DNA of 57,592 nucleotides, taken from positions 1 through 57,592 of the forward strand of contig JAAHHN010000014.1 in assembly GCA_010672165.1 (NCBI GenBank), given 5' to 3'. The notes under the pieces were generated by a model, which ran no database searches, had not been told where the DNA came from, and saw nothing but the letters and a program-made list of their open reading frames with translations. The first letter of the stretch is position 1. Each line of letters begins with the position of its first letter. Below are positions 1-57,592 of this stretch, one piece after another. The stretch comes from Spirulina sp. SIO3F2 (GTDB lineage Bacteria; Cyanobacteriota; Cyanobacteriia; Cyanobacteriales; Spirulinaceae). The translations under genes and the position numbers were made by a program.

Positions 1-1244
1 TCTGTGATCGCGCATTCATGAAGTGCCCGTTTCATCCGTTTAATTGCCGTCGGGCGATCGGGTCCCCACACAATCAACTTGCCAATCAGCGAATCATAAT
101 AGGGGGGAATGTCATAGTCCGGATAAACATGGGAATCCATGCGCACCCCTGGGCCCCCAGGTGGCAGATAGGCTTGGATGCGACCGGGATGGGGCCGGAA
201 ATTATGTTCCGGGTCTTCAGCATTGATGCGACATTCAATTGCATGACCCCTGAGTTCCACATCTCCCTGCCGTAGAGACATCTTTTCACCCTGGGCTATC
301 CGGATTTGCTCGGTGATGAGATCAACGCCCGTGACCATTTCTGTGACTGGATGCTCCACCTGAATCCGGGTGTTCATCTCCATAAAATAGAAATTACCGC
401 TCTTATCCAGCAGGAATTCTACAGTCCCTGCCCCCACATAATTAATCGACTGAGCTGCCCGCACTGCAGCTTTACCCATCTGCTGCCGCAGTTTAGGCGT
501 GAGCACTGGGCTAGGGGATTCTTCGAGTAGTTTCTGGTGACGACGTTGAATTGAGCAATCGCGCTCTCCCAGATGAACCACGTTGCCATGACTATCGGCG
601 AGGATCTGAAATTCCACGTGGCGAGGGGCTTCGAGGAACTTTTCAAGGTATACGCCAGCATTGCCAAAAGCCGCTTCTGCTTCACCCTGCGCCGCCCGGA
701 AGAGTTTGATTAAATCCGCTTCATCGCGCACCAGACGCATCCCCCGACCGCCGCCCCCCGCAGTGGCTTTGAGGATCACCGGATAGCCAATTTTGCGAGC
801 TACCGCGATCGCTTGATTCTCATCGGCCAGCAGACCTTCACTCCCTGGCAACGTGGGAACCTTGGCATTTTGCATCGTTTTCTTCGCCGTGGACTTATCT
901 CCCATCGCCAACATCGCCTCAGGTGTGGGGCCAATAAACACAATCTTATGATCAGCGCAGATCTCAGCAAAGCGGGCATTCTCGGCCAAGAAGCCATAAC
1001 CCGGATGAATTGCTGTGGCATCCCGCGTCAGGGCCGCCGCGATGATATTGGGAATATTGAGATAACTTTTACTGCTGGGGGGCTGACCAATACAGACTCG
1101 TTCATCGGCAAGCTGGACATGCAGCGCCTGCTCATCAATAGTCGAATGCACTGCCACAGTAGAAATGCCCAATTCCTGACAACTGCGGAGAATACGGAGG
1201 GCAATTTCACCCCGATTGGCGATGAGAATTTTAGAGAACTGCAT
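1..1244 (-). CDS. accC: Biotin carboxylase subunit of acetyl-CoA carboxylase (3' end cut by the window)
   Basis: Carboxylates biotin on the carrier protein AccB with ATP and bicarbonate, the first half-reaction of acetyl-CoA carboxylase in fatty-acid synthesis (cytoplasm). About 414 codons are present; the family is near 450 residues, so roughly 35 C-terminal residues lie outside the window. The N-terminus reads [18 protein letters not shown], typical of biotin carboxylases. The ATP-grasp glycine loop [14 protein letters not shown] and the signature [14 protein letters not shown] are intact. The ATG at 1244 is chosen because the conserved N-terminal motif follows it at once. No frameshift is seen. 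The next gene upstream (1308-1589) is on the same strand 63 bp away. Confidence 0.96.
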
Positions 1245-1307
1245 GGATAAACCAACGGCGATTGTGCAATCCACTATACAATTTTTGCGGTTCTCCGCCC
1301 TAATCCA

Positions 1308-1589
1308 CTAATCCAGTTCAGAGTCAGCCTCTGGCGGGTCTGAGAAATACTGCTCGGCCAGTTCTGAAGGGGGGCGATCGCTACTCCATGCCCACCATGC
1401 GCCACCACATTCGCATTCATAAAACTCCTGAAACTTGCGGCGATGATTCGTTCCCAGCACAGGCGCACGGCGATTAAGCCAAACTTTTTGGGCTTGCGTC
1501 ACGGCAGCACCACAATGGGGACAATGGAATGACAGTGAATGGATCGCATGTTCGACCCAGGCGGGAGGGAGGGGGTTGAAAGCGTCCAT
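1308..1589 (-). CDS. Small conserved protein with a zinc-ribbon-like cysteine pattern
   Basis: A 93-residue protein of unknown function. It has a CPHCG knuckle near residue 23 and a second CECGG knuckle near residue 60, a spacing that suits one zinc ribbon. The C-terminus is acidic. There is no signal peptide or membrane segment, so it is probably cytoplasmic. It lies 63 bp upstream of accC on the same strand and could be co-transcribed with it, but nothing in the sequence ties it to fatty-acid synthesis. I do not recognise the family. The cysteine pairs and a continuous codon structure make it more likely a real gene than a chance ORF. Confidence 0.7.
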   Translation of the reverse strand: MDAFNPLPPAWVEHAIHSLSFHCPHCGAAVTQAQKVWLNRRAPVLGTNHRRKFQEFYECECGGAWWAWSSDRPPSELAEQYFSDPPEADSELD

Positions 1590-1873
1590 ACGTCTTCGAG
1601 AATGAGGATTTGCTCTCTAGCTTAACCTGCATTAATTTTTAAGCGCAGTAACAATATCTACGTTCTGTCCCCACTCCCTCTCTTCAAACAAGAAGCAAGG
1701 AAACGAAGAAATACCGATAAATGTATTTTTAAAACAAATGCAACAATTAATGCCGCTCGCTCAGTTAGCGCTTAAGATGTTGCCTTGGGTTCTGGCTAGG
1801 GCTTAGTATCAGGGCTGCCGTTAAGGCTGTTGCCCCTAGCCCAGATATAAAACGAATAAAGAGAGGGACACTC

Positions 1874-3352
1874 GTGAATCTTGGACTGAACCTAATTTCT
1901 TTGCTCGGTATCGGTGGGCTATGTGTCGTGGCCTGGCTCGGCTCCGAAAACCGCCGCATCATTCCCTGGAATGTAATTGTTTTTGGGATTGGCCTACAAC
2001 TGCTCGTCGGCTTTATCGTTTTTGGTCTGGGTAGTGGCGTTGTTGAAGGGATTAACTCTTTACTTAATCCAATTTTAGATGCCTCGGAAGCAGGAGGACG
2101 ATTCCTCTTTGGGGGTTCAAAATCCTTGCTGGCAAACGATTGGGTGATTGGCGCTGGCCCCGGTGCAGCAGGTCGATGGCTCGCGCGGGCGGTGGGGTCT
2201 GGCTATGTTCAAGTCCCTGGCGATCGCATTGGCCCCGACAGCCTCAACCCCGGATTTTCCTATGTTCTCGCTTTTCGTGCCCTCCCTCAAATCATCTTTT
2301 TTGCCGGCTTAGTGAGCTTGCTCTATCGCATTCAAATTGGTGGTTTTTCGATCCTGGGGTTAGATATTCCCAAGTTCAATCCGATGAATGCGATCGTGCG
2401 GGTGTTTGCGATCGTCTTTCAAAAAACCATGAAAATCAGTGGAGCTGAATCCCTCTCGGGAGCCGCCAATATTTTTGTGGGTATTGAATCGGCGATCGCC
2501 ATTAAGCCTTTTTTGCCGAAGATGACCCGTAGCGAAATCTGCGCCATTCTCACCAGTTGCTTCGGGTCGATCGCCTCTTCAGTGTTAGGTCTCTACGCAG
2601 GTTTTCTCCGTCCCAGCTTCCCCAGCATTGCAGGACATTTGGTTTCCGCTTCAATCCTGACGATTCCTGCCTGTTTTGTGGTTGCCAAGATTCTGGTGCC
2701 GGAAACGGAGGAACCGGAAACGATGGGGAGCCTGCCAGAAGATGTGGAAGACGAGGACGGCAAACCCAAGCCCAGCTATATGGATAGCTTAATCGTAGGT
2801 GCATTAGATGGTGTCAAAATGGCGGTCGGAATTGCTGCTGTTTTGATTGCGATTTTGGGTGTTATTGCCCTATTCAATGCGCCTTTTAATGCCCTCTCCA
2901 ATCTTGTGGGTGGCGGTGATTCACTGATCGTTCAGTTTTTGCAAAACCCGCTGCGCAATTTGATGGGCATGCTTTTTGTCCCCTTGACGGCGCTCACGGG
3001 TGTGGCTACAGATTGGCCAACGCTCTGGAATGCCTCGCTTTTAATCGGTCAGCGTCTGTTTGAAACCAGTATTCCACCCTACTTAGCACTCAATGGTTTG
3101 GCTAGCTCTGGTGTACTGAATCAGCGGGCTTTGCTGATCGTTAGCTATGTGCTCTGCGGCTTTGCGCACTTGCCCTCCTACGGCATTTTTGTTGGCGGTG
3201 TTGCCTCCCTGGTTCCCGAACGGCGGGGTGAGATTTCCGCACTGGGATTTAAGTCTCTCTGGGCTGCAACATTGGCAACCCTGATGACGGGCTGTGTGGC
3301 AGGTTTGTTTTATGGCTTACTCGGCGATCCCACCTCAGTGATTGGCGGTTAA
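1874..3352 (+). CDS. Concentrative nucleoside transporter (CNT/NupC family)
   Basis: Inner-membrane symporter that takes up nucleosides with H+ or Na+. The 492-residue protein is a chain of hydrophobic helices with the CNT core: a helix-hairpin region around GAESLSGAANIFVGIESAI (near residue 194) and the following stretch rich in small residues. Family members are usually about 400 residues; the extra length is at the N-terminus (more helices) and in an acidic loop with EDVEDEDGKPKP near residue 297. The start is a GTG with an AGAGGGA ribosome-binding site 6-7 bp upstream. It is a single transcription unit. The ion used and the substrate preference cannot be read from the sequence. Confidence 0.87.
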   Translation: MNLGLNLISLLGIGGLCVVAWLGSENRRIIPWNVIVFGIGLQLLVGFIVFGLGSGVVEGINSLLNPILDASEAGGRFLFGGSKSLLANDWVIGAGPGAAGRWLARAVGSGYVQVPGDRIGPDSLNPGFSYVLAFRALPQIIFFAGLVSLLYRIQIGGFSILGLDIPKFNPMNAIVRVFAIVFQKTMKISGAESLSGAANIFVGIESAIAIKPFLPKMTRSEICAILTSCFGSIASSVLGLYAGFLRPSFPSIAGHLVSASILTIPACFVVAKILVPETEEPETMGSLPEDVEDEDGKPKPSYMDSLIVGALDGVKMAVGIAAVLIAILGVIALFNAPFNALSNLVGGGDSLIVQFLQNPLRNLMGMLFVPLTALTGVATDWPTLWNASLLIGQRLFETSIPPYLALNGLASSGVLNQRALLIVSYVLCGFAHLPSYGIFVGGVASLVPERRGEISALGFKSLWAATLATLMTGCVAGLFYGLLGDPTSVIGG

Positions 3353-3353
3353 T

Positions 3354-3381
3354 GAGTTCAAGGTTCAGAGTTCAAGATTCA
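3354..3381 (-). repeat. Heptanucleotide tandem repeat, four units (TGAAYYY type)
   Basis: Read on the minus strand the units are TGAATCT, TGAACTC, TGAACCT, TGAACTC. They start two bases after the stop codon of the CNT transporter gene. The same heptamer occurs in the opposite orientation at 3571-3619 and again at 22303-22330. This resembles the short tandemly repeated repetitive (STRR) sequences known from cyanobacteria. Confidence 0.75.
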
Positions 3382-3570
3382 AAGTTGGCTTGGATTCGGA
3401 CTTTGAGATCTTTGGGTCAAGCTTGAATCGCAGAAGACTATGCGGAGCGTGGCTTATTTACATTTCTCTCTAAACCCAAACCTGTTATCTCAATATGTCT
3501 CCCATTGTTATGAGTCCACGGGTGCTTATAAAGCCCTATTTTCGTCGGTCATGCTCTTCCCAAGTAAATC

Positions 3571-3619
3571 TGAACTCTGAACCTTGAACCCTGAACTTTG
3601 AACCCTGAACTTTGAACTC
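3571..3619 (+). repeat. Heptanucleotide tandem repeat, seven units, abutting a start codon
   Basis: Seven perfect-length units: TGAACTC, TGAACCT, TGAACCC, TGAACTT, TGAACCC, TGAACTT, TGAACTC. The array ends two bases before the ATG at 3622, so the usual ribosome-binding position of the next gene is occupied by repeat DNA and there is no purine-rich Shine-Dalgarno. Together with the inverted array at 3354-3381 it brackets about 190 bp of non-coding DNA. Confidence 0.85.
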
Positions 3620-3621
3620 TT

Positions 3622-4365
3622 ATGAAACGCCCCATCCGTTGGTTTATTGGTCTGATCGCCCTTACTGCGGCTACGTTAATTACCTGTCAAAGCTGGTTCT
3701 CTGGTTGGCAAGTCTTAGCCCAAACACCCAGTCCCACTCCGGCTGCTAGCCCCACTGAAGCGCCTGTGCCGAATCCGGCGGCGACGCCAACGCCAAGCCC
3801 AGAGGCTTCCCCTGTGCCGAATCCGGCAGTTGCCCCCACACCTGATCCTGTCGCAGCACCTGTTCCCAACCCTGAGGCTATACCTGAACCTGCGCCAGCT
3901 CCCGCAGCTTCTGCTCTACCTTTGGCAACCGAACCCTATAGTGATCCGGGTGGACGCTTCCAGGTGGGTGTGTTGCAAGGTTATAGCCAGAGTATTGTGG
4001 CAGGAATTCCCCTCTTTGAATCCGAAACAGGGGATGTAGCTTACACCGTAGCGATTCGCTCCCGTGCCAACACTGCAACAGTCAATGAAGCAGCCTTAGC
4101 CCAAATTGCCATCGATACAGTCAGTGGAGGCGAAGGGTTTACGCCCGGTGTGTTTGAACCTGTGCCCGCAGGAGGGGCTCGGCTGCCCTGGTCTGGAACG
4201 CTGACGACCAAGAAACCGCAACCCATGCAGGGATTGGTACTCTCTCGGCAAGCAGGCGATCGCATCTTGATTCTAGTGATTGCGGCGACTGAAGCAGGAG
4301 CTAGCAACCTGGAGTCGGTGTATAGTAGCCTTGAACCCACTTTGACTGCTCCTGAACCTGCCTAA
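3622..4365 (+). CDS. Secreted protein with a proline-rich N-terminal linker
   Basis: A 247-residue protein of unknown function. Residues 1-33 form a signal peptide or membrane anchor: two basic residues, a hydrophobic core, and a likely cleavage near VLAQ. Residues 35-100 are a low-complexity linker of PTPSP / PVPNP repeats, typical of wall-spanning or surface spacers. Residues 105-245 look like a globular domain (GGRFQVGVLQGYSQSI). The start ATG follows the heptamer array directly. Its stop TAA is adjacent to the ATG of the next gene (3622-4365, then 4366), so the two are almost certainly co-translated. I do not recognise the C-terminal domain. Confidence 0.8.
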   Translation: MKRPIRWFIGLIALTAATLITCQSWFSGWQVLAQTPSPTPAASPTEAPVPNPAATPTPSPEASPVPNPAVAPTPDPVAAPVPNPEAIPEPAPAPAASALPLATEPYSDPGGRFQVGVLQGYSQSIVAGIPLFESETGDVAYTVAIRSRANTATVNEAALAQIAIDTVSGGEGFTPGVFEPVPAGGARLPWSGTLTTKKPQPMQGLVLSRQAGDRILILVIAATEAGASNLESVYSSLEPTLTAPEPA

Positions 4366-4962
4366 ATGAACCCTGATCTGGAGATTCAACGCCTGCGTGA
4401 GCTCTTACCTGCTTCTGGCCGGATGAGAACGGTGATTCGGCCAGCGCGTCAGACGCGGCGGATGATCGATGCTCCGTTTCCAAAACCCTGGCAATGGGGT
4501 GATCGCACGATTTCGATCAATTTCAACCAATGGGCTCAACTTCCGGAACCCGAGCGGGATCTGCTTGTGCTGCGTACAGTCAGTTGGCTGGTGGGGATTC
4601 AATGGTTCAAACCGGATTTGTATCAGAGTTTAGCTGCTGCTGCAACGGGGGGAATACTCTTTGAACTGATTCAGCAGGATGCAGTAGGCATTTTGGTTTC
4701 AGGAGGCTTAGGCGCGATCGCGCTACGCCAGATTTGGCAACAATATCGTTCGCCCGAACGGGAGGTGGATGCCGATACCGCAGCAATCCAAATTGCCCAA
4801 CGGCGTGGCTATGATTTGGATACGGCAGCAGGGAGTCTGCTCTCCGCAATTAAAACAGTTGCTCAACTCGAAGGCCGTTCCAGTCTAAGTTATGTAGAAC
4901 TGCTCCGCTGCCAGAACCTCAAGGCTCAACGCAATCTTCAGTCAGCAACAACATCTCGATAG
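4366..4962 (+). CDS. DUF3318-type cyanobacterial protein
   Basis: A 198-residue protein resembling the cyanobacterial DUF3318 family; function unknown. Visible features are a basic N-terminal region with RPARQTRRMIDAPFPKPWQW, a conserved-looking ERDLLVLRTVSWL segment, and a central hydrophobic stretch (about residues 84-122) with two possible membrane segments separated by QQDAVGI. The C-terminal part contains EVDADTAAIQIAQRRGYD, similar in feel to the substrate side of M48-like metalloproteases, but no HExxH zinc motif is present. The ATG directly follows the TAA of the upstream gene without any spacer, which indicates translational coupling. Confidence 0.8.
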   Translation: MNPDLEIQRLRELLPASGRMRTVIRPARQTRRMIDAPFPKPWQWGDRTISINFNQWAQLPEPERDLLVLRTVSWLVGIQWFKPDLYQSLAAAATGGILFELIQQDAVGILVSGGLGAIALRQIWQQYRSPEREVDADTAAIQIAQRRGYDLDTAAGSLLSAIKTVAQLEGRSSLSYVELLRCQNLKAQRNLQSATTSR

Positions 4963-4998
4963 CTTGATTAAAGGCAACCAATACCTTTGGGATTGATT

Positions 4999-5799
4999 AT
5001 GATGCTAAAAGCAAAGACACTGTGTCTACTTCTGCCTACAATCACAATGTTTGTCAGTCTCTATTCATGTACTTCATCTTCCCAGATACCTCAAGAAGAA
5101 GTAGAAGAAACTCCTAGCGTAGAAAAAACGCCTTATATTGACGCAGAAACAGATCCAGGAACTGGGAATATTATCGGTCAAGTTGTATGGAATAACCAAG
5201 GGGTTGCTAGTAATGAGGTTTTACTGTGTGGTGAGCTTACTACCTTTGCAAGGAGCTTTGAATGTAGAGGGGAAGAGTTTAGAGCAAAAACCAATACTCA
5301 AGGGGAATTTTCTTTTGTTAATGTCCCAGTCGGCGAATATGGTATTGCCACCCGCATATTTGAAAGTGATAGCTGGCTAACTAGGATAGAAACGGTAGGT
5401 ACTATAAAGATTGGCCCACCTCAAACGTTTTCAGTTAAAGAATCATCTTCACTCCAGCTCAAACCAATCAATCTCACTAAACCCATCCAAGTTCAATCTC
5501 CAAGTCCCAGATCTACGGTCGTCCAGAAGCAGCCAATGTTTGCTTGGGAAGAGTTAGACTCTGCATCATATTATTCCCTCAGCGTAGCCTCGACAGACTC
5601 ACTGGAAGATACTTACGAAATTAGCTATAATTTCACTATTGCAGCCAACATGCAAAAATCGCAGCATATCCCAGAGCAAGAGTTATTAGAGTGCATATAT
5701 AAGTGGAATGTCGATGGATGGAATGAGCAAGGAGAACGCATTGCGACAAGTGGAGTACAAACATTTGAAATTGCCAACTGCCAGAACAAAATAGAATAG
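4999..5799 (+). CDS. Lipoprotein with a carboxypeptidase-regulatory-like domain
   Basis: Probable exported lipoprotein of 266 residues. The N-terminus MMLKAKTLCLL is followed by a hydrophobic core and a lipobox-like LYSC with the lipidated cysteine at about residue 24. After an acidic linker, residues 50-130 (GNIIGQVVWNNQGVASNEV, then TNTQGEFSFVNVPVGEYGI) look like the beta-sandwich found in carboxypeptidase-regulatory-like domains, often used in surface or periplasmic binding. The remaining part resembles an Ig-like beta domain (PSPRSTVVQKQPMFAWEEL). A TTG four codons earlier (4987) is in frame, but the ATGs at 4999/5002 fit a signal peptide better. AT-richer than its neighbours. Its last codons run into an ATAGA tandem repeat. 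Confidence 0.72.
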   Translation: MMLKAKTLCLLLPTITMFVSLYSCTSSSQIPQEEVEETPSVEKTPYIDAETDPGTGNIIGQVVWNNQGVASNEVLLCGELTTFARSFECRGEEFRAKTNTQGEFSFVNVPVGEYGIATRIFESDSWLTRIETVGTIKIGPPQTFSVKESSSLQLKPINLTKPIQVQSPSPRSTVVQKQPMFAWEELDSASYYSLSVASTDSLEDTYEISYNFTIAANMQKSQHIPEQELLECIYKWNVDGWNEQGERIATSGVQTFEIANCQNKIE

Positions 5800-5820
5800 A
5801 ATAGAATAGAATAGAATAGA
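5791..5820 (+). repeat. Pentanucleotide tandem repeat (ATAGA, six units)
   Basis: Six perfect copies of ATAGA. The repeat overlaps the last two codons and the TAG stop (5797-5799) of the lipoprotein gene and extends 21 bases beyond it. Because the stop is reached in the second unit, gain or loss of further units should not change the protein. Confidence 0.95.
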
Positions 5821-6060
5821 AGCAGTGAATCTAAAATACTAAGTATTGTATAAATGGTGGTTAAAACTGATTGGAGTGAAGCCCTATTGTTGATAACGAT
5901 TAGAAAAGACGTTTCATTAGCTCAATATTCCCATTAGTTTCCTCTCAGACAATGTGAATATGAATGGTCAATCATCACACTGAGTGTGAGTAATACTCTA
6001 ATCGCTAAGCGTAAGGTTTTCACCTTACGTGTTCCCTCTGAATGTGACACTTAAAAAGTC

Positions 6061-6295
6061 TAGTGCAGCGTCAACTCTAAGATTTGGGGTTAGCGCATTC
6101 TAGGGCGTGTCGTCAGTCAACACCAGAAGCCTTATGGGACAAAGGATAAAACACCCGACCCTAAAAACAGGAAAAGGAGCTGTAAGTTAGTCATAGCAAG
6201 AGTTTGAAGTCTAACTGACGACAGCCCCTAGAATCCTTGTGTGATAAGTCTTTCTAGAATTCGCAACCCCTACTTTTAATTGTGATGCTGTACTA
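6061..6295. mobile_element. MITE-like element, family 2, copy 1 (split by a family-1 element)
   Basis: Starts TAGTGCAGCGTCAACTCTAA and ends GATGCTGTACTA, giving imperfect terminal inverted repeats. A second, unsplit copy lies at 10021-10126. Aligning the two shows that the sequence from about 6101 to 6230 is extra here; it is a family-1 element. No ORF is present. The family-2 name is mine. Confidence 0.8.
6103..6228. mobile_element. MITE-like element, family 1, copy A (126 bp)
   Basis: Left end GGGCGTGTCGTCAGTCAAC and right end CTAACTGACGACAGCCCC are inverted repeats, flanked on both sides by TA (6101-6102 and 6229-6230). The inside contains CGACCCTAAAAACAGG and GCAAGAGTTTGAAGT, which recur in other copies (23516-23631; 35665-35801, 38748-38879 in opposite orientation; 44371-44698; split copy at 9777-10149). 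No ORF. The TA flanks suit IS630/Tc1-mariner type mobilisation in trans. Confidence 0.88.
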
Positions 6296-6468
6296 AAGAG
6301 ATTCGCTAGTCTGCAAAATGCTTCTAATTCTGTTCCTTGCTTGAACTGGATAGACTGAAAGTCTTCATTCGATTCTTAGGGTGGGATCGCACGAAAAGAA
6401 CTATCTGGCAGATCGAAGCTTCGGCTGCCATACTGGAGTCCGGCTCATGTTCCTCAATCCATATCCCT

Positions 6469-8340
6469 ATGCCTCGTTCCACCGCTCTAGATGCTTCCAA
6501 TCGCCTGCAACGCAATCTCCGTCGCTATTCTACAGCAGGGGTTTTTTGCGTCAGTTTGGTGGTGGCGTTAGTCAGCGTAATTCCCCTCTACAACAAACTA
6601 AAAGCATCGCAGGAGCAAGACCTTCAGGCGAAACTGAGTAACCGAACTTTGGCAACTGAACAGGTGCTGCAAGGCAAGATTAAGGTCGCTGAACAGGTCA
6701 CGAGTCGTACCTTTGCTCGACGGATGCTGTCTGACTACGTCCAGGGTCAGGCAAGCTTGGCTGAGTTACGAGAACTTAGTTTATTTGATCTAGAAGATGC
6801 GATCAATCAAAGCAAGTCATTGGTGGGGGTCAGTCGTTTTGACAGAAACAACCAACTTCTGGTTCGTGTCGGCGTTGCTTCTCCGTTTGGCCTCTCAGAC
6901 ATTCTCAAAGCGGACAATAACGAGTCCATCACAGTTGGCCCCATCACGATTGATAATCATCCCCATCTCTTGGTGAGTAGCCCGATTGTTTCTGAGCAGC
7001 AAGGGCGGCTTGGTCGAGATATTGCTGTATTTAGAATGCTCGATATGAATAAGCTCGTTGCAGACAACAGTGGTCTTGGGGAGACGGGTGAGATGCTCTT
7101 AGCCCAAGAGTATGAGGGCAATGTGGAATTATTCTTTCCCTTGCGGAACAGTTCACAGGTATTGCCGGAACAGTCAATTTCTTTCCTGAGAAGCGCGATC
7201 GCCCAAGATGCAGTGGGAATTGAACATTACAACGGTCAGGTCATTGCCTTCCAACGCTTACCAAATACGGACTGGGCCATTGCGGTGCAGATGGAGCAGC
7301 AGGAACTGTATGGTGCAGTAAATCGGGATCTAATTTTTGTAGGTCTGACAGTATTTGGGGTTAGCACAATCGCCACGATTAGTTTGGTTTTAGTGCTGAG
7401 TCCTCTGATTGGTCGGGTTACGGATGCTGATGAGTTAGAGAAAGAGGTGTTGGCAAAGACAACAGCATTTGAGGAACTCAAACAAACTCAAATCCAGTTG
7501 GTGCAAGCCGAAAAAATGTCGAGTCTCGGGCAATTGGTTGCAGGGATTGCCCATGAGATTAATAACCCGATGAACTTTATTCATGGCAACTTGACTCATC
7601 TGGAAGACGCTGCTCAAAAGTTATTAGAAGCCACTCATTTTCTCCTTGCTAAATACCCCAATCTCCCTGCGGATGTTGAAGAGAAACTCGAAGATTTAGA
7701 ATTTGAATATATTGAAGAAGACTTACCAAAAATAATTAGTTCTATGCAAGTGGGTTCCAAGCGTATCCGAGAAATTGTCCTCTCGCTGCGAAACTTTTCA
7801 CGTTTGGATGAATCGGAACTCAAACCGATCAATATTCATGAAGGTCTCGATAGTACTTTGTTGCTGTTGCAAAACCGAGTTAAACCTAGACCAGAAAATC
7901 CAGGGGTAAAAATCATCAAAGCCTATGGTGATATTTCTCAGGTTGAATGCTATGCCAGTCAGCTAAATCAAGTCTTCATGAATCTTTTGGTTAACGCCTT
8001 GGATGCACTCGATGAACATAACGCTGATTGTAGTTTTCAAGATCTCGAACTAAATCCAGCAACGATTACGATTACAACTGAGGTTACCCAACAGAATACA
8101 ATAGTTATTAAAATTGCCGATAATGGCCCGGGGATTCCTCCTGACATTCATCGCAAACTCTTTGATCCATTTTTTACTACTAAGCCCGTCGGTAAAGGGA
8201 CAGGAATGGGACTGTCGATTAGTCAACAAATTGTTCATGAGAACCACAAGGGCAAGTTGTTCTGCAATACCCAGTTGGGAATTGGAACGGAGTTTGTGAT
8301 TGAGCTACCGTTGCGGCAAACGTCGATTGGAGTTGGTTAG
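6469..8340 (+). CDS. Membrane-bound sensor histidine kinase
   Basis: Two-component sensor of 623 residues from the chosen ATG. TM1 spans about residues 22-42, followed by an extracytoplasmic sensor region of some 240 residues (double-CACHE-like in length), TM2 at about 286-310, then a short linker and a coiled coil (ELKQTQIQLVQAEKMSSLGQ). The phospho-acceptor is His362 in GIAHEINNPMNFI. The ATPase domain shows the N box (NLLVNALDALDE), the G1 box (IADNGPGIPPDI), the F box (FDPFFTTKPVGKGTG) and the G2 box (GMGLSIS). It is complete. No response regulator is adjacent, so its partner is unknown. An in-frame TTG at 6337 would add 44 residues with no recognisable role; the ATG before the basic stretch and TM1 is preferred. 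Confidence 0.9.
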   Translation: MPRSTALDASNRLQRNLRRYSTAGVFCVSLVVALVSVIPLYNKLKASQEQDLQAKLSNRTLATEQVLQGKIKVAEQVTSRTFARRMLSDYVQGQASLAELRELSLFDLEDAINQSKSLVGVSRFDRNNQLLVRVGVASPFGLSDILKADNNESITVGPITIDNHPHLLVSSPIVSEQQGRLGRDIAVFRMLDMNKLVADNSGLGETGEMLLAQEYEGNVELFFPLRNSSQVLPEQSISFLRSAIAQDAVGIEHYNGQVIAFQRLPNTDWAIAVQMEQQELYGAVNRDLIFVGLTVFGVSTIATISLVLVLSPLIGRVTDADELEKEVLAKTTAFEELKQTQIQLVQAEKMSSLGQLVAGIAHEINNPMNFIHGNLTHLEDAAQKLLEATHFLLAKYPNLPADVEEKLEDLEFEYIEEDLPKIISSMQVGSKRIREIVLSLRNFSRLDESELKPINIHEGLDSTLLLLQNRVKPRPENPGVKIIKAYGDISQVECYASQLNQVFMNLLVNALDALDEHNADCSFQDLELNPATITITTEVTQQNTIVIKIADNGPGIPPDIHRKLFDPFFTTKPVGKGTGMGLSISQQIVHENHKGKLFCNTQLGIGTEFVIELPLRQTSIGVG

Positions 8341-9077
8341 GGCAGAGTAGGCTTTAGATTGATGGACATAAAGATCAATATAAGCATCTTCAAAAATGGC
8401 TTTTATGGTTTTCTGCTTCAACTGTTTGCAGTAGGAAAATTGCTGGATGAGAATATCATCAAAAAGCTTCTTTATTGAGAATTTCAATAATAAGATAATT
8501 TCTTAAACGCCTTATCAGCCTGGGTTTCATCGTTTTACTTAACCCGAACTCAGGTTTGGAGTAATTCTCCTCTGAGACATTTGTAAACGATCGCCACCCA
8601 CCCCAGGCAAGCTAGGCAGGCAATTTCGAACCCATTCTCCATCCTTTTCATTAAGAACCTTTAAGCATTTATTGGGATGTTTGCCAATACGTGCATTTTT
8701 TGCCGTGTGATCAATTGAGTGTTTATCCGCATCGTCGAGGAATTATGCTGCTCAGGGGTGTAGCGCCTATTACACCAAACAAATACCCCTACTCCAACAA
8801 CTAGCAAATTTAGGCTAACGCAAACTATCCAACGTGTTGACCTGATCGCACAATACTCCCTATTGCTGATCCGACTGTCCATTATTTCAGCATTGAAAGC
8901 CTCAAACTGTGGGGCTACACATCTCTGATGACAAAACCAGATGGATTAAATAATTGACTCCCTAAGCAACACACTTTTTGCCACTTTTTCTCTATTGCAC
9001 CATTGAGTCCATTTGCTGACAATCAAAACTATACAGGTCATCCAAACACCGTCGCATCCACCAATCAGAACGCAACC
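8341..9077. other. Intergenic stretch without a supported gene
   Basis: About 740 bp between the histidine kinase and the pentapeptide lipoprotein. A minus-strand reading frame (8661-8882, 73 codons) has one hydrophobic segment but no ribosome-binding site, and I do not call it. None of the repeat families seen elsewhere in the window occurs here. The promoter of the downstream gene should lie in the right part, but I see no clear -35/-10 pair. Confidence 0.5.
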
Positions 9078-9761
9078 ATGAAAAGATCAATCGCCATACT
9101 CTGCCTCGCTGGACTTAGTTTTTGGACTGGCATTGGTTGTGTGAACCAAGACAAAGCCAAGAGCGCCAACGCCAACCAAGATTGCCCCGAGTGCAACTTA
9201 GCAGACGCTGACTTAGCGAGGGCGGAACTGACAAGAGCGAGCTTATCAAGGGCTAGTCTGGTGCGAGCTAACCTCGAGAGAGCGCACTTGATGAAGGCTG
9301 ACCTACTGGGAGCTGATCTAGCAGAGGCGAATCTCCATAACGCAAACTTGGCAGGGGCTGACTTATGGGAAGCGAACTTGGCGAAAGCCAATCTGGAAGG
9401 AGCGAACTTGACTGGCGCTGATTTGACGAAAGCGGGTCTGCTCAGCGCAGAACTGGTAGAGGCTGACTTATATCAAGCTGAAATGAGGGAAGCGAATTTG
9501 GCAGGGGCAAACTTGACGGGAGCGGATCTAACAGGGGCTGATTTGCAGCAGGCAGGTTTGACAGAGGCTGATTTAGGCGGAACTGACCTGGTGGGAGCAG
9601 ACTTAGCAGATGCTAATCTGGCAGGAGCGAATCTGGTGGGGGCTGACCTGGCGGGGGCGAACTTAGCGGGAGCGGATCTGACGGGGGCAGACTTGGTCAG
9701 AGCAGTTTGGACAGATGGTTCCATCTGCTCCACAACTAATTGTGACGGGAAAGCTTATTAA
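9078..9761 (+). CDS. Pentapeptide-repeat protein with an export signal
   Basis: 227 residues. The N-terminus MKRSIAILCLAGLSFWTGIGC is a signal peptide, and the cysteine may be a lipidation site, although Gly at -3 is unusual for a lipobox. From about residue 44 to 213 there are 34 uninterrupted pentapeptides of the A(D/N)LxX type (LAGAD, LTGAD, LVGAD and variants), which fold into a right-handed quadrilateral beta-helix about eight to nine turns long. The C-terminus has two more cysteines (SICSTTNC). Such proteins are common in cyanobacteria and mostly of unknown function; this one probably sits in the periplasm, thylakoid lumen or on a membrane. The ATG at 9078 is chosen over the upstream in-frame start at 9003 because it begins the signal peptide. 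Confidence 0.86.
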   Translation: MKRSIAILCLAGLSFWTGIGCVNQDKAKSANANQDCPECNLADADLARAELTRASLSRASLVRANLERAHLMKADLLGADLAEANLHNANLAGADLWEANLAKANLEGANLTGADLTKAGLLSAELVEADLYQAEMREANLAGANLTGADLTGADLQQAGLTEADLGGTDLVGADLADANLAGANLVGADLAGANLAGADLTGADLVRAVWTDGSICSTTNCDGKAY

Positions 9762-9882
9762 CCAGCACCCTCATTAGGAACTGTCATCAATTAGATTGTA
9801 AACGGTCATAGTGAATGACTTACAGCCCCTTTTTGTGTTGTTTGAGTCGGGCGCTTTATCCCTTTCCTGTGAGGCTTCTAGC

Positions 9883-10018
9883 CTGCATTATTCATGACCC
9901 TCATCCAAAATCGCCGGATGCTAGACTTAACAAGTGGCGGGCAAGATGCCCGCGCTACGGACTGTAAAGCAAAAAAGCTGTAGCGCAGGCGTCCCCACCT
10001 GCCTGATGAATAATTCAG
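9883..10018. mobile_element. MITE-like element, family 3, copy 1
   Basis: Ends CTGCATTATTCATGACC and GATGAATAATTCAG are inverted repeats. The inside holds several short hairpins (GCGGGCAAGATGCCCGC and CAGGCGTCCCCACCTG). A diverged copy with the same order of segments lies at 28982-29116. No ORF. Confidence 0.72.
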
Positions 10019-10020
10019 AC

Positions 10021-10126
10021 TAGTGCAGTGTCAACTCTAAGATGTGGGGTAGGTGTTTTCTGAAGCTCTTGAATAACAAGTCTTTCCAAGGTCAGCAACC
10101 CCTCTTTTTAATTGAGACGCTGCACT
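10021..10126. mobile_element. MITE-like element, family 2, copy 2 (intact, 106 bp)
   Basis: Starts TAGTGCAGTGTCAACT and ends GAGACGCTGCACTA, imperfect inverted repeats of about 13 bases. It matches the two halves of the split copy at 6061-6295 along its whole length. No ORF. Confidence 0.82.
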
Positions 10127-10443
10127 AGTTTCACAATGACGACGCGCCCTAAAGTCCTTGCGAATCAGCAGAGGAAGTTTGCTTCAATCATGAGCAATCA
10201 GCACTAGCAAGAAGATAGCTACGAATATCGAGAAAACAGTGAATTATTGCCCAACAGCGATACCCTTAAAACTGGCAATCTACTGTCCGACTGGTAGAAC
10301 AACGCGATGCCATAATGGACTTCTCTGATGAGCTAAGAGGTTCATAATTCAACTCACCAAACCCTTGACTGGCGGGCATTTCTTCGCTCTCTTCCCCAAT
10401 GCTATGATGGGGAGATTGAATTTGTCCTCTCCTCATTCCGCTG

Positions 10444-11361
10444 ATGCATACCTTCCTGCCGATCGCTTACTTCCGTAACCAGTTTGTGCCCTTTGCTGAG
10501 GCGAATATCTCCATCGCCACCCATGCATTGCACTATGGAACTGGGGCGTTCGGTGGCTTGCGGGGTATTCCTGACCCCAACAATCCGCAGCAGATTTTGC
10601 TCTTTCGGCTCGATCGCCATTGCCAACGCCTCAGTAATAGCGCCCGCTTTCTGCAATACGACCTGCCCGCCGACAAAATCGAATACATCATCACCGACTT
10701 TATCAAGCAAAACAAACCCACCTCATCCTTCTATATCCGGCCCTTTGTCTACACTTCGGATCTCGGTATCGCTCCCCGCCTCCATAAGATCGAAAAGGAC
10801 TTCTTTGTCTATGGTTTAGAACTGGGGGATTATCTTTCACCCGAGGGCGTCACCTGCCGGATCAGTTCCTGGCATCGCCAAGAAGATCGCAGTCTACCAC
10901 TGCGGGGCAAAATCAGTGGGGCCTATATCACCTCTTCATTGGCCAAAACGGAAGCTGTGGAAGCAGGCTTTGATGAAGCAATCTTGCTCAATTCCCAGGG
11001 CAAAGTCTGCGAAGCTTCAGGCATGAATATCTTTGTGGTGCGTGACGGGCAGTTGATCACCCCTGGTTATGACCAAGACATCCTCGAAGGTATCACTCGC
11101 GCCAGCATTATCACCCTAGCCAAAGAGCTGGGCATTGAGGTGGTGGAGCGCCCAGTGGACAAAACCGAACTGCTGATCGCTGATGAGGTTTTCTTAAGCG
11201 GGACTGCTGCCAAAATCACCCCCATTAAACGGATCGAGAACTATACTCTGCCCCAAGCGAAACCCCTAACTAACCAGTTGCGAGATAAACTCACTGCGAT
11301 TACTGAAAACCGGGATGAGGGTTACAAAGACTGGGTTTATACGGTTGCATTGGATGGATGA
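10444..11361 (+). CDS. ilvE: Branched-chain amino acid aminotransferase
   Basis: Class IV PLP-dependent aminotransferase (fold type IV) of 305 residues, the usual family length. It transfers the amino group between glutamate and the 2-oxo acids of valine, leucine and isoleucine in the cytoplasm. The PLP lysine is Lys156 in LPLRGKISGAYITSS. Other family hallmarks are HALHYGTGAFGGLRG near the N-terminus, the substrate-side FYIRPFVY, and CEASGMNIFVV followed by ILEGITRASI, which holds the cofactor phosphate. The ATG at 10444 is directly before the conserved N-terminal part. No stop or frameshift interrupts it. It forms its own unit, with short element copies upstream. Confidence 0.95.
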   Translation: MHTFLPIAYFRNQFVPFAEANISIATHALHYGTGAFGGLRGIPDPNNPQQILLFRLDRHCQRLSNSARFLQYDLPADKIEYIITDFIKQNKPTSSFYIRPFVYTSDLGIAPRLHKIEKDFFVYGLELGDYLSPEGVTCRISSWHRQEDRSLPLRGKISGAYITSSLAKTEAVEAGFDEAILLNSQGKVCEASGMNIFVVRDGQLITPGYDQDILEGITRASIITLAKELGIEVVERPVDKTELLIADEVFLSGTAAKITPIKRIENYTLPQAKPLTNQLRDKLTAITENRDEGYKDWVYTVALDG

Positions 11362-11452
11362 GTAATCCAAATTAAACGCGATCGCGCCTCTGCCATTACC
11401 ATAGGTAGCAACATCTACCCCAAGCATTACCCGTTCCCAAAGTTGCTGTGCT

Positions 11453-14400
11453 ATGGCGAGTCACAAAGTCCTTATTTTGGATAGTAATACCGCAGACCGC
11501 ACCCATCTGCGTCAACTTTTGCCCAATGGCAACTATGAAATTGCGGAGGCGGGCAATGGGCAAGAGGGCCTGGCGCTCATTCACCAAGAGCGGGGGCGCA
11601 TTCGCTTTATTTTGCTCGATGCCCGATTGCCCCAGATCAATGGCTGGGAGATTGTCCAACATTTACAAGCCGACCCCAGCCTCGATCATATTCCGCTGGT
11701 AATGATGGTCGAGCAAAGCGATCGCCCTCAACCGTCCACCTATCCTTTCCTCGAAGTTCTCACCAAGCCCTTCAACCGCAAGCAGCTTAAGCAGGTGGTC
11801 AAGTCTGCGATCCAAAAGGCCAAAGCAGCTCAAGCTCAGACCATTACCGCGCCACCGAGTGAGCCCATTGTCTTTGAGCCCATTCCACCACTGGAGGAAC
11901 CTCAACCGACCATACCTGCCCCTGCTGACGCCACACCTCCGTCGCCGGATGAGGATCTGTGGTCAGGGTTTCACAGTCCCCACAAATTTCCAGAAGACTT
12001 TCCAGAAGAATTCCAGCAGCCCCCCGAGTTGCCTGAGTTGCCTGATTTATCTCTAGATGGAGAGAGTGGGGATTGGGAGGCGATCGCAGATACCACTGGC
12101 GATGATCTTGAGGTCTATACCACCTCCGATGAAGACCAAACCGCGGTTTCTGGGCTATTAACCCCAGACCCCCCTTCTCAGCCTCGCTTGGATATATCCG
12201 ATGCGCCGGATGAGTTGATGCCCGCCACTGAAGAAATTTCGACTTCTGCTGATGAAGCCGTTGACCTTGCCCCCCCAGAAACTTCCAATATTTTTGAGGT
12301 GCCCGCAGTCGGGCAATTTACTGAAGAGAGCGGGGTTTCAGCTTGGGATAGCTTTGTTGAAATTGAACCCGAATTGCCTGTTGTCGAGGCGTCAGAGCTA
12401 GCAGATTTAAGTCTAGAGTTACCGGAATTAGAAACAGCGATACCCGAGGGCGATCCCTTTGCTCTAGAGCCAGAACAGGCTACACCACAGTCAGATGCAG
12501 CGACAGCAGACCTTACGCCCGACTCCACGTTTGAGGACAACGACCTCACCCAAGTGGCAGATTTTGAATTTGATTCGGCTTTTACTGTGCCAACGCCTGC
12601 TTCCATAGAGCCGGAAGTCGCGGCATTCTCTGCTGAATCTCCCCCAACTGAATCGATTGAAAACCCAGAGCAAGATCTATTTGAATCGTTTGAGGCAGAT
12701 TTTGCAGCAACTGAAAGTCATGGCTTTGCGGAATTCTCGCCAGAAGTTGACCAAGATACCGAGCTGCCCACGGAGTTGATGATGGCCGATGAGGCATTGG
12801 CGTCTGAACTGCCAGAGGCGATCGCGGATTCCGTTGAACCTGAATCCGTGAAAGACTTTGCGACTGAAACCTCAACATCTGGGCTTAGCCCAACAACAGA
12901 TAGTCTTGAATTAGACAGTCCGGATTCCCTCGCGTCTAATCCCTTTGTGGATTTTGAAGCAGAACTGCGTGAGCTAGAACAAACACCGCTAGAAACAGAC
13001 GCTTCAGCCAGCGAGACTGTAGCAGTTCCGCCAGACTCATTAGAGTCTGAGCCGTTTACTGATTTTGAGCTGGATTCAGCCTCGCCATCTGACCGAGAGC
13101 CCGTTGTTGATGCTGATCCCTTCGAGCTAACGGTTGAAACAACCGACGAGTTTGATCCCTTTGCAGATTTTGAGGCCGACTTTGATACGCCTGACTTGGC
13201 CGTACCCGAGCCGGAACCCGCTATTGAGGAACTCAATGATATCTTTACATCGCCAGATACAGCTTCAGAAACCATTGATCCCTTTGCAGATTTTGAAACA
13301 GACTTTGATGCACCTGAGTCAGACCCTGTAATTGAAGCACCAGAAACAGTTGCGGAATCTGAGCCCGTCTTTGCACCGCCTGCTGAAACCCTAGACACAT
13401 TCAATCCATTCGCAGACCCAGAACCCGAATCCGACCCTGAGATCCCTGACCCCACGTCAATGGATTTAGAGGATTTAATGCCGACGGCTTTTATGGGTGC
13501 AGCCACAGGTGCAGCGATGGGAGCCGCGATCGCATCTGCCTCTCCTGCTCCCGAGGAGTTGGCAACAGCAGCAACTGACCCCCCAGCCCAAGATCTTGAT
13601 GAACCTGAGCATCCCAATGAACCCCTCAAACCGGTGGGGCAAATTGAGTTTAACCCCGACGATCGCCCATCTCCTCTTGAACCGGAGGCTACGCTTGAAG
13701 ATATTCCAGAGTTAACAGCAGAGACAACTGAAAAATTAACGACAGAGCCTGAGGATGACCCCTTTGCCGATTTAGATCTTGACAGTTCTTCTAACTGGCT
13801 CAATGATCCACAGTTCCAAGTCTCAGCCGAGGGAGATGGGGCCAAGCCACCCGAGATTGCTGAAGTGAAATCAGACACAGATCTCGGTGAGCCACGCTTT
13901 GAGCCGGATGCATCTGAGTCGGCTGAGTCAATCACAACTGATGGGTCTGAGCCTTTTGCACTCGATAGTGATCCGTTTGCGGTGGCTGAAGAAGAAAACA
14001 CAATTCTGGGTGATAAGTACCATGGGACTATCGAGGCAGTAGACCCCGAGCCGATCGCATCTGAAACACCCTCTGAGATAGACGAGGACAATACGATTCT
14101 CAGCGATAATCGTCTTGATAGCGCCAAAACAACCGATACCTCAGCCCTAGAAAAGCAGCTCGATGCAGCCCTAACTGAAGAGCCAGAATACACTGTCCTT
14201 GAAGATAAGCGTGAAGATGGTGACTTTGCGGGTTTTGCTTTTGAAGATGGCACGAAGCACAATCAACGCCCCCTCCTCAATGAAGGCATGGTAACGCTGC
14301 GGGGCTTTGAAGAGGTGAAGATGCGCTTTGAGAGTGCCATCACTGCTGAACGAATTGCTGCCATGCATGACGCGATCGCCTACGATGAACCCGGTTATCA

Positions 14401-15526
14401 ACTCATCTTCCAGGCCCTACGGGAAGAGTCTGGCCCGGTGCGAGAGGCTGCTGAGCAAATCGTGAGCAACCGCATTCGCCAATCGGAAAACTCTAAACCC
14501 CTGACCCAGCAAGCTTGGCTGAAGATGGAATGCCTTCAGGTGATTATGGGCCATTCCTATTGGGTGCAGACCGTGGCGATCGCCGACGACAATCGCACCT
14601 TGGTCACAGGCAGTAAGGACAGCACAATTAAGACTTGGGATCTCTTTACGGGACAAGAACTGCGCACAATTCGGGGACACAATGCCTCAGTGCTCTCCAT
14701 TGCCCTGAGCCCAGAGAGTGGCAAAATCATCAGCAGCAGCACGGACAACACTATTAAGGTCTGGGATTTTCAGTCTGGTGAGCCGATTCAAGTCATTGAT
14801 GCCACTAAACAGGATCGTCACCACAAAATCTACGTGGTGGCCTTGAGCCCCGACGGCAAGACGCTAATTAGCGCTAGTGCTGAGCAAAGCGCCAAACCCA
14901 AGTTTGAGAATGACTTAGAAGGTTTGCTGAGTTACTTGCCCTCGAAAAGCATTTCGCCCTTGCTGGGTGTGGTGAGCTTTTTCCGGCGATCGCGGGAGAT
15001 TAAACTTTGGGATGTGCAATCGGGCAAGGTGCAGGGTAATCTGCTGGGGTATTCCAAGGGCGTTACCGATCTCGCTGTAACGCCCAAGGGAGATTTGGTG
15101 GTCAGTGGCAGCCGGGACCATACGGTGAAAGTGTGGGATCTCCAAACCAAGCGCACGCTTAACACCCTCTGGGGACATACCGATGAAATCCGCTCTGTAA
15201 CCATTAGCCCAGATGGTAAGACGATCGTGAGTGGCAGCCGCGACAAAACCATTAAGATCTGGGATTTGCGTACGGGCCATGTGCTGCGGACTTTACGGGG
15301 ACATTCTCAATCGGTCACCTCGGTGGCCATTAGCCCCGATGGCAAGACAATCGTTAGCGGTAGTCGTGATGCCACTCTTAAAATCTGGGACTTTGAAACA
15401 GGCGAATATTTAAATACATTGATGGGTCATACAGACTTAATCCGGTCAGTAGCAATCAGCCCCGATGGCCAAACGATCGCCAGCGGCAGCCGAGACAATA
15501 CAATTCGGGTTTGGCGAAGTTTGTAG
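11453..15526 (+). CDS. Large receiver / acidic linker / WD40 protein
   Basis: 1357 residues. Residues 1-120 form a CheY-like receiver with Asp56 (FILLDARLP) and Lys105 (LTKPF), but the second acidic-pocket residue is Ser11 and the usual Thr/Ser switch position is Val, so phosphotransfer signalling may be altered or lost. Residues about 125-930 are a very acidic low-complexity region rich in E, D, P, S and T, with recurring DPFADFE-type motifs. Residues about 940-1020 look helical (VREAAEQIVSNRIRQ). Residues about 1027-1357 hold seven WD40 repeats (SPDGKTIVSGSRDKTIKIWD and similar), one beta-propeller; the third blade carries an insertion. Likely a cytoplasmic scaffold. A 514-codon open frame on the other strand of the linker is a composition artefact. 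Confidence 0.88.
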   Translation: MASHKVLILDSNTADRTHLRQLLPNGNYEIAEAGNGQEGLALIHQERGRIRFILLDARLPQINGWEIVQHLQADPSLDHIPLVMMVEQSDRPQPSTYPFLEVLTKPFNRKQLKQVVKSAIQKAKAAQAQTITAPPSEPIVFEPIPPLEEPQPTIPAPADATPPSPDEDLWSGFHSPHKFPEDFPEEFQQPPELPELPDLSLDGESGDWEAIADTTGDDLEVYTTSDEDQTAVSGLLTPDPPSQPRLDISDAPDELMPATEEISTSADEAVDLAPPETSNIFEVPAVGQFTEESGVSAWDSFVEIEPELPVVEASELADLSLELPELETAIPEGDPFALEPEQATPQSDAATADLTPDSTFEDNDLTQVADFEFDSAFTVPTPASIEPEVAAFSAESPPTESIENPEQDLFESFEADFAATESHGFAEFSPEVDQDTELPTELMMADEALASELPEAIADSVEPESVKDFATETSTSGLSPTTDSLELDSPDSLASNPFVDFEAELRELEQTPLETDASASETVAVPPDSLESEPFTDFELDSASPSDREPVVDADPFELTVETTDEFDPFADFEADFDTPDLAVPEPEPAIEELNDIFTSPDTASETIDPFADFETDFDAPESDPVIEAPETVAESEPVFAPPAETLDTFNPFADPEPESDPEIPDPTSMDLEDLMPTAFMGAATGAAMGAAIASASPAPEELATAATDPPAQDLDEPEHPNEPLKPVGQIEFNPDDRPSPLEPEATLEDIPELTAETTEKLTTEPEDDPFADLDLDSSSNWLNDPQFQVSAEGDGAKPPEIAEVKSDTDLGEPRFEPDASESAESITTDGSEPFALDSDPFAVAEEENTILGDKYHGTIEAVDPEPIASETPSEIDEDNTILSDNRLDSAKTTDTSALEKQLDAALTEEPEYTVLEDKREDGDFAGFAFEDGTKHNQRPLLNEGMVTLRGFEEVKMRFESAITAERIAAMHDAIAYDEPGYQLIFQALREESGPVREAAEQIVSNRIRQSENSKPLTQQAWLKMECLQVIMGHSYWVQTVAIADDNRTLVTGSKDSTIKTWDLFTGQELRTIRGHNASVLSIALSPESGKIISSSTDNTIKVWDFQSGEPIQVIDATKQDRHHKIYVVALSPDGKTLISASAEQSAKPKFENDLEGLLSYLPSKSISPLLGVVSFFRRSREIKLWDVQSGKVQGNLLGYSKGVTDLAVTPKGDLVVSGSRDHTVKVWDLQTKRTLNTLWGHTDEIRSVTISPDGKTIVSGSRDKTIKIWDLRTGHVLRTLRGHSQSVTSVAISPDGKTIVSGSRDATLKIWDFETGEYLNTLMGHTDLIRSVAISPDGQTIASGSRDNTIRVWRSL

Positions 15527-15631
15527 GGTGTTGAATTGGTAAGGAGTTTAAAGTTTAACGTCCGGCAAGGATGCATCGGTTAGAATGCGTGGGAGCTGTC
15601 TAGGATCAATAAACTGCGAACTCATAAACAA

Positions 15632-16744
15632 ATGGGAAATCTTCTTTACCTTCTCCTCGCCTTCATTCCTGTGTCGGTTGCTTCTCACTTTCTCGGCTGG
15701 GGAGAAGCGCTCACGTTTATTACAGCGGGCTTAGCGATCGTGCCCCTTGCCGCCCTGATGGGCACAGCCACTGAAGAAATTGCGGTGGTGGTGGGGCCGA
15801 ACCTGGGTGGCTTACTCAATGCCACCTTTGGCAACGCCACTGAATTGATCATTGCTCTAGTCGCGCTGAATAGTGGCTTATTGGAAGTAGTTAAAGCCAC
15901 AATCACAGGTTCGATTATCAGTAACCTCCTGCTGGTGATGGGCTTTTCGATGCTCCTTGGCGGACTCCTCTACAAAGAGCAAGAATTTCAACCCACCGCT
16001 GCCCGGATGAATGCCTCTTCTATGAACCTGGCCGTTATTGCCCTACTCGTGCCCACAGCAGTGCAATATACCTCCACAGGCGTGGGAGAAGCAGTATTGC
16101 AAAAACTCTCGATCGCGGTCGCCATCATTCTGATCCTGGTTTACATTTTGACCCTGGTCTTCTCGATGAAAACCCATGCCTATCTCTACGATGTGGGGGT
16201 TGCAGACTTAGAACTCTCAGAAGGCGAAACAGCAAGTGCAGGAGAAACCACTGAAGAAGAGGAAAAACCCAACTTCTGGCTCTGGAGTGGCGTGCTATTG
16301 GGCGTCACACTCTTAGTGGCTCTGGAATCAGAATTTCTCGTCGATTCCCTTGAAGTTGCGACCAGCAACTTGGGACTCACAGCACTCTTCACCGGGGTAA
16401 TCCTGCTCCCCATCATTGGTAACGCCGCAGAACATGCGACCGCTGTCACCGTAGCCATGAAAGACAAAATGGACTTGTCCGTTTCTGTCGCGATGGGGTC
16501 AAGCCTACAAATCGCACTCTTTGTCGCCCCCGTTCTCGTTCTGGCGGGCTGGTTCCTGGGTCAACCGATGGATCTGGACTTTAATCCGTTTGAGCTAGTG
16601 GCAGTGATGGTCGCAGTTTTGGTAGCCAATTCCGTGAGTTCTGATGGCAAGTCCAACTGGCTTGAAGGCGGTTTGTTATTGGCGACCTATTTGGTGCTGG
16701 GTTTTGCGTTCTTCTTCCATCCGGTTGTGGCCGGTTTAGGTTAG
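15632..16744 (+). CDS. cax: Calcium/proton exchanger (CaCA superfamily, CAX)
   Basis: Membrane antiporter of 370 residues that exports or sequesters Ca2+ in exchange for H+. It contains both alpha-repeat signatures: GNATELIIALVAL (c-1, near residue 67) and GNAAEHATAVTVA (c-2, near residue 265), with the essential glutamates present. The halves each have about five helices and are separated by an acidic loop (GETASAGETTEEEEKP, near residue 197), the usual acidic-motif position in CAX proteins. Length and topology are normal. It lies 105 bp downstream of the receiver/WD40 gene on the same strand and may have its own promoter. Ion specificity is inferred from the family. Confidence 0.93.
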   Translation: MGNLLYLLLAFIPVSVASHFLGWGEALTFITAGLAIVPLAALMGTATEEIAVVVGPNLGGLLNATFGNATELIIALVALNSGLLEVVKATITGSIISNLLLVMGFSMLLGGLLYKEQEFQPTAARMNASSMNLAVIALLVPTAVQYTSTGVGEAVLQKLSIAVAIILILVYILTLVFSMKTHAYLYDVGVADLELSEGETASAGETTEEEEKPNFWLWSGVLLGVTLLVALESEFLVDSLEVATSNLGLTALFTGVILLPIIGNAAEHATAVTVAMKDKMDLSVSVAMGSSLQIALFVAPVLVLAGWFLGQPMDLDFNPFELVAVMVAVLVANSVSSDGKSNWLEGGLLLATYLVLGFAFFFHPVVAGLG

Positions 16745-16750
16745 GAGCGA

Positions 16751-17737
16751 TTAGCGATTTCTAGAGAGTTGAATGGTCTTACCCAAGCGAGCCGAGTCTG
16801 ATGCCGCTTGGGCCACTTCTAGAGCAAAACAACTGGCTGCCGCAGTGGTGTAGAGTGGTGCGTCAGCCTTGAGGTGGTCAACAATATATTGCAGATCCTT
16901 GGCAAAGACCCCCCGACGACTACCAAGCGTTAGCGGTGTTTGTTGTTCACCTTGGGTCAAGATGCCTTGATTGCCCTGAAAACTGAGGCTGCCGCGATCG
17001 CCATGAATAATCAGCGATCGCTCCGACCCTGAAAACCATTCCCCTTTGCCGTAGGTGATCGTTGCAATTAAACCTTGACGAAACCGGAGTTGAGCTGAGC
17101 ACAAACAAGCTCGGTAATAGGGCGTGTCTGGAATATCTGCAAACTGCGCTTGACAACTCACCTGGGCAACCTCCCCAAAGAGATCGACAAAGCGGTTGAG
17201 TCGTGAGAGGGCAGCCATTAGGGGAAAGCCAAATTCCTGGTGGTGATAATTCCAGCGACGGGAGACGGGTTGTTTGGGGCTAAGGGTGGTGTATTGGGCA
17301 TAGATGGGGCGACCAAGGCTGGGTAGATGCTGACGCACGGTTTGGTGCAAGCTCCCAAGCAGTTCGATATGCTCCACATGGAGCAAGCGCTGCTGGGTCT
17401 GGGCAAGGGCAACAAGTTCACGGGCGAGTTGAATATCTAGCGCCAGCGGATATTCACAGACAACATGCAGACCAGTGGTTAAGGCCGCATGGGCAATGAT
17501 GCCATGGAGATGATTGGCATTGGCGATGATCACCAAATCTAGGGGACGATGCTGGAGCAAGGCAGACCATTGATCGTAATGGGCTGCTTGATGGTGGGGA
17601 TCAAGAGTCAAACAGCGATCTAGGCTATGGCTGGCGATCGCCACGACCTGAGTTGCTGGGGTGGTCTGGAGCGATCGCCAGCGTTTTTGGGCAGCATAGC
17701 CCGTACCAATAATTCCGATCTTCAGTGGGGACAACAA
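16751..17737 (-). CDS. bvdR: Biliverdin reductase (Gfo/Idh/MocA fold)
   Basis: Predicted to reduce biliverdin to bilirubin with NADPH. The 328-residue protein begins with a Rossmann dinucleotide motif GIIGTGYAAQKRW. The middle carries HVEHIELLGSLHQTVRQ, RWNYHHQEFGFPL, and AALSRLNRFVDLFGEV, which closely match, from memory, the BvdR of Synechocystis rather than generic sugar oxidoreductases of this fold; the C-terminal HGDRGSLSFQG and GSRRGVF also fit. In cyanobacteria the enzyme influences phycobilisome assembly or bilin supply. It is transcribed away from petF, with a 385-bp shared upstream region, and its 3' end meets cax at 6 bp. A generic Gfo/Idh oxidoreductase is the alternative. Confidence 0.85.
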   Translation of the reverse strand: MLSPLKIGIIGTGYAAQKRWRSLQTTPATQVVAIASHSLDRCLTLDPHHQAAHYDQWSALLQHRPLDLVIIANANHLHGIIAHAALTTGLHVVCEYPLALDIQLARELVALAQTQQRLLHVEHIELLGSLHQTVRQHLPSLGRPIYAQYTTLSPKQPVSRRWNYHHQEFGFPLMAALSRLNRFVDLFGEVAQVSCQAQFADIPDTPYYRACLCSAQLRFRQGLIATITYGKGEWFSGSERSLIIHGDRGSLSFQGNQGILTQGEQQTPLTLGSRRGVFAKDLQYIVDHLKADAPLYTTAAASCFALEVAQAASDSARLGKTIQLSRNR

Positions 17738-17788
17738 AGTAGACAGAGCAAAGTTGGTTAACAGACAAGAGTCTTTGGATTACGTATT

Positions 17789-17825
17789 TTGTATCGTCTT
17801 ATATCTATAGTATAAGTAGATACAA
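17789..17825. promoter_or_regulatory. Imperfect palindrome in the bvdR/petF divergent region
   Basis: Arms TTGTATCGTCTTATA and TATAAGTAGATACAA are inverted repeats (13 of 15 positions pair) around a 7-base centre. The site lies 52 bp upstream of bvdR, in a region without other structure, and could be an operator or a stem-loop in the leader. Function is inferred from position and symmetry alone. Confidence 0.45.
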
Positions 17826-18122
17826 TCTAAACGATTTAAGGGGTGACTTCCCAGGTTATGGGCTGGGCGAATAAGCAGAACACCTTGGCTCACCTTGCTT
17901 GTATCGTTTTTAGTTGATTCCTTGGTTAATCGTTATTTCCTGAGTTTGACCGAAAATCGAGATAACAGCCCCTTATATTACGACAAATTAAGAATCTCAT
18001 TTCTAATGCTGTCCAATCCGGGCGAGATTTTCCCTTAGTATCAGACATGAACTACGACTCTTTCTAAATGAGTCCGGCAGCCTGGGCTGCAATCCACCTA
18101 TCTACGAGGAGTTCCAAGAACA

Positions 18123-18422
18123 ATGCCAACGTTCAAAGTTACTGTAAAGTGTGCCGCTGAAGGAATTGACGAAACCTTTGATTGTCCTGATGATGAGTAC
18201 ATTCTTGATGTCGCCGATGACAAAGGGATTGAACTCCCCTACTCCTGTCGTGCAGGCGCTTGCTCCACCTGTGCGGGCAAACTTGTCACGGGTTCTATTG
18301 ACCAAGGTGATCAGTCCTTCTTGGATGATGAACAAGTTGCAAATGGTTACATCTTGACTTGTGTCGCTTATCCCACCTCTGACTGTGTCATTGAAACCCA
18401 TAAAGAAGAAGATCTCTACTAA
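18123..18422 (+). CDS. petF: Plant-type [2Fe-2S] ferredoxin
   Basis: Soluble electron carrier that takes electrons from photosystem I and hands them to ferredoxin-NADP reductase, nitrogen and sulfur assimilation enzymes, thioredoxin reductase and bilin reductases. 99 residues, the standard size. The cluster ligands are Cys42, Cys47, Cys50 and Cys80 in [14 protein letters not shown] and ILTCVAYP. The protein is strongly acidic, as PSI-linked ferredoxins are. A GAGGAG ribosome-binding site lies 11 bp before the ATG. A strong intrinsic terminator follows at 18452-18492, so it is monocistronic. The long upstream region suggests its own regulated promoter, but I could not fix the -10 box. Confidence 0.97.
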
Positions 18423-18451
18423 TTGAGATTAGCTTAGAACAATACAACCCT

Positions 18452-18492
18452 AGACTTGTTGGAGTTAGATTCTAGCTTCAATAAGTCTTTTT
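18452..18492 (+). terminator. Intrinsic terminator after petF
   Basis: A 17-bp stem (AGACTTGTTGGAGTTAG paired with CTAGCTTCAATAAGTCT, with three G-U pairs) and a 3-base loop is followed by TTTTTC. It lies 30 bp after the petF stop and 19 bp before the 3' end of the convergent cyclase gene, so it may serve both. Confidence 0.87.
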
Positions 18493-18510
18493 CAATATCC
18501 CCATACACCC

Positions 18511-20097
18511 CTACTTCTCGGTAAACTGCCATGTGCCGTCCCAATGTTCAGGTAGCCCTTGTTCTAGTAGTAAATTAATACGTTTGAGATAAAGCTGAAC
18601 AGGTCGATCTTGGGAATTGTGGTCTAGAACTCTCTGAAAATACAGTGCTGCTTCATCCAAGTTGCCTTCACGGTAACAACTAATTGCCACTTCAAAGTCG
18701 GGTTGGGTTTCATGTTTGAGTTGGCGGATGGCTTCAGACTCACCGTCAAACACTTCGTAGATAGCGATCGCTTCGTGGCGACCCTTTACCACTGCGCGAT
18801 CGATAAACCGGATGTTATAGTGCATTGGGTTAGATAGCTGCTCTAGAACCGCTTCTGAAATCAGCAATGAAACTCCATAAAATTTGGTTAGGCCCTCTAA
18901 TCGGGCGGCAAGGTTAACGCTATCAGAAAAGGCATCACCCTGCATCCGTCCCGATTCGCCCACAATGCCCACCATCACCCGACCAAAGTGAATGCCGACC
19001 CCTACTGTGATCATCGGGTAGTTTTTCGCACGTTGATGTTCATTGAATACCTGTACCTTTTCGAGATGAGCGATTCCTCCAGCAACCGCATCATCTGCGG
19101 ACTGAGGAAAGGCTGCCATAATGCCATCGCCCATATATTTGACAATAAAACCGCGACAAGCCCGAAGCGCAGGGGAAACCGCGCCAAGATATTGGTTCAC
19201 GAAATCAAAGCTATCTTGAGGGGTCATCCGCTCGGCCAGCGTTGTAAAGGCGCGAATATCCGAGAACATCACAGCCATGTCCATGCTGACATGTTCGCCC
19301 AGCCTCACGTTCACCAAGCTGTCGCGGCGCAAAAATTGGAGATATTCTCTGGGGACAAAACGAGCAAATTGGTTACGCTGTTGGGCTAACTCGCGTTCTG
19401 CCGTTTTGCGTTCACTAATATCAATTCCAACGAGGACAATTCCCTGGCCCTGATCATATTTCTGTGCCACTAAGAGATAATGCTGGAGCTGGCCCTCAAG
19501 GGTAACCGGGAGTTCCTGGGCGGTGGATTCGAGCGGGCTATCAAGAAATTGATAGACAAATTCTTCAAATTCGGAGGACTGGCCCGAAAAGCCGACGGGT
19601 TGATTCACAAAGTCACTGGTTTTAAGGGACACCAACTCAGCCAAATGGCGATTGACCCCAATATATCGACCTTGACAATCAATCCAAGCAATACTACCCG
19701 GTACAGCATCAAGAACCGCTTCAAGTTGATTTTTGGCTTGGGCAAGTTGCTGTTCTCTAGCTCGCACTGTTTCCACCATTTGCCCGAAGACCCGAGCCAA
19801 TAGACCGAGTTCATCTGTGCGAGGGGTTACATCCCGCAGTTGTATCGCATCAAAGGTATTGCTCTCGACTGCCACAGCCGCTTCAATGATCTTGCCGACT
19901 TGCTTGATATAGCTCGACATCGTCTTATTTTGTTCATAGAGCTGGTTTTCCAGTTCTGTGGCATGCTCAGTAATGGTTTCGGCCAACAATTCAGCTTCTT
20001 CTCTGGCATCTTTAGCCTCAGTCAATTGATGCGTCAGGTTGGCAATATGATTGAGTAGTTCGGCTTTGGAGAGTGTATCAAGATCATTATTGTTCAT
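18511..20097 (-). CDS. Class III adenylate cyclase with PAS domain
   Basis: Makes cAMP from ATP; 528 residues. Residues about 1-115 are helical coiled coil. A PAS-like domain (LEAVLDAVPGSIAWIDCQG to VLVGIDISERKTAE) spans about 125-235. The cyclase domain (about 270-450) has metal-binding Asp280 (VMFSDIRAFTTLAE) and Asp324 (KYMGDGIMAAF) and the transition-state motif SVNLAARLEG; Lys in IVKYMGD and Asp in FSDSVN favour ATP over GTP. The C-terminus (about 465-520) looks like one or two TPR-type helical pairs. There is no membrane segment, so it is cytosolic. The ATG at 20097 is preferred to an in-frame start at 20139, which would add hydrophobic residues of no clear role. A CpdA-like phosphodiesterase lies two genes upstream. 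Confidence 0.9.
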   Translation of the reverse strand: MNNNDLDTLSKAELLNHIANLTHQLTEAKDAREEAELLAETITEHATELENQLYEQNKTMSSYIKQVGKIIEAAVAVESNTFDAIQLRDVTPRTDELGLLARVFGQMVETVRAREQQLAQAKNQLEAVLDAVPGSIAWIDCQGRYIGVNRHLAELVSLKTSDFVNQPVGFSGQSSEFEEFVYQFLDSPLESTAQELPVTLEGQLQHYLLVAQKYDQGQGIVLVGIDISERKTAERELAQQRNQFARFVPREYLQFLRRDSLVNVRLGEHVSMDMAVMFSDIRAFTTLAERMTPQDSFDFVNQYLGAVSPALRACRGFIVKYMGDGIMAAFPQSADDAVAGGIAHLEKVQVFNEHQRAKNYPMITVGVGIHFGRVMVGIVGESGRMQGDAFSDSVNLAARLEGLTKFYGVSLLISEAVLEQLSNPMHYNIRFIDRAVVKGRHEAIAIYEVFDGESEAIRQLKHETQPDFEVAISCYREGNLDEAALYFQRVLDHNSQDRPVQLYLKRINLLLEQGLPEHWDGTWQFTEK

Positions 20098-20282
20098 ACC
20101 GTACAACCCAAGGGTTCCGAACAGAAGCGTAACAAGCATTCAGCGTAAAGACGATGTTCTTTATCCTACTCTATGACCATAGTGTTGACCGGATCATTCA
20201 GCAGGAGAAGACTTTTTACGCATTGTGCTAAGTTGCATCAGGGGCAATGAATCATTTCAATAACCAACTTCGACCCCTGATA

Positions 20283-21050
20283 TTACTGCTCCGTATCTGT
20301 ATTTCGGTGTGCTGATGGGTGGTGCAATGCCCAGCGCATTTGCCGTAAAACGCCACGGAGCAACGCAACTTCCCCGCCAGACAGAGCAGCTCGATGGTAC
20401 AGGTGGCGAAACTTAGCCATTCGCGCTGCTGCTGTATGGGGTTGGAGATAATCAATTTCGAGCAACAGATTTTCTAGATCTTGATAGTAACCTTCGAGTT
20501 GCTCCAGGGGGGCTAAGGCGGGAGTTTGTTCTGGAGCGATCGCGGCGATCGGCTCAGGCCCAAGCACTGCTTGGTGGAGTTCATAGCAGCAAACCGCAAC
20601 AGCTTGGGCTAGGTTCAGAGAGCTATAGTCCGAGTTAACCGGAATCTTAAGCCAATGTTGGGCATAGCTCAGTTCCTGGTTACTTAAACCGCGATCTTCA
20701 CGACCAAAAATAAGAGCCGCCTCAATGGAGCTGGCAAGCAGCCAAGGCATAAGTTGACGTGGTGTGTTGAGGGGATTGGGCAAATCCCGTTCACGGGCCG
20801 TGGTGGCAATGGCGCGATCGCACCCCACCAGTGCTTCGGGCAAGGTGTCAACAACTTGAGCCGCCATCAGCACATCCAGGGCATGAACGGCCATTTGTCG
20901 GGCTTCGGGGGCCAGAGGGTCGCATTGGGGATTAACTAACACCAATTGGGTCAGGCCCATATTTTTCATTACCCGGGCGATCGACCCCACGTTGAGCGGC
21001 CCAGCCGGCTCAACGAGGACAATCCGAATTGTATCCAGCGGCAACGCCAT
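20283..21050 (-). CDS. trmJ: tRNA (cytidine/uridine-2'-O)-methyltransferase, TrmJ type
   Basis: SPOUT-class enzyme that 2'-O-methylates a tRNA anticodon-loop nucleotide (position 32 in known TrmJ) using S-adenosylmethionine. The protein is 255 residues from the chosen ATG. The N-terminal motif IRIVLVEPAGPLNVGSIARV binds substrate, and the C-terminal knot motifs LIFGREDRGLSNQEL and IPVNSDYSSLNLAQAVAV form the SAM site. The C-terminal part (about residues 170-250) is a helical tail as in TrmJ. The ATG at 21050 sits right before the conserved strand; a start at 21140 would overlap the divergent gene. The paralogue TrmL/TrmH cannot be fully excluded. Confidence 0.83.
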   Translation of the reverse strand: MALPLDTIRIVLVEPAGPLNVGSIARVMKNMGLTQLVLVNPQCDPLAPEARQMAVHALDVLMAAQVVDTLPEALVGCDRAIATTARERDLPNPLNTPRQLMPWLLASSIEAALIFGREDRGLSNQELSYAQHWLKIPVNSDYSSLNLAQAVAVCCYELHQAVLGPEPIAAIAPEQTPALAPLEQLEGYYQDLENLLLEIDYLQPHTAAARMAKFRHLYHRAALSGGEVALLRGVLRQMRWALHHPSAHRNTDTEQ

Positions 21051-21130
21051 AACAAATGATGCCAACAACTTGGGTTGGAGCGAGAAACTGAAGCTCCTAT
21101 GATAGTTGAGACCTGCCACCAAACGATCCC

Positions 21131-22219
21131 ATGCCCCCATTCCGCTACCGTCTAGGCATTATCAGCGACCCCCATATTGCTTTGCCGGAGACCATTTGGC
21201 AGCATCAGAGCCGTTTTCATTTGGTGGAAGTAAGCCTGTCTGCTTTCGAGCAAGCGATCGCCCGGTTCCAAGCTTGTGGTGTTGATGCGTTGCTCCTACC
21301 TGGCGATCTCACCCAACATGGCGAACTGGTGAATCATCATTGGTTGCAACAAACTCTGACTGCTTTACCATTTCCGGCTTACGTCGTGCCAGGCAACCAT
21401 GATGTGATTTATCCCAGAGCGACAGATGGCGTACTGGGCTTGGCGGAATTTCCCAGCCAATACGCCGCTTTTGGCTACTCAGATGCAGCACAGCCCTGGT
21501 ATCACTGCGCGCTAACACCTGGACTGCATTTGGTTGGTTTGAATTCCAATCAGTTTGATGCTGACGGTAACCAACAGGGGTATCTAGATGAAGCACAACT
21601 GGATTGGTTGGTGACAACGTTGACCGAGTTGCGCGATCGCTGCGTGATTGTGATGGTGCATCACAACTCTGTAGAACATTTGCCGGATCAACTTAACCAT
21701 CCTTTGGGGCGGCGTTATATGCTCGACAATGCCCCGCAAGTGCGCCAGGTGCTACGAGACGGTGGTGTGCGCTTGGTGTTCACTGGTCATCTCCATGTGC
21801 AGGATATTGCCCAGCAGGATGGCATCTGGGAAATTGCCACCGGGTCGCTGGTGAGCTATCCCCATCCCTATCGGGTGGTTGAACTATGCCAGGATGATCA
21901 GGGCCAACTCACTGTACAGATAGAATCATTCCACATCACCCAAGCCCCCGGTTACGAAAACCTTCAGGACTATTCCCGCGACTGGATTGGCGATCGCTCT
22001 TTCCCGTTTATGAAGCAGCTGGCTGAACTGCCACCTTTAAACCTACCGGAGACTGAAGCAGATGAATTAGCAAAGCAATTGCGCTATTTTTGGGCAGAGA
22101 TTGCCGAGGGCGATCGCACTTTCTCCTTTGCAGAGCAGCCCCCAGCAGTTCAGCAATGGCTCGAACGATTTAGCGCGGGTGAACCCCAGCAAGATAATCA
22201 GGCGCTGTTGCGTTTGTAA
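21131..22219 (+). CDS. Metallophosphoesterase, CpdA/Icc-like (class III cyclic-nucleotide phosphodiesterase family)
   Basis: 362 residues with the calcineurin-like dimetal motifs in order: ISDPHI, LPGDLTQHGELV, VPGNHDVI, VMVHHNSV and FTGHLHVQD. This order and spacing match the CpdA/Icc group that hydrolyses 3',5'-cAMP, though related proteins act on other phosphoesters. The C-terminal 90 residues (about 270-362) are an extra helical extension. There is no signal peptide; it is cytosolic. The divergent trmJ start is 80 bp away. An adenylate cyclase gene lies just beyond trmJ, which makes a cAMP role plausible but not proven. Confidence 0.85.
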   Translation: MPPFRYRLGIISDPHIALPETIWQHQSRFHLVEVSLSAFEQAIARFQACGVDALLLPGDLTQHGELVNHHWLQQTLTALPFPAYVVPGNHDVIYPRATDGVLGLAEFPSQYAAFGYSDAAQPWYHCALTPGLHLVGLNSNQFDADGNQQGYLDEAQLDWLVTTLTELRDRCVIVMVHHNSVEHLPDQLNHPLGRRYMLDNAPQVRQVLRDGGVRLVFTGHLHVQDIAQQDGIWEIATGSLVSYPHPYRVVELCQDDQGQLTVQIESFHITQAPGYENLQDYSRDWIGDRSFPFMKQLAELPPLNLPETEADELAKQLRYFWAEIAEGDRTFSFAEQPPAVQQWLERFSAGEPQQDNQALLRL

Positions 22220-22302
22220 ATCTGCGAACACAGCCGTAGTACAGAACGACAGAAATAAGCCATCCATTCAAAACTCACAGAATACCTGTTGTACAAGCAT
22301 TT

Positions 22303-22330
22303 TGAACTCTGAACTTTGAGCCCTGAACTC
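22303..22330 (+). repeat. Heptanucleotide tandem repeat, four units
   Basis: Units TGAACTC, TGAACTT, TGAGCCC, TGAACTC, the same family as at 3354-3381 and 3571-3619. It lies between the convergent ends of the phosphoesterase and SWIM genes, 12 bp from the latter's stop codon. Confidence 0.8.
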
Positions 22331-22342
22331 CGCCTCGCGGTA

Positions 22343-23155
22343 CTAGGGGGTCTCTTTGCCTTCAGCGATCGCGATCGCCTGCTGAGAAACCTGAGTGTAC
22401 ACCGTGCGGAGATAGTCCTGCACTGCTGCCGCCTCAGCCGTAGGAAAGGGGGGCGCACCCAGACGCTCTAGCAAAGCTTGGGGATTTGCTGGCGGTTTGA
22501 TTTTGGCTAATTTTGGGTCAAGGGCATCATCGAAAGACCAAAAGCGCTCCATTACAATCGGGTTACTGGTTTTGCGATCGCGGGTACGATTTGACTTGAC
22601 CCAACTGCGGCGTACACTTTTGGGGCCTTTAGCTCGAAGCTGACGGAGAGATTCAAGAATTTGAGTCTTGGTGCGGCCCCGCAACTGAAAAATCACGAAA
22701 GGATCTTCACTAAAGCGATCGGCCAGTTGATAGTAAACTGCACCAATGTGTTTGCAAGGATTGGCTTTGTCAAGGCAAGTGCAACGGGAGTGAACATCCG
22801 AGAGTGTGAAGGGAAAGAGACTCAATCCGCCTGAGGTAAAGACTTGCTCAATATCACTAGGCATCTCACCCGCCAAAAGCTCTGCTGAATAGAGTGCTTT
22901 TTTGGAGAGTGACTCAACAATATAATGCCAATCTTCCTTACTAAACGGATTCAGAGACATCGTGACTTCATAGGGTTCAGAATCACTCCCTTTAACTTTG
23001 GCAATCACACGTGGTCCCTGAAACTCAATTTTGAGTACATTGCCCTCGTTAGCATAACGCCGGGCCCGTTCAAGGCGCTTTTTAAAACGATAGGAATCGA
23101 GCAGTTCAAGCCACCGCTCTACCCACCATTCACGTTTTTCAATGGTGTAAGTCAT
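22343..23155 (-). CDS. SWIM zinc-finger protein
   Basis: 270 residues with a central SWIM motif: CxC at RCTCLD and CxH at PCKH, near residues 124-137, which binds zinc and usually nucleic acid or protein. SWIM proteins are often encoded beside SNF2-type helicases; none is here. The N-terminal part is a helix-rich basic region (KKRLERARRYANEGNVL) followed by a beta region that resembles the pre-SWIM fold (VLKIEFQGPRVIAKVKGSD). The C-terminal third is basic (RRSWVKSNRTRDRKTSN) and then helical. Complete and of normal length for cyanobacterial homologues. Role in the cell unknown. Confidence 0.85.
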   Translation of the reverse strand: MTYTIEKREWWVERWLELLDSYRFKKRLERARRYANEGNVLKIEFQGPRVIAKVKGSDSEPYEVTMSLNPFSKEDWHYIVESLSKKALYSAELLAGEMPSDIEQVFTSGGLSLFPFTLSDVHSRCTCLDKANPCKHIGAVYYQLADRFSEDPFVIFQLRGRTKTQILESLRQLRAKGPKSVRRSWVKSNRTRDRKTSNPIVMERFWSFDDALDPKLAKIKPPANPQALLERLGAPPFPTAEAAAVQDYLRTVYTQVSQQAIAIAEGKETP

Positions 23156-23515
23156 TTAGCGTCTAGATAGATGAATGCAAATATGCGATCAACTGGTAAG
23201 CCGAGTCCGATCAGTAACGTTGTGTAAATAGCTTTTGAAACAAAGATTTTGTTCTGATCTAAGCTCGTTACACCAAACCATAAACAATCTCGATTTGTCA
23301 AAGGGAATTCGAGATTCCGGTGCAAATGTATAGGTTAGGTTCCAAAATGGCTGTCATTTAGGATGTGCCATCCATATTACTCTGAAATTCTCCAGAATTA
23401 CGAAGGATCTCGCTTTCATACTGTTGAGCAATCTGACTGAATACCAAACTGTGCTGATTAATTCGGGAAGGCGTAACATCTGTCGATATCGACTCTGCCC
23501 TAACTCAGGCGTGTC

Positions 23516-23631
23516 ATCAGTTAACTCTAGAAGCCTGACGAGACAAAGGATAGAGTGCCCGATCCAAAAACAGAAAAAGAGACTGTAAGTCCGTCATCAC
23601 AAGAGTTTGAAGTCTAACTGACGACAGACCC
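23516..23631. mobile_element. MITE-like element, family 1, copy C
   Basis: Inner sequence CCCGATCCAAAAACAG and ACAAGAGTTTGAAGTCTAAC matches copy A (6103-6228). The right end is CTGACGACAGACCC followed by TA (23632-23633); the left end has decayed (GGCGTGTCATCAG without a TA). The right TA plus the last element base encodes the TAG stop codon of the P450 gene. No ORF. Confidence 0.83.
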
Positions 23632-24989
23632 TAATGACTCAAAGACAGAACTTTGCGTGGGGTCACACGGCAAGGTATTCCCCCTTGCGGTGCGAGGTTA
23701 ACCCCCCGCCGGGCTAACCGAGACGGTGACACGTTGACTAACTCTAGGTCATATTGTTGCAACACCGTTGCCAGCACCAGCTTAAGTTCAAACTGTGCAA
23801 AGGCGTAACCAATACAGAGCCGTGCCCCTGCACCAAAGGGAAGGAATTCATAGGGGGCAGGTTTCCAGTCTAAGAAGCGTTCAGGCCGGAATTGTTCCGG
23901 CTGGGGATAAAGCGCTGGATTACGATGCAGGAGATAGGTGCAAACGACGATGCGTCGTTGGGCAGGCAAGAGGTAGGGGCCAAGCTGCACTGGGTTGGGG
24001 CCACTGCGAGGGAAAATTACGGGGGCGGGTGAACTCCAGCGGAGGACTTCTTGACAAACAGCATTGAGATAAGGCAATCGAGCGATCGCCATCGGTTCAG
24101 GATTCTCACCCAAACCTGCCAACTCCGTCCGTAGCCGCTCTCGCACATCCGCTCGGGCATATACCCAATAGAGTGCCCACGCCAAACTGATCGCAGTGGT
24201 CTCATAGCCCGCGATCAAAAAGGTTAGCATCTCATCCATGATCTCACCATCACTCAGGCCAACTCCCACCTCATCCTGCGCCGACATCAGCAGGCTCAAT
24301 ATATCTTCACCCTCCGGTTGCTGACGACGGGCGTCAATTTCTGCTTGTAGCACCTGAAACAGTTGGCGACGCTGCCATTGCATCCGTCCCCAAGGACTCC
24401 AACGTCCCCAGTCTTGTTGCAACGGTTTAACTAAAATTAGGCTCGATCGCAGGGGTGAACTTAGGATCTTGAGCATTTCAAGCAACCGACGGCTCACTTC
24501 AGTGGTGCGGGAACCAGGCTTTAAGCCAAATATTGCTTTGAGGATCACCTCAAACGAGATCTGTTGCATAAGGTGGAAGACATCCACAGGGCGATCGCGG
24601 GGCAAGGTGACAAAATGCTCCTCAGTGGCGGTGATCATCACGCTGGCGTAAGCTTTCATCCGTTCGCCATGAAAGGGGGGCATCAGCAGTTTGCGGTGTT
24701 GGCGATGGCGATCGCCTTCTAGGGTCAGTAGGGAATTTTCCCCAAGCAGTGGCGCAAGCAAGGCCACATTCGTTCCCACCTTGAGCTGGTCGCTCTGGCG
24801 TAGCACCGCTTCAACAACGATCGGATCGCAGGTGAACGTGAGGATATCCCACCAGCCAAATGCAACGGTAAAGGTGTTTCCAGTTTGGCGGCGAGCTTGC
24901 TCAAGATAGTGAACAGGGCGGAGCAACCAATTAACCAATTGCCACAAAGAATTCATTTGCAGCGGCGGGGGTGTAGGGAGATGGGTCAT
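23631..24989 (-). CDS. Cytochrome P450, CYP110-like
   Basis: Heme monooxygenase of 452 residues. Visible motifs are the I-helix oxygen-binding AGYETTAIS, the K-helix EVLR (ExxR), the PERF region RFRPERFLDW and the heme loop FGAGARLCIG with the cysteine ligand. It resembles the cyanobacterial CYP110 family, whose members oxidise fatty acids, alkanes or terpenes. There is no N-terminal membrane anchor, so it is soluble or peripheral. A sulfotransferase gene lies 137 bp upstream in the same direction. Its stop codon TAG coincides with the right boundary of a family-1 element, so the last codon position could reflect the insertion. An alternative start at the ATG 11 codons inside (MNSLWQ) is possible. 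Confidence 0.88.
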   Translation of the reverse strand: MTHLPTPPPLQMNSLWQLVNWLLRPVHYLEQARRQTGNTFTVAFGWWDILTFTCDPIVVEAVLRQSDQLKVGTNVALLAPLLGENSLLTLEGDRHRQHRKLLMPPFHGERMKAYASVMITATEEHFVTLPRDRPVDVFHLMQQISFEVILKAIFGLKPGSRTTEVSRRLLEMLKILSSPLRSSLILVKPLQQDWGRWSPWGRMQWQRRQLFQVLQAEIDARRQQPEGEDILSLLMSAQDEVGVGLSDGEIMDEMLTFLIAGYETTAISLAWALYWVYARADVRERLRTELAGLGENPEPMAIARLPYLNAVCQEVLRWSSPAPVIFPRSGPNPVQLGPYLLPAQRRIVVCTYLLHRNPALYPQPEQFRPERFLDWKPAPYEFLPFGAGARLCIGYAFAQFELKLVLATVLQQYDLELVNVSPSRLARRGVNLAPQGGIPCRVTPRKVLSLSH

Positions 24990-25126
24990 GACAGCTCAGG
25001 GATGAGGAATTAGTCTGATCCTAGGCGCTTAGATAGAAGGACGTCAGGGGGAAAAAGTGGCCAATCTGTCCGACTGAGGGATGGGATGTCCACTGAAAAT
25101 CCCGCTTTCTCCTTGCCCCGACAAAC

Positions 25127-26089
25127 TTAATGCCAAGACTTTTTGAGATAGCGGCGATCGATCGCGTTGAGTTGATATTGCAGCGGACGATGGAGAGCGG
25201 TGAGGTGGAGTTTGCGGGTGAGGGTTTCTTGCAAAAAGAGTTGCCAGCCGTAGCGTTTGAGGCGAAATTGGGCGCGGGCAAGGCGGCTTTGGATGCGGAG
25301 ATAGAGGCGATCGCGTCCGTTCAAGTTCAATTGTGGGAATTTGCTGATAGTGTAACCTCGTTGCTGGAGCCAATGGCCCACACGGGCTTCAATGCACTGA
25401 ATCTGGTGGGGGGTGAGCTGCCGTTGCCAGAGCTGACAGGTTTTGGGATTGGGTAACTCGTAGTCAGTATAGTCGGTATAACTGAGCATGGCCACATCGT
25501 AAGCAACTCCGACAAAAGCACAGAGTTGGTTGAGCATTGTGGGGTGCTCAGCCATCAAGTCTTCGTAGCGCAAATTAAATTGGCGATCGCTGGGTAGTTG
25601 GGAGGCAAACCGTTCCCAAAGTTGTTCAGCAATTAGCCATCGCTCAACCCCCATCCAGACATTGCCATACCAACCGAGGTTGACCGCATCTTGAGCTACG
25701 TCTCGGGGGTCACGGACAATGTGGATAAAGCGGGCGTTGGGCCAGATCTGCAACAGTTGGTCAAAATGACGGTGGACGATCGCGCCCACGATCGGTTTTT
25801 GGTGGCGTTCCTGCTGTTGGCTCAAAAAGCTCTGGATCAGTTCCGGGTAGCTGAGGGTGGTGTCAATAATAAAGCCTCGAGATTGGAAGATGCGGTGAGT
25901 CGCTAGCCAGTCGTAGTAGGCCTGGAGTTCGGGGAATTGTCCCTGCTCATCGATGCGATCGACCGCATATTCAAATTCATCACACCAAGTCACTTGGGGG
26001 TGGTTGTGGAGCATCAAGCGCAGAAGCACTGTGCCGGAGCATTCGGCCCCCACCAGGAAGATCGGGGCAGGATAGGCGGTCTCGGTCAT
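25127..26089 (-). CDS. Sulfotransferase-like protein
   Basis: 320 residues with the sulfotransferase fold. The 5'-phosphosulfate loop appears as FLVGAECSGTVLLRLML near residue 11; bacterial members usually have PRSGTT there, so the Arg/Lys is Cys in this protein. The 3'-phosphate motif is FIHIVRDPRDVAQDAV near residue 122. The predicted reaction is transfer of sulfate from PAPS to a hydroxyl or amine. The C-terminal 60 residues are basic and aromatic. The acceptor is unknown; the adjacent P450 could provide a hydroxyl group. The gene is transcribed divergently from pyrE. Confidence 0.8.
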   Translation of the reverse strand: MTETAYPAPIFLVGAECSGTVLLRLMLHNHPQVTWCDEFEYAVDRIDEQGQFPELQAYYDWLATHRIFQSRGFIIDTTLSYPELIQSFLSQQQERHQKPIVGAIVHRHFDQLLQIWPNARFIHIVRDPRDVAQDAVNLGWYGNVWMGVERWLIAEQLWERFASQLPSDRQFNLRYEDLMAEHPTMLNQLCAFVGVAYDVAMLSYTDYTDYELPNPKTCQLWQRQLTPHQIQCIEARVGHWLQQRGYTISKFPQLNLNGRDRLYLRIQSRLARAQFRLKRYGWQLFLQETLTRKLHLTALHRPLQYQLNAIDRRYLKKSWH

Positions 26090-26229
26090 TGACTACAGCA
26101 AGGGAAGCATTGGGGGTTTTACCTTTTTTTCCACGATGGCATAGAAAATCCGGGTTCTGCAATTAAGCGCTAATAACGTTGCGCTCAGTTTTTAACTACA
26201 CTGATAAAGCTGTATTCTCAATCCCCCTC

Positions 26230-26799
26230 ATGACCGCCCCTGACCTCCGCCCCCAACTCCTCACCCAACTGCTCCAATACGCTTACCAAGAAGGCGACTT
26301 CACCCTCTCCTCCGGTCAAAAAAGCACCTATTACATCAACGGCAAACAGGTCACGCTCCGGGCGGAAGGGGCTTTGCTCGTGGGGCGGATTCTCGGGGCC
26401 ATGCTGCCGCCAAATACCGCAGCGGTTGGGGGACTCACCCTTGGCGCTGACCCTATGGTCTCGGCTGTCAGCATCGTCTCCGCTCTCGAATCCCGACCGA
26501 TCCCCGCGCTGATCATACGCAAAAAGCCCAAAGGTCATGGCACCAAAGCCTACATCGAAGGGCCAAACTTGCCTGCTAGCGCGAATGTTGTGGTTCTTGA
26601 AGATGTGGTCACCACTGGGCAATCTGCCATGTTTGCGGTCGAGAAACTCCGCGAAGCAGGCTACACCGTCAACCACATCATTGCGCTGGTGGATCGCGAG
26701 CAGGGGGGTCAGGAACTCTATGCAGCAGAAGGGATTCACTTTGAGGCAGTCTTCTCAATTCGAGATCTGCAAGCAGCGGCAAAGGCAGCCCAAGAGTAG
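26230..26799 (+). CDS. pyrE: Orotate phosphoribosyltransferase
   Basis: Makes OMP from orotate and PRPP in pyrimidine synthesis. 189 residues from the chosen ATG, normal for the family. The PRPP-binding signature is NVVVLEDVVTTGQSAMFA, and orotate-side motifs SSGQKSTYYINGKQV and RKKPKGHGTKAYIEGP are present. The ATG at 26230 opens the conserved domain; the upstream in-frame start at 26179 lies in the intergenic region shared with the divergent sulfotransferase gene. The next gene is convergent cobA, with 76 bp between them. Confidence 0.95.
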   Translation: MTAPDLRPQLLTQLLQYAYQEGDFTLSSGQKSTYYINGKQVTLRAEGALLVGRILGAMLPPNTAAVGGLTLGADPMVSAVSIVSALESRPIPALIIRKKPKGHGTKAYIEGPNLPASANVVVLEDVVTTGQSAMFAVEKLREAGYTVNHIIALVDREQGGQELYAAEGIHFEAVFSIRDLQAAAKAAQE

Positions 26800-26875
26800 T
26801 TATTTACGGTAGGTGAGATACTCACGCTACAGACATTGAGCGATAGATATCGTGAATTTCAATTGCTAGCGGAAA

Positions 26876-27637
26876 TTAAACCGCTGCCATCAGACCTGTA
26901 TGAGGGCCAAGCACCTTATTCAGCTCAACCACCTTACCAATCACCGCTACCGCTGGCGCTTCAAACCCAGTTTCTTGCACCTGGGCCACGATCGTCTCTA
27001 ACGTCCCAATCAACTCGCTCTGATCTGGACGTGTGCCCCAGCGAATCAGGGCGATCGCAGTTTCAGGGCTCAAACCTGCTGCTTGGAGTTGGCTGACGAT
27101 GTTGGCCAAGTTGTGAATGCCCATGTACACCACAATGGTTTCCGAGCCGTGGGCGATCGCAGCCCAATTAACGTTAGGACGATATTTGCCAGCAGACTCA
27201 TGGCCCGTCACAAAGGTCACCGAGGAGCTATAGCCTCGATGGGTGACGGGAATCCCTGCATAGGCAGGGGCAGAGATCCCAGCTGTGATCCCCGGAATTA
27301 CTTCCACCGGAACACCAGCCGCGATCAGATCTTGCATCTCTTCACCACCCCGGCCAAACACAAAGGGATCACCTCCCTTGAGCCGCACCACAATCGCGTG
27401 TTCATGGGCCTTCGCAATAAGCAATTCTGTCGTTTCTGCCTGGGGTTTAGAATGGCGACCCCGCCGTTTGCCCGCATTGATCTTCTCGGCATAGGGACTA
27501 ATCATCTGCAAGATCGCAGGGCTAACCAAGGCATCATAAACCACCACATCCGCGCATTCGAGAATGCCCTTACCTTTGAGGGTCATTAATCCTGGGTCTC
27601 CCGGCCCTGCACCAAGCAAATAAACTTTACCGATCAT
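26876..27637 (-). CDS. cobA: Uroporphyrinogen-III C-methyltransferase
   Basis: Methylates uroporphyrinogen III at C-2 and C-7 with two S-adenosylmethionine molecules to give precorrin-2, the branch to siroheme and cobalamin. 253 residues, the length of the stand-alone enzyme. Hallmarks: VYLLGAGPGDPGLMTLKG at the N-terminus, VRLKGGDPFVFGRGGEE in the middle, and GVPVEVIPGITAGISAPAYA. No fused dehydrogenase (CysG) or HemD domain is present. The gene converges with pyrE. The cobA/sumT naming differs between organisms. Confidence 0.95.
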   Translation of the reverse strand: MIGKVYLLGAGPGDPGLMTLKGKGILECADVVVYDALVSPAILQMISPYAEKINAGKRRGRHSKPQAETTELLIAKAHEHAIVVRLKGGDPFVFGRGGEEMQDLIAAGVPVEVIPGITAGISAPAYAGIPVTHRGYSSSVTFVTGHESAGKYRPNVNWAAIAHGSETIVVYMGIHNLANIVSQLQAAGLSPETAIALIRWGTRPDQSELIGTLETIVAQVQETGFEAPAVAVIGKVVELNKVLGPHTGLMAAV

Positions 27638-28038
27638 TGAATACTACTAGCTGACAACGTTTGAACTCTGAGGTTTCTTAGTCTTACATAAAATCGACAA
27701 ATTGTGATGTTCAATCTGCACATCTCTTGATGAGTAGGGTTCATTGATAAGCTAAAAGATTAGCTAGCATTGGGAAAACTTTAGTTGCCGATGTAACGAA
27801 ACACATCGATTCATCCTCATCAAAAGTGAATCTGTTATCGTAAATTCACATAAACTCAAACAACTTAATACTATAACTACCTCAAACCTCTAAATGTTGT
27901 GAATCGTATGTTAACTCCACTTCAGACAATCCATACCCAAGAGGCTATACACACCCTGTAAAATCGACCCAATATTTCGATGTAAGGGCACGATTTCCGT
28001 GCCCAATCGATATTCAATTTTGTTTAGGAAATCTTGCC
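27638..28038. other. Intergenic stretch with one small palindrome
   Basis: About 400 bp between two minus-strand genes, AT-rich. No ORF and none of the repeat families is recognised. The only structure is a perfect 7-bp hairpin, GGGCACG-ATTTC-CGTGCCC, at 27986-28004, some 35 bp past the end of the cyclophilin gene. It is not followed by a T-run on either strand, so it is not a typical terminator. Confidence 0.55.
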
Positions 28039-28743
28039 TTAGGGTCTGATCAAATTTGTAATTCCTGAGGTAACAGTAATCGTAGCAATGCGATCGCCCT
28101 GTTGGATTTGATCTACGACATCCATCCCTGCTGTCACCTCACCGAATACTGCATAGTTACCATTCAAAAAATCTAATTCTTGAAGCGCAATGTAAAATTG
28201 CGAAGAGGCTGAATTGGGACGATTCGAGCGAGCCATCGCCACTGCACCACGCTTGTGTCTGAGGGAGGGCAGCTCCCGCCGTCGCAAGGTTCTTTCATAG
28301 ATCGGGGCGTCCGCGCCCACCACTGAAAATTCTAAGGGAATTGTGCGTTCTTTACCTGTTAATGGGTCAATGTATCCACCGGTTCCTAGGCGAGCTGCCG
28401 GAAAACTAGGGTCTACACTCTGGGGATCACCGCCTTGCACCACAAACGGTTGGGGCTCGCGTACCACTCGATGAAATACTGTACTGTCGTAAATCCCTTT
28501 GTCGATAAGATCAATGAAGTTGCCTGCGGTGATCGGCGCTTTGTCACCTCGAATTCGCATGGTGATTGAGTCACCTGATCCCGCCAGCGTCATAACGACG
28601 GTTGCTTCACCATCAAGGCGGGGTAAATCTGCATTTGGAGTTTGAGCTTGCACAGGTTGGGTATTGATGCTCCAAAAGAGCAAAATCCCCAGTAAACTAA
28701 AGAGAATTCGATTCCAAGGGTGTTTTTGTAATGTTTTGAGCAT
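28039..28743 (-). CDS. Exported cyclophilin-type peptidyl-prolyl isomerase
   Basis: 234 residues from the chosen ATG. Residues 1-33 are a signal peptide: basic start, hydrophobic core (ILFSLLGILLFW) and a PVQA cleavage site. The mature part is a cyclophilin domain: FIDLIDKGIYDSTVFHRVV, PFVVQGGDPQ, GAVAMARSNRPNSASSQFYI and NYAVFGEVTAGMDVVDQI. Catalytic Arg, Phe and Gln positions are present. It should act on proline bonds in the periplasm or thylakoid lumen. In-frame ATGs at 28851 and 28785 would put 36 or 14 residues in front of the signal peptide, so 28743 is preferred. Confidence 0.9.
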   Translation of the reverse strand: MLKTLQKHPWNRILFSLLGILLFWSINTQPVQAQTPNADLPRLDGEATVVMTLAGSGDSITMRIRGDKAPITAGNFIDLIDKGIYDSTVFHRVVREPQPFVVQGGDPQSVDPSFPAARLGTGGYIDPLTGKERTIPLEFSVVGADAPIYERTLRRRELPSLRHKRGAVAMARSNRPNSASSQFYIALQELDFLNGNYAVFGEVTAGMDVVDQIQQGDRIATITVTSGITNLIRP

Positions 28744-28981
28744 AGAGTTGACGGTTAGCGCCTCTGTTGAGAAGCGCGATCGCATTATATTGATCTCCCA
28801 ACTATAGGCTGGAACTGAGAATAGTTGACATCGGTTTAACAAAATTTTCAACTGTTCCTTCGGCTGATGGAGACCATGTTAGGGAATCAGCAATTGCCAA
28901 TTGAAGAAATGTGAGTTGTACAAGACTTCCCTGAGTACAGGAAAAAGTAGGATACTGCTTGAACTCTCAAGAATTCCATTC

Positions 28982-29116
28982 CTGAATTATTCATGACTCT
29001 ACCCAAAATCCCTGAAAGATTGATTCAGTCAAGCGACGGACAATATGCCCTTGCTACGAGCTGTATAGAGGAGAAACTGTAACACAGGCGTCTCGCCTGT
29101 CTTAATAAATAATCCA
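28982..29116. mobile_element. MITE-like element, family 3, copy 2 (diverged)
   Basis: Starts CTGAATTATTCATGACTC and ends TAATAAATAATCCAAG. The middle follows copy 1 (9883-10018) segment by segment: CGACGGACAATATGCCC, CTACGAGCTGTA, CAGGCGTCTCGCCTG. More degraded than copy 1. It lies in the 712-bp gap between the cyclophilin gene and tRNA-Arg; the rest of that gap is AT-rich with nothing recognisable. The right boundary is approximate. Confidence 0.62.
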
Positions 29117-29455
29117 AGCCATGTCAACTCATAACTTTTAAGCCATAACCAACCTGACCAACTCAAGATATCTCTAATGGAATGAAGACGGAAATTATCA
29201 CAATATTCTTCTTTGTTATTTTTGCTTCACGGACATGCCTTAAATCTGCTTTAAAATAGTGATCTCAAACCAAGTCAAAAACTGGGATTCAGATTGCATT
29301 TTTTAATCGTACTACACAAATCAAACCCATTCAAAAATCATAATTTCATTCAGATTAAGACTGCTCCTTAAAAGCGTCAATTCAAACACGAATGGTTGAA
29401 TATAACCATCCAATTGCACAGTTGAGCAGTTACCGTTACAATTGTCATTGCTTTG

Positions 29456-29528
<73 letters not shown>

Positions 29529-29547
29529 TAACCCAAGAACATTGAGA

Positions 29548-30990
29548 TCAATCACCTAATGTGTTGAACCATTGGGGCTTGGTTAAGATAGGTAGACGAA
29601 CCGTGGCCCATGCAGCCGGAGGCTCAGAGGAGATTTGAGATTGCCGCTGGGCAAAATAGGTGAAGAGTTCAGTTTGTACTGGCCCTGTAAGGTAATACAG
29701 TCCAATCAAATTGGGTACAGTCATCAACAACAATGCGGCATCACTAAATTCGACAACCAGTGCGGGTGACACAAAAACCCCAGCAAACACCAATATGAGT
29801 TGCAGGCTCTGGTAAAGGCGGCGCGATCGCGCACCAAATAGAGAGCACCAAGCCTGTTCGCCATAGTAGCCCCAAGAGAGAATTGTTGAAAAGGCAAAAC
29901 AAATGGTGATCCCAGCCAAGATCATGGGGAACCAATCCACCACCAGGCCAAAGGCCGTACTTGTTAATTCTGCACCACTCAACTGCGCGAACTCCGGACG
30001 CTGCTGGGCTCCTGTCACAAGAATTGCTAATGCCGTTAAGTTGCAAATCAGCACTGTGTCAATGAGCGGTTCCAGGGTTGCCACAATCCCTTCTTCAATA
30101 GGTTGCTCTGTTTCCACCGCAGCATGGGCGATCGCGGCTGTGCCCAAGCCCCCTTCATTCGAAAAGGTGGAGCGACGAAATCCTTGGATCATCACCCCTA
30201 ACAATCCCCCCAAGCCCGCTTGGGGATGAAATGCTTCTGTGACAACGGTTTGAAGCACGCTGGGCACCATTGCCCAATGAGAAAGCACCACATACAGCGC
30301 CATCAGAATATAACTGCCGCACATCCAGGGCACAAAACGCTCGGTTAAAGTGCCAATTCGGCGAATGCCACCCAGGGTAATCAGCGCAACCAGCAGCACC
30401 ATACCCCCGCCATATCCCCAGCGGGGAAGTTGTGGAATAACCTGACTCACGGCGAGGTAAGACTGCCCAGTTTGAAAGAGGCTACTTGAGCCCAAGGTAC
30501 TCACCATACAAAGCAGAGCAAACGCTGTTGCGAGCCCTTTGCCCAGTTGGGCTTTGCCTTGATGGGCTAGTCCCTGGGCCAGGTATTGCATCGGGCCACC
30601 AACAATCGTGCCATCAGCTTGGCGCTGACGATATCGCTGACCTAGGGTGCATTCGATGAGGCGGGTGTTCATAGTCAATACCCCTGCAACAGTCATCCAG
30701 AAGCATGCACCGGGGCCACCCACGGTAATGGCGATCGCCACCCCGGCAATATTCCCCAAACCCACCGTGGCAGAAAGGGCAGTGGTCAAGGCTTGTAGAG
30801 ACGTTAAATGATCACCAGAAAGGGGCGATCGCTGTAGTAGCTCTAGCGCTATTCCAATACAACGTAGATTAGCAAAGCGCAGCCGAATGCTACAGAAGAC
30901 TGCACCAACTATTGCCCACAATACCAACATCGATAGCCCAATTTGTTCAATTCCCAACCCATCAATTCTCAGTTCACCTAAATCGGTCAC
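29548..30990 (-). CDS. Sodium:alanine/glycine symporter (AGCS family)
   Basis: Inner-membrane Na+-coupled uptake system for alanine, glycine or related amino acids. 480 residues with ten or more hydrophobic helices. Family motifs include ALTTALSATVGLGNIAGVA near residue 68 (substrate/ion site), the GGPMQYL loop, FSNEGGLGTAAIAHA near residue 273 and FAFSTILSWGYYGEQA near residue 364. Complete. No amino-acid metabolism gene is nearby. I see no glycine riboswitch in the upstream 200 bp. The 3' end is 20 bp from the tRNA-Arg gene. Confidence 0.93.
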   Translation of the reverse strand: MTDLGELRIDGLGIEQIGLSMLVLWAIVGAVFCSIRLRFANLRCIGIALELLQRSPLSGDHLTSLQALTTALSATVGLGNIAGVAIAITVGGPGACFWMTVAGVLTMNTRLIECTLGQRYRQRQADGTIVGGPMQYLAQGLAHQGKAQLGKGLATAFALLCMVSTLGSSSLFQTGQSYLAVSQVIPQLPRWGYGGGMVLLVALITLGGIRRIGTLTERFVPWMCGSYILMALYVVLSHWAMVPSVLQTVVTEAFHPQAGLGGLLGVMIQGFRRSTFSNEGGLGTAAIAHAAVETEQPIEEGIVATLEPLIDTVLICNLTALAILVTGAQQRPEFAQLSGAELTSTAFGLVVDWFPMILAGITICFAFSTILSWGYYGEQAWCSLFGARSRRLYQSLQLILVFAGVFVSPALVVEFSDAALLLMTVPNLIGLYYLTGPVQTELFTYFAQRQSQISSEPPAAWATVRLPILTKPQWFNTLGD

Positions 30991-31195
30991 ATCAATTCAC
31001 CAAGTCTGCAAAGTGTGAATGATTGTAAACAAGAATTGTCTGTTGTGCTGTAGGCAAATTAACGAAATATTGATTTGGTATGCGCTAAAAGCGATTGTAT
31101 GGGATGGTGGTGCGTTATGGCTTAGCCTTCGTAGGCTCCTGTGGTTAATTGATGACACCCCTGAGTTGATTACAAGCTTAGTTGAGAGAATTTCA

Positions 31196-32467
31196 ATGTC
31201 AATTGAACAACTGCTAGCCCCCTATAAAACATTTGGAGTCAATCTGGGTCTGGCGCGAATCCAATCGTTATTGGCGCAACTGGATAATCCCCACCAGCGT
31301 GTGCCGATTCTGCATGTGGCGGGCACGAATGGCAAAGGCTCAGTTTGTGCCTATCTCTCGGCGATCTTGACCGCAGCCGGTTATCGAGTCGGACGTTATA
31401 CATCGCCGCATTTAGTGAGCTGGACGGAACGATTTGTACTCCAGGAGCAACCGATCGCCCTACCAGATTTAGAAGCGCTACTGCAACGGGTGCTCACGGC
31501 GATCGCCGCCCTTGATGCCAGCCATTGTCCAACCGTTTTTGAAATTGTCACCGCAGCAGCTTGGCTCTATTTTGCCGAGCAGCAGGTAGATGTAGCAGTG
31601 ATGGAGGTGGGTTTGGGTGGGCGTTTGGACGCCACCAATGTTAGCAATCGCCCTTTGGTGAGCATTATTACGTCTTTGGGTTTGGATCACTGCCAACAAC
31701 TTGGCCCGACCTTGGCCCATATTGCCACCGAAAAAGCAGGAATTTTGCGAGCTTTGTGTCCGGCGGTGCTGGGTCAATTCCCCCCAGAAGCAAAATGGGT
31801 AGTACAACAGCAACTCACGGATCTGCAATGTCCAACTCAATGGATAGAACCTGCCATCCCCAGCGATCGCCCCGGTTGGGCCCATTGGCAGGGTCTTGAT
31901 TACCCCTTGCCCCTGGCGGGGGTGGTGCAATTGCAAAATTCAGCCCTCGCGTTGGGGGCGATCGACAGTCTCCGTACACAGGGCTGGCAGATTAGCGATA
32001 CAGCGATTGTTGAGGGGATGAAGCGGGTTCGCTGGCCAGGACGCTTACAATGGTTGACTTGGCAGGGTCAACAGTTGCTGATTGATGGTGCCCACAATCC
32101 AGCAGCCGCTCAGGGGCTACGGGATTATTTAGATACGTTACCGCCGCAGCCAATCCATTGGATTATGGGCATTCTGGCCACCAAAGACAGTCAAGGAATT
32201 CTTCAGGCCCTCTTAAAGCCCGGCGATCGCCTCACCGCAGTGCCTGTGCCAGGTTATGAGAGTACAGCGCCTGATCTGCTTCAGGCTAGGGCAATCGAGT
32301 TGGGTTTATCCGTAGATGATTGTGAAAGCGTGGCAGATGTTTTTATTGCTCTATCAGACTTATCCAGCCAGGGATATCGTGTTGTGCTCTGTGGTTCACT
32401 CTACTTGCTAGGTCATGTTTTGAGTAAAACCCAAAACTCTGATTCAGAGTGCCTTGAGCGTTTTTAG
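31196..32467 (+). CDS. folC: Dihydrofolate synthase / folylpolyglutamate synthase
   Basis: Mur-ligase-family enzyme that adds glutamate to dihydropteroate and to folates with ATP. 423 residues from the chosen ATG. The P-loop is HVAGTNGKGSVCAYLSAIL near residue 40; the TSPHLVSWTERF loop, VGLGGRLDATN and LLIDGAHNPAAAQGLR follow in the usual order. The upstream in-frame start at 31019 would add 59 residues without similarity to the family; the ATG at 31196 follows a GAGAG stretch and opens the conserved domain. The last 24 bp overlap the 3' end of cpcF on the opposite strand. Confidence 0.94.
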   Translation: MSIEQLLAPYKTFGVNLGLARIQSLLAQLDNPHQRVPILHVAGTNGKGSVCAYLSAILTAAGYRVGRYTSPHLVSWTERFVLQEQPIALPDLEALLQRVLTAIAALDASHCPTVFEIVTAAAWLYFAEQQVDVAVMEVGLGGRLDATNVSNRPLVSIITSLGLDHCQQLGPTLAHIATEKAGILRALCPAVLGQFPPEAKWVVQQQLTDLQCPTQWIEPAIPSDRPGWAHWQGLDYPLPLAGVVQLQNSALALGAIDSLRTQGWQISDTAIVEGMKRVRWPGRLQWLTWQGQQLLIDGAHNPAAAQGLRDYLDTLPPQPIHWIMGILATKDSQGILQALLKPGDRLTAVPVPGYESTAPDLLQARAIELGLSVDDCESVADVFIALSDLSSQGYRVVLCGSLYLLGHVLSKTQNSDSECLERF

Positions 32468-33076
32468 CGCTTTATGAATCCGAGCACAAACCACAGATTC
32501 AACTTCAGTGGCAAGGCAGGTCTGCAAACTGGCCAACACTGCTTCTCGATTGGTCTCAATCTGAGAGCCAAAATTCTCCAAAGCTACCACTGCCGCATAG
32601 CGTACAACCCATTCCTCATCTTTTCCCGCTTGGGTTAAAGCTTGTAAAACCTGTTCTTGTGCTGTCGGCCACTCAACCGTATCTAGCCAATCCCATTGCA
32701 AGTTGCCCAGCCCTTTAGTGGCGACCCGACGCACACTGAGAGCAAAGTCATTTAGCGCTGCATCCAATAAATTAGGGAGTGCCCGAGGATCGCCAATCCC
32801 GGCCAAGGCACGATTTGCCCAGGCTCGTGCGCCGTAGTCAAAACTGTCTATATTGTCAAGCAACAAGTCAACAGCTGGACGGCCAATCGCAATCAACCCA
32901 TCGACCGCGGCGATTGCAGCCCCTGGATTGTTGTAACCCAAGACTTCGATCAGCTTAAGCACGCTAGCCTCTGCTCGATGTTCACAGAGCTTAACGACCG
33001 CTCGACGCATATCTTCGGCGGAGCCAGCATTGTCAATGGCTTGATACAGCGGATAAAGGTCTAAGGTTGTGCTCAC
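32444..33076 (-). CDS. cpcF: Phycocyanobilin:phycocyanin alpha lyase subunit F
   Basis: Partner of CpcE in the heterodimeric lyase that attaches phycocyanobilin to Cys84 of the phycocyanin alpha subunit. 210 residues made of HEAT-like helical repeats (AAIAAVDGLIAIGRPAVDLL, RAWANRALAGIGDPRALPNL, VVRYAAVVALENFG). Its ATG overlaps the cpcE stop by 4 bp (33073-33076), which indicates translational coupling. It is the last gene of cpcB-cpcA-cpcE-cpcF and overlaps folC tail to tail by 24 bp, so no terminator fits between them. PecF, which isomerises the bilin, is less likely because the operon encodes phycocyanin subunits. Confidence 0.88.
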   Translation of the reverse strand: MSTTLDLYPLYQAIDNAGSAEDMRRAVVKLCEHRAEASVLKLIEVLGYNNPGAAIAAVDGLIAIGRPAVDLLLDNIDSFDYGARAWANRALAGIGDPRALPNLLDAALNDFALSVRRVATKGLGNLQWDWLDTVEWPTAQEQVLQALTQAGKDEEWVVRYAAVVALENFGSQIETNREAVLASLQTCLATEVESVVCARIHKALKTLKAL

Positions 33077-33912
33077 AATAGGGCATCCATCAAACTTATC
33101 AATTGCTCACTGGTGGCATCCAGATTTTCTGGGTCGTTCTTCGTGCCAGATTGGTGCAAGTGAGCATTAAATAGATCCTTGAGGGCCGTTAACTTCAAAC
33201 TATTCTCTGCTAACGTTGCCGCGATCGCAGATGCACCTGCTATATAACCCGAAGCACCCAAATCCATCAATGCTGAACGCCGGACTACCAACTTCTCATG
33301 TCGTAGGCCTAAAACCAAGCGCTCACCATATTGTGGCTCTTGGGTTAGTTGATAAAGGGCTCGGGCTGCGGCAAGCTGAACTTTGGGGACAGGGTGAAGC
33401 AGGAATTCCTGAATTAGAGGAGCTACACTTTTGGCCTGCAATGTACCCAAGGCTTCCAAGACTGCTTCATAGGGTTGCACTAGATGGGGTTTGCCTGGAA
33501 TTGAAATAGCAGCTTCAGCACCACCTTCTAAAAAGGCAATCAAATCAGGGATACAGCTCGGATCGGCCTGACTCTCTAGGGCTTGGATAACCACTTCTCT
33601 CACGTAGTAATCCTCGCAAGTCAAACGCTGACGTAGGGCAGACACAATGCGAGGGTCCTGCAATTTCCCTAAGGCTCGGGCGGCATTGCGACAGAGCGCT
33701 AGCCCTCCATCAGGGGAACGATGGGTTTCATCATTGAGGGCAACTAATAAGCCATCAATGGCTTCTGGACGTGAGATACGAAAATGCCCCAACCACCAGG
33801 CAGCGTAGTAGCGTAAACTGCCTTCAACTGTCGGTTGGAGATTAGCGATCGCTGTTTCAACAGTCCAGTCAATCCTCATCCCATTGGAATGTTCATCGCC
33901 CATGTGCGTCAT
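33073..33912 (-). CDS. cpcE: Phycocyanobilin:phycocyanin alpha lyase subunit E
   Basis: HEAT-repeat subunit of the CpcE/CpcF lyase, 279 residues. Landmarks are SLRYYAAWWLGHFR near residue 33, ALCRNAARALGKLQDP, YYVREVVIQALES, VQLAAARALYQLTQ, and LAENSLKLTALKDLF near the C-terminus, all in the order seen in CpcE proteins. It begins 134 bp downstream of cpcA, after a large stem-loop, and overlaps cpcF by 4 bp. Several in-frame ATGs exist (33912, 33903, 33879) with no strong ribosome-binding site, so the exact start is uncertain; the conserved part begins near IDWTVETAIANLQ. Confidence 0.9.
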   Translation of the reverse strand: MTHMGDEHSNGMRIDWTVETAIANLQPTVEGSLRYYAAWWLGHFRISRPEAIDGLLVALNDETHRSPDGGLALCRNAARALGKLQDPRIVSALRQRLTCEDYYVREVVIQALESQADPSCIPDLIAFLEGGAEAAISIPGKPHLVQPYEAVLEALGTLQAKSVAPLIQEFLLHPVPKVQLAAARALYQLTQEPQYGERLVLGLRHEKLVVRRSALMDLGASGYIAGASAIAATLAENSLKLTALKDLFNAHLHQSGTKNDPENLDATSEQLISLMDALL

Positions 33913-33966
33913 GCAAAACCGAGGCTAATCGAATCAACAGATCAAAATCAAAATAGACAGAACAAC

Positions 33967-34027
33967 GCCCGGAAAAAGCAACGATGGGCAACCAACGATG
34001 GCTAACACACATTTGCTCCTTCCGGGC
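33967..34027 (-). promoter_or_regulatory. Stem-loop between cpcA and cpcE
   Basis: Arms GCCCGGAA (33967-33974) and TTCCGGGC (34020-34027) pair perfectly, and inner arms GCAA/TTGC extend the stem around a loop of about 31 bases. No T-run follows in the direction of transcription. Such a structure at this place would suit mRNA processing, 3'-end protection or partial attenuation that keeps cpcBA transcript above cpcEF; that role is inference. Confidence 0.6.
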
Positions 34028-34046
34028 AGAACCGTTAGCGTTCTAC

Positions 34047-34535
34047 CTAGCTCAATGCATTGATCGCATAGTCAATGTAGGTATTAGCTTCAGTAGCAGC
34101 CTGACCGCTCAAACCATGGTTGGTTTTGATGTAGCTTAAAGCTTCGACATACCAGCTAGGAGAGAGTTCGAAGGAGCGATTGATTTCATCCAAACCCGCA
34201 ATAAGGTACTCATCCATAGGACCGCTACCACCTGCAATGAGGCAGTAGGTTACCATGCGGAGGTAGTGACCGACATCACGAGCACATTTGTCTTTACCAC
34301 GCTGATCGGAAGAATACTGAGGCCCTTGCATTTGGGTGGTATAAGGAAAGCGCTGGTAAACTGCATTCGCTGCACCAGAGATCAAAGAGTCAGCTTTCCC
34401 GGTTAGTCCACGAGCTGCTTCCATGCTGGCTTTAGCTCGTTCGAAACGACCATTGGCAGCTTGCAGTTCGGTAATACCGAGGAAGCGGCCTTGGGAATCA
34501 GCAGCCGCAATTGCTTCAGTAAGAGGGGTTTTCAT
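34047..34535 (-). CDS. cpcA: C-phycocyanin alpha subunit
   Basis: Alpha chain of the phycobilisome rod protein phycocyanin. 162 residues, the standard length. It starts [19 protein letters not shown] and ends [14 protein letters not shown], as in CpcA. The chromophore site is Cys84 in [13 protein letters not shown], with the partner Asp87. It is distinguished from phycoerythrocyanin alpha (PecA) by [19 protein letters not shown] and by its neighbours. It lies 97 bp downstream of cpcB on the same strand; the spacer has a small AGGGC/GCCCT hairpin. Confidence 0.95.
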
Positions 34536-34632
34536 GATTTTTTGAATTCCGTAGTTTTCTAGATATTTGCAATCTGAAATGTCGAGGGCGAGGCGGCCCT
34601 ACTCCATCCCTATAAACTTAATGAGCGAAACG

Positions 34633-35151
34633 CTAGGCAACGGCTGCAGCAGCACGGTCGAAATAGCCAGCGATCTCAGCCATCAACTGGCTGCAATCAC
34701 CAGGGGTGATACCAGCGGGACTATTGGCAACTGCAAGCGCCGCATCCTTCATTTTGCCAACGCCAATCGCAACGGAAGCACCAGGAGTGCCCAGAGCTTG
34801 ATAGGTCTCACGCAAGCCATTGAGGCAACGATCTTCGAGGACACTGGAATCACCTGCGAGCACAGCATAGGTTACGTAGCGCAGGATAATCTCCATATCT
34901 CGCAAGCAGGCTGCCATGCGGCGGCTGGTATAAGCATTCCCACCGGGTTGGATAAGCTGGGGTTGCTCGGCGAAAAGCGCACGAGCCGCACCGGTAACAA
35001 TCGCGGAAGCATTACTGGTGATCCGGTTAACCGCATCACAACGCTTGTTGCTATCAGCAACGATAGCTTGTAGAGCATCTAGCTGTTCTGTGCTCAAGAA
35101 AGCACCACGGGCATCTGCCTGAGAAACAACCCTCGTAAATGCGTCAAACAT
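34633..35151 (-). CDS. cpcB: C-phycocyanin beta subunit
   Basis: Beta chain of phycocyanin, 172 residues. Bilin sites are Cys82 ([10 protein letters not shown]) and Cys153 (TPGDCSQL); Asn72 ([10 protein letters not shown]) is the residue methylated in known beta subunits. The start [16 protein letters not shown] is diagnostic. A clear AGGAG lies 9 bp before the ATG at 35151; an in-frame ATG at 35217 is inside the leader and is rejected. First gene of cpcBAEF. No rod linker genes (cpcC, cpcD) follow, which is unusual for a main cpc operon. Confidence 0.96.
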
Positions 35152-35449
35152 CGAGTCTATCTCCTTTTTGTTTTTAATTGTTGTTTTTGTATAGCCAAAA
35201 AGCTTTGCCTTTGACAAATGACTGATCAGCTCACTTAACCAAGATGCGTCCGAAAGAGCATTTCATGATTCCACGCCAAACAATCATGTAACCGATTACT
35301 TAAACCCAATACCGCCTGGGTTAATCCAGGAGCTTGGAACAGAATCGGCGATCCATTTGACTATTTGTTTGATAGTGCAAAGAGCCGGTACAGCTCTCTA
35401 CTGCGTAGGAGATCCTGAATCCACCTTGGTTCCGAACCTTCCGGTTATC

Positions 35450-35478
35450 TTTATACACTGAGAGCGCAGCGGAGTTAA
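35450..35478 (-). promoter_or_regulatory. Candidate sigma-70-type promoter of cpcBAEF
   Basis: On the minus strand TTAACT (-35-like) and TATAAA (-10-like) are separated by exactly 17 bp. Transcription would begin near 35443 and give a leader of about 290 nt before cpcB, in line with the long leaders of other cpc operons. Based on motif and spacing only. Confidence 0.5.
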
Positions 35479-35664
35479 GTTACGTTTTGTTACGGGAGCT
35501 ACAGAACGGATATAGACCCCACAACCGCTTTGGCTGCTCTGAAGCAGCTTTTGGTTGGCATGAGAGTACATAGAGGCATCATGATGATAGGTAACTCTTA
35601 GCCAAAAAGCATACACACAAAGGGTGTTCTATGCGCACTGATCCCAGATTATCCAAACAACGAA

Positions 35665-35801
35665 GGGCTGTCGTCAGTTAGATTCCAAGCGCCTAACTGT
35701 GGCGGAGACTTACTATGTCTCTTTTCCTGTTTTTTGGGGTCGAGCCCTCTATCCTTAATAATACCCTGTCAGACTTTTGGTGCTAACTAGACGACACACC
35801 C
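35665..35801. mobile_element. MITE-like element, family 1, copy D (137 bp)
   Basis: Starts GGGCTGTCGTCAGTTAG and ends CTAGACGACACACCC followed by TA (35802-35803); the left flank is AA. Opposite orientation to copy A. It lies some 190 bp upstream of the candidate cpcB promoter and 14 bp before the insertion sequence. No ORF. Confidence 0.86.
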
Positions 35802-35815
35802 TAAATGTATAAGTT

Positions 35816-36962
35816 TAGGAGTTACGCATTGACAGAAAGAGCAAAAGATGATGAGAAGAGAGAAGGTGAGTGAAATCGAGCAATGCGTCAACGAAGCAAA
35901 GCCTCAACAGCGAAATGTAACTGTAGTCTGTACACATTATTCCTCCTGGCCGAACCGAAGTATGTCAGTTGTGTACGGTTAGGAGAAATCCTGGCAGAGG
36001 TGAGCCACGATAGTGTGAATCGTTTTCTGTTGAGGGAGTGTTACAAACCAGAAGATTTATTCAACGAAGTCAAAGAGGAGGTGGAGTTAGAAGCAGGAAT
36101 ATTGAGTGTAGACGATAGTGTTGAAGATAAACCGTATCGAGAGGTGGGGAAAAGTGCATTGGTGGGGTACTTTTGGTCTGGAAAACACAAAAGAACGGTC
36201 AAAGGGATTGACCTGACCACTTTGTACTACACAGACCCATCAGGTCGTTCCTATCCAGTCAACTATCGACTCTACGATAAACAGGAAGGGAAAACCAAAA
36301 ATGACGATTTCAGAGAAATGGTGATTGAGGTGCAGCAGTGGGGACTCAAACCCGCGTGGATAACGGGAGATAGTTGGTTCTCAAGCCTAGATAATCTGAA
36401 GTTCCTCAGAAACGAGGAAGTGGGTTTTCTGTTTGGGATTGCCAACAATCGTCAGGTTTCTTTGGAGCCAGGAAAGCTGGTACAAGTCCACACTTTAGAG
36501 ATTCCGCCGACAGGGTTGGTCGTATATCTGAAAAAATTTGGTTGGGTGAAGGTGTTTTGCCAGTCGTTCAAAAACGTGCGACGGTACTACATCTTATTCT
36601 CGCCTCATGCTCAGGGCACGACCGAGGCGAAATCAGAACAGCAACAGCTCACGCTTGTCCAATTCAAGCAGCTTCACGATAGCCATTGGCAGATTGAGTA
36701 TTTTCATCGGGTTATCAAGCAAGTTTGTAATATTGAACGCTTTTATGTCCGCCAGGAGCAGGCGATTCGCAATCATTTCTTTTGTGCTTTGCGGGCATTT
36801 ACCAAGTTGCAATCTCTGTCTATTCAAGGGGTCATACAGAATGCTTACGAGATATCCAGACAACTATTTATCCCGGTTATTCGTGAGTTCATCTGCACCT
36901 ATTCCACAGAGGCTACTTTTGCTTGACCATTTCTTCCCTTTTTTGTCAATGCGTAACTCCTA
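35816..36962 (+). mobile_element. Intact insertion sequence (about 1147 bp, DDE transposase)
   Basis: Perfect 19-bp terminal inverted repeats: TAGGAGTTACGCATTGACA at the left and its complement at 36944-36962. The flanks show a direct repeat TAAGTT (35810-35815 and 36963-36968) as target duplication, uncertain by one base. One transposase gene fills the element. Intact ends and duplication suggest a recent insertion. It sits between the cpcB upstream region and cpcL. Confidence 0.93.
35883..36926 (+). CDS. Transposase (IS701/IS4-like DDE family)
   Basis: 347 residues. The protein has the order ISxDSVNRFL-like N-terminus (EVSHDSVNRFLLRECYKPED), a first acidic site LSVDDSVEDKPY, GYFWSGKHKRTVKGIDL, a second acidic site WITGDSWFSS and a third region HWQIEYFHRVIKQ, the layout of an RNase-H-like DDE transposase. 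I recall similar cyanobacterial proteins labelled IS701, but the 1.1-kb size and 6-bp duplication are not a clean fit, so the family name is tentative. The N-terminus is a little short: a second frame opened by ATG at 35848 ends early, and an N-terminal frameshift cannot be excluded. Confidence 0.88.
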   Translation: MRQRSKASTAKCNCSLYTLFLLAEPKYVSCVRLGEILAEVSHDSVNRFLLRECYKPEDLFNEVKEEVELEAGILSVDDSVEDKPYREVGKSALVGYFWSGKHKRTVKGIDLTTLYYTDPSGRSYPVNYRLYDKQEGKTKNDDFREMVIEVQQWGLKPAWITGDSWFSSLDNLKFLRNEEVGFLFGIANNRQVSLEPGKLVQVHTLEIPPTGLVVYLKKFGWVKVFCQSFKNVRRYYILFSPHAQGTTEAKSEQQQLTLVQFKQLHDSHWQIEYFHRVIKQVCNIERFYVRQEQAIRNHFFCALRAFTKLQSLSIQGVIQNAYEISRQLFIPVIREFICTYSTEATFA

Positions 36963-37312
36963 TAAGTTATCGGAGTCTCCTCCTCCGATTGGTTAAACTC
37001 AAAGACTCAATCTCTATTGAAGAATGTGCACGATATGCACACATACCTGATCTAGGTAAAGAATCTGGGCGTCTGAGTCATTGATTGTAGCAACAGTTAA
37101 ACTTATGTTGCGAAAGTTGTCCGCAGAACAACAGAGTATGAGTAGAGTAAAGACTAAGCTTGTGCTCAGGACTGTTAGCAGGTTCGGCCTTGGGCTGCTC
37201 CGTAACGCTGTCGAGTTGATGATGCACTGTTCGACATTGCATTTCTGAGCCAAAAATTTAAAACTCAAGTTTTCCTATTCGCTTAAATCACACAAGGAGA
37301 TAATCTGAACAG

Positions 37313-38047
37313 ATGGCGTTACCCTTATTGAACTATTCACCTGTGACTCAAAACCAACGGGTTTTGGGATATGAGGTTGGTAGTGATGAACAAACCAACC
37401 TGATTGCTGTTGATGTTCCTCGGTCTGCTAATGATTACGATGAGATCATTCGGGCGGCCTATCGTCAGGTCTTCAATGAGCAACAACTTCTAGAAAGCAA
37501 CCGCCAAACGAGTTTGGAGTCCCAACTTCGTAATGGTCAGATTACAGTCCAACAGTTCATCCGTGGTTTGGTACTCTCCGATCCCTTTACAATCCGCAAC
37601 TATCAGTGCAATAACAACTACCGAATTGCTCAAATCTGTGTTCAGCGTCTTTTGGGTCGAGAGATTTACAATGAACAAGAAAAATACGCTTGGTCTGTTG
37701 TCCTCGCGACCAAAGGGTTAGCAGGTTTTGTAGATGCCTTGTTTGATAGCGAAGAATATCAAGCGAATTTTGGAAATAGTATTGTGCCTTACCAGCGGCG
37801 GCGGGTTGTGCCCCAGCACGATCGCGGTGATGTAACCTTTGCCCATACGCCACGCTACGGAGCTGATTACCGTAATCAGCTTCAAGCCATGGGACATTTC
37901 TCTGATTCAGCACAACGGTTAGTTGACTACGCACCCAAGCCCTGGCAAATGAGAGTTGCGTCTTTGGTGGCCACCTTGGGCATTGGTTCTTTAGTTGTCT
38001 TCCTGAGCTTGCTTGCTTTAGGGGCTTGGGGCATTATTTCCCTATAA
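37313..38047 (+). CDS. cpcL: Membrane-anchored rod linker CpcL (CpcG2-type)
   Basis: Links a phycocyanin rod directly to the thylakoid membrane in the rod-only CpcL phycobilisome, associated with photosystem I in studied species. 244 residues. Residues about 10-190 are a phycobilisome linker domain (ALPLLNYSPVTQNQRVLGYE, RAAYRQVFNEQQLL, QFIRGLVLSDPF, VQRLLGREIYNE, ALFDSEEYQANFG). The last 30 residues (VASLVATLGIGSLVVFLSLL and following) form a hydrophobic helix, the mark of CpcL as opposed to the core-binding CpcG. AAGGAG lies 12 bp before the ATG. A terminator follows at 38175. It is oriented away from cpcB with an insertion sequence between. Confidence 0.9.
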   Translation: MALPLLNYSPVTQNQRVLGYEVGSDEQTNLIAVDVPRSANDYDEIIRAAYRQVFNEQQLLESNRQTSLESQLRNGQITVQQFIRGLVLSDPFTIRNYQCNNNYRIAQICVQRLLGREIYNEQEKYAWSVVLATKGLAGFVDALFDSEEYQANFGNSIVPYQRRRVVPQHDRGDVTFAHTPRYGADYRNQLQAMGHFSDSAQRLVDYAPKPWQMRVASLVATLGIGSLVVFLSLLALGAWGIISL

Positions 38048-38174
38048 CCCTCTTTTGTCATATTGGGGTCAAACCCTCATTCTCTCGTTGGCTGTAACGG
38101 CGAGGATTCATTCAAAAATCCCGTAGTGACAAAAGCGGGATAATTTGTGGTCTAATGGGCCAGGACTTTTGGAT

Positions 38175-38211
38175 AGGGAAGGGTTTTAGACCTTTCCCTG
38201 TCTTGTTTTTT
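38175..38211 (+). terminator. Intrinsic terminator after cpcL
   Basis: Stem AGGGAAGGGT / ACCTTTCCCT (one G-U pair) with a 5-base loop TTTAG, followed by GTCTTGTTTTTT. About 130 bp after the cpcL stop and 18 bp before the end of the convergent thioesterase gene. Confidence 0.78.
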
Positions 38212-38228
38212 CTGGAGCTGTTAAAAAG

Positions 38229-38711
38229 TTAGCGTTGTGAGAATTTGGTCAACGCATCCTGCACAGTCGGAGGCAAACGGCGCATGATTTTGCCATTATC
38301 ACGATCGACTGCAACCAAAGTCACAAAGGCGGTAACACAGAGCGTATTCGTTGTATGTTCTTTGATTTGATACGCCCAGTTAATCCGAACTCCCGTCATC
38401 TCCAAAATGCGGGTGTTAATCATTGCTGTCGCTCCCATACGGAGGGCACGATGATAACGAATGGAGAGATCAACCACTGGCATATCACAGCCTAAACGCA
38501 CCAGTTCTGCATAATCAATGCCAATAGAGCGGAGACATTCCACTCGTGCTTCTTCCATCCAAGTCAGATAAGTGCCATGCCAGACAATCCCTGCATAGTC
38601 AGTGTGATGGGGATGTACCCGAACCGGATATTCAAACCAGTTTTCAGCGGTGGTTTGTAGAGCAGGGTCTTCGGTGAGTGCTGTAGTGGCAGGTAGTTGG
38701 GGTTGCGTCAT
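38229..38711 (-). CDS. Acyl-CoA thioesterase (4HBT / YbgC-like hotdog fold)
   Basis: 160 residues with the 4-hydroxybenzoyl-CoA thioesterase signature HPHHTDYAGIVWHGTYLTWM, including the catalytic Asp. In cyanobacteria a protein of this group hydrolyses 1,4-dihydroxy-2-naphthoyl-CoA in phylloquinone synthesis, and this gene is a candidate for that role; YbgC-type short-chain thioesterase is the other option. The N-terminal 25 residues before the hotdog domain are variable (TTALTEDPALQTT). A family-1 element lies 36 bp upstream, in the promoter region. Confidence 0.82.
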   Translation of the reverse strand: MTQPQLPATTALTEDPALQTTAENWFEYPVRVHPHHTDYAGIVWHGTYLTWMEEARVECLRSIGIDYAELVRLGCDMPVVDLSIRYHRALRMGATAMINTRILEMTGVRINWAYQIKEHTTNTLCVTAFVTLVAVDRDNGKIMRRLPPTVQDALTKFSQR

Positions 38712-38747
38712 GAGTAAAAATCAATGGCGGTATTGTGGTTCCATTTA

Positions 38748-38879
38748 GGGGCTATCGTCGTTTAGAGTCGTTTAGAATTTAAACTCTTGCTATGACTAAC
38801 TTACAACTCCTTTTCCTATTTTTGAGGTCGGGCGTTCTATTTTTTTGTCAAAATTCTGGTGTTAACTGACAGCAAGCCC
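38748..38879. mobile_element. MITE-like element, family 1, copy E (132 bp)
   Basis: Starts GGGGCTATCGTCGTTTAG and ends AACTGACAGCAAGCCC, with TA on both sides (38746-38747 and 38880-38881). Same orientation as copy D. The sequence has a local duplication near its left end (GTCGTTTAGAGTCGTTTAGA). It fills most of the gap between tmk and the thioesterase gene. Confidence 0.87.
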
Positions 38880-38937
38880 TAGATGATGGGTCAGTCATGA
38901 ACTGTCAATGGGTTAGTACAGTTGGTTTGAGATGAGG

Positions 38938-39570
38938 TTATCCTCCTAATCCAAGACGTTCAGCCAAATGGAATTGAATCTCTGTCTGAATCTGTTGAAC
39001 TGTCTGGGTTGCATCAATCGGGATAATCCGGTCAGGAAATTGCTGTGCTAAAGCAGCAAAACCAGCTTGTACACGCTGATGAAAGTCCACATCAGCCCGC
39101 TCAATACGATCGCCTGAAATATTTTTCTGAGAACGGCCCAGTCCAGTACTAACATCTAAATCTAACCAAAAGGTTAGATCGCTGGTGAGACCCCCTGTGG
39201 CAATGGTATTGAGTTGCTCGATCACTTGACGTTCTATTCCCCGGCCATAATGCTGATAAGCCAGGGTTGAGTCGGTGTAGCGATCGCATAACACAATAGT
39301 GTTTTGGTCAAGGGCCGGCTGCAAAACGGTCTGCACGTGTTCAGCGCGATCGGCAGCAAATAGCAACAATTCGGTGCGATCGTTCATCGGACTATCATGG
39401 AGCAGTAGCTGGCGCAGACTTTGACCCAATTTTGTCCCCCCTGGTTCACGGGTTACTTGTACAGAAACATTAACTTGGTTTTGTAGATAAGCCGCGGTCA
39501 AGCGGATTTGTGTGGTTTTACCTGCACCTTCAACCCCTTCAAAAACGATGAATCGTCCAACTTGTGTCAT
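38938..39570 (-). CDS. tmk: Thymidylate kinase
   Basis: Phosphorylates dTMP to dTDP with ATP. 210 residues, normal length. The P-loop is FEGVEGAGKTTQ near residue 9, the TREPGG loop is at about 40, the DRY motif with substrate contacts is LCDRYTDSTLAYQHYGRG near residue 94, and the lid region is GLGRSQKNISGDRIE near 142. Complete and uninterrupted. The neighbours are not DNA-metabolism genes, and no operon partner is evident. Confidence 0.95.
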   Translation of the reverse strand: MTQVGRFIVFEGVEGAGKTTQIRLTAAYLQNQVNVSVQVTREPGGTKLGQSLRQLLLHDSPMNDRTELLLFAADRAEHVQTVLQPALDQNTIVLCDRYTDSTLAYQHYGRGIERQVIEQLNTIATGGLTSDLTFWLDLDVSTGLGRSQKNISGDRIERADVDFHQRVQAGFAALAQQFPDRIIPIDATQTVQQIQTEIQFHLAERLGLGG

Positions 39571-39779
39571 AGCGATAGTTGTGGTTCACAAGAGACACCC
39601 AGCATACTGTTTCCGGCAAGCGCTCCAGTTCAATAGTCAAATCTGAGCTACACTAACATTTTCTGGAAAAACACGCTAAAGTGGCTGCAAGAGGAATCCA
39701 AATTTTTCTCCCAATTTGCTATTGCCCCTGAGTTGAGTACTGGTGAGATCAGTTGTTGTTCTAGGTGAAATTGTAGGTT

Positions 39780-40112
39780 ATGGCACGTTATTCTTGTTCC
39801 TTCTATAGCCCACAACCTGCGGGAACCCTTCGGCAGCATTTAAGCCAAGCCTTAAAAGCGTGCAACTTTGAAGTCATCCACGATGATCCCGAGTATATTG
39901 TGGGGCGAGAAATACCGGGTCGCGTTGCGTATAGTAAGTTGGTTGTTGTTGAAGCTTTAGTTGATAAGCCTGAGCAGGGGCGGGGACAAGCTAAAATCAA
40001 TTGTGTTCTTAAGAACGAAGAGCTGCCCCTACGGCAAGACAATCATTGTCGCCAAGTTTTCGATATCTTTAAGCGTGCGGTGCAAGAGCGTACGTCCTGG
40101 CAGCTCACCTAA
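39780..40112 (+). CDS. Conserved small cyanobacterial protein of unknown function
   Basis: 110 residues; no signal peptide and no membrane segment. The start MARYSCSFYSPQPAGTLRQH and central HDDPEYIVGREIPGRVAYSK suggest a compact alpha/beta domain. The two cysteines near the C-terminal half (INCVLKNEE, NHCRQVFD) do not form a metal motif. I do not recognise a named family. Codon structure, the 170-bp clear upstream region and the intact domain-like pattern support a real gene; it converges with the FHA gene at 28 bp. Confidence 0.68.
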   Translation: MARYSCSFYSPQPAGTLRQHLSQALKACNFEVIHDDPEYIVGREIPGRVAYSKLVVVEALVDKPEQGRGQAKINCVLKNEELPLRQDNHCRQVFDIFKRAVQERTSWQLT

Positions 40113-40140
40113 GCGAACCATTTGACTCGGAGCAATTAGC

Positions 40141-40617
40141 TTAAGAATCAGCAGGCTGTTCCCAATTCACTTCCTCAGTATCACCTGACATCATTGCTGG
40201 ATCAATTAAGGTGATATCAAATGGGTCCTCACTCCCTGTAATGTTTACATTATCATTGGTAACTGCCTTGTCTGTCTGTCGTGCTTGATAAGTTGCCCAG
40301 ACCTGGGGGCCAAAAACCACTTGATCGCCATGCTTGAGGCGATGCTGTGATTGCTTTTTGCCATTCACCATCAAACCATTGACGCTGGGATGCCCCTGAG
40401 TATCACCATCCACAATAAGATAGGTGAAACTGCCATCCCCCTTGGCTTGGCGACGTAAAATGGCATGGTGTCGAGAAACAAACAATGATGCCAAATAAAT
40501 ATCACAATTGCGATCGCGTCCAATTATGTAAGAGGATTCGACTAACGGGACAGCACGTTGCCCTTGACCATCCTCGATAATGAAGAGATGTTCAGCCAAT
40601 GGTTTTGATCCGTTCAT
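40141..40617 (-). CDS. FHA-domain protein
   Basis: 158 residues from the chosen ATG. Residues about 25-105 make an FHA phosphothreonine-binding domain: SYIIGRDRNCDIYLAS, then VSRHHAILRR, then PSVNGLMVNGKK and LKHGDQVVFG, which include the Gly-Arg, Ser-x-x-His and Asn-Gly residues that contact phosphothreonine. The acidic C-terminal tail (EDPFDITLIDPA, SGDTEEVNWEQP) contains threonines that a Ser/Thr kinase could use. An upstream in-frame start at 40707 adds a 30-residue segment without family similarity. A Ser/Thr kinase gene lies 4 kb away; a functional link is only possible. Confidence 0.88.
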   Translation of the reverse strand: MNGSKPLAEHLFIIEDGQGQRAVPLVESSYIIGRDRNCDIYLASLFVSRHHAILRRQAKGDGSFTYLIVDGDTQGHPSVNGLMVNGKKQSQHRLKHGDQVVFGPQVWATYQARQTDKAVTNDNVNITGSEDPFDITLIDPAMMSGDTEEVNWEQPADS

Positions 40618-40742
40618 GTAGATTATGCACCAAGTGGAGGGTGTGCGAAACACAGTCTGAAATTTATCGAACTGCTGAGTTTTGATGTAAACCATCAAAC
40701 AGTCCAAGCAAGACCATGACCTGGTTCTATTGTGTCATACCC

Positions 40743-43139
40743 TTATTCAGAATGTTGAGTGAATGTTATTGGTGGGTCTTTGACATCTGAATGTTGTAGC
40801 AGAAGGGAATTGGCAACAACGGCAATGGAACTACTGGCCATCAGGGCTCCGGCAAGGGGTGGGGTTAGCATAATAGTTGTTATGGGGATAAACACCCCTG
40901 CCGCAAGGGGCAGTAGCACCAGATTATACCCCAAGGCCCAAATGAGATTCTGCCGAATTTTAGTAAAAGTGACACGACTGATTTTCAGCGCTCGGTTCAA
41001 TAAACCGAGTTGTGGCGTTGCTGCTGTCGCTGACCCCAGCAGGAGTACATCCGCTGTCTCTAAAGCAATATCTGTAGCGGTTTGGACAGTAATCCCCACA
41101 TCAGCTTGCACCAAGGCGGGGGCATCATTGATGCCATCGCCAACCATGGCAACACAATGTTGGGTTTGGAGTTGGTTAATAACTTCAGCTTTTGCTGCTG
41201 GGAGCACACCAGCATATATCTCCGCTATCCCCAACTGAGCCGCGATCGCCTCTACCACAGCTTGGCGATCACCGCTGATGAGTACCGTGCGAATCCCGTT
41301 TTGATGTAATTGCTCCAGCATCGCTGGGGCATCAGGACGGATGGGATCACTCAGGGCGATCGCACCGACAAACTGATGCGTTGTTGCACAATAAACAAGC
41401 GTCTGAGCGAACGACTGTTCCAGACGTTCGACCCAGGCCATGTCTAGCTGAATATCATGTTGCTCAAGCCAAGCACGGTTGCCGAGAATCACCTCAACCC
41501 AGGAACGCTCGGGTGTTTGCACTTGGGCACGAATTCCTTGACCCGGAGTTAGGGAGAAGGTTTGGGTTGGTAATAGATCAAGTTGTTGTTGATGAGCGCT
41601 CTGCAAAATCGCTTGCGCTAGGGGATGCTCACTTCCCTGCTCAACGCTGGCTGCATATTGCAGTAACTGTTGTTCAGTCCAATGGGTCACGGGCCAAAGT
41701 TGACTGACTTGGGGTTGACCTTGCGTTAGTGTACCGGTTTTGTCAAAAACTACACAATCAACGCGCTGAAGGGTTTCTAAACTATCTCCGCCCTTAAAAA
41801 CAATACCCTGTTGGGCCGCAACGCCCGTTCCCACCAGAATGGCAGTGGGGGTCGCAAGGCCGAGCGCACAGGGACAAGCAACAACTAAAACTGTAATCGC
41901 TAGCTTTAGCGCCAACATGACTGGCGGTATTTCTGAAGGCAGCCAAGCAGGTTGCATTATTGGAATCATGCCATCCCAAACGCCAAACGTAATGATTGCG
42001 ATCGCCAAAACCCCATAGGCAAAGTAACCCGCTGCCTTATCGGTCAAATTCTGGATCGGTGCTTTACGGGCTTGAGCGGCTTCAACCGTTGCAATAATCT
42101 GGGCAAGCACCGTATCTGAACCTGTTTGAGTGACTTGCACTGCGATAGTCCCTGCTTGGTTGAGGGTTCCGGCTACAACGCGATCGCCTCGAATCTTATC
42201 AACTAATATCGATTCTCCCGTGAGCATAGACTCATCAACTTGGGTTTGGCCAGTAGTGATAACACCATCAACTGGAATTTTCTCGCCCGGCAGCACTCGA
42301 ATCCAGTCTCCCACCTGTACCGTCTGCACGGGGATTTCAATCCCCGTTTCTTGGCTGCTGAGATTCGCTTGGATAATCCGTGCTGTGGCAGGTTGTAATG
42401 CAAATAGTTGTTGGAGAGAACGGCTTGCTTTCTGGCGCACTCGACCCTCTAAGGTGCGTCCGAGGAAAATAAAGCCCAACAACATAACGGGTTCATCAAA
42501 GAAGCATTCCCAACCCAGCCCTGGCCAAACCAAAGCAGCGCAACTGGCAAGATAGGCACTCAGGGTGCCCAGAGCCACCAACGTGTTCATATTGGGGAGA
42601 CGATACCAGAGGCTGCGGAACCCATCGATTAAAATGTCGCGGCCAGGAATAAGTAAGGCTAAGGTCGCCACCAGCCAATGGCTGAAAATGTGACTCAGTA
42701 GAGGAATAGCTGGTCCCCCCCAGTGATGCCAATGACCCAGACCAGAAAACAGCAACAGAAGTGCCGCGATCGCTAAACGACGCTGTTGGGCAGTTTGTTC
42801 ATTGCGATCGCGCTCCAGCCAATTGGGTGGGTTATCCCGAGCATCTTGGGCCGATCGGGGTTGGCTCGGAAATCCACGGTTGGAGAGATGCGTTGCTAAG
42901 GCCGCCGGATCAGTTTGGGTCGCATCATATTCAACAACGGCAAGGGCAGTGAGGAGGTTAACCTTCGCACTCTGCACACCGGGTTGCTGTTTAAGTTGAC
43001 GTTCTACTGCATTCACACAGCCTGCACATTGCATTCCAGTCACCTCCAATGTTGTCAGGAGGGGGTTAGATGCGGTGGGAACTGCTGTTGGTGCAGAAGG
43101 TGAAGTGACAACAGACGGCATGGTGGAATCAAGATGCAA
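40743..43139 (-). CDS. Copper-transporting P-type ATPase (P1B-1)
   Basis: 798 residues. An N-terminal heavy-metal-associated domain has the Cu(I) site [16 protein letters not shown] near residue 34. Eight transmembrane helices are expected; helix 6 holds [10 protein letters not shown]. Catalytic motifs: phosphorylated Asp in [22 protein letters not shown] (HP motif), TGES loop ([11 protein letters not shown]) and [15 protein letters not shown]. Cyanobacteria have two such pumps: CtaA (import across the plasma membrane) and PacS (into the thylakoid, for plastocyanin); I cannot tell which this is. The gene is divergent from gcvT with 111 bp between. No copper chaperone gene (atx1) is adjacent. 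Confidence 0.93.
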
Positions 43140-43250
43140 AGGTGACGCTTTCTATGTATAGCACTCCGCAGTATGGTGTAGGGTATCGGCAACGCGTTGC
43201 TTAAATTTGTTTGCGTTTCTGAACAGTTCTCGTTGAATTATTTTTAACCC

Positions 43251-44360
43251 ATGCATTCCAACGGCCGAAAAACCCCTTTGTTTGACCTGATTGTCGCCCA
43301 GAAAGCACGCTTGACCGAGTTTGCAGGCTGGGTCATGCCGATTCAGTTTGCAGGCCTCCGCCAAGAGCATGAAGCGGTTCGCACCCGCGTCGGGGCATTT
43401 GATATTTCCCATATGGCGAAATTTCAGTTACAGGGAACTCAGATTTTAGCTGCGCTCGAAACGCTTGTGCCGACGGATTTAAGTGGGCTACAGTCGGGTC
43501 AGGCTCAATACACCGTGCTCCTCAATCCAGAGGGTGGCGTGATTGATGACATCATCATCTATGCTCAGGGTGAGCAAGCTGCTGTCATTATTGCCAATGC
43601 GGCAACCCATGATGGGGATTGGGCTTGGTTACAAGAGCAGTTAACGCCCCAAGGTATTCGTTTAACAGATGTTTCGGACGATCGCGTCTTGATCGCCCTC
43701 CAAGGCCCTCAAGCCGCTACAACATTGCAAGCCTTACTGCCTGCGGATGTGGATTTGTCTAAGCTATCTGCCTTTAGTCACCTCACCACACAGCTAGGCG
43801 GTGAGACCATTTTTTTGGCTCGTACTGGCTATACAGGTGAAGATGGCTTTGAAATTATGGCCCCTCCTGAAGCCGGCCGCCAACTCTGGCGATCGCTGAT
43901 GGAAGTGGGGGTTACGCCCTGTGGTTTGGGGGCACGGGATACCCTCCGGCTTGAAGCCGCTATGGCGCTCTATGGTCAGGATTTAGATGATCAAACAACG
44001 CCACTAGAAGCCGGACTGCGTTGGCTGGTGCATTTAGAACGCAAAGGTGATTTTATCGGTCGTGCAGCGCTGGAGCGCCAAAAAGCAGAAGGGCTGCCAC
44101 GCCGCTTGGTGGGTCTGGAAATGCAAGGTCGGCATATTGCCCGCCATGACTATCTCGTGCAAGTCAATGGAGAGACAGTTGGAATGGTGACCAGTGGCAC
44201 CCTCTCACCCACTCTCGGGAAGGCGATCGCCTTGGCCTACGTTCCCTCAGCCCAAGGAAAAGTCGGTAAAACCGTAGATGTGGTCATCCGCGGAAAGACT
44301 TACCTCGCTAAAGTGGTCAAAAAACCCTTTTACCGCTCCCCTAATCGTCCACAGAAATAA
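43251..44360 (+). CDS. gcvT: Aminomethyltransferase (glycine cleavage T protein)
   Basis: T protein of the glycine cleavage system: it releases ammonia from the aminomethyl-lipoyl H protein and passes the methylene group to tetrahydrofolate. 369 residues, standard. It opens RKTPLFDLIVAQKARLTEFAGW (start of the folate domain); GAFDISHMAKF, the GYTGEDGFEIM loop and the LGARDTLRLEAAMALYGQ stretch with the catalytic Asp are present. The C-terminal barrel ends IRGKTYLAKVVKKPFY. gcvH and gcvP are not in the window. No glycine riboswitch is visible upstream. Confidence 0.95.
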   Translation: MHSNGRKTPLFDLIVAQKARLTEFAGWVMPIQFAGLRQEHEAVRTRVGAFDISHMAKFQLQGTQILAALETLVPTDLSGLQSGQAQYTVLLNPEGGVIDDIIIYAQGEQAAVIIANAATHDGDWAWLQEQLTPQGIRLTDVSDDRVLIALQGPQAATTLQALLPADVDLSKLSAFSHLTTQLGGETIFLARTGYTGEDGFEIMAPPEAGRQLWRSLMEVGVTPCGLGARDTLRLEAAMALYGQDLDDQTTPLEAGLRWLVHLERKGDFIGRAALERQKAEGLPRRLVGLEMQGRHIARHDYLVQVNGETVGMVTSGTLSPTLGKAIALAYVPSAQGKVGKTVDVVIRGKTYLAKVVKKPFYRSPNRPQK

Positions 44361-44370
44361 TGATTGATTG

Positions 44371-44698
44371 AGAGCGTGTTGTCAGTTAACACCAGAAGAC
44401 TTGTGGGATAAGCGATAGAGCGCCCGACCCGAAATAGAGATAGTAGACTAGTTCTATTTCTCCAGAGAAAATCTAAAATCCCTTATAGGGGCGGGTTTTC
44501 CCCGCCCAGCGCTGACTGAAGAGATCAATCTAGGTTTGTTCAACACACTGTCTGGGTCAGGAGACCTGACCCCTACGGGAGAACCGTTGAGATTTTCTTT
44601 TTTCTCTCCCTAAATGAAACCAACCTAAACCCCAAAACAGAGAGAGGGGCGATAAGTCAGTCACAGCGAGAGATTGAACTCTAATTAACGACAGCCTC
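44371..44698. mobile_element. MITE-like element, family 1, copy F, interrupted
   Basis: Left part AGCGTGTTGTCAGTTAACACC through GAGCGCCCGACCC and right part ACAGCGAGAGATTGAACTCTAATTAACGACAGCCTC match copy A. Between about 44449 and 44640 lies unrelated sequence, itself an inverted-repeat unit. The right flank TA (44699-44700) is part of the stop codon of the SpkB-like kinase. Confidence 0.78.
44449..44640. mobile_element. Inverted-repeat insert inside family-1 copy F
   Basis: About 190 bp. The left side holds CTCCAGAGAAAATCTAAA and the right side GAGATTTTCTTTTTTCTCTC, imperfect inverted repeats. Two strong hairpins lie between (GGGGCGGGTTTTCCCCGCCC and GGGTCAGGAGACCTGACCC). Boundaries are uncertain. 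Only one copy is seen in the window, so its mobility is an inference from its position. Confidence 0.5.
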
Positions 44699-46344
44699 TA
44701 AAACAAGCCTCGTCGGCCGTTCGGCATTGTCGTAGACCAGTTTGTCTTCGCCATTGCTAGCTGATCCTGGGAAATCTTAGCGTTTGATAAGTTTGCTCCG
44801 CAAAGATTGGCTTTGGTGAGATTCGCTTCCTTGAGATTGGCATGACTGAGATCTGCCCCGCGAAAATCGGCCCCCTCTAAATCTGCCCCCATAAAGTAGG
44901 CCCGCCCCAAGTTTGCATCTCGCAAATTGGCATGGGCCAAGCTGGCGCGTCCGAAGTCTGCCCTTGCTAGATTTGCCCCCTGAAGATTAGTCTTCCGTAA
45001 CTTAGATTGATGAAAAATACAAGCTTCTAGATTTGCTTCTTGCAAATTTAATTGATTCAAACTCTGTTGGGCAAAGTCGCGCCGCCCTTTAGTATAAGCA
45101 GAAACAACCCCCTCCGCATCTAACCGCTTGCGACGGCCAGGTACTCGCCCTGAGGTGCTCATCCCCCCCGAGTCTGGGAGCTGGTTTGCCATTCGGTTAT
45201 AGCTGCTATTTCGAGCTGGAGTATGGCGCTGACGAGCACCACCGCCTCGGGCGTTGCCACGACCGCCACCTGCCCGTTGGCGCTTTTCCCTCAGACGCAT
45301 TGCGAGTTTCTGGGTTGCAGACATTGAAGCAGAATCCGGGAGTTTTTCAGCATCACGCTCTCGTCCGGAATTACCCAACCGACCCGTCGGGCCACCATTT
45401 TGGTTTGGCCCAGTAAGCAAGGACTTTGCTAAATCGTCCATGTAGGGCTCCATATCCAGCGCATTCAGAACCTCTTGGGCATCTTGGTAGCGATGGCGTA
45501 CCGATACTTCCAACATTTTCTTGAGCACTTTGGCAAAATTGTCAGAAATATCAATATTCTGCCGCCACATCATCTCCCCGGTTTTGGGATTGTAATCGAG
45601 ATCTTTGGGCGACTTTCCAGTGAGCAAATAGATGCAAGTCACCCCAATTGCATAGATATCACTGGCAAACACGGGACGCAGTGCCATTTGTTCAGGCGGG
45701 GCAAAACCGGGGGTGCCAATGGCAAAAGAGGTTAATGCAGTTTGATCTGAAGTATTGGCAGCCGCTTGCGAATTGACTTGGTTTTTCACTGCACCAAAAT
45801 CAATCAGTACCAGCTTTTTATCCTGTTCACGACGAATCAAGTTCGCGGGTTTAATATCCCGGTGAATCACATTACTCTCATGAACATACTGAATCATGGG
45901 TAAGATTTCGCTGAGAAACTGCCGCACCCCAGCTTCACTAACAGGACCATTGCGCTTGACCTCTTGTTGTAAATTCAGCCCTTTGACAAATTCTTGAACC
46001 AGATAAAAATCTTTGTTGTATTCAAAGTAATCAAGCAATCGCGGAACTTGGGGATGGTTGCCAATTTTCCCTAAGGTCTCAGCTTCCCGCTCAAACAATT
46101 CTTTTGCCATTTCAAAGACTTGGGGATCGTTGCTTGAGGGCCGCAATTGTTTGATCACACAAAGGGGCTGACCGGGGAGACCCTCATCGTTGGCGAGAAA
46201 GGTCATCCCGAACCCACCTTGTCCTAAACTCTTGACGCCACGGTAGCGATCGCGCATTAGCATCTTCGCGCCGCAACTCCGGCAGACTTCGACCTTTTCC
46301 GGGTTTTGAGGATGAGAGCAACCAGGGTTAAGACAATAGTTCAT
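44698..46344 (-). CDS. spkB: Ser/Thr protein kinase with Cys motif and pentapeptide repeats (SpkB-like)
   Basis: 548 residues. The N-terminus MNYCLNPGCSHPQNPEK then CRSCG forms a four-cysteine motif (C4, C9, C21, C24), as in Synechocystis SpkB, where it was linked to activity. The kinase domain (about 32-300) shows GQGGFGMTF, VIKQL (Lys), VIHRDIKPANLI, LIDFGAVKN and GTPGFAPPEQ. A basic, Gly/Arg-rich linker (REKRQRAGGGRGNARGGGAR) follows, and residues about 435-530 are pentapeptide repeats (LQGANLARADF, LEGADFRGADL). No membrane helix. The TAG stop is formed by the edge of a family-1 element. The symbol is by similarity of architecture. Confidence 0.83.
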   Translation of the reverse strand: MNYCLNPGCSHPQNPEKVEVCRSCGAKMLMRDRYRGVKSLGQGGFGMTFLANDEGLPGQPLCVIKQLRPSSNDPQVFEMAKELFEREAETLGKIGNHPQVPRLLDYFEYNKDFYLVQEFVKGLNLQQEVKRNGPVSEAGVRQFLSEILPMIQYVHESNVIHRDIKPANLIRREQDKKLVLIDFGAVKNQVNSQAAANTSDQTALTSFAIGTPGFAPPEQMALRPVFASDIYAIGVTCIYLLTGKSPKDLDYNPKTGEMMWRQNIDISDNFAKVLKKMLEVSVRHRYQDAQEVLNALDMEPYMDDLAKSLLTGPNQNGGPTGRLGNSGRERDAEKLPDSASMSATQKLAMRLREKRQRAGGGRGNARGGGARQRHTPARNSSYNRMANQLPDSGGMSTSGRVPGRRKRLDAEGVVSAYTKGRRDFAQQSLNQLNLQEANLEACIFHQSKLRKTNLQGANLARADFGRASLAHANLRDANLGRAYFMGADLEGADFRGADLSHANLKEANLTKANLCGANLSNAKISQDQLAMAKTNWSTTMPNGRRGLF

Positions 46345-46778
46345 GCGGATTTTTCACGATACAGTGAGCATTTTGAAATCACCAGCAAGAACCCTCTGGG
46401 TGAGGGGTAAAACCCAGCAAGGAGCAGATGAATGCGATCGCTGCAAGAAATTGAGAGAGTGAGTCTTTGAGAGCTAACCAAGCAATTTGGTCTATCTACC
46501 TACTAGCATATCGTAAATTCTCGAATGTATTCTGCTCGAAATCGCTCGAACTTTGCACAATTAAGAAATATTACAAATATCCAGATTGATTGGGAATGGT
46601 GTTCTTGTCAGAGGAAAAGAGAGCAACCCATAATTGTTGTACTTCCCACACGATTCAGAGTAGAGAATAGGTTGATGCCAAGCCGCAGTCATTTTGATCA
46701 CTTTTTATCAGGTTTTCTCTATTTACGAAGCCAGACCCGCTGCGTAAAGTAAGCCTATCGTTATTGCAGGTCGACGTT
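46345..46778. other. Divergent intergenic region without a supported gene
   Basis: 434 bp between the SpkB-like kinase (minus) and the AAA/WD40 gene (plus). A 75-codon frame at 46525-46752 has no ribosome-binding site and no domain-like pattern and is not called. Promoters for both flanking genes should lie here, but I cannot place them. Confidence 0.5.
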
Positions 46779-49700
46779 ATGCAATACCAAGTGGGGGGCA
46801 GTTTGGCAGCCGATGCCAGTAGTTATTTACCCCGCCAAGCTGACGAGCAGCTTTATCGAGCCTTAAGAGCAGGCGAGTTTTGTTACGTGCTCAACGCCCG
46901 GCAGATGGGTAAGTCATCCCTGTTGGTGCGCAGCCGCGATCGCCTCCAAGCCGAAGGGTATCGCTGTGCCACCCTCGATCTCACCAATATTGGCAGTGAC
47001 CAAATTACGCCTTTGCAATGGTACAAAGGCTTAGCTAAAGATCTGTGGCGATCGCTCAAGCTAATGCGGGCGCTGAAGTTCAATGCCTGGTGGGATGCCC
47101 AAGGGGATCTCTCCCTGGTGCAACGCTTGAGTCAATTTCTGCGGGATGTGGTGCTCATTCACTTCCCCGAACAAAATGTGGTGATCTTTTTGGATGAAAT
47201 TGATTCGGTGTTGAGTTTGCCCTTTGGGGTGGATGACTTCTTTGCCATGATCCGGTTTTGCCATAACCAGCGGGCTCATGATCCGGTCTATCAACGGCTG
47301 AACTTTGCAATTTTCGGGGTGGCAACCCCTGGCGATTTAATCCGCGATCGCCAACGCACGCCCTTTAATATCGGCACCCCCATCCCACTCCAGGGCTTTA
47401 CCCTGGAACAAGCCCAACCCCTAGCCGAGGGTCTCCAGATTGCCAAGGCCCATCGCAGCGCAGTTTTGCAAGCCATCTTGGCTTGGACAGGCGGGCAACC
47501 GTTTTTAACACAAAAACTCTGCAAGTTGGCTGTTGCCTCTGCTCAAATGGCGGTTGGCAGCCAGCTCACGATTCCGCCAGGTAACGAGGACTATTGGGTT
47601 GAGCAACTAGTACGACAACAGGTAATTCAGAACTGGGAAGTCCAAGACGAGCCGGAGCACCTCCGCACCATTCGCAACCGTCTACTTAACAATCCCGACA
47701 CCGCTGGACGGTTGTTGGGGCGCTACCAACAAATCCTGCAAGGGGACACCCAAACGAGCGACGATAGCCAAGAATGGTTTGAACTGGTGCTCTCTGGCCT
47801 GGTGGTTCCTGGCGAAGGGGGGCTACAGCTCAAAAACCGTCTCTACGGTGAAATTTTTAATCTCGATTGGGTCAACGAACAACTCAATCGTCTTCGTCCC
47901 TATTCCCAAATGTTGCAGGGCTGGCTGGATTCTGCCCAAGCTGATGAATCCCGTCTGTTGCGGGGTCAGGTACTGGTAGATGCCCAGAACTGGGCCCAGG
48001 GCAAGCGCCTTAGCGATGAGGATTACCAATTTCTGGCTGCGTCGGTGGCTAGTGATCGCGCCCAAGTGCAACAAGCCCTTGAAGCTGAACGCGCCCAGAT
48101 TGTGCGCGCCCAATTGATGCAAGAGCAGCGGGCCAATCGCTTTCAGTCCCGATTTCTCTGGGCGATCGGCACAGCCCTAGTCATTTCCCTCGGCCTGGGT
48201 GTCCTTACATTCTGGCAATATTTACGGGCCCGCACCAGTGAGCAATCCGCTCGCCAAAGTAATGTGGAAGCCCTAATCTCTTCTGCCCAAGGTAATTTTG
48301 AGTCGGCCCATCAACTTGAAGCCTTACGGGATGCACTCCATGCCAAGGTCGAGTTAGATACCCTGGTCGCTTCAGGTACAAAAGAACGTCTGAATCAAAA
48401 CCTCCATGACACATTACGCATGATTCTCTACAACCTAAAGGAGTCGAACCGCCTAACCCCTGGGGTCGCAGTGAAAGATGTGGTCTGGAGCCCTGATGGT
48501 CAACAACTCGCTGCGGGACTGGTGGATGGCTCCATCCGGTTTTGGGCAGCGAATGGTGAGCGACTTCGGAGTATTCCCGCCCATCAGACTGCGCTGACGA
48601 GCCTTGCGTTCAACCATCGGGGTGATGCTCTGGTTTCGGGGGCAATTGATGGCACAGTCAAGCTATGGACGGCTCAAGGAGCATTCGAGCAATTACTCAC
48701 GACACAAACGTCGGCTGTGCGTGAAGTCCAATTCAGCCCAGACAATCAAACCATTGCTGCCAGTTACGGCGATCACACAACTGATTTATGGACTGCCGCA
48801 GGTCAACCCTTGAGCACAATTCCTAAAGCCTTTTCATTTGCCTTTACACCCGATAGCCAAAGCGTGCTCACATCATTTCGAGCTCAGCCGCTGCGACGTT
48901 ATCGCCTGACAGGGCAGTTAGAGCAAGAGATTCCCTCACCTCGAGGGGCAATTAGTCGCTTACGCATTAGCCCCGATGGCGAGACGATCGCGGCGGGAGT
49001 CTTCAACGGCAATATCTGGCTACTCGATTTTACCGGCAAGATCCATTACAACCTAGATGCCCACGGTGCCGGCATTACCGATTTGCAGTTTGACTCAGAC
49101 TCCCCATTGATCCTATCTGTGGCTGGGGATGGTTTAGGCTATGCTTGGCCCAGCTATACCGATGCCCAGAGCCGGGGTTTGGCCGATCGGCAAGATGATG
49201 ATGGCCAAACGCTGCATCCCCTTTATGCGTTGTCTGGCCATCAATCTACGGTGTTGGGTGTGAGCATTCACCCAGATGGTCAGCGGATTGCGACGGCAGC
49301 GGAAGATGGCACAATTCGCCTTTGGCAAACCCTCAATCCCTTTCAATCTCAGGGCATGGGTCATACGGGCAATATTGTGGATTTAGCGTGGCATCCTGGA
49401 CAGGCAGCACTGATCTCCATTTCACCGGGTCGTCAATTGGTGCAATGGCAACCGCAAGACTTACACCTCCAGCTTAATGCGATCACTCGACCGCCTAGTC
49501 AAGACCGAGCGCCGTTCCGTGCTGTGGCTGTGACACCCCGCTATCATCAAACTCTGTTAGCCCTTGAAAGTGGTGGCGTGCTGTTTTGGAGTGACGATCG
49601 CCCCATGCCTGAACGGCTAGAGACATTAGGCGGGGCTGTATCTGATCTTGCCGTTAGCCCCGACGATCGCTTACTAGCGACTACCTCAGAAGATGGGGCT

Positions 49701-50396
49701 GTGCGGCTTTGGGAACGGGTGGGTCAAGCTTGGCAACCCCAACCTCATAGGGTGTTAACAACAGGAGAACCTACAGCTGTCAATCGAGTAGTGTTTCATC
49801 CAAACGGTCAACTCCTTGCCAGCAGCCACCGCGATCGCACGATTAAGATTTGGCAACCCACCGGCCAATTGCACCAACAACTTGAGAAAAAGCATGAGGC
49901 GAGTGTAGGGGCGCTCGCCTATAGCCCGGATGGTCGTTACCTGATTTCCGGGGGTGATGACAATGTGGTGATGCTCTGGGATGGCGTTACTGGGGATTGG
50001 CGAAGGACATTCATCGGTCACCAAAGTGCGATCACCGACGTGGTGTTTCATCCTGAGTTAAATTTAGTCATTTCAGCAGCGCTTGATCGTACTATCAAAC
50101 TTTGGGAACTCGATGGTGAGCTGATCCGAACGCTACGGGGTCATGGGGCAGGGGTGCGATCGCTATTGCTCTCACCGGATGGCCGTTACTTGTTTTCTGG
50201 GGGAGATGATTTTGCTGTACGAGTTTGGGATTTAGAAGCGATCTTAACTTTGGATGAATGGGCTTATGCTTGCCAATGGTTCCAGGATTATCTGCGGCAA
50301 CAGCTTCAAGTGAATGCCCAGTCTCTCAAAATGCCATCTGAACGGGATGTTTACCAACGCATTCAAGATTTTTGTGTAGTGAGGCTGTCTTCTTGA
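46779..50396 (+). CDS. AAA-like NTPase with membrane helix and fourteen WD40 repeats
   Basis: 1205 residues. Residues about 1-370 form an AAA-like (AAA_35-type) NTPase: Walker A is the non-standard YVLNARQMGKSSLLV near residue 36, Walker B VVIFLDEIDSV, and a sensor-like FGVATPGDLIRD. A coiled segment (RAQVQQALEAERAQIVRAQL) leads to one transmembrane helix (IGTALVISLGLGVLTFW, about 463-480). From about 564 to 1170 I count fourteen WD repeats, enough for two seven-bladed propellers. The layout suggests a membrane-tethered signalling switch of the STAND kind, with the propellers as sensor. The ATG at 46779 is preferred over a TTG at 46764. No effector domain is visible. Confidence 0.88.
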   Translation: MQYQVGGSLAADASSYLPRQADEQLYRALRAGEFCYVLNARQMGKSSLLVRSRDRLQAEGYRCATLDLTNIGSDQITPLQWYKGLAKDLWRSLKLMRALKFNAWWDAQGDLSLVQRLSQFLRDVVLIHFPEQNVVIFLDEIDSVLSLPFGVDDFFAMIRFCHNQRAHDPVYQRLNFAIFGVATPGDLIRDRQRTPFNIGTPIPLQGFTLEQAQPLAEGLQIAKAHRSAVLQAILAWTGGQPFLTQKLCKLAVASAQMAVGSQLTIPPGNEDYWVEQLVRQQVIQNWEVQDEPEHLRTIRNRLLNNPDTAGRLLGRYQQILQGDTQTSDDSQEWFELVLSGLVVPGEGGLQLKNRLYGEIFNLDWVNEQLNRLRPYSQMLQGWLDSAQADESRLLRGQVLVDAQNWAQGKRLSDEDYQFLAASVASDRAQVQQALEAERAQIVRAQLMQEQRANRFQSRFLWAIGTALVISLGLGVLTFWQYLRARTSEQSARQSNVEALISSAQGNFESAHQLEALRDALHAKVELDTLVASGTKERLNQNLHDTLRMILYNLKESNRLTPGVAVKDVVWSPDGQQLAAGLVDGSIRFWAANGERLRSIPAHQTALTSLAFNHRGDALVSGAIDGTVKLWTAQGAFEQLLTTQTSAVREVQFSPDNQTIAASYGDHTTDLWTAAGQPLSTIPKAFSFAFTPDSQSVLTSFRAQPLRRYRLTGQLEQEIPSPRGAISRLRISPDGETIAAGVFNGNIWLLDFTGKIHYNLDAHGAGITDLQFDSDSPLILSVAGDGLGYAWPSYTDAQSRGLADRQDDDGQTLHPLYALSGHQSTVLGVSIHPDGQRIATAAEDGTIRLWQTLNPFQSQGMGHTGNIVDLAWHPGQAALISISPGRQLVQWQPQDLHLQLNAITRPPSQDRAPFRAVAVTPRYHQTLLALESGGVLFWSDDRPMPERLETLGGAVSDLAVSPDDRLLATTSEDGAVRLWERVGQAWQPQPHRVLTTGEPTAVNRVVFHPNGQLLASSHRDRTIKIWQPTGQLHQQLEKKHEASVGALAYSPDGRYLISGGDDNVVMLWDGVTGDWRRTFIGHQSAITDVVFHPELNLVISAALDRTIKLWELDGELIRTLRGHGAGVRSLLLSPDGRYLFSGGDDFAVRVWDLEAILTLDEWAYACQWFQDYLRQQLQVNAQSLKMPSERDVYQRIQDFCVVRLSS

Positions 50397-50738
50397 TTAG
50401 TTTGGCAGAACGTATAGCTTTGAGGTATATCCTTAGCGAGAAAAGCTGATTTGTTCAAAATGCTGATTACAGCTTATTGGGATAGTAAATGTCTGGGGTT
50501 AGCATCACTTTGAGTGCGAAACAAAAAATCAGGAATAGCCTAAACCCCCTGTGATTTCGTAGTTTGGATAGAGCCATAGCGTAGTTTGCTTCTGTCAAGT
50601 AGCCCAACACATTCCCTGTAATCCTCGCTAGTTCTGGGTTTTCTCCGTCAACCCAACCTACACCTGAGTCATTTAACCATATCTCTGAGCCAACACCGTA
50701 CTATACAATCGTGGGGTGCTATCCCTCATGCCTGCCCC
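50397..50738. other. Intergenic region without a supported gene
   Basis: 342 bp between two plus-strand genes. No ORF, repeat copy, terminator-like hairpin or convincing promoter seen. Confidence 0.5.
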
Positions 50739-51044
50739 ATGCCCGACTCCAACTCCACTACTCCTGTCACACCCCTGCGCTGTTTTACTGGCTCTTTAAC
50801 CGCAGGGGGCTTAGGCACACTCTGCTATCTTTTAATGCATTCGATCGCCACCACATTTGCATCAAAACCCTTGACCGCCCATAACATTACCGCTTTGAAT
50901 ATTGGCGTAGCTGTGCGGACTTTAGTGGTGGGTCTGGCGACCCTGGCTACTGGCGTCTTTGCAATGGCAACGATTGGGCTTTTGGCTCTGGGGATTCAAC
51001 TCCTCTTTAAAGGCCAGCCTCAACAATCGAGTAATCCTGAATAA
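50739..51044 (+). CDS. DUF3082-type small membrane protein
   Basis: 101 residues with two hydrophobic segments (about 20-42, TAGGLGTLCYLLMHSIATTF, and about 52-90, LVVGLATLATGVFAMATIGL), resembling the DUF3082 family of cyanobacteria and plastids. Function unknown. The segment between them (KPLTAHNITALNIG) is short, so both termini may face the same side. The ATG at 50739 has no strong ribosome-binding site. An in-frame upstream ATG is not evident. It lies 79 bp before the dynamin-like gene in the same direction and may be co-transcribed. Confidence 0.8.
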   Translation: MPDSNSTTPVTPLRCFTGSLTAGGLGTLCYLLMHSIATTFASKPLTAHNITALNIGVAVRTLVVGLATLATGVFAMATIGLLALGIQLLFKGQPQQSSNPE

Positions 51045-51123
51045 TCCCCGTCATTTTAATCGGAAGCATCACCTGCATCACTGACCCCAATCCGTTCCAA
51101 TCTGAGAGTTTAGAGCGCTATAG

Positions 51124-53388
51124 ATGGTTTCCAAGCAGTTCCAAGAGATTTACGCCAATCTATATACGCTGGGGCAGCAATTGCGTCAGTTTGTGCAAAC
51201 TGCACGGGGCAGTTTAGTGGACAATGAGGCAGATAATGCCACGCTTGATGTGCTGGATGAAGATCTACAACGGGCCTTGGTGGCGTTGGAAAAACAGCAA
51301 TATCAGGTAGCAGTAATCGCGGCAATGAAGGCGGGGAAAAGTACATTTCTCAATGCGCTGATTGGTGCTGATGTGCTGGCTTCAGAAACTGAATCCTGTA
51401 CCGTCTGCCGCACAGAGATTAAGCCCATTTCAACCCAAGAGCGTCCCTGTCTTGTGGAATACCGAGAAGGCGAGCGCCAAGCGCGTTTGATCGCCCAAGG
51501 GGATGCGGCTCAGATTCGGGCACGTTTTCTGCAACGAACCCATCAGATTCGGGCCAGCAATAATCAAGATCAGGTGCAGCATTTTGCGCTGTATCATCCG
51601 ATCGCGGCGATCGCTAACTACCCCTTTTTGCGGGGATTCACCCTGGTTGACACCCCTGGCCCCAACGAATGGCAAGACTCAGGGCTCGATAGCATCCGGC
51701 TGCGCGAGACGGCATTTAGTGCTTTGCGAAGCTGCGATGTGGTGATCTTTATTCTGGATTATTCCTCTTTTAAAGACAGCACCAACTCAGAACTACTCCG
51801 AGAACTCACCCAACAACGGGCTGAATTTCTACAACGCAGCTATGGCACAGTGTATTTTGTGCTCAATAAAATCGATCGCAAAACGGAAGAAGATCGCCCC
51901 ATTGCTTATGTGGTTGAGGAACTGCGGCATACCCTCAAGGAATTTGGCATTATCAACCCGGTTATCTATCCTGCTAGTGCATGGCAAGGGTTGCTCTCTA
52001 AACTGATTCAACAGGATACGGCTACCGAGAGTCATCTCAAAAATTTCAAACGCTTTTTTAGTGGTGCGTATGCCCGTGAAACCCCAGATGGGGATTTAAT
52101 TACCCCCTCTCCCCGTAAGATTGCTGCGCAATCCCTAACGGATAGTTTGATTCCGCAAATCGAAGAATCGATTTTGTATGAAATTATGCGCAATGCAGGC
52201 TGGAATTTATTGCAAGATGTGGCTGCCAAACAAGAGAAAGCAGCCCATGCCCTTGAAGATATTCTGAACACCCGGATTCAAGGCTGGCAAATAGGAGTTG
52301 AACCCCTGCGAGAACGAGTGACTGCCTATAAGCAACTCGCGAGTCACGCGATCGTAAAAATCCGTGAGGTCAAGGCCCTGGTAACAAGCCAGGAAGAACA
52401 TCTAATTGCGCAATTCAAACAAGAAATTACAGGATTCGCAACCCGTGCGAAGCAAACGATTCACCAAGAGTTGGATCGCTTTGTCGCCCATCGCTTTACT
52501 GATCAAGAAGAGGCAGCCACAGAAGAAGAGGAAGAACTAGAGACGTCCCCTTGGGATGAGCCGACTGTGACCGATATAAGTCCACCACCGCCGCCAACAC
52601 CAGTGGAGACGGGCTTACCCATTCCCAGCCATTTAAGTCAATCCCTCCATGAGATTCTTGCTACTGTCTTGGAAGATCCCGATAATCCCTATGCAATTCT
52701 CTGTCACACAGAGGACGAGGTGGAACAGGTACGGCAAGAAATCAACCGCTTTTGTGCTGTCTTAGTTAAAGATTGGTGGACAAACACCCATGATGTGCTC
52801 TCGCAGCGAGGAACCCAAATCCGTCAGGCTTTAGTTACAGAAATACAAACTCGAATTCAACAGATTTCTGATGAAATCTCCCAACATTTAGGGGATGCGC
52901 TACAGCTTTCACTTAATATTAACCCAATTCAAATTTTAGGGTTTGATTTTAGTGGGATTGATACCCAAGTGCAGCAGCAGACCGAGAGCTACACCCGTTG
53001 GACTCGTGAGCGGAAACAGGCGCTTTGCCGCGACTATGAAGTAGATATTCAAGTGGATGATCATCGCTCCTATTATGAGATTGATCTTCGCCAAACGATC
53101 AAAGCGGTTGAGTTTGAACTGGATGCCCAAACCAAGGGAAGCTTAATTATTGTAGAGCGTGTAATTCGACGGCAAATTGCTGAGGATTTTGGTTTGGCTG
53201 AGCAACAAATTAATGATTATATTCAGCGTTTTTTAACAGAGTTCGATCGCCTCCTCAAAGAACGTCAAGAGCGGGAAGTTGAAATGGCACAAGTCGTCTC
53301 AATTTTGACGGAATATAAGTTGACACTAGAGCTATATTTGAATCAGTTTGATCAGGTAATCGGGCTACTGAACAAATGGCGGCCTTAA
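51124..53388 (+). CDS. Bacterial dynamin-like GTPase
   Basis: 754 residues. The GTPase domain has G1 AAMKAGKSTFLN (Lys72), a conserved Thr in the ETESCTVCRTEI loop (G2), G3 DTPGPN (Asp176) and G4 NKID (Asn248). Long helical regions on both sides (about 5-60 and 330-440) fit the neck and trunk of dynamin-like proteins. Around residues 460-500 there is an acidic and proline-rich insertion (EEAATEEEEELE, SPPPPPTPVE). The C-terminal part is again helical (EQQINDYIQRFLTEFDRLL). No clear transmembrane paddle is seen, so membrane binding would be peripheral. Likely role: membrane remodelling or repair, inferred from the family. Confidence 0.87.
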   Translation: MVSKQFQEIYANLYTLGQQLRQFVQTARGSLVDNEADNATLDVLDEDLQRALVALEKQQYQVAVIAAMKAGKSTFLNALIGADVLASETESCTVCRTEIKPISTQERPCLVEYREGERQARLIAQGDAAQIRARFLQRTHQIRASNNQDQVQHFALYHPIAAIANYPFLRGFTLVDTPGPNEWQDSGLDSIRLRETAFSALRSCDVVIFILDYSSFKDSTNSELLRELTQQRAEFLQRSYGTVYFVLNKIDRKTEEDRPIAYVVEELRHTLKEFGIINPVIYPASAWQGLLSKLIQQDTATESHLKNFKRFFSGAYARETPDGDLITPSPRKIAAQSLTDSLIPQIEESILYEIMRNAGWNLLQDVAAKQEKAAHALEDILNTRIQGWQIGVEPLRERVTAYKQLASHAIVKIREVKALVTSQEEHLIAQFKQEITGFATRAKQTIHQELDRFVAHRFTDQEEAATEEEEELETSPWDEPTVTDISPPPPPTPVETGLPIPSHLSQSLHEILATVLEDPDNPYAILCHTEDEVEQVRQEINRFCAVLVKDWWTNTHDVLSQRGTQIRQALVTEIQTRIQQISDEISQHLGDALQLSLNINPIQILGFDFSGIDTQVQQQTESYTRWTRERKQALCRDYEVDIQVDDHRSYYEIDLRQTIKAVEFELDAQTKGSLIIVERVIRRQIAEDFGLAEQQINDYIQRFLTEFDRLLKERQEREVEMAQVVSILTEYKLTLELYLNQFDQVIGLLNKWRP

Positions 53389-53856
53389 CAATTCCAGCCT
53401 CTTCTCCCAGACTGCATCTCAGGACTCTCTGCGTTGGTGTCACCGATAGCCCATTACACGATGATTCATGCTGCCCACTCTAGACTGTTGCACTTATCCA
53501 GTGTGAGTCAGCTAAAGCTGCCCGAGCAAAATATTTCGCTGTTGACTTTCATAAGGGAACAAACGCCCGCAACAATCGAAGCTGACCATAGGCGATCGCT
53601 GCTACCTGTCTGTGCTTATATCCTGCTCGAAGTTTCGACGGCTACACTCCAGGCAGCAGAATGAATCTAAGCAATAGTAGTGTTGATTCTCGATTCCCCC
53701 TTTTCTAATACAACCACAATGGGCGAAGACTAGAGACAATCCAAGATTTTTCTCTGATCGCTCTAAAAATATTGCAAATTGCAAGCCGCCAATTGCTGCG
53801 GCAAAACGATCTCGCTAAGATGATGAGAATTTAATCGCCAGGAAAAGATTTAAGTT
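53389..53856. other. Intergenic region without a firmly supported gene
   Basis: 468 bp. A plus-strand frame at 53434-53664 (76 codons) overlaps minus-strand frames of similar quality and lacks a ribosome-binding site, so I do not call it. No repeats or terminators recognised. AT-rich DNA just before 53857 should contain the promoter of the next gene. Confidence 0.5.
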
Positions 53857-55233
53857 ATGAAAACAGTTGTCATCTTTGGTTCTGGCATGATGCCCCCAGC
53901 CATCATTGACTACTACACCCATAAGTATCCCTGCAACATTATTGTTGCCACGATTGACCTGCCCCAGGCTAAGGCATTAGTCGGTGATAATCAGCTTTGT
54001 ACGATTGCTGAATGGTCAATGGATGATCTGGAGAGTGCCGATCGCCTCACCCGGCAAGCAGATGTGGTTATCCCGATGGTGCCAGAGCACGTTTTGCTGG
54101 CGGTTGCGGAGTCTTGTCTCAGAACCCAGACGCCGATGGTTTACACGGCCTACCAGGAGAAAAACATTTATGCTCTCTCCGATCGCGCCAAAGAGCAAGG
54201 TATTGTATTGCTCTCGGAAATTGGTGAAGATCCCGGTCTTGACCACCTCTGCACCGTTAAGCTCCTCGAAGAGGTGCGGGCTAAAGGCGGCAAAATTCTG
54301 CAATTGGGTCAATGGGGTGCAGGTTTGCCAGATCATGCCGACAACAATAACCCGATGGGTTACAAGTTTTCTTGGTCGCCCCCCCGTCTTTATGAAGCAC
54401 TCCAAGCCCCAGTTACCTATCTGGTGAAAGGTCAGAAAGTTGAATATGACCGCAGCGAGCAATATCAAAACTTTAATTACCTGGCCACCAAATGGGGGAC
54501 GTTTGAGTCGGTTGCCCACCGCACTGTGCTGCGCTATATCGAAGCCTATAACTTGGATATTAACACTGTGAGCTTTTTCCGGGGGCTGATGCGCCATTAC
54601 GGCTATTGCAACACCATCAATGACTATATGGCCTTGGGTTTACTCGATTCCAAAACCACCTATGACTATCGCGGCCAGACCTGTGCGGACGTAACCGCAT
54701 CGTTGGTGGGGGGTAAGCCTGAAACGGTGGTGCAAGATGTAGCGAATCATTTGGGCGTTAAGATCCATGCTGATATCATCTATCGTCTGCGCTGGCTCGG
54801 TTTCTTCGAGTCGCAGCCAATGCCCTTAGAGCAAGGAACCCGAGCGGAATATTTATTGGCGCTGCAAACTCGCAAAATGATGTATGACCCTGATGAGAGC
54901 GACATTACCTTAGTGATGGTGCGCATGGAAGTGGAATATCCGGATCAATCTCGGGAACTCAAGGAAGCCACGTTGCGCGTAGCGGGGATTCCCGGTGGGT
55001 TCTCTGCCATGACCCGAGCGGTGGGTTATTCTGTGGGGATCGCGGGTAAGCATGTGATGGAGGGGAATGTTACTGATGTGGGTTGCATGATGCTCCCCCA
55101 AGTACCCCATGTCTGCACTGCGATGCGGGATGAGATGGCGGGTTATGGGTTTGATTTTGCCTATCAGACGCGATCGCTAGAACCGGGTGAGAGCGGTTAT
55201 GTTTGCTCTGCCCTAGCAGCTCAGCCTCAATAG
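53857..55233 (+). CDS. Saccharopine reductase-like oxidoreductase
   Basis: 458 residues, close in order and motifs to fungal saccharopine reductase (Lys9, L-glutamate-forming): N-terminal dinucleotide fold VVIFGSGMMPPAIIDYY, DVVIPMVPEHVLLAVAESC, LLSEIGEDPGLDHLCTVKLL, QWGAGLPDHADNNNPMGYKF followed by SWSP, FFRGLMRHYGYCNTIND, and a C-terminal GIPGGFSAMTRAVGYSVGI. The related carboxynorspermidine and homospermidine enzymes share this fold, but the match to Lys9 looks better. The reaction in this organism is unknown because bacteria of this kind make lysine by the DAP route; lysine breakdown or another imino-acid reduction is possible. No neighbouring pathway gene. Confidence 0.8.
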   Translation: MKTVVIFGSGMMPPAIIDYYTHKYPCNIIVATIDLPQAKALVGDNQLCTIAEWSMDDLESADRLTRQADVVIPMVPEHVLLAVAESCLRTQTPMVYTAYQEKNIYALSDRAKEQGIVLLSEIGEDPGLDHLCTVKLLEEVRAKGGKILQLGQWGAGLPDHADNNNPMGYKFSWSPPRLYEALQAPVTYLVKGQKVEYDRSEQYQNFNYLATKWGTFESVAHRTVLRYIEAYNLDINTVSFFRGLMRHYGYCNTINDYMALGLLDSKTTYDYRGQTCADVTASLVGGKPETVVQDVANHLGVKIHADIIYRLRWLGFFESQPMPLEQGTRAEYLLALQTRKMMYDPDESDITLVMVRMEVEYPDQSRELKEATLRVAGIPGGFSAMTRAVGYSVGIAGKHVMEGNVTDVGCMMLPQVPHVCTAMRDEMAGYGFDFAYQTRSLEPGESGYVCSALAAQPQ

Positions 55234-55270
55234 CCCCACAAAGAACTCAGCTAGACGGGCGACGTTGCTT

Positions 55271-56617
55271 TCAAAGTTTGCCAAACCGCACCTTCAAGTC
55301 ATCTCTCGGCCGCGGTGTCGGCACAACCATTAAGCTCAAATCCTGATCTGGTAATAACTCCCACTGGTATTGCCGCAACAACAATGCGGCAAACACCTTT
55401 ATTTCTAAACGCGCAAACTCTTTACCGAGGCATTCCCGCATCCCGCCACCAAAGGGTACATGGCTAAAGGGTGGGCGCTTCTCGTCTTGGTGTTCCAGGT
55501 TAAAGCGCTCCGGGTCAAACTGCTTGGGGTCAGGGAACACTGCTGCATCGTAATGAGTTTGGTTGATTTCGTACAATACGCCCCACCCCTCTGGAATGCG
55601 ATAGCCACCATAGTCGCAATCTTGGAGCACGGTACGAAACCCGCCCCCCACAGGGGGAATAAACCGCAGCACCTCTTTGAGGATCTGCTCCAGGTAGGTC
55701 ATGCTTTTCAGGGTTTCGAGCGTCAGAGGTTGATTTTGGAACTGTTTTTGCTCAGCACGAGCCGCCGCTAGTTGCTCCGGGTGCTGGGCCATCGTGAGGC
55801 AAAAGGCTGCTAAGGCAGAGGTGAGGGTTTCGTGGCCGGCGAACAGCAACAGCAGCACTTGATCTTTGAGTTCTTCCACTGTGAGCCGTTCGCCGTTTTC
55901 ATCTTCGGCGGTGAGCATAATGCCCAGCGCATCGTCGGCCGGAGCGCTCTCCTCAGAACGTTGGGTTTGACGATCGCGGATCAGTCGCTCTAGTTCAGTC
56001 AAAATTAGCCGCCGCGATCGATATGCTTTGCCAAACCGTGTCCAAGGCAGATTAAGGGGAATGGAAAAGAGTCCTTGTGACCAGATTTCAAACCAATGGC
56101 CCAAGGGCGTCTCGGATGCGTTGGTCAACCCCATAAAAAGTTGACCTGCCACATCAAAGGTGTAATGGCGCAGTTCAGGGAACCAAGCCAATGTGCCTTG
56201 GGTGAGCCAGCGATCGCAATAGCGTTGGGTAATCTGCTCTAGGGTGGGAATGTATTGTTCGAGAGCGCGGGGGGCAAAGGCTTGCACCAGCAGTTTACGG
56301 CGTTGGGCGTGGATGCCGCCTGTTTGCAATGCGAGGGAGAGGGGGCCAAGCAGTTGTTTGACGCTGGGGGGCCAACTGACCTGGAAGTATTTGTTCTCGT
56401 TGGTGAGGACGAAGCGATTGGCTTCGGGGCCTTTGAGGACGATGGTGGGGCGACCGAGGAGTTGGGTTTTGAAGATTGCACCGTAGCGATCGTGGCGCTT
56501 TTGGGCAAATTGGCGATCGCCAAAGAATTCGAGGGTTTCTCCGAGGAAGGGTAGACCGAGGGAACCGGGCGGTGTGGGGAGAGGGGCGGCGTTCACCATT
56601 GCTGCGATATCATCCAA
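55271..56617 (-). CDS. Cytochrome P450, CYP120-like
   Basis: 448 residues. The I-helix reads LLFAGHETLTSAL, the ExxR helix EVLRFIPPVGGGFR, the PERF region FDPERFNLEHQ, and the heme loop FGGGMRECLGKEFARLE with the cysteine ligand. The whole protein closely follows, from memory, Synechocystis CYP120A1, which hydroxylates retinoic acid and related retinoids. It may act on carotenoid-derived apocarotenoids here. The first 20 residues are variable; an ATG at 56599 is an alternative start. The promoter must lie in the 74 bp between this gene and the CRISPR array. Confidence 0.9.
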   Translation of the reverse strand: MDDIAAMVNAAPLPTPPGSLGLPFLGETLEFFGDRQFAQKRHDRYGAIFKTQLLGRPTIVLKGPEANRFVLTNENKYFQVSWPPSVKQLLGPLSLALQTGGIHAQRRKLLVQAFAPRALEQYIPTLEQITQRYCDRWLTQGTLAWFPELRHYTFDVAGQLFMGLTNASETPLGHWFEIWSQGLFSIPLNLPWTRFGKAYRSRRLILTELERLIRDRQTQRSEESAPADDALGIMLTAEDENGERLTVEELKDQVLLLLFAGHETLTSALAAFCLTMAQHPEQLAAARAEQKQFQNQPLTLETLKSMTYLEQILKEVLRFIPPVGGGFRTVLQDCDYGGYRIPEGWGVLYEINQTHYDAAVFPDPKQFDPERFNLEHQDEKRPPFSHVPFGGGMRECLGKEFARLEIKVFAALLLRQYQWELLPDQDLSLMVVPTPRPRDDLKVRFGKL

Positions 56618-56691
56618 TGCATTGACTGGGAGCTATGATAGCAGTCTGTTTCACACCACATTCATGAGTGATTCATTCCTTGGGCATGTTC

Positions 56692-57436
56692 GTTTCAATC
56701 CCTCATAGGGATAAATATTGGTTGGAACCCAATGCCATTGGTCAGGCATCGCCCAATCACTCTCGTTTCAATCCCTCATAGGGATAAATATTGGTTGGAA
56801 CATCAGTCTATCCAGGATGCAGCAGAGCTAGCCAGTTTCAATCCCTCATAGGGGTAAATATTGGTTGGAAACTGGGTGTTTGTGGTCTCGAAACCGTTGG
56901 ACTTTGTTTCAATCCCTCATAGGGATAAATATTGGTTGAAACCTCCGCAGCCACCTGGCAGGCAAAGACGTTGAAGCCTTCCTGTTTCAATCCCTCATAG
57001 GGATAAATGTTGTTTGGAACTCCAATCGGCTGGTAAGCGCTCGGTAAAATCTCCAGTTTCAATCCCTCATAGGGATAAATGTTGTTTGGAACAGTCCTTG
57101 TTTAAGGGATAGGAGATATGTATGAGTGTTTCAATCCCTCATAGGGATAAATGTTGTTTGGAACAAGCCATATTACCGATTGTGCCAAGAGCTAAATAGT
57201 TTCAATCCCTCATAGGGATAAATATTGGTTGGAACATCGCTTCATACAATGCCCAAAGCGTTTTTCCAGGTTTCAATCCCTCATAGGGATAAATATTGGT
57301 TGGAACAAATAAAACAAGGTGAGCGGGATATATCCAATAAGTTTCAATCCCTCATAGGGATAAATATTGGTTGGAACGGCTGCTGCCGCTTCGGTGGGGC
57401 GCAAACCATAGTTTCAATCCCTCATAGGGATAAATA
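56692..57436 (-). CRISPR. CRISPR array: ten full repeats and one truncated, ten spacers
   Basis: Repeats of 37 bp start GTTTCAATCCCTCATAGGGA and end TTGGTTGGAAC on the plus strand. They begin at 56692, 56765, 56835, 56906, 56984, 57056, 57128, 57199, 57270 and 57341; the eleventh (57411) stops after 26 bp at 57436. Spacers are 33-36 bp except one of 41 bp (56943-56983). Repeat 3 has two changes and repeat 4 one; repeats 5-7 share the variant ATGTTGTTTGG. Read on the minus strand the repeat ends GGGATTGAAAC after an ATCCCT/AGGGAT hairpin, the common place for Cas6 cleavage, so I infer minus-strand transcription. No cas gene is in the window. Confidence 0.97.
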
Positions 57437-57445
57437 CAGCCCTTT

Positions 57446-57592
57446 TCAAATAGATGAGGAGCAGTAACAACAGTGAGAAAACCAGTTTTGGATATCTTCT
57501 GTAGTGACCGAACCTAAAGATTGCTCGATAGCATCTACCAAGTCAGCATATGTCCTGGGTTCAAGTTTGTTGAGCTTTGATTTCATTTGTGA
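57446..57592 (-). CDS. C-terminus of an IS630-like transposase (5' end beyond the window)
   Basis: 48 codons and a TGA are visible. The end reads KLEPRTYADLVDAIEQSL then TTEDIQNWFSHCCYCSSS, which resembles, from memory, the C-terminus of cyanobacterial IS630 transposases (an RTY..L..AI segment, then W.THCCYC). The gene would run in from the right edge on the minus strand and stop 10 bp from the cut CRISPR repeat. A short independent ORF starting at an ATG near 57586 is the alternative but is less likely. Confidence 0.72.
   Translation of the reverse strand, partial: SQMKSKLNKLEPRTYADLVDAIEQSLGSVTTEDIQNWFSHCCYCSSSI

Follow-up and report, generated by a model that had tools for sequence, protein, structure and literature searches.

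An insertion element, here called IS-A, has very probably inserted in a leader-side repeat of an orphan CRISPR array, probably of type I-D, separating ten spacers from their leader. The array lies at the right end of contig C46 of Spirulina sp. SIO3F2, which makes up the whole stretch of DNA analysed (the window, bases 1-57592) and belongs to a fragmented assembly of 453 contigs and 7.3 Mb. IS-A would have entered at the TA at repeat positions 25-26 (plus-strand numbering), and the ten trailer-side spacers would have been severed from the leader, so that the piece of array in the window would no longer take up spacers and would have lost its normal promoter.

The interrupted array and its cut repeat

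Ten complete 37-nt repeats start at positions 56692, 56765, 56835, 56906, 56984, 57056, 57128, 57199, 57270 and 57341. They are regularly placed and nearly identical, and the spacers between them (33-41 nt) are unique and evenly sized, as in a CRISPR array; no spacer resembled another among the 62 pooled from this array and those of contigs C148 and C427 described below. The repeats occur as two variants, GTTCCAACCAATATTTATCCCTATGAGGGATTGAAAC and GTTCCAAACAACATTTATCCCTATGAGGGATTGAAAC, and two more repeats carry one or two changes. Of the eleventh repeat only the first 26 bases are present; they match the commonest repeat at 26/26 positions, end GGGATAAATA and are followed directly by the IS-A terminus, in agreement with the first-pass annotation, which had placed a cut at a TA after 26 bp of this repeat. 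The cut copy folds into the same hairpin (-6.3 kcal/mol) as the complete repeat. The features are collected in Table 1.

Table 1. Features of the array and of the junction with IS-A in the window
Feature	Position	Strand	Remarks
Ten complete 37-nt repeats and the nine spacers between them	56692..57377	(-)	Predicted crRNA sense
Tenth spacer, between the last complete and the cut repeat	57378..57410	(-)	Most leader-proximal visible spacer
Eleventh repeat, cut	57411..57436	(-)	26 nt left; hairpin ATCCCT-ATG-AGGGAT and 3' tag kept
TA target dinucleotide at the junction	57435..57436	none	TA at 22/22 copies of the terminus
IS-A 3' terminal 156 bp	57437..57592	(-)	22 copies in the assembly; contig stops within the element
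IS-A transposase, C-terminal part (orfB type)	57446..57592	(-)	Reads towards the array; stop at 57446-57448

Between 56692 and 57410 the two repeat variants (ATATTT and ACATTT types) stand in blocks, in the order A-B-A from trailer to leader, and the C148 array has B followed by A; a fusion of arrays, or a leader-proximal repeat that was replaced, might account for such mixing in blocks. Neither variant had an exact copy in the named genomes that were scanned, and 24-nt pieces from two of the ten spacers had no match in IMG/VR. When the array region was compared by blastn, weak matches appeared in seven phage and nine plasmid records; in the two phage records inspected they were repeat-like, except for one weak 14-nt spacer match, and the plasmid record inspected was that of the Gloeocapsa IS630 element compared below. 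The stretches read of Nostoc phage YongM and Microcystis phage MaMV-CH01 each hold two copies of a sequence resembling the repeat start (about 95% over 19-21 bases), much as in mini-arrays carried by phages.

IS-A and its insertion sites

All 22 copies of the IS-A 3' terminus begin at the same point with a TA directly before it, which identifies 57436/57437 as a true element boundary rather than a chance divergence of the repeat. Over the 156 bases 20 of these copies are identical, the other two differing at one and two bases. The 5' ends start with TAGCCTTTTCC in 21 of 22 cases (the remaining one differs by a few bases), and this start is the inverted counterpart of the 3' end CAGCCCTTTTC. 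Aligned without gaps, the termini CAGCCCTTTTCAAATAGATGAGG (3') and TAGCCTTTTCCACAAATATGAGG (5') are identical at 17 of 23 positions, as terminal inverted repeats. As in IS630 elements, a TA lies on both sides, preceding 22/22 of the 3' ends and following 22/22 of the 5' ends. In four other copies, the left and right flanks could be joined into open frames with a single TA kept; these were the four left flanks of 22 that found a partner, each of them uniquely (only one of the 22 right flanks fitted that well). On the basis of the TA at the flanks of both ends and of the four rebuilt empty sites, IS-A behaves as a TA-specific insertion element, and the earlier proposal that an IS630-like element had inserted at TA is supported as far as the ends allow. 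Since its 22 copies are nearly identical at each end, the element has probably been active recently. A reverse transcriptase gene is among the sequences split by IS-A. Its halves, on contigs C244 and C98, match successive parts of RVT_1, 41-104 (a weak match, E 0.0086, below the strength of Pfam's cut-off) and 119-195 (E 9e-10).

The minus-strand frame that enters the window from the contig end stops nine bases inside IS-A. An IS630-like transposase 3' end had been predicted ten bases beyond the junction; the IS630-like C-terminus stood, and the gap had to be corrected to nine. The final 48 residues were compared with a Gloeocapsa protein annotated as an IS630 family transposase, and 46 of them could be aligned to its C-terminus (37% identity, E 9e-11). 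In a search of all plasmid records, 20 contained a match to this transposase end, all below 60% identity, and among the 12 displayed, five bear the annotation 'IS630 family transposase'. Neither Pfam nor NCBIfam recognized the 48-residue end. A search with the Gloeocapsa orfA protein revealed an orfA-like N-terminus at 22 contig ends (E 0.009 each), and IS-A probably has a two-ORF layout, as in its relatives; the sole NCBIfam match of the 37-residue N-terminus was far below the cut-off, and none was to an IS630 model. The element is represented by its two ends alone, and any DDE core would lie in the unassembled middle. Among 98 other genomes from the same family or order, 15 had termini related to those of IS-A, and a search of viral contigs with the transposase end yielded four distant relatives (37%).

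Type I-D genes, leader side and a second cut array

The type I-D gene set of this genome (cas3', cas10d, csc2, csc1, cas6, cas4, cas1 and cas2) is located on contig C427 and not beside the interrupted array; the only cas1 match and the only PF10040 Cas6 match of the genome are both there. The cas2 stop is followed by 227 bases and then by 35 repeats, GTTCGAATCATTATGTATCCCTATGAGGGATTGAAAC, oriented with the cas genes. The repeat of the interrupted array, read on the minus strand, is identical to this one in its last 22 bases and at 11 of the first 15. It shares the polarity and the repeat end of the cas-adjacent array; by analogy, the leader is expected on the right and the crRNA from the minus strand, and the first-pass annotation was thus supported in looking for the leader on that side. 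The other CRISPR system that we found, of type III-B, has an unrelated repeat, and the orphan arrays are for this reason best assigned to type I-D, a putative assignment based on repeat comparison. The type III-B genes are on C414 (7115-14698), next to a 25-copy array (15072-16825); Cmr2 and Cmr4 scored above the NCBIfam cut-off and Cmr3 and Cmr6 below it. On C427, a solitary 20-base repeat core, TTTCAATCCCTCATAGGGAT, was observed at 4659-4678, between cas3' and the genes that follow, in the orientation opposite to that of the C427 array; it could be a relic, or a mini-array making a regulatory crRNA-like RNA.

In a second orphan array, on C148 (8701-10255), one degenerate copy is followed by 18 complete repeats that belong to the two variants named above. 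The last, leader-side repeat of this array is interrupted half-way through the hairpin, at CTCATA, by another element (IS-B) at the contig end, and half of the hairpin is lost. Counting C148, IS-B is matched at 15 places in the assembly, two of them short. Its boundary reads ATACC in the 12/12 places inspected, in which the TA is constant and the exact terminus not fixed, and its ends differ from those of IS-A. The ORF of IS-B reads away from the array. Its first 37 residues had no match in NCBIfam and matched 12 plasmid records, two annotated as IS630 family transposase, two as putative transposase, four as helix-turn-helix and two as hypothetical proteins, with two unannotated; judging by the annotations of these proteins, IS-B is probably IS630-like. 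C148 was also considered as the missing half of the array in the window, and was rejected: it has the same polarity, lacks the same side and bears different element ends, which makes it a second cut array.

Under uniform insertion, the number of insertions expected in the two arrays would be 0.008 for IS-A and 0.005 for IS-B, on the assumption that 22 and 14 insertions took place independently and with equal chance at every TA site, the TA density being that of the window. These figures are an illustration and not a test, for they ignore the dispensability of arrays, and the second array was noticed after the first. That two elements cut two orphan arrays at a TA of the leader-side repeat is more than uniform insertion gives, and we consider it mildly unusual. 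It might be imagined that orphan I-D arrays in this lineage are disabled on the leader side by IS630-family elements favouring the TA of the palindromic repeat, perhaps both through one shared leader region, although we hold this to be improbable. If it were true, the two arrays would once have faced each other across a single leader region, and two insertions would have removed both from its control at once.

Origin of the cut and comparison with known systems

After a simple insertion with both sides assembled, one of the 22 IS-A 5' flanks should begin with TATTGGTTGGAAC. The remainder of the repeat, TTGGTTGGAAC, which had been predicted to lie beyond the element, was found at none of the 22 opposite IS-A ends, and neither exact pattern search nor BLAST disclosed an array-like copy elsewhere in the assembly. 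By the refuting condition set in the first-pass annotation, this speaks against a simple, intact right half. It also weighs against the preferred explanation as it stands, since simple insertions should leave both halves, as the four other IS-A copies do. An exact pattern search located the TATTGGTTGGAAC string at 11 places in the two arrays and at one in unrelated DNA; the latter, on C434 (27.7 kb), was discarded, as the 351 bases around it show neither a repeat nor an element end. With the repeat as the query, BLAST returned, besides the array in the window, that of C148, the related one of C427, the 20-base C427 piece and otherwise weak matches only. The 245 bases before the C427 array, used as a query for a second copy of its leader, gave none among the 40 of 84 first-look candidates that were scored, other matches having E values of 0.03 or worse. 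A sample of 15 contigs between C295 and C323 comprised 13 of 2.8-3.6 kb (the smallest 2,791 bp) and two of more than 38 kb, which suggests that the assembly had a contig size cut-off. A short leader-side piece between two insertions may be absent from the assembly for that reason, and the missing remainder does not refute the insertion.

The absence of the remainder from all 22 opposite ends, and of anything array-like from the rest of the 7.3 Mb, would also be explained if, after the insertion, an event such as recombination between IS-A copies had removed the leader-side half or carried it elsewhere, and the element were now followed by unrelated DNA. Neither orphan array has its leader side in the assembly, and the many near-identical copies of IS-A offer a substrate for recombination. 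On the other hand, a short leader-side piece might have been filtered out, as the size of the smallest contig seen indicates, and only four of the 22 left flanks could be paired, the true partner of the one in the window not being among them. We regard a later loss of this kind as possible, though not as the likelier course; it refines the preferred explanation, with which it has the insertion in common as a first step.

That the repeat and the element were misjoined by the assembler appears very unlikely. The contig does end inside a 22-copy repeat of a fragmented assembly, but the junction is 156 bp inside the contig and conforms, like the other 21 copies, to the TA rule, and the repeat and IS-A share nothing but TA, so that no long shared word can lie behind a misjoin. 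Least likely of all is that the array is transcribed from the plus strand with its leader on the left, in which case nothing important would have been cut. No point in support of it was found, and it is opposed by the polarity of the cas-adjacent sister array and by the degenerate repeat at the left end of the C148 array, where a trailer should have one. Moreover, about 75-105 bp separate the first repeat in the window from the possible starts of a minus-strand P450 gene to its left, less than the 202-220 bp given for cyanobacterial type I-D leaders, with their promoter and adaptation motifs, in the available portion of PMC10212523. When this P450 gene was used to seek a relative with an uncut locus, the best relatives were about 60-64% identical; its named relatives, together with the type I-D genes, mark the assembly as cyanobacterial.

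Under the preferred explanation, insertion of IS-A in the leader-side repeat, transcription of the array from the transposon is possible, as the geometry allows it. In the cyanobacterial type I-D systems, Cas6 cleavage takes place behind the stem-loop and gives rise to an 8-nt tag (parts consulted of PMC10212523; the tag also in those of PMC3575380). Both the Cas6 hairpin and the 8-nt tag are preserved in the cut repeat, and the transposase gene, whose stop is only nine bases from the end of IS-A, is directed into the array; read-through from the element is therefore a candidate route to usable crRNAs from all ten spacers. By analogy with those systems, processing of spacer 10 and of the nine that follow it would be possible if they are transcribed. 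Within 56600-57592, the minus strand showed no terminator-like site, and neither strand a promoter-like one. With its processing hairpin spared and the transposase reading into it, the array is a clean natural example of one that may live on without a leader. It also indicates that a burst of insertion sequences can freeze parts of the CRISPR memory and yet leave the gene set of the cas locus complete, and it raises the question of whether old spacers can stay in service under a transposon promoter.

The closest likeness to the element itself is an IS630 element on plasmid pGLO7428.01 of Gloeocapsa sp. PCC 7428, which has a terminus like that of IS-A (80% over 55 bp), the transposase C-terminus at 37% identity already mentioned, and an orfA/orfB layout to which the orfA-like N-terminus at the IS-A 5' ends corresponds. 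Unlike the window, the stretch of the plasmid inspected has no annotated CRISPR array. As for the array, Synechocystis CRISPR1, of type I-D, is similar in its 37-nt repeat ending GAAAC, its hairpin with the 8-nt tag and the cas set (PMC3575380 and PMC10212523, in the parts consulted). It differs in that the cas genes of our strain are on another contig, and the repeat in the window is related, but not identical, to that of the cas-adjacent array. The open-access literature on arrays interrupted by insertion sequences or transposons, cyanobacteria included, did not reveal this exact case in the portions covered, and those of PMC5853447, PMC3718332 and PMC10333696 contain none like it. A transposon insertion is drawn in a CRISPR region of Sulfolobus islandicus, according to a figure legend of PMC2946923. 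The nearest parallel, as far as the excerpts of the two papers tell, is IS6110, described within a CRISPR direct repeat adjoining a spacer in the Mycobacterium tuberculosis complex (PMC4880099) and in the DR locus of 79 of 81 M. bovis strains (PMC9260277). In both IS6110 and IS-A an insertion sequence sits within a CRISPR repeat or locus, whereas the IS family, the host and the CRISPR type are others, and the far side of the element in our contig is unassembled. The insertion of an IS into CRISPR repeats is thus already known, and the array described here is a new example of that event.
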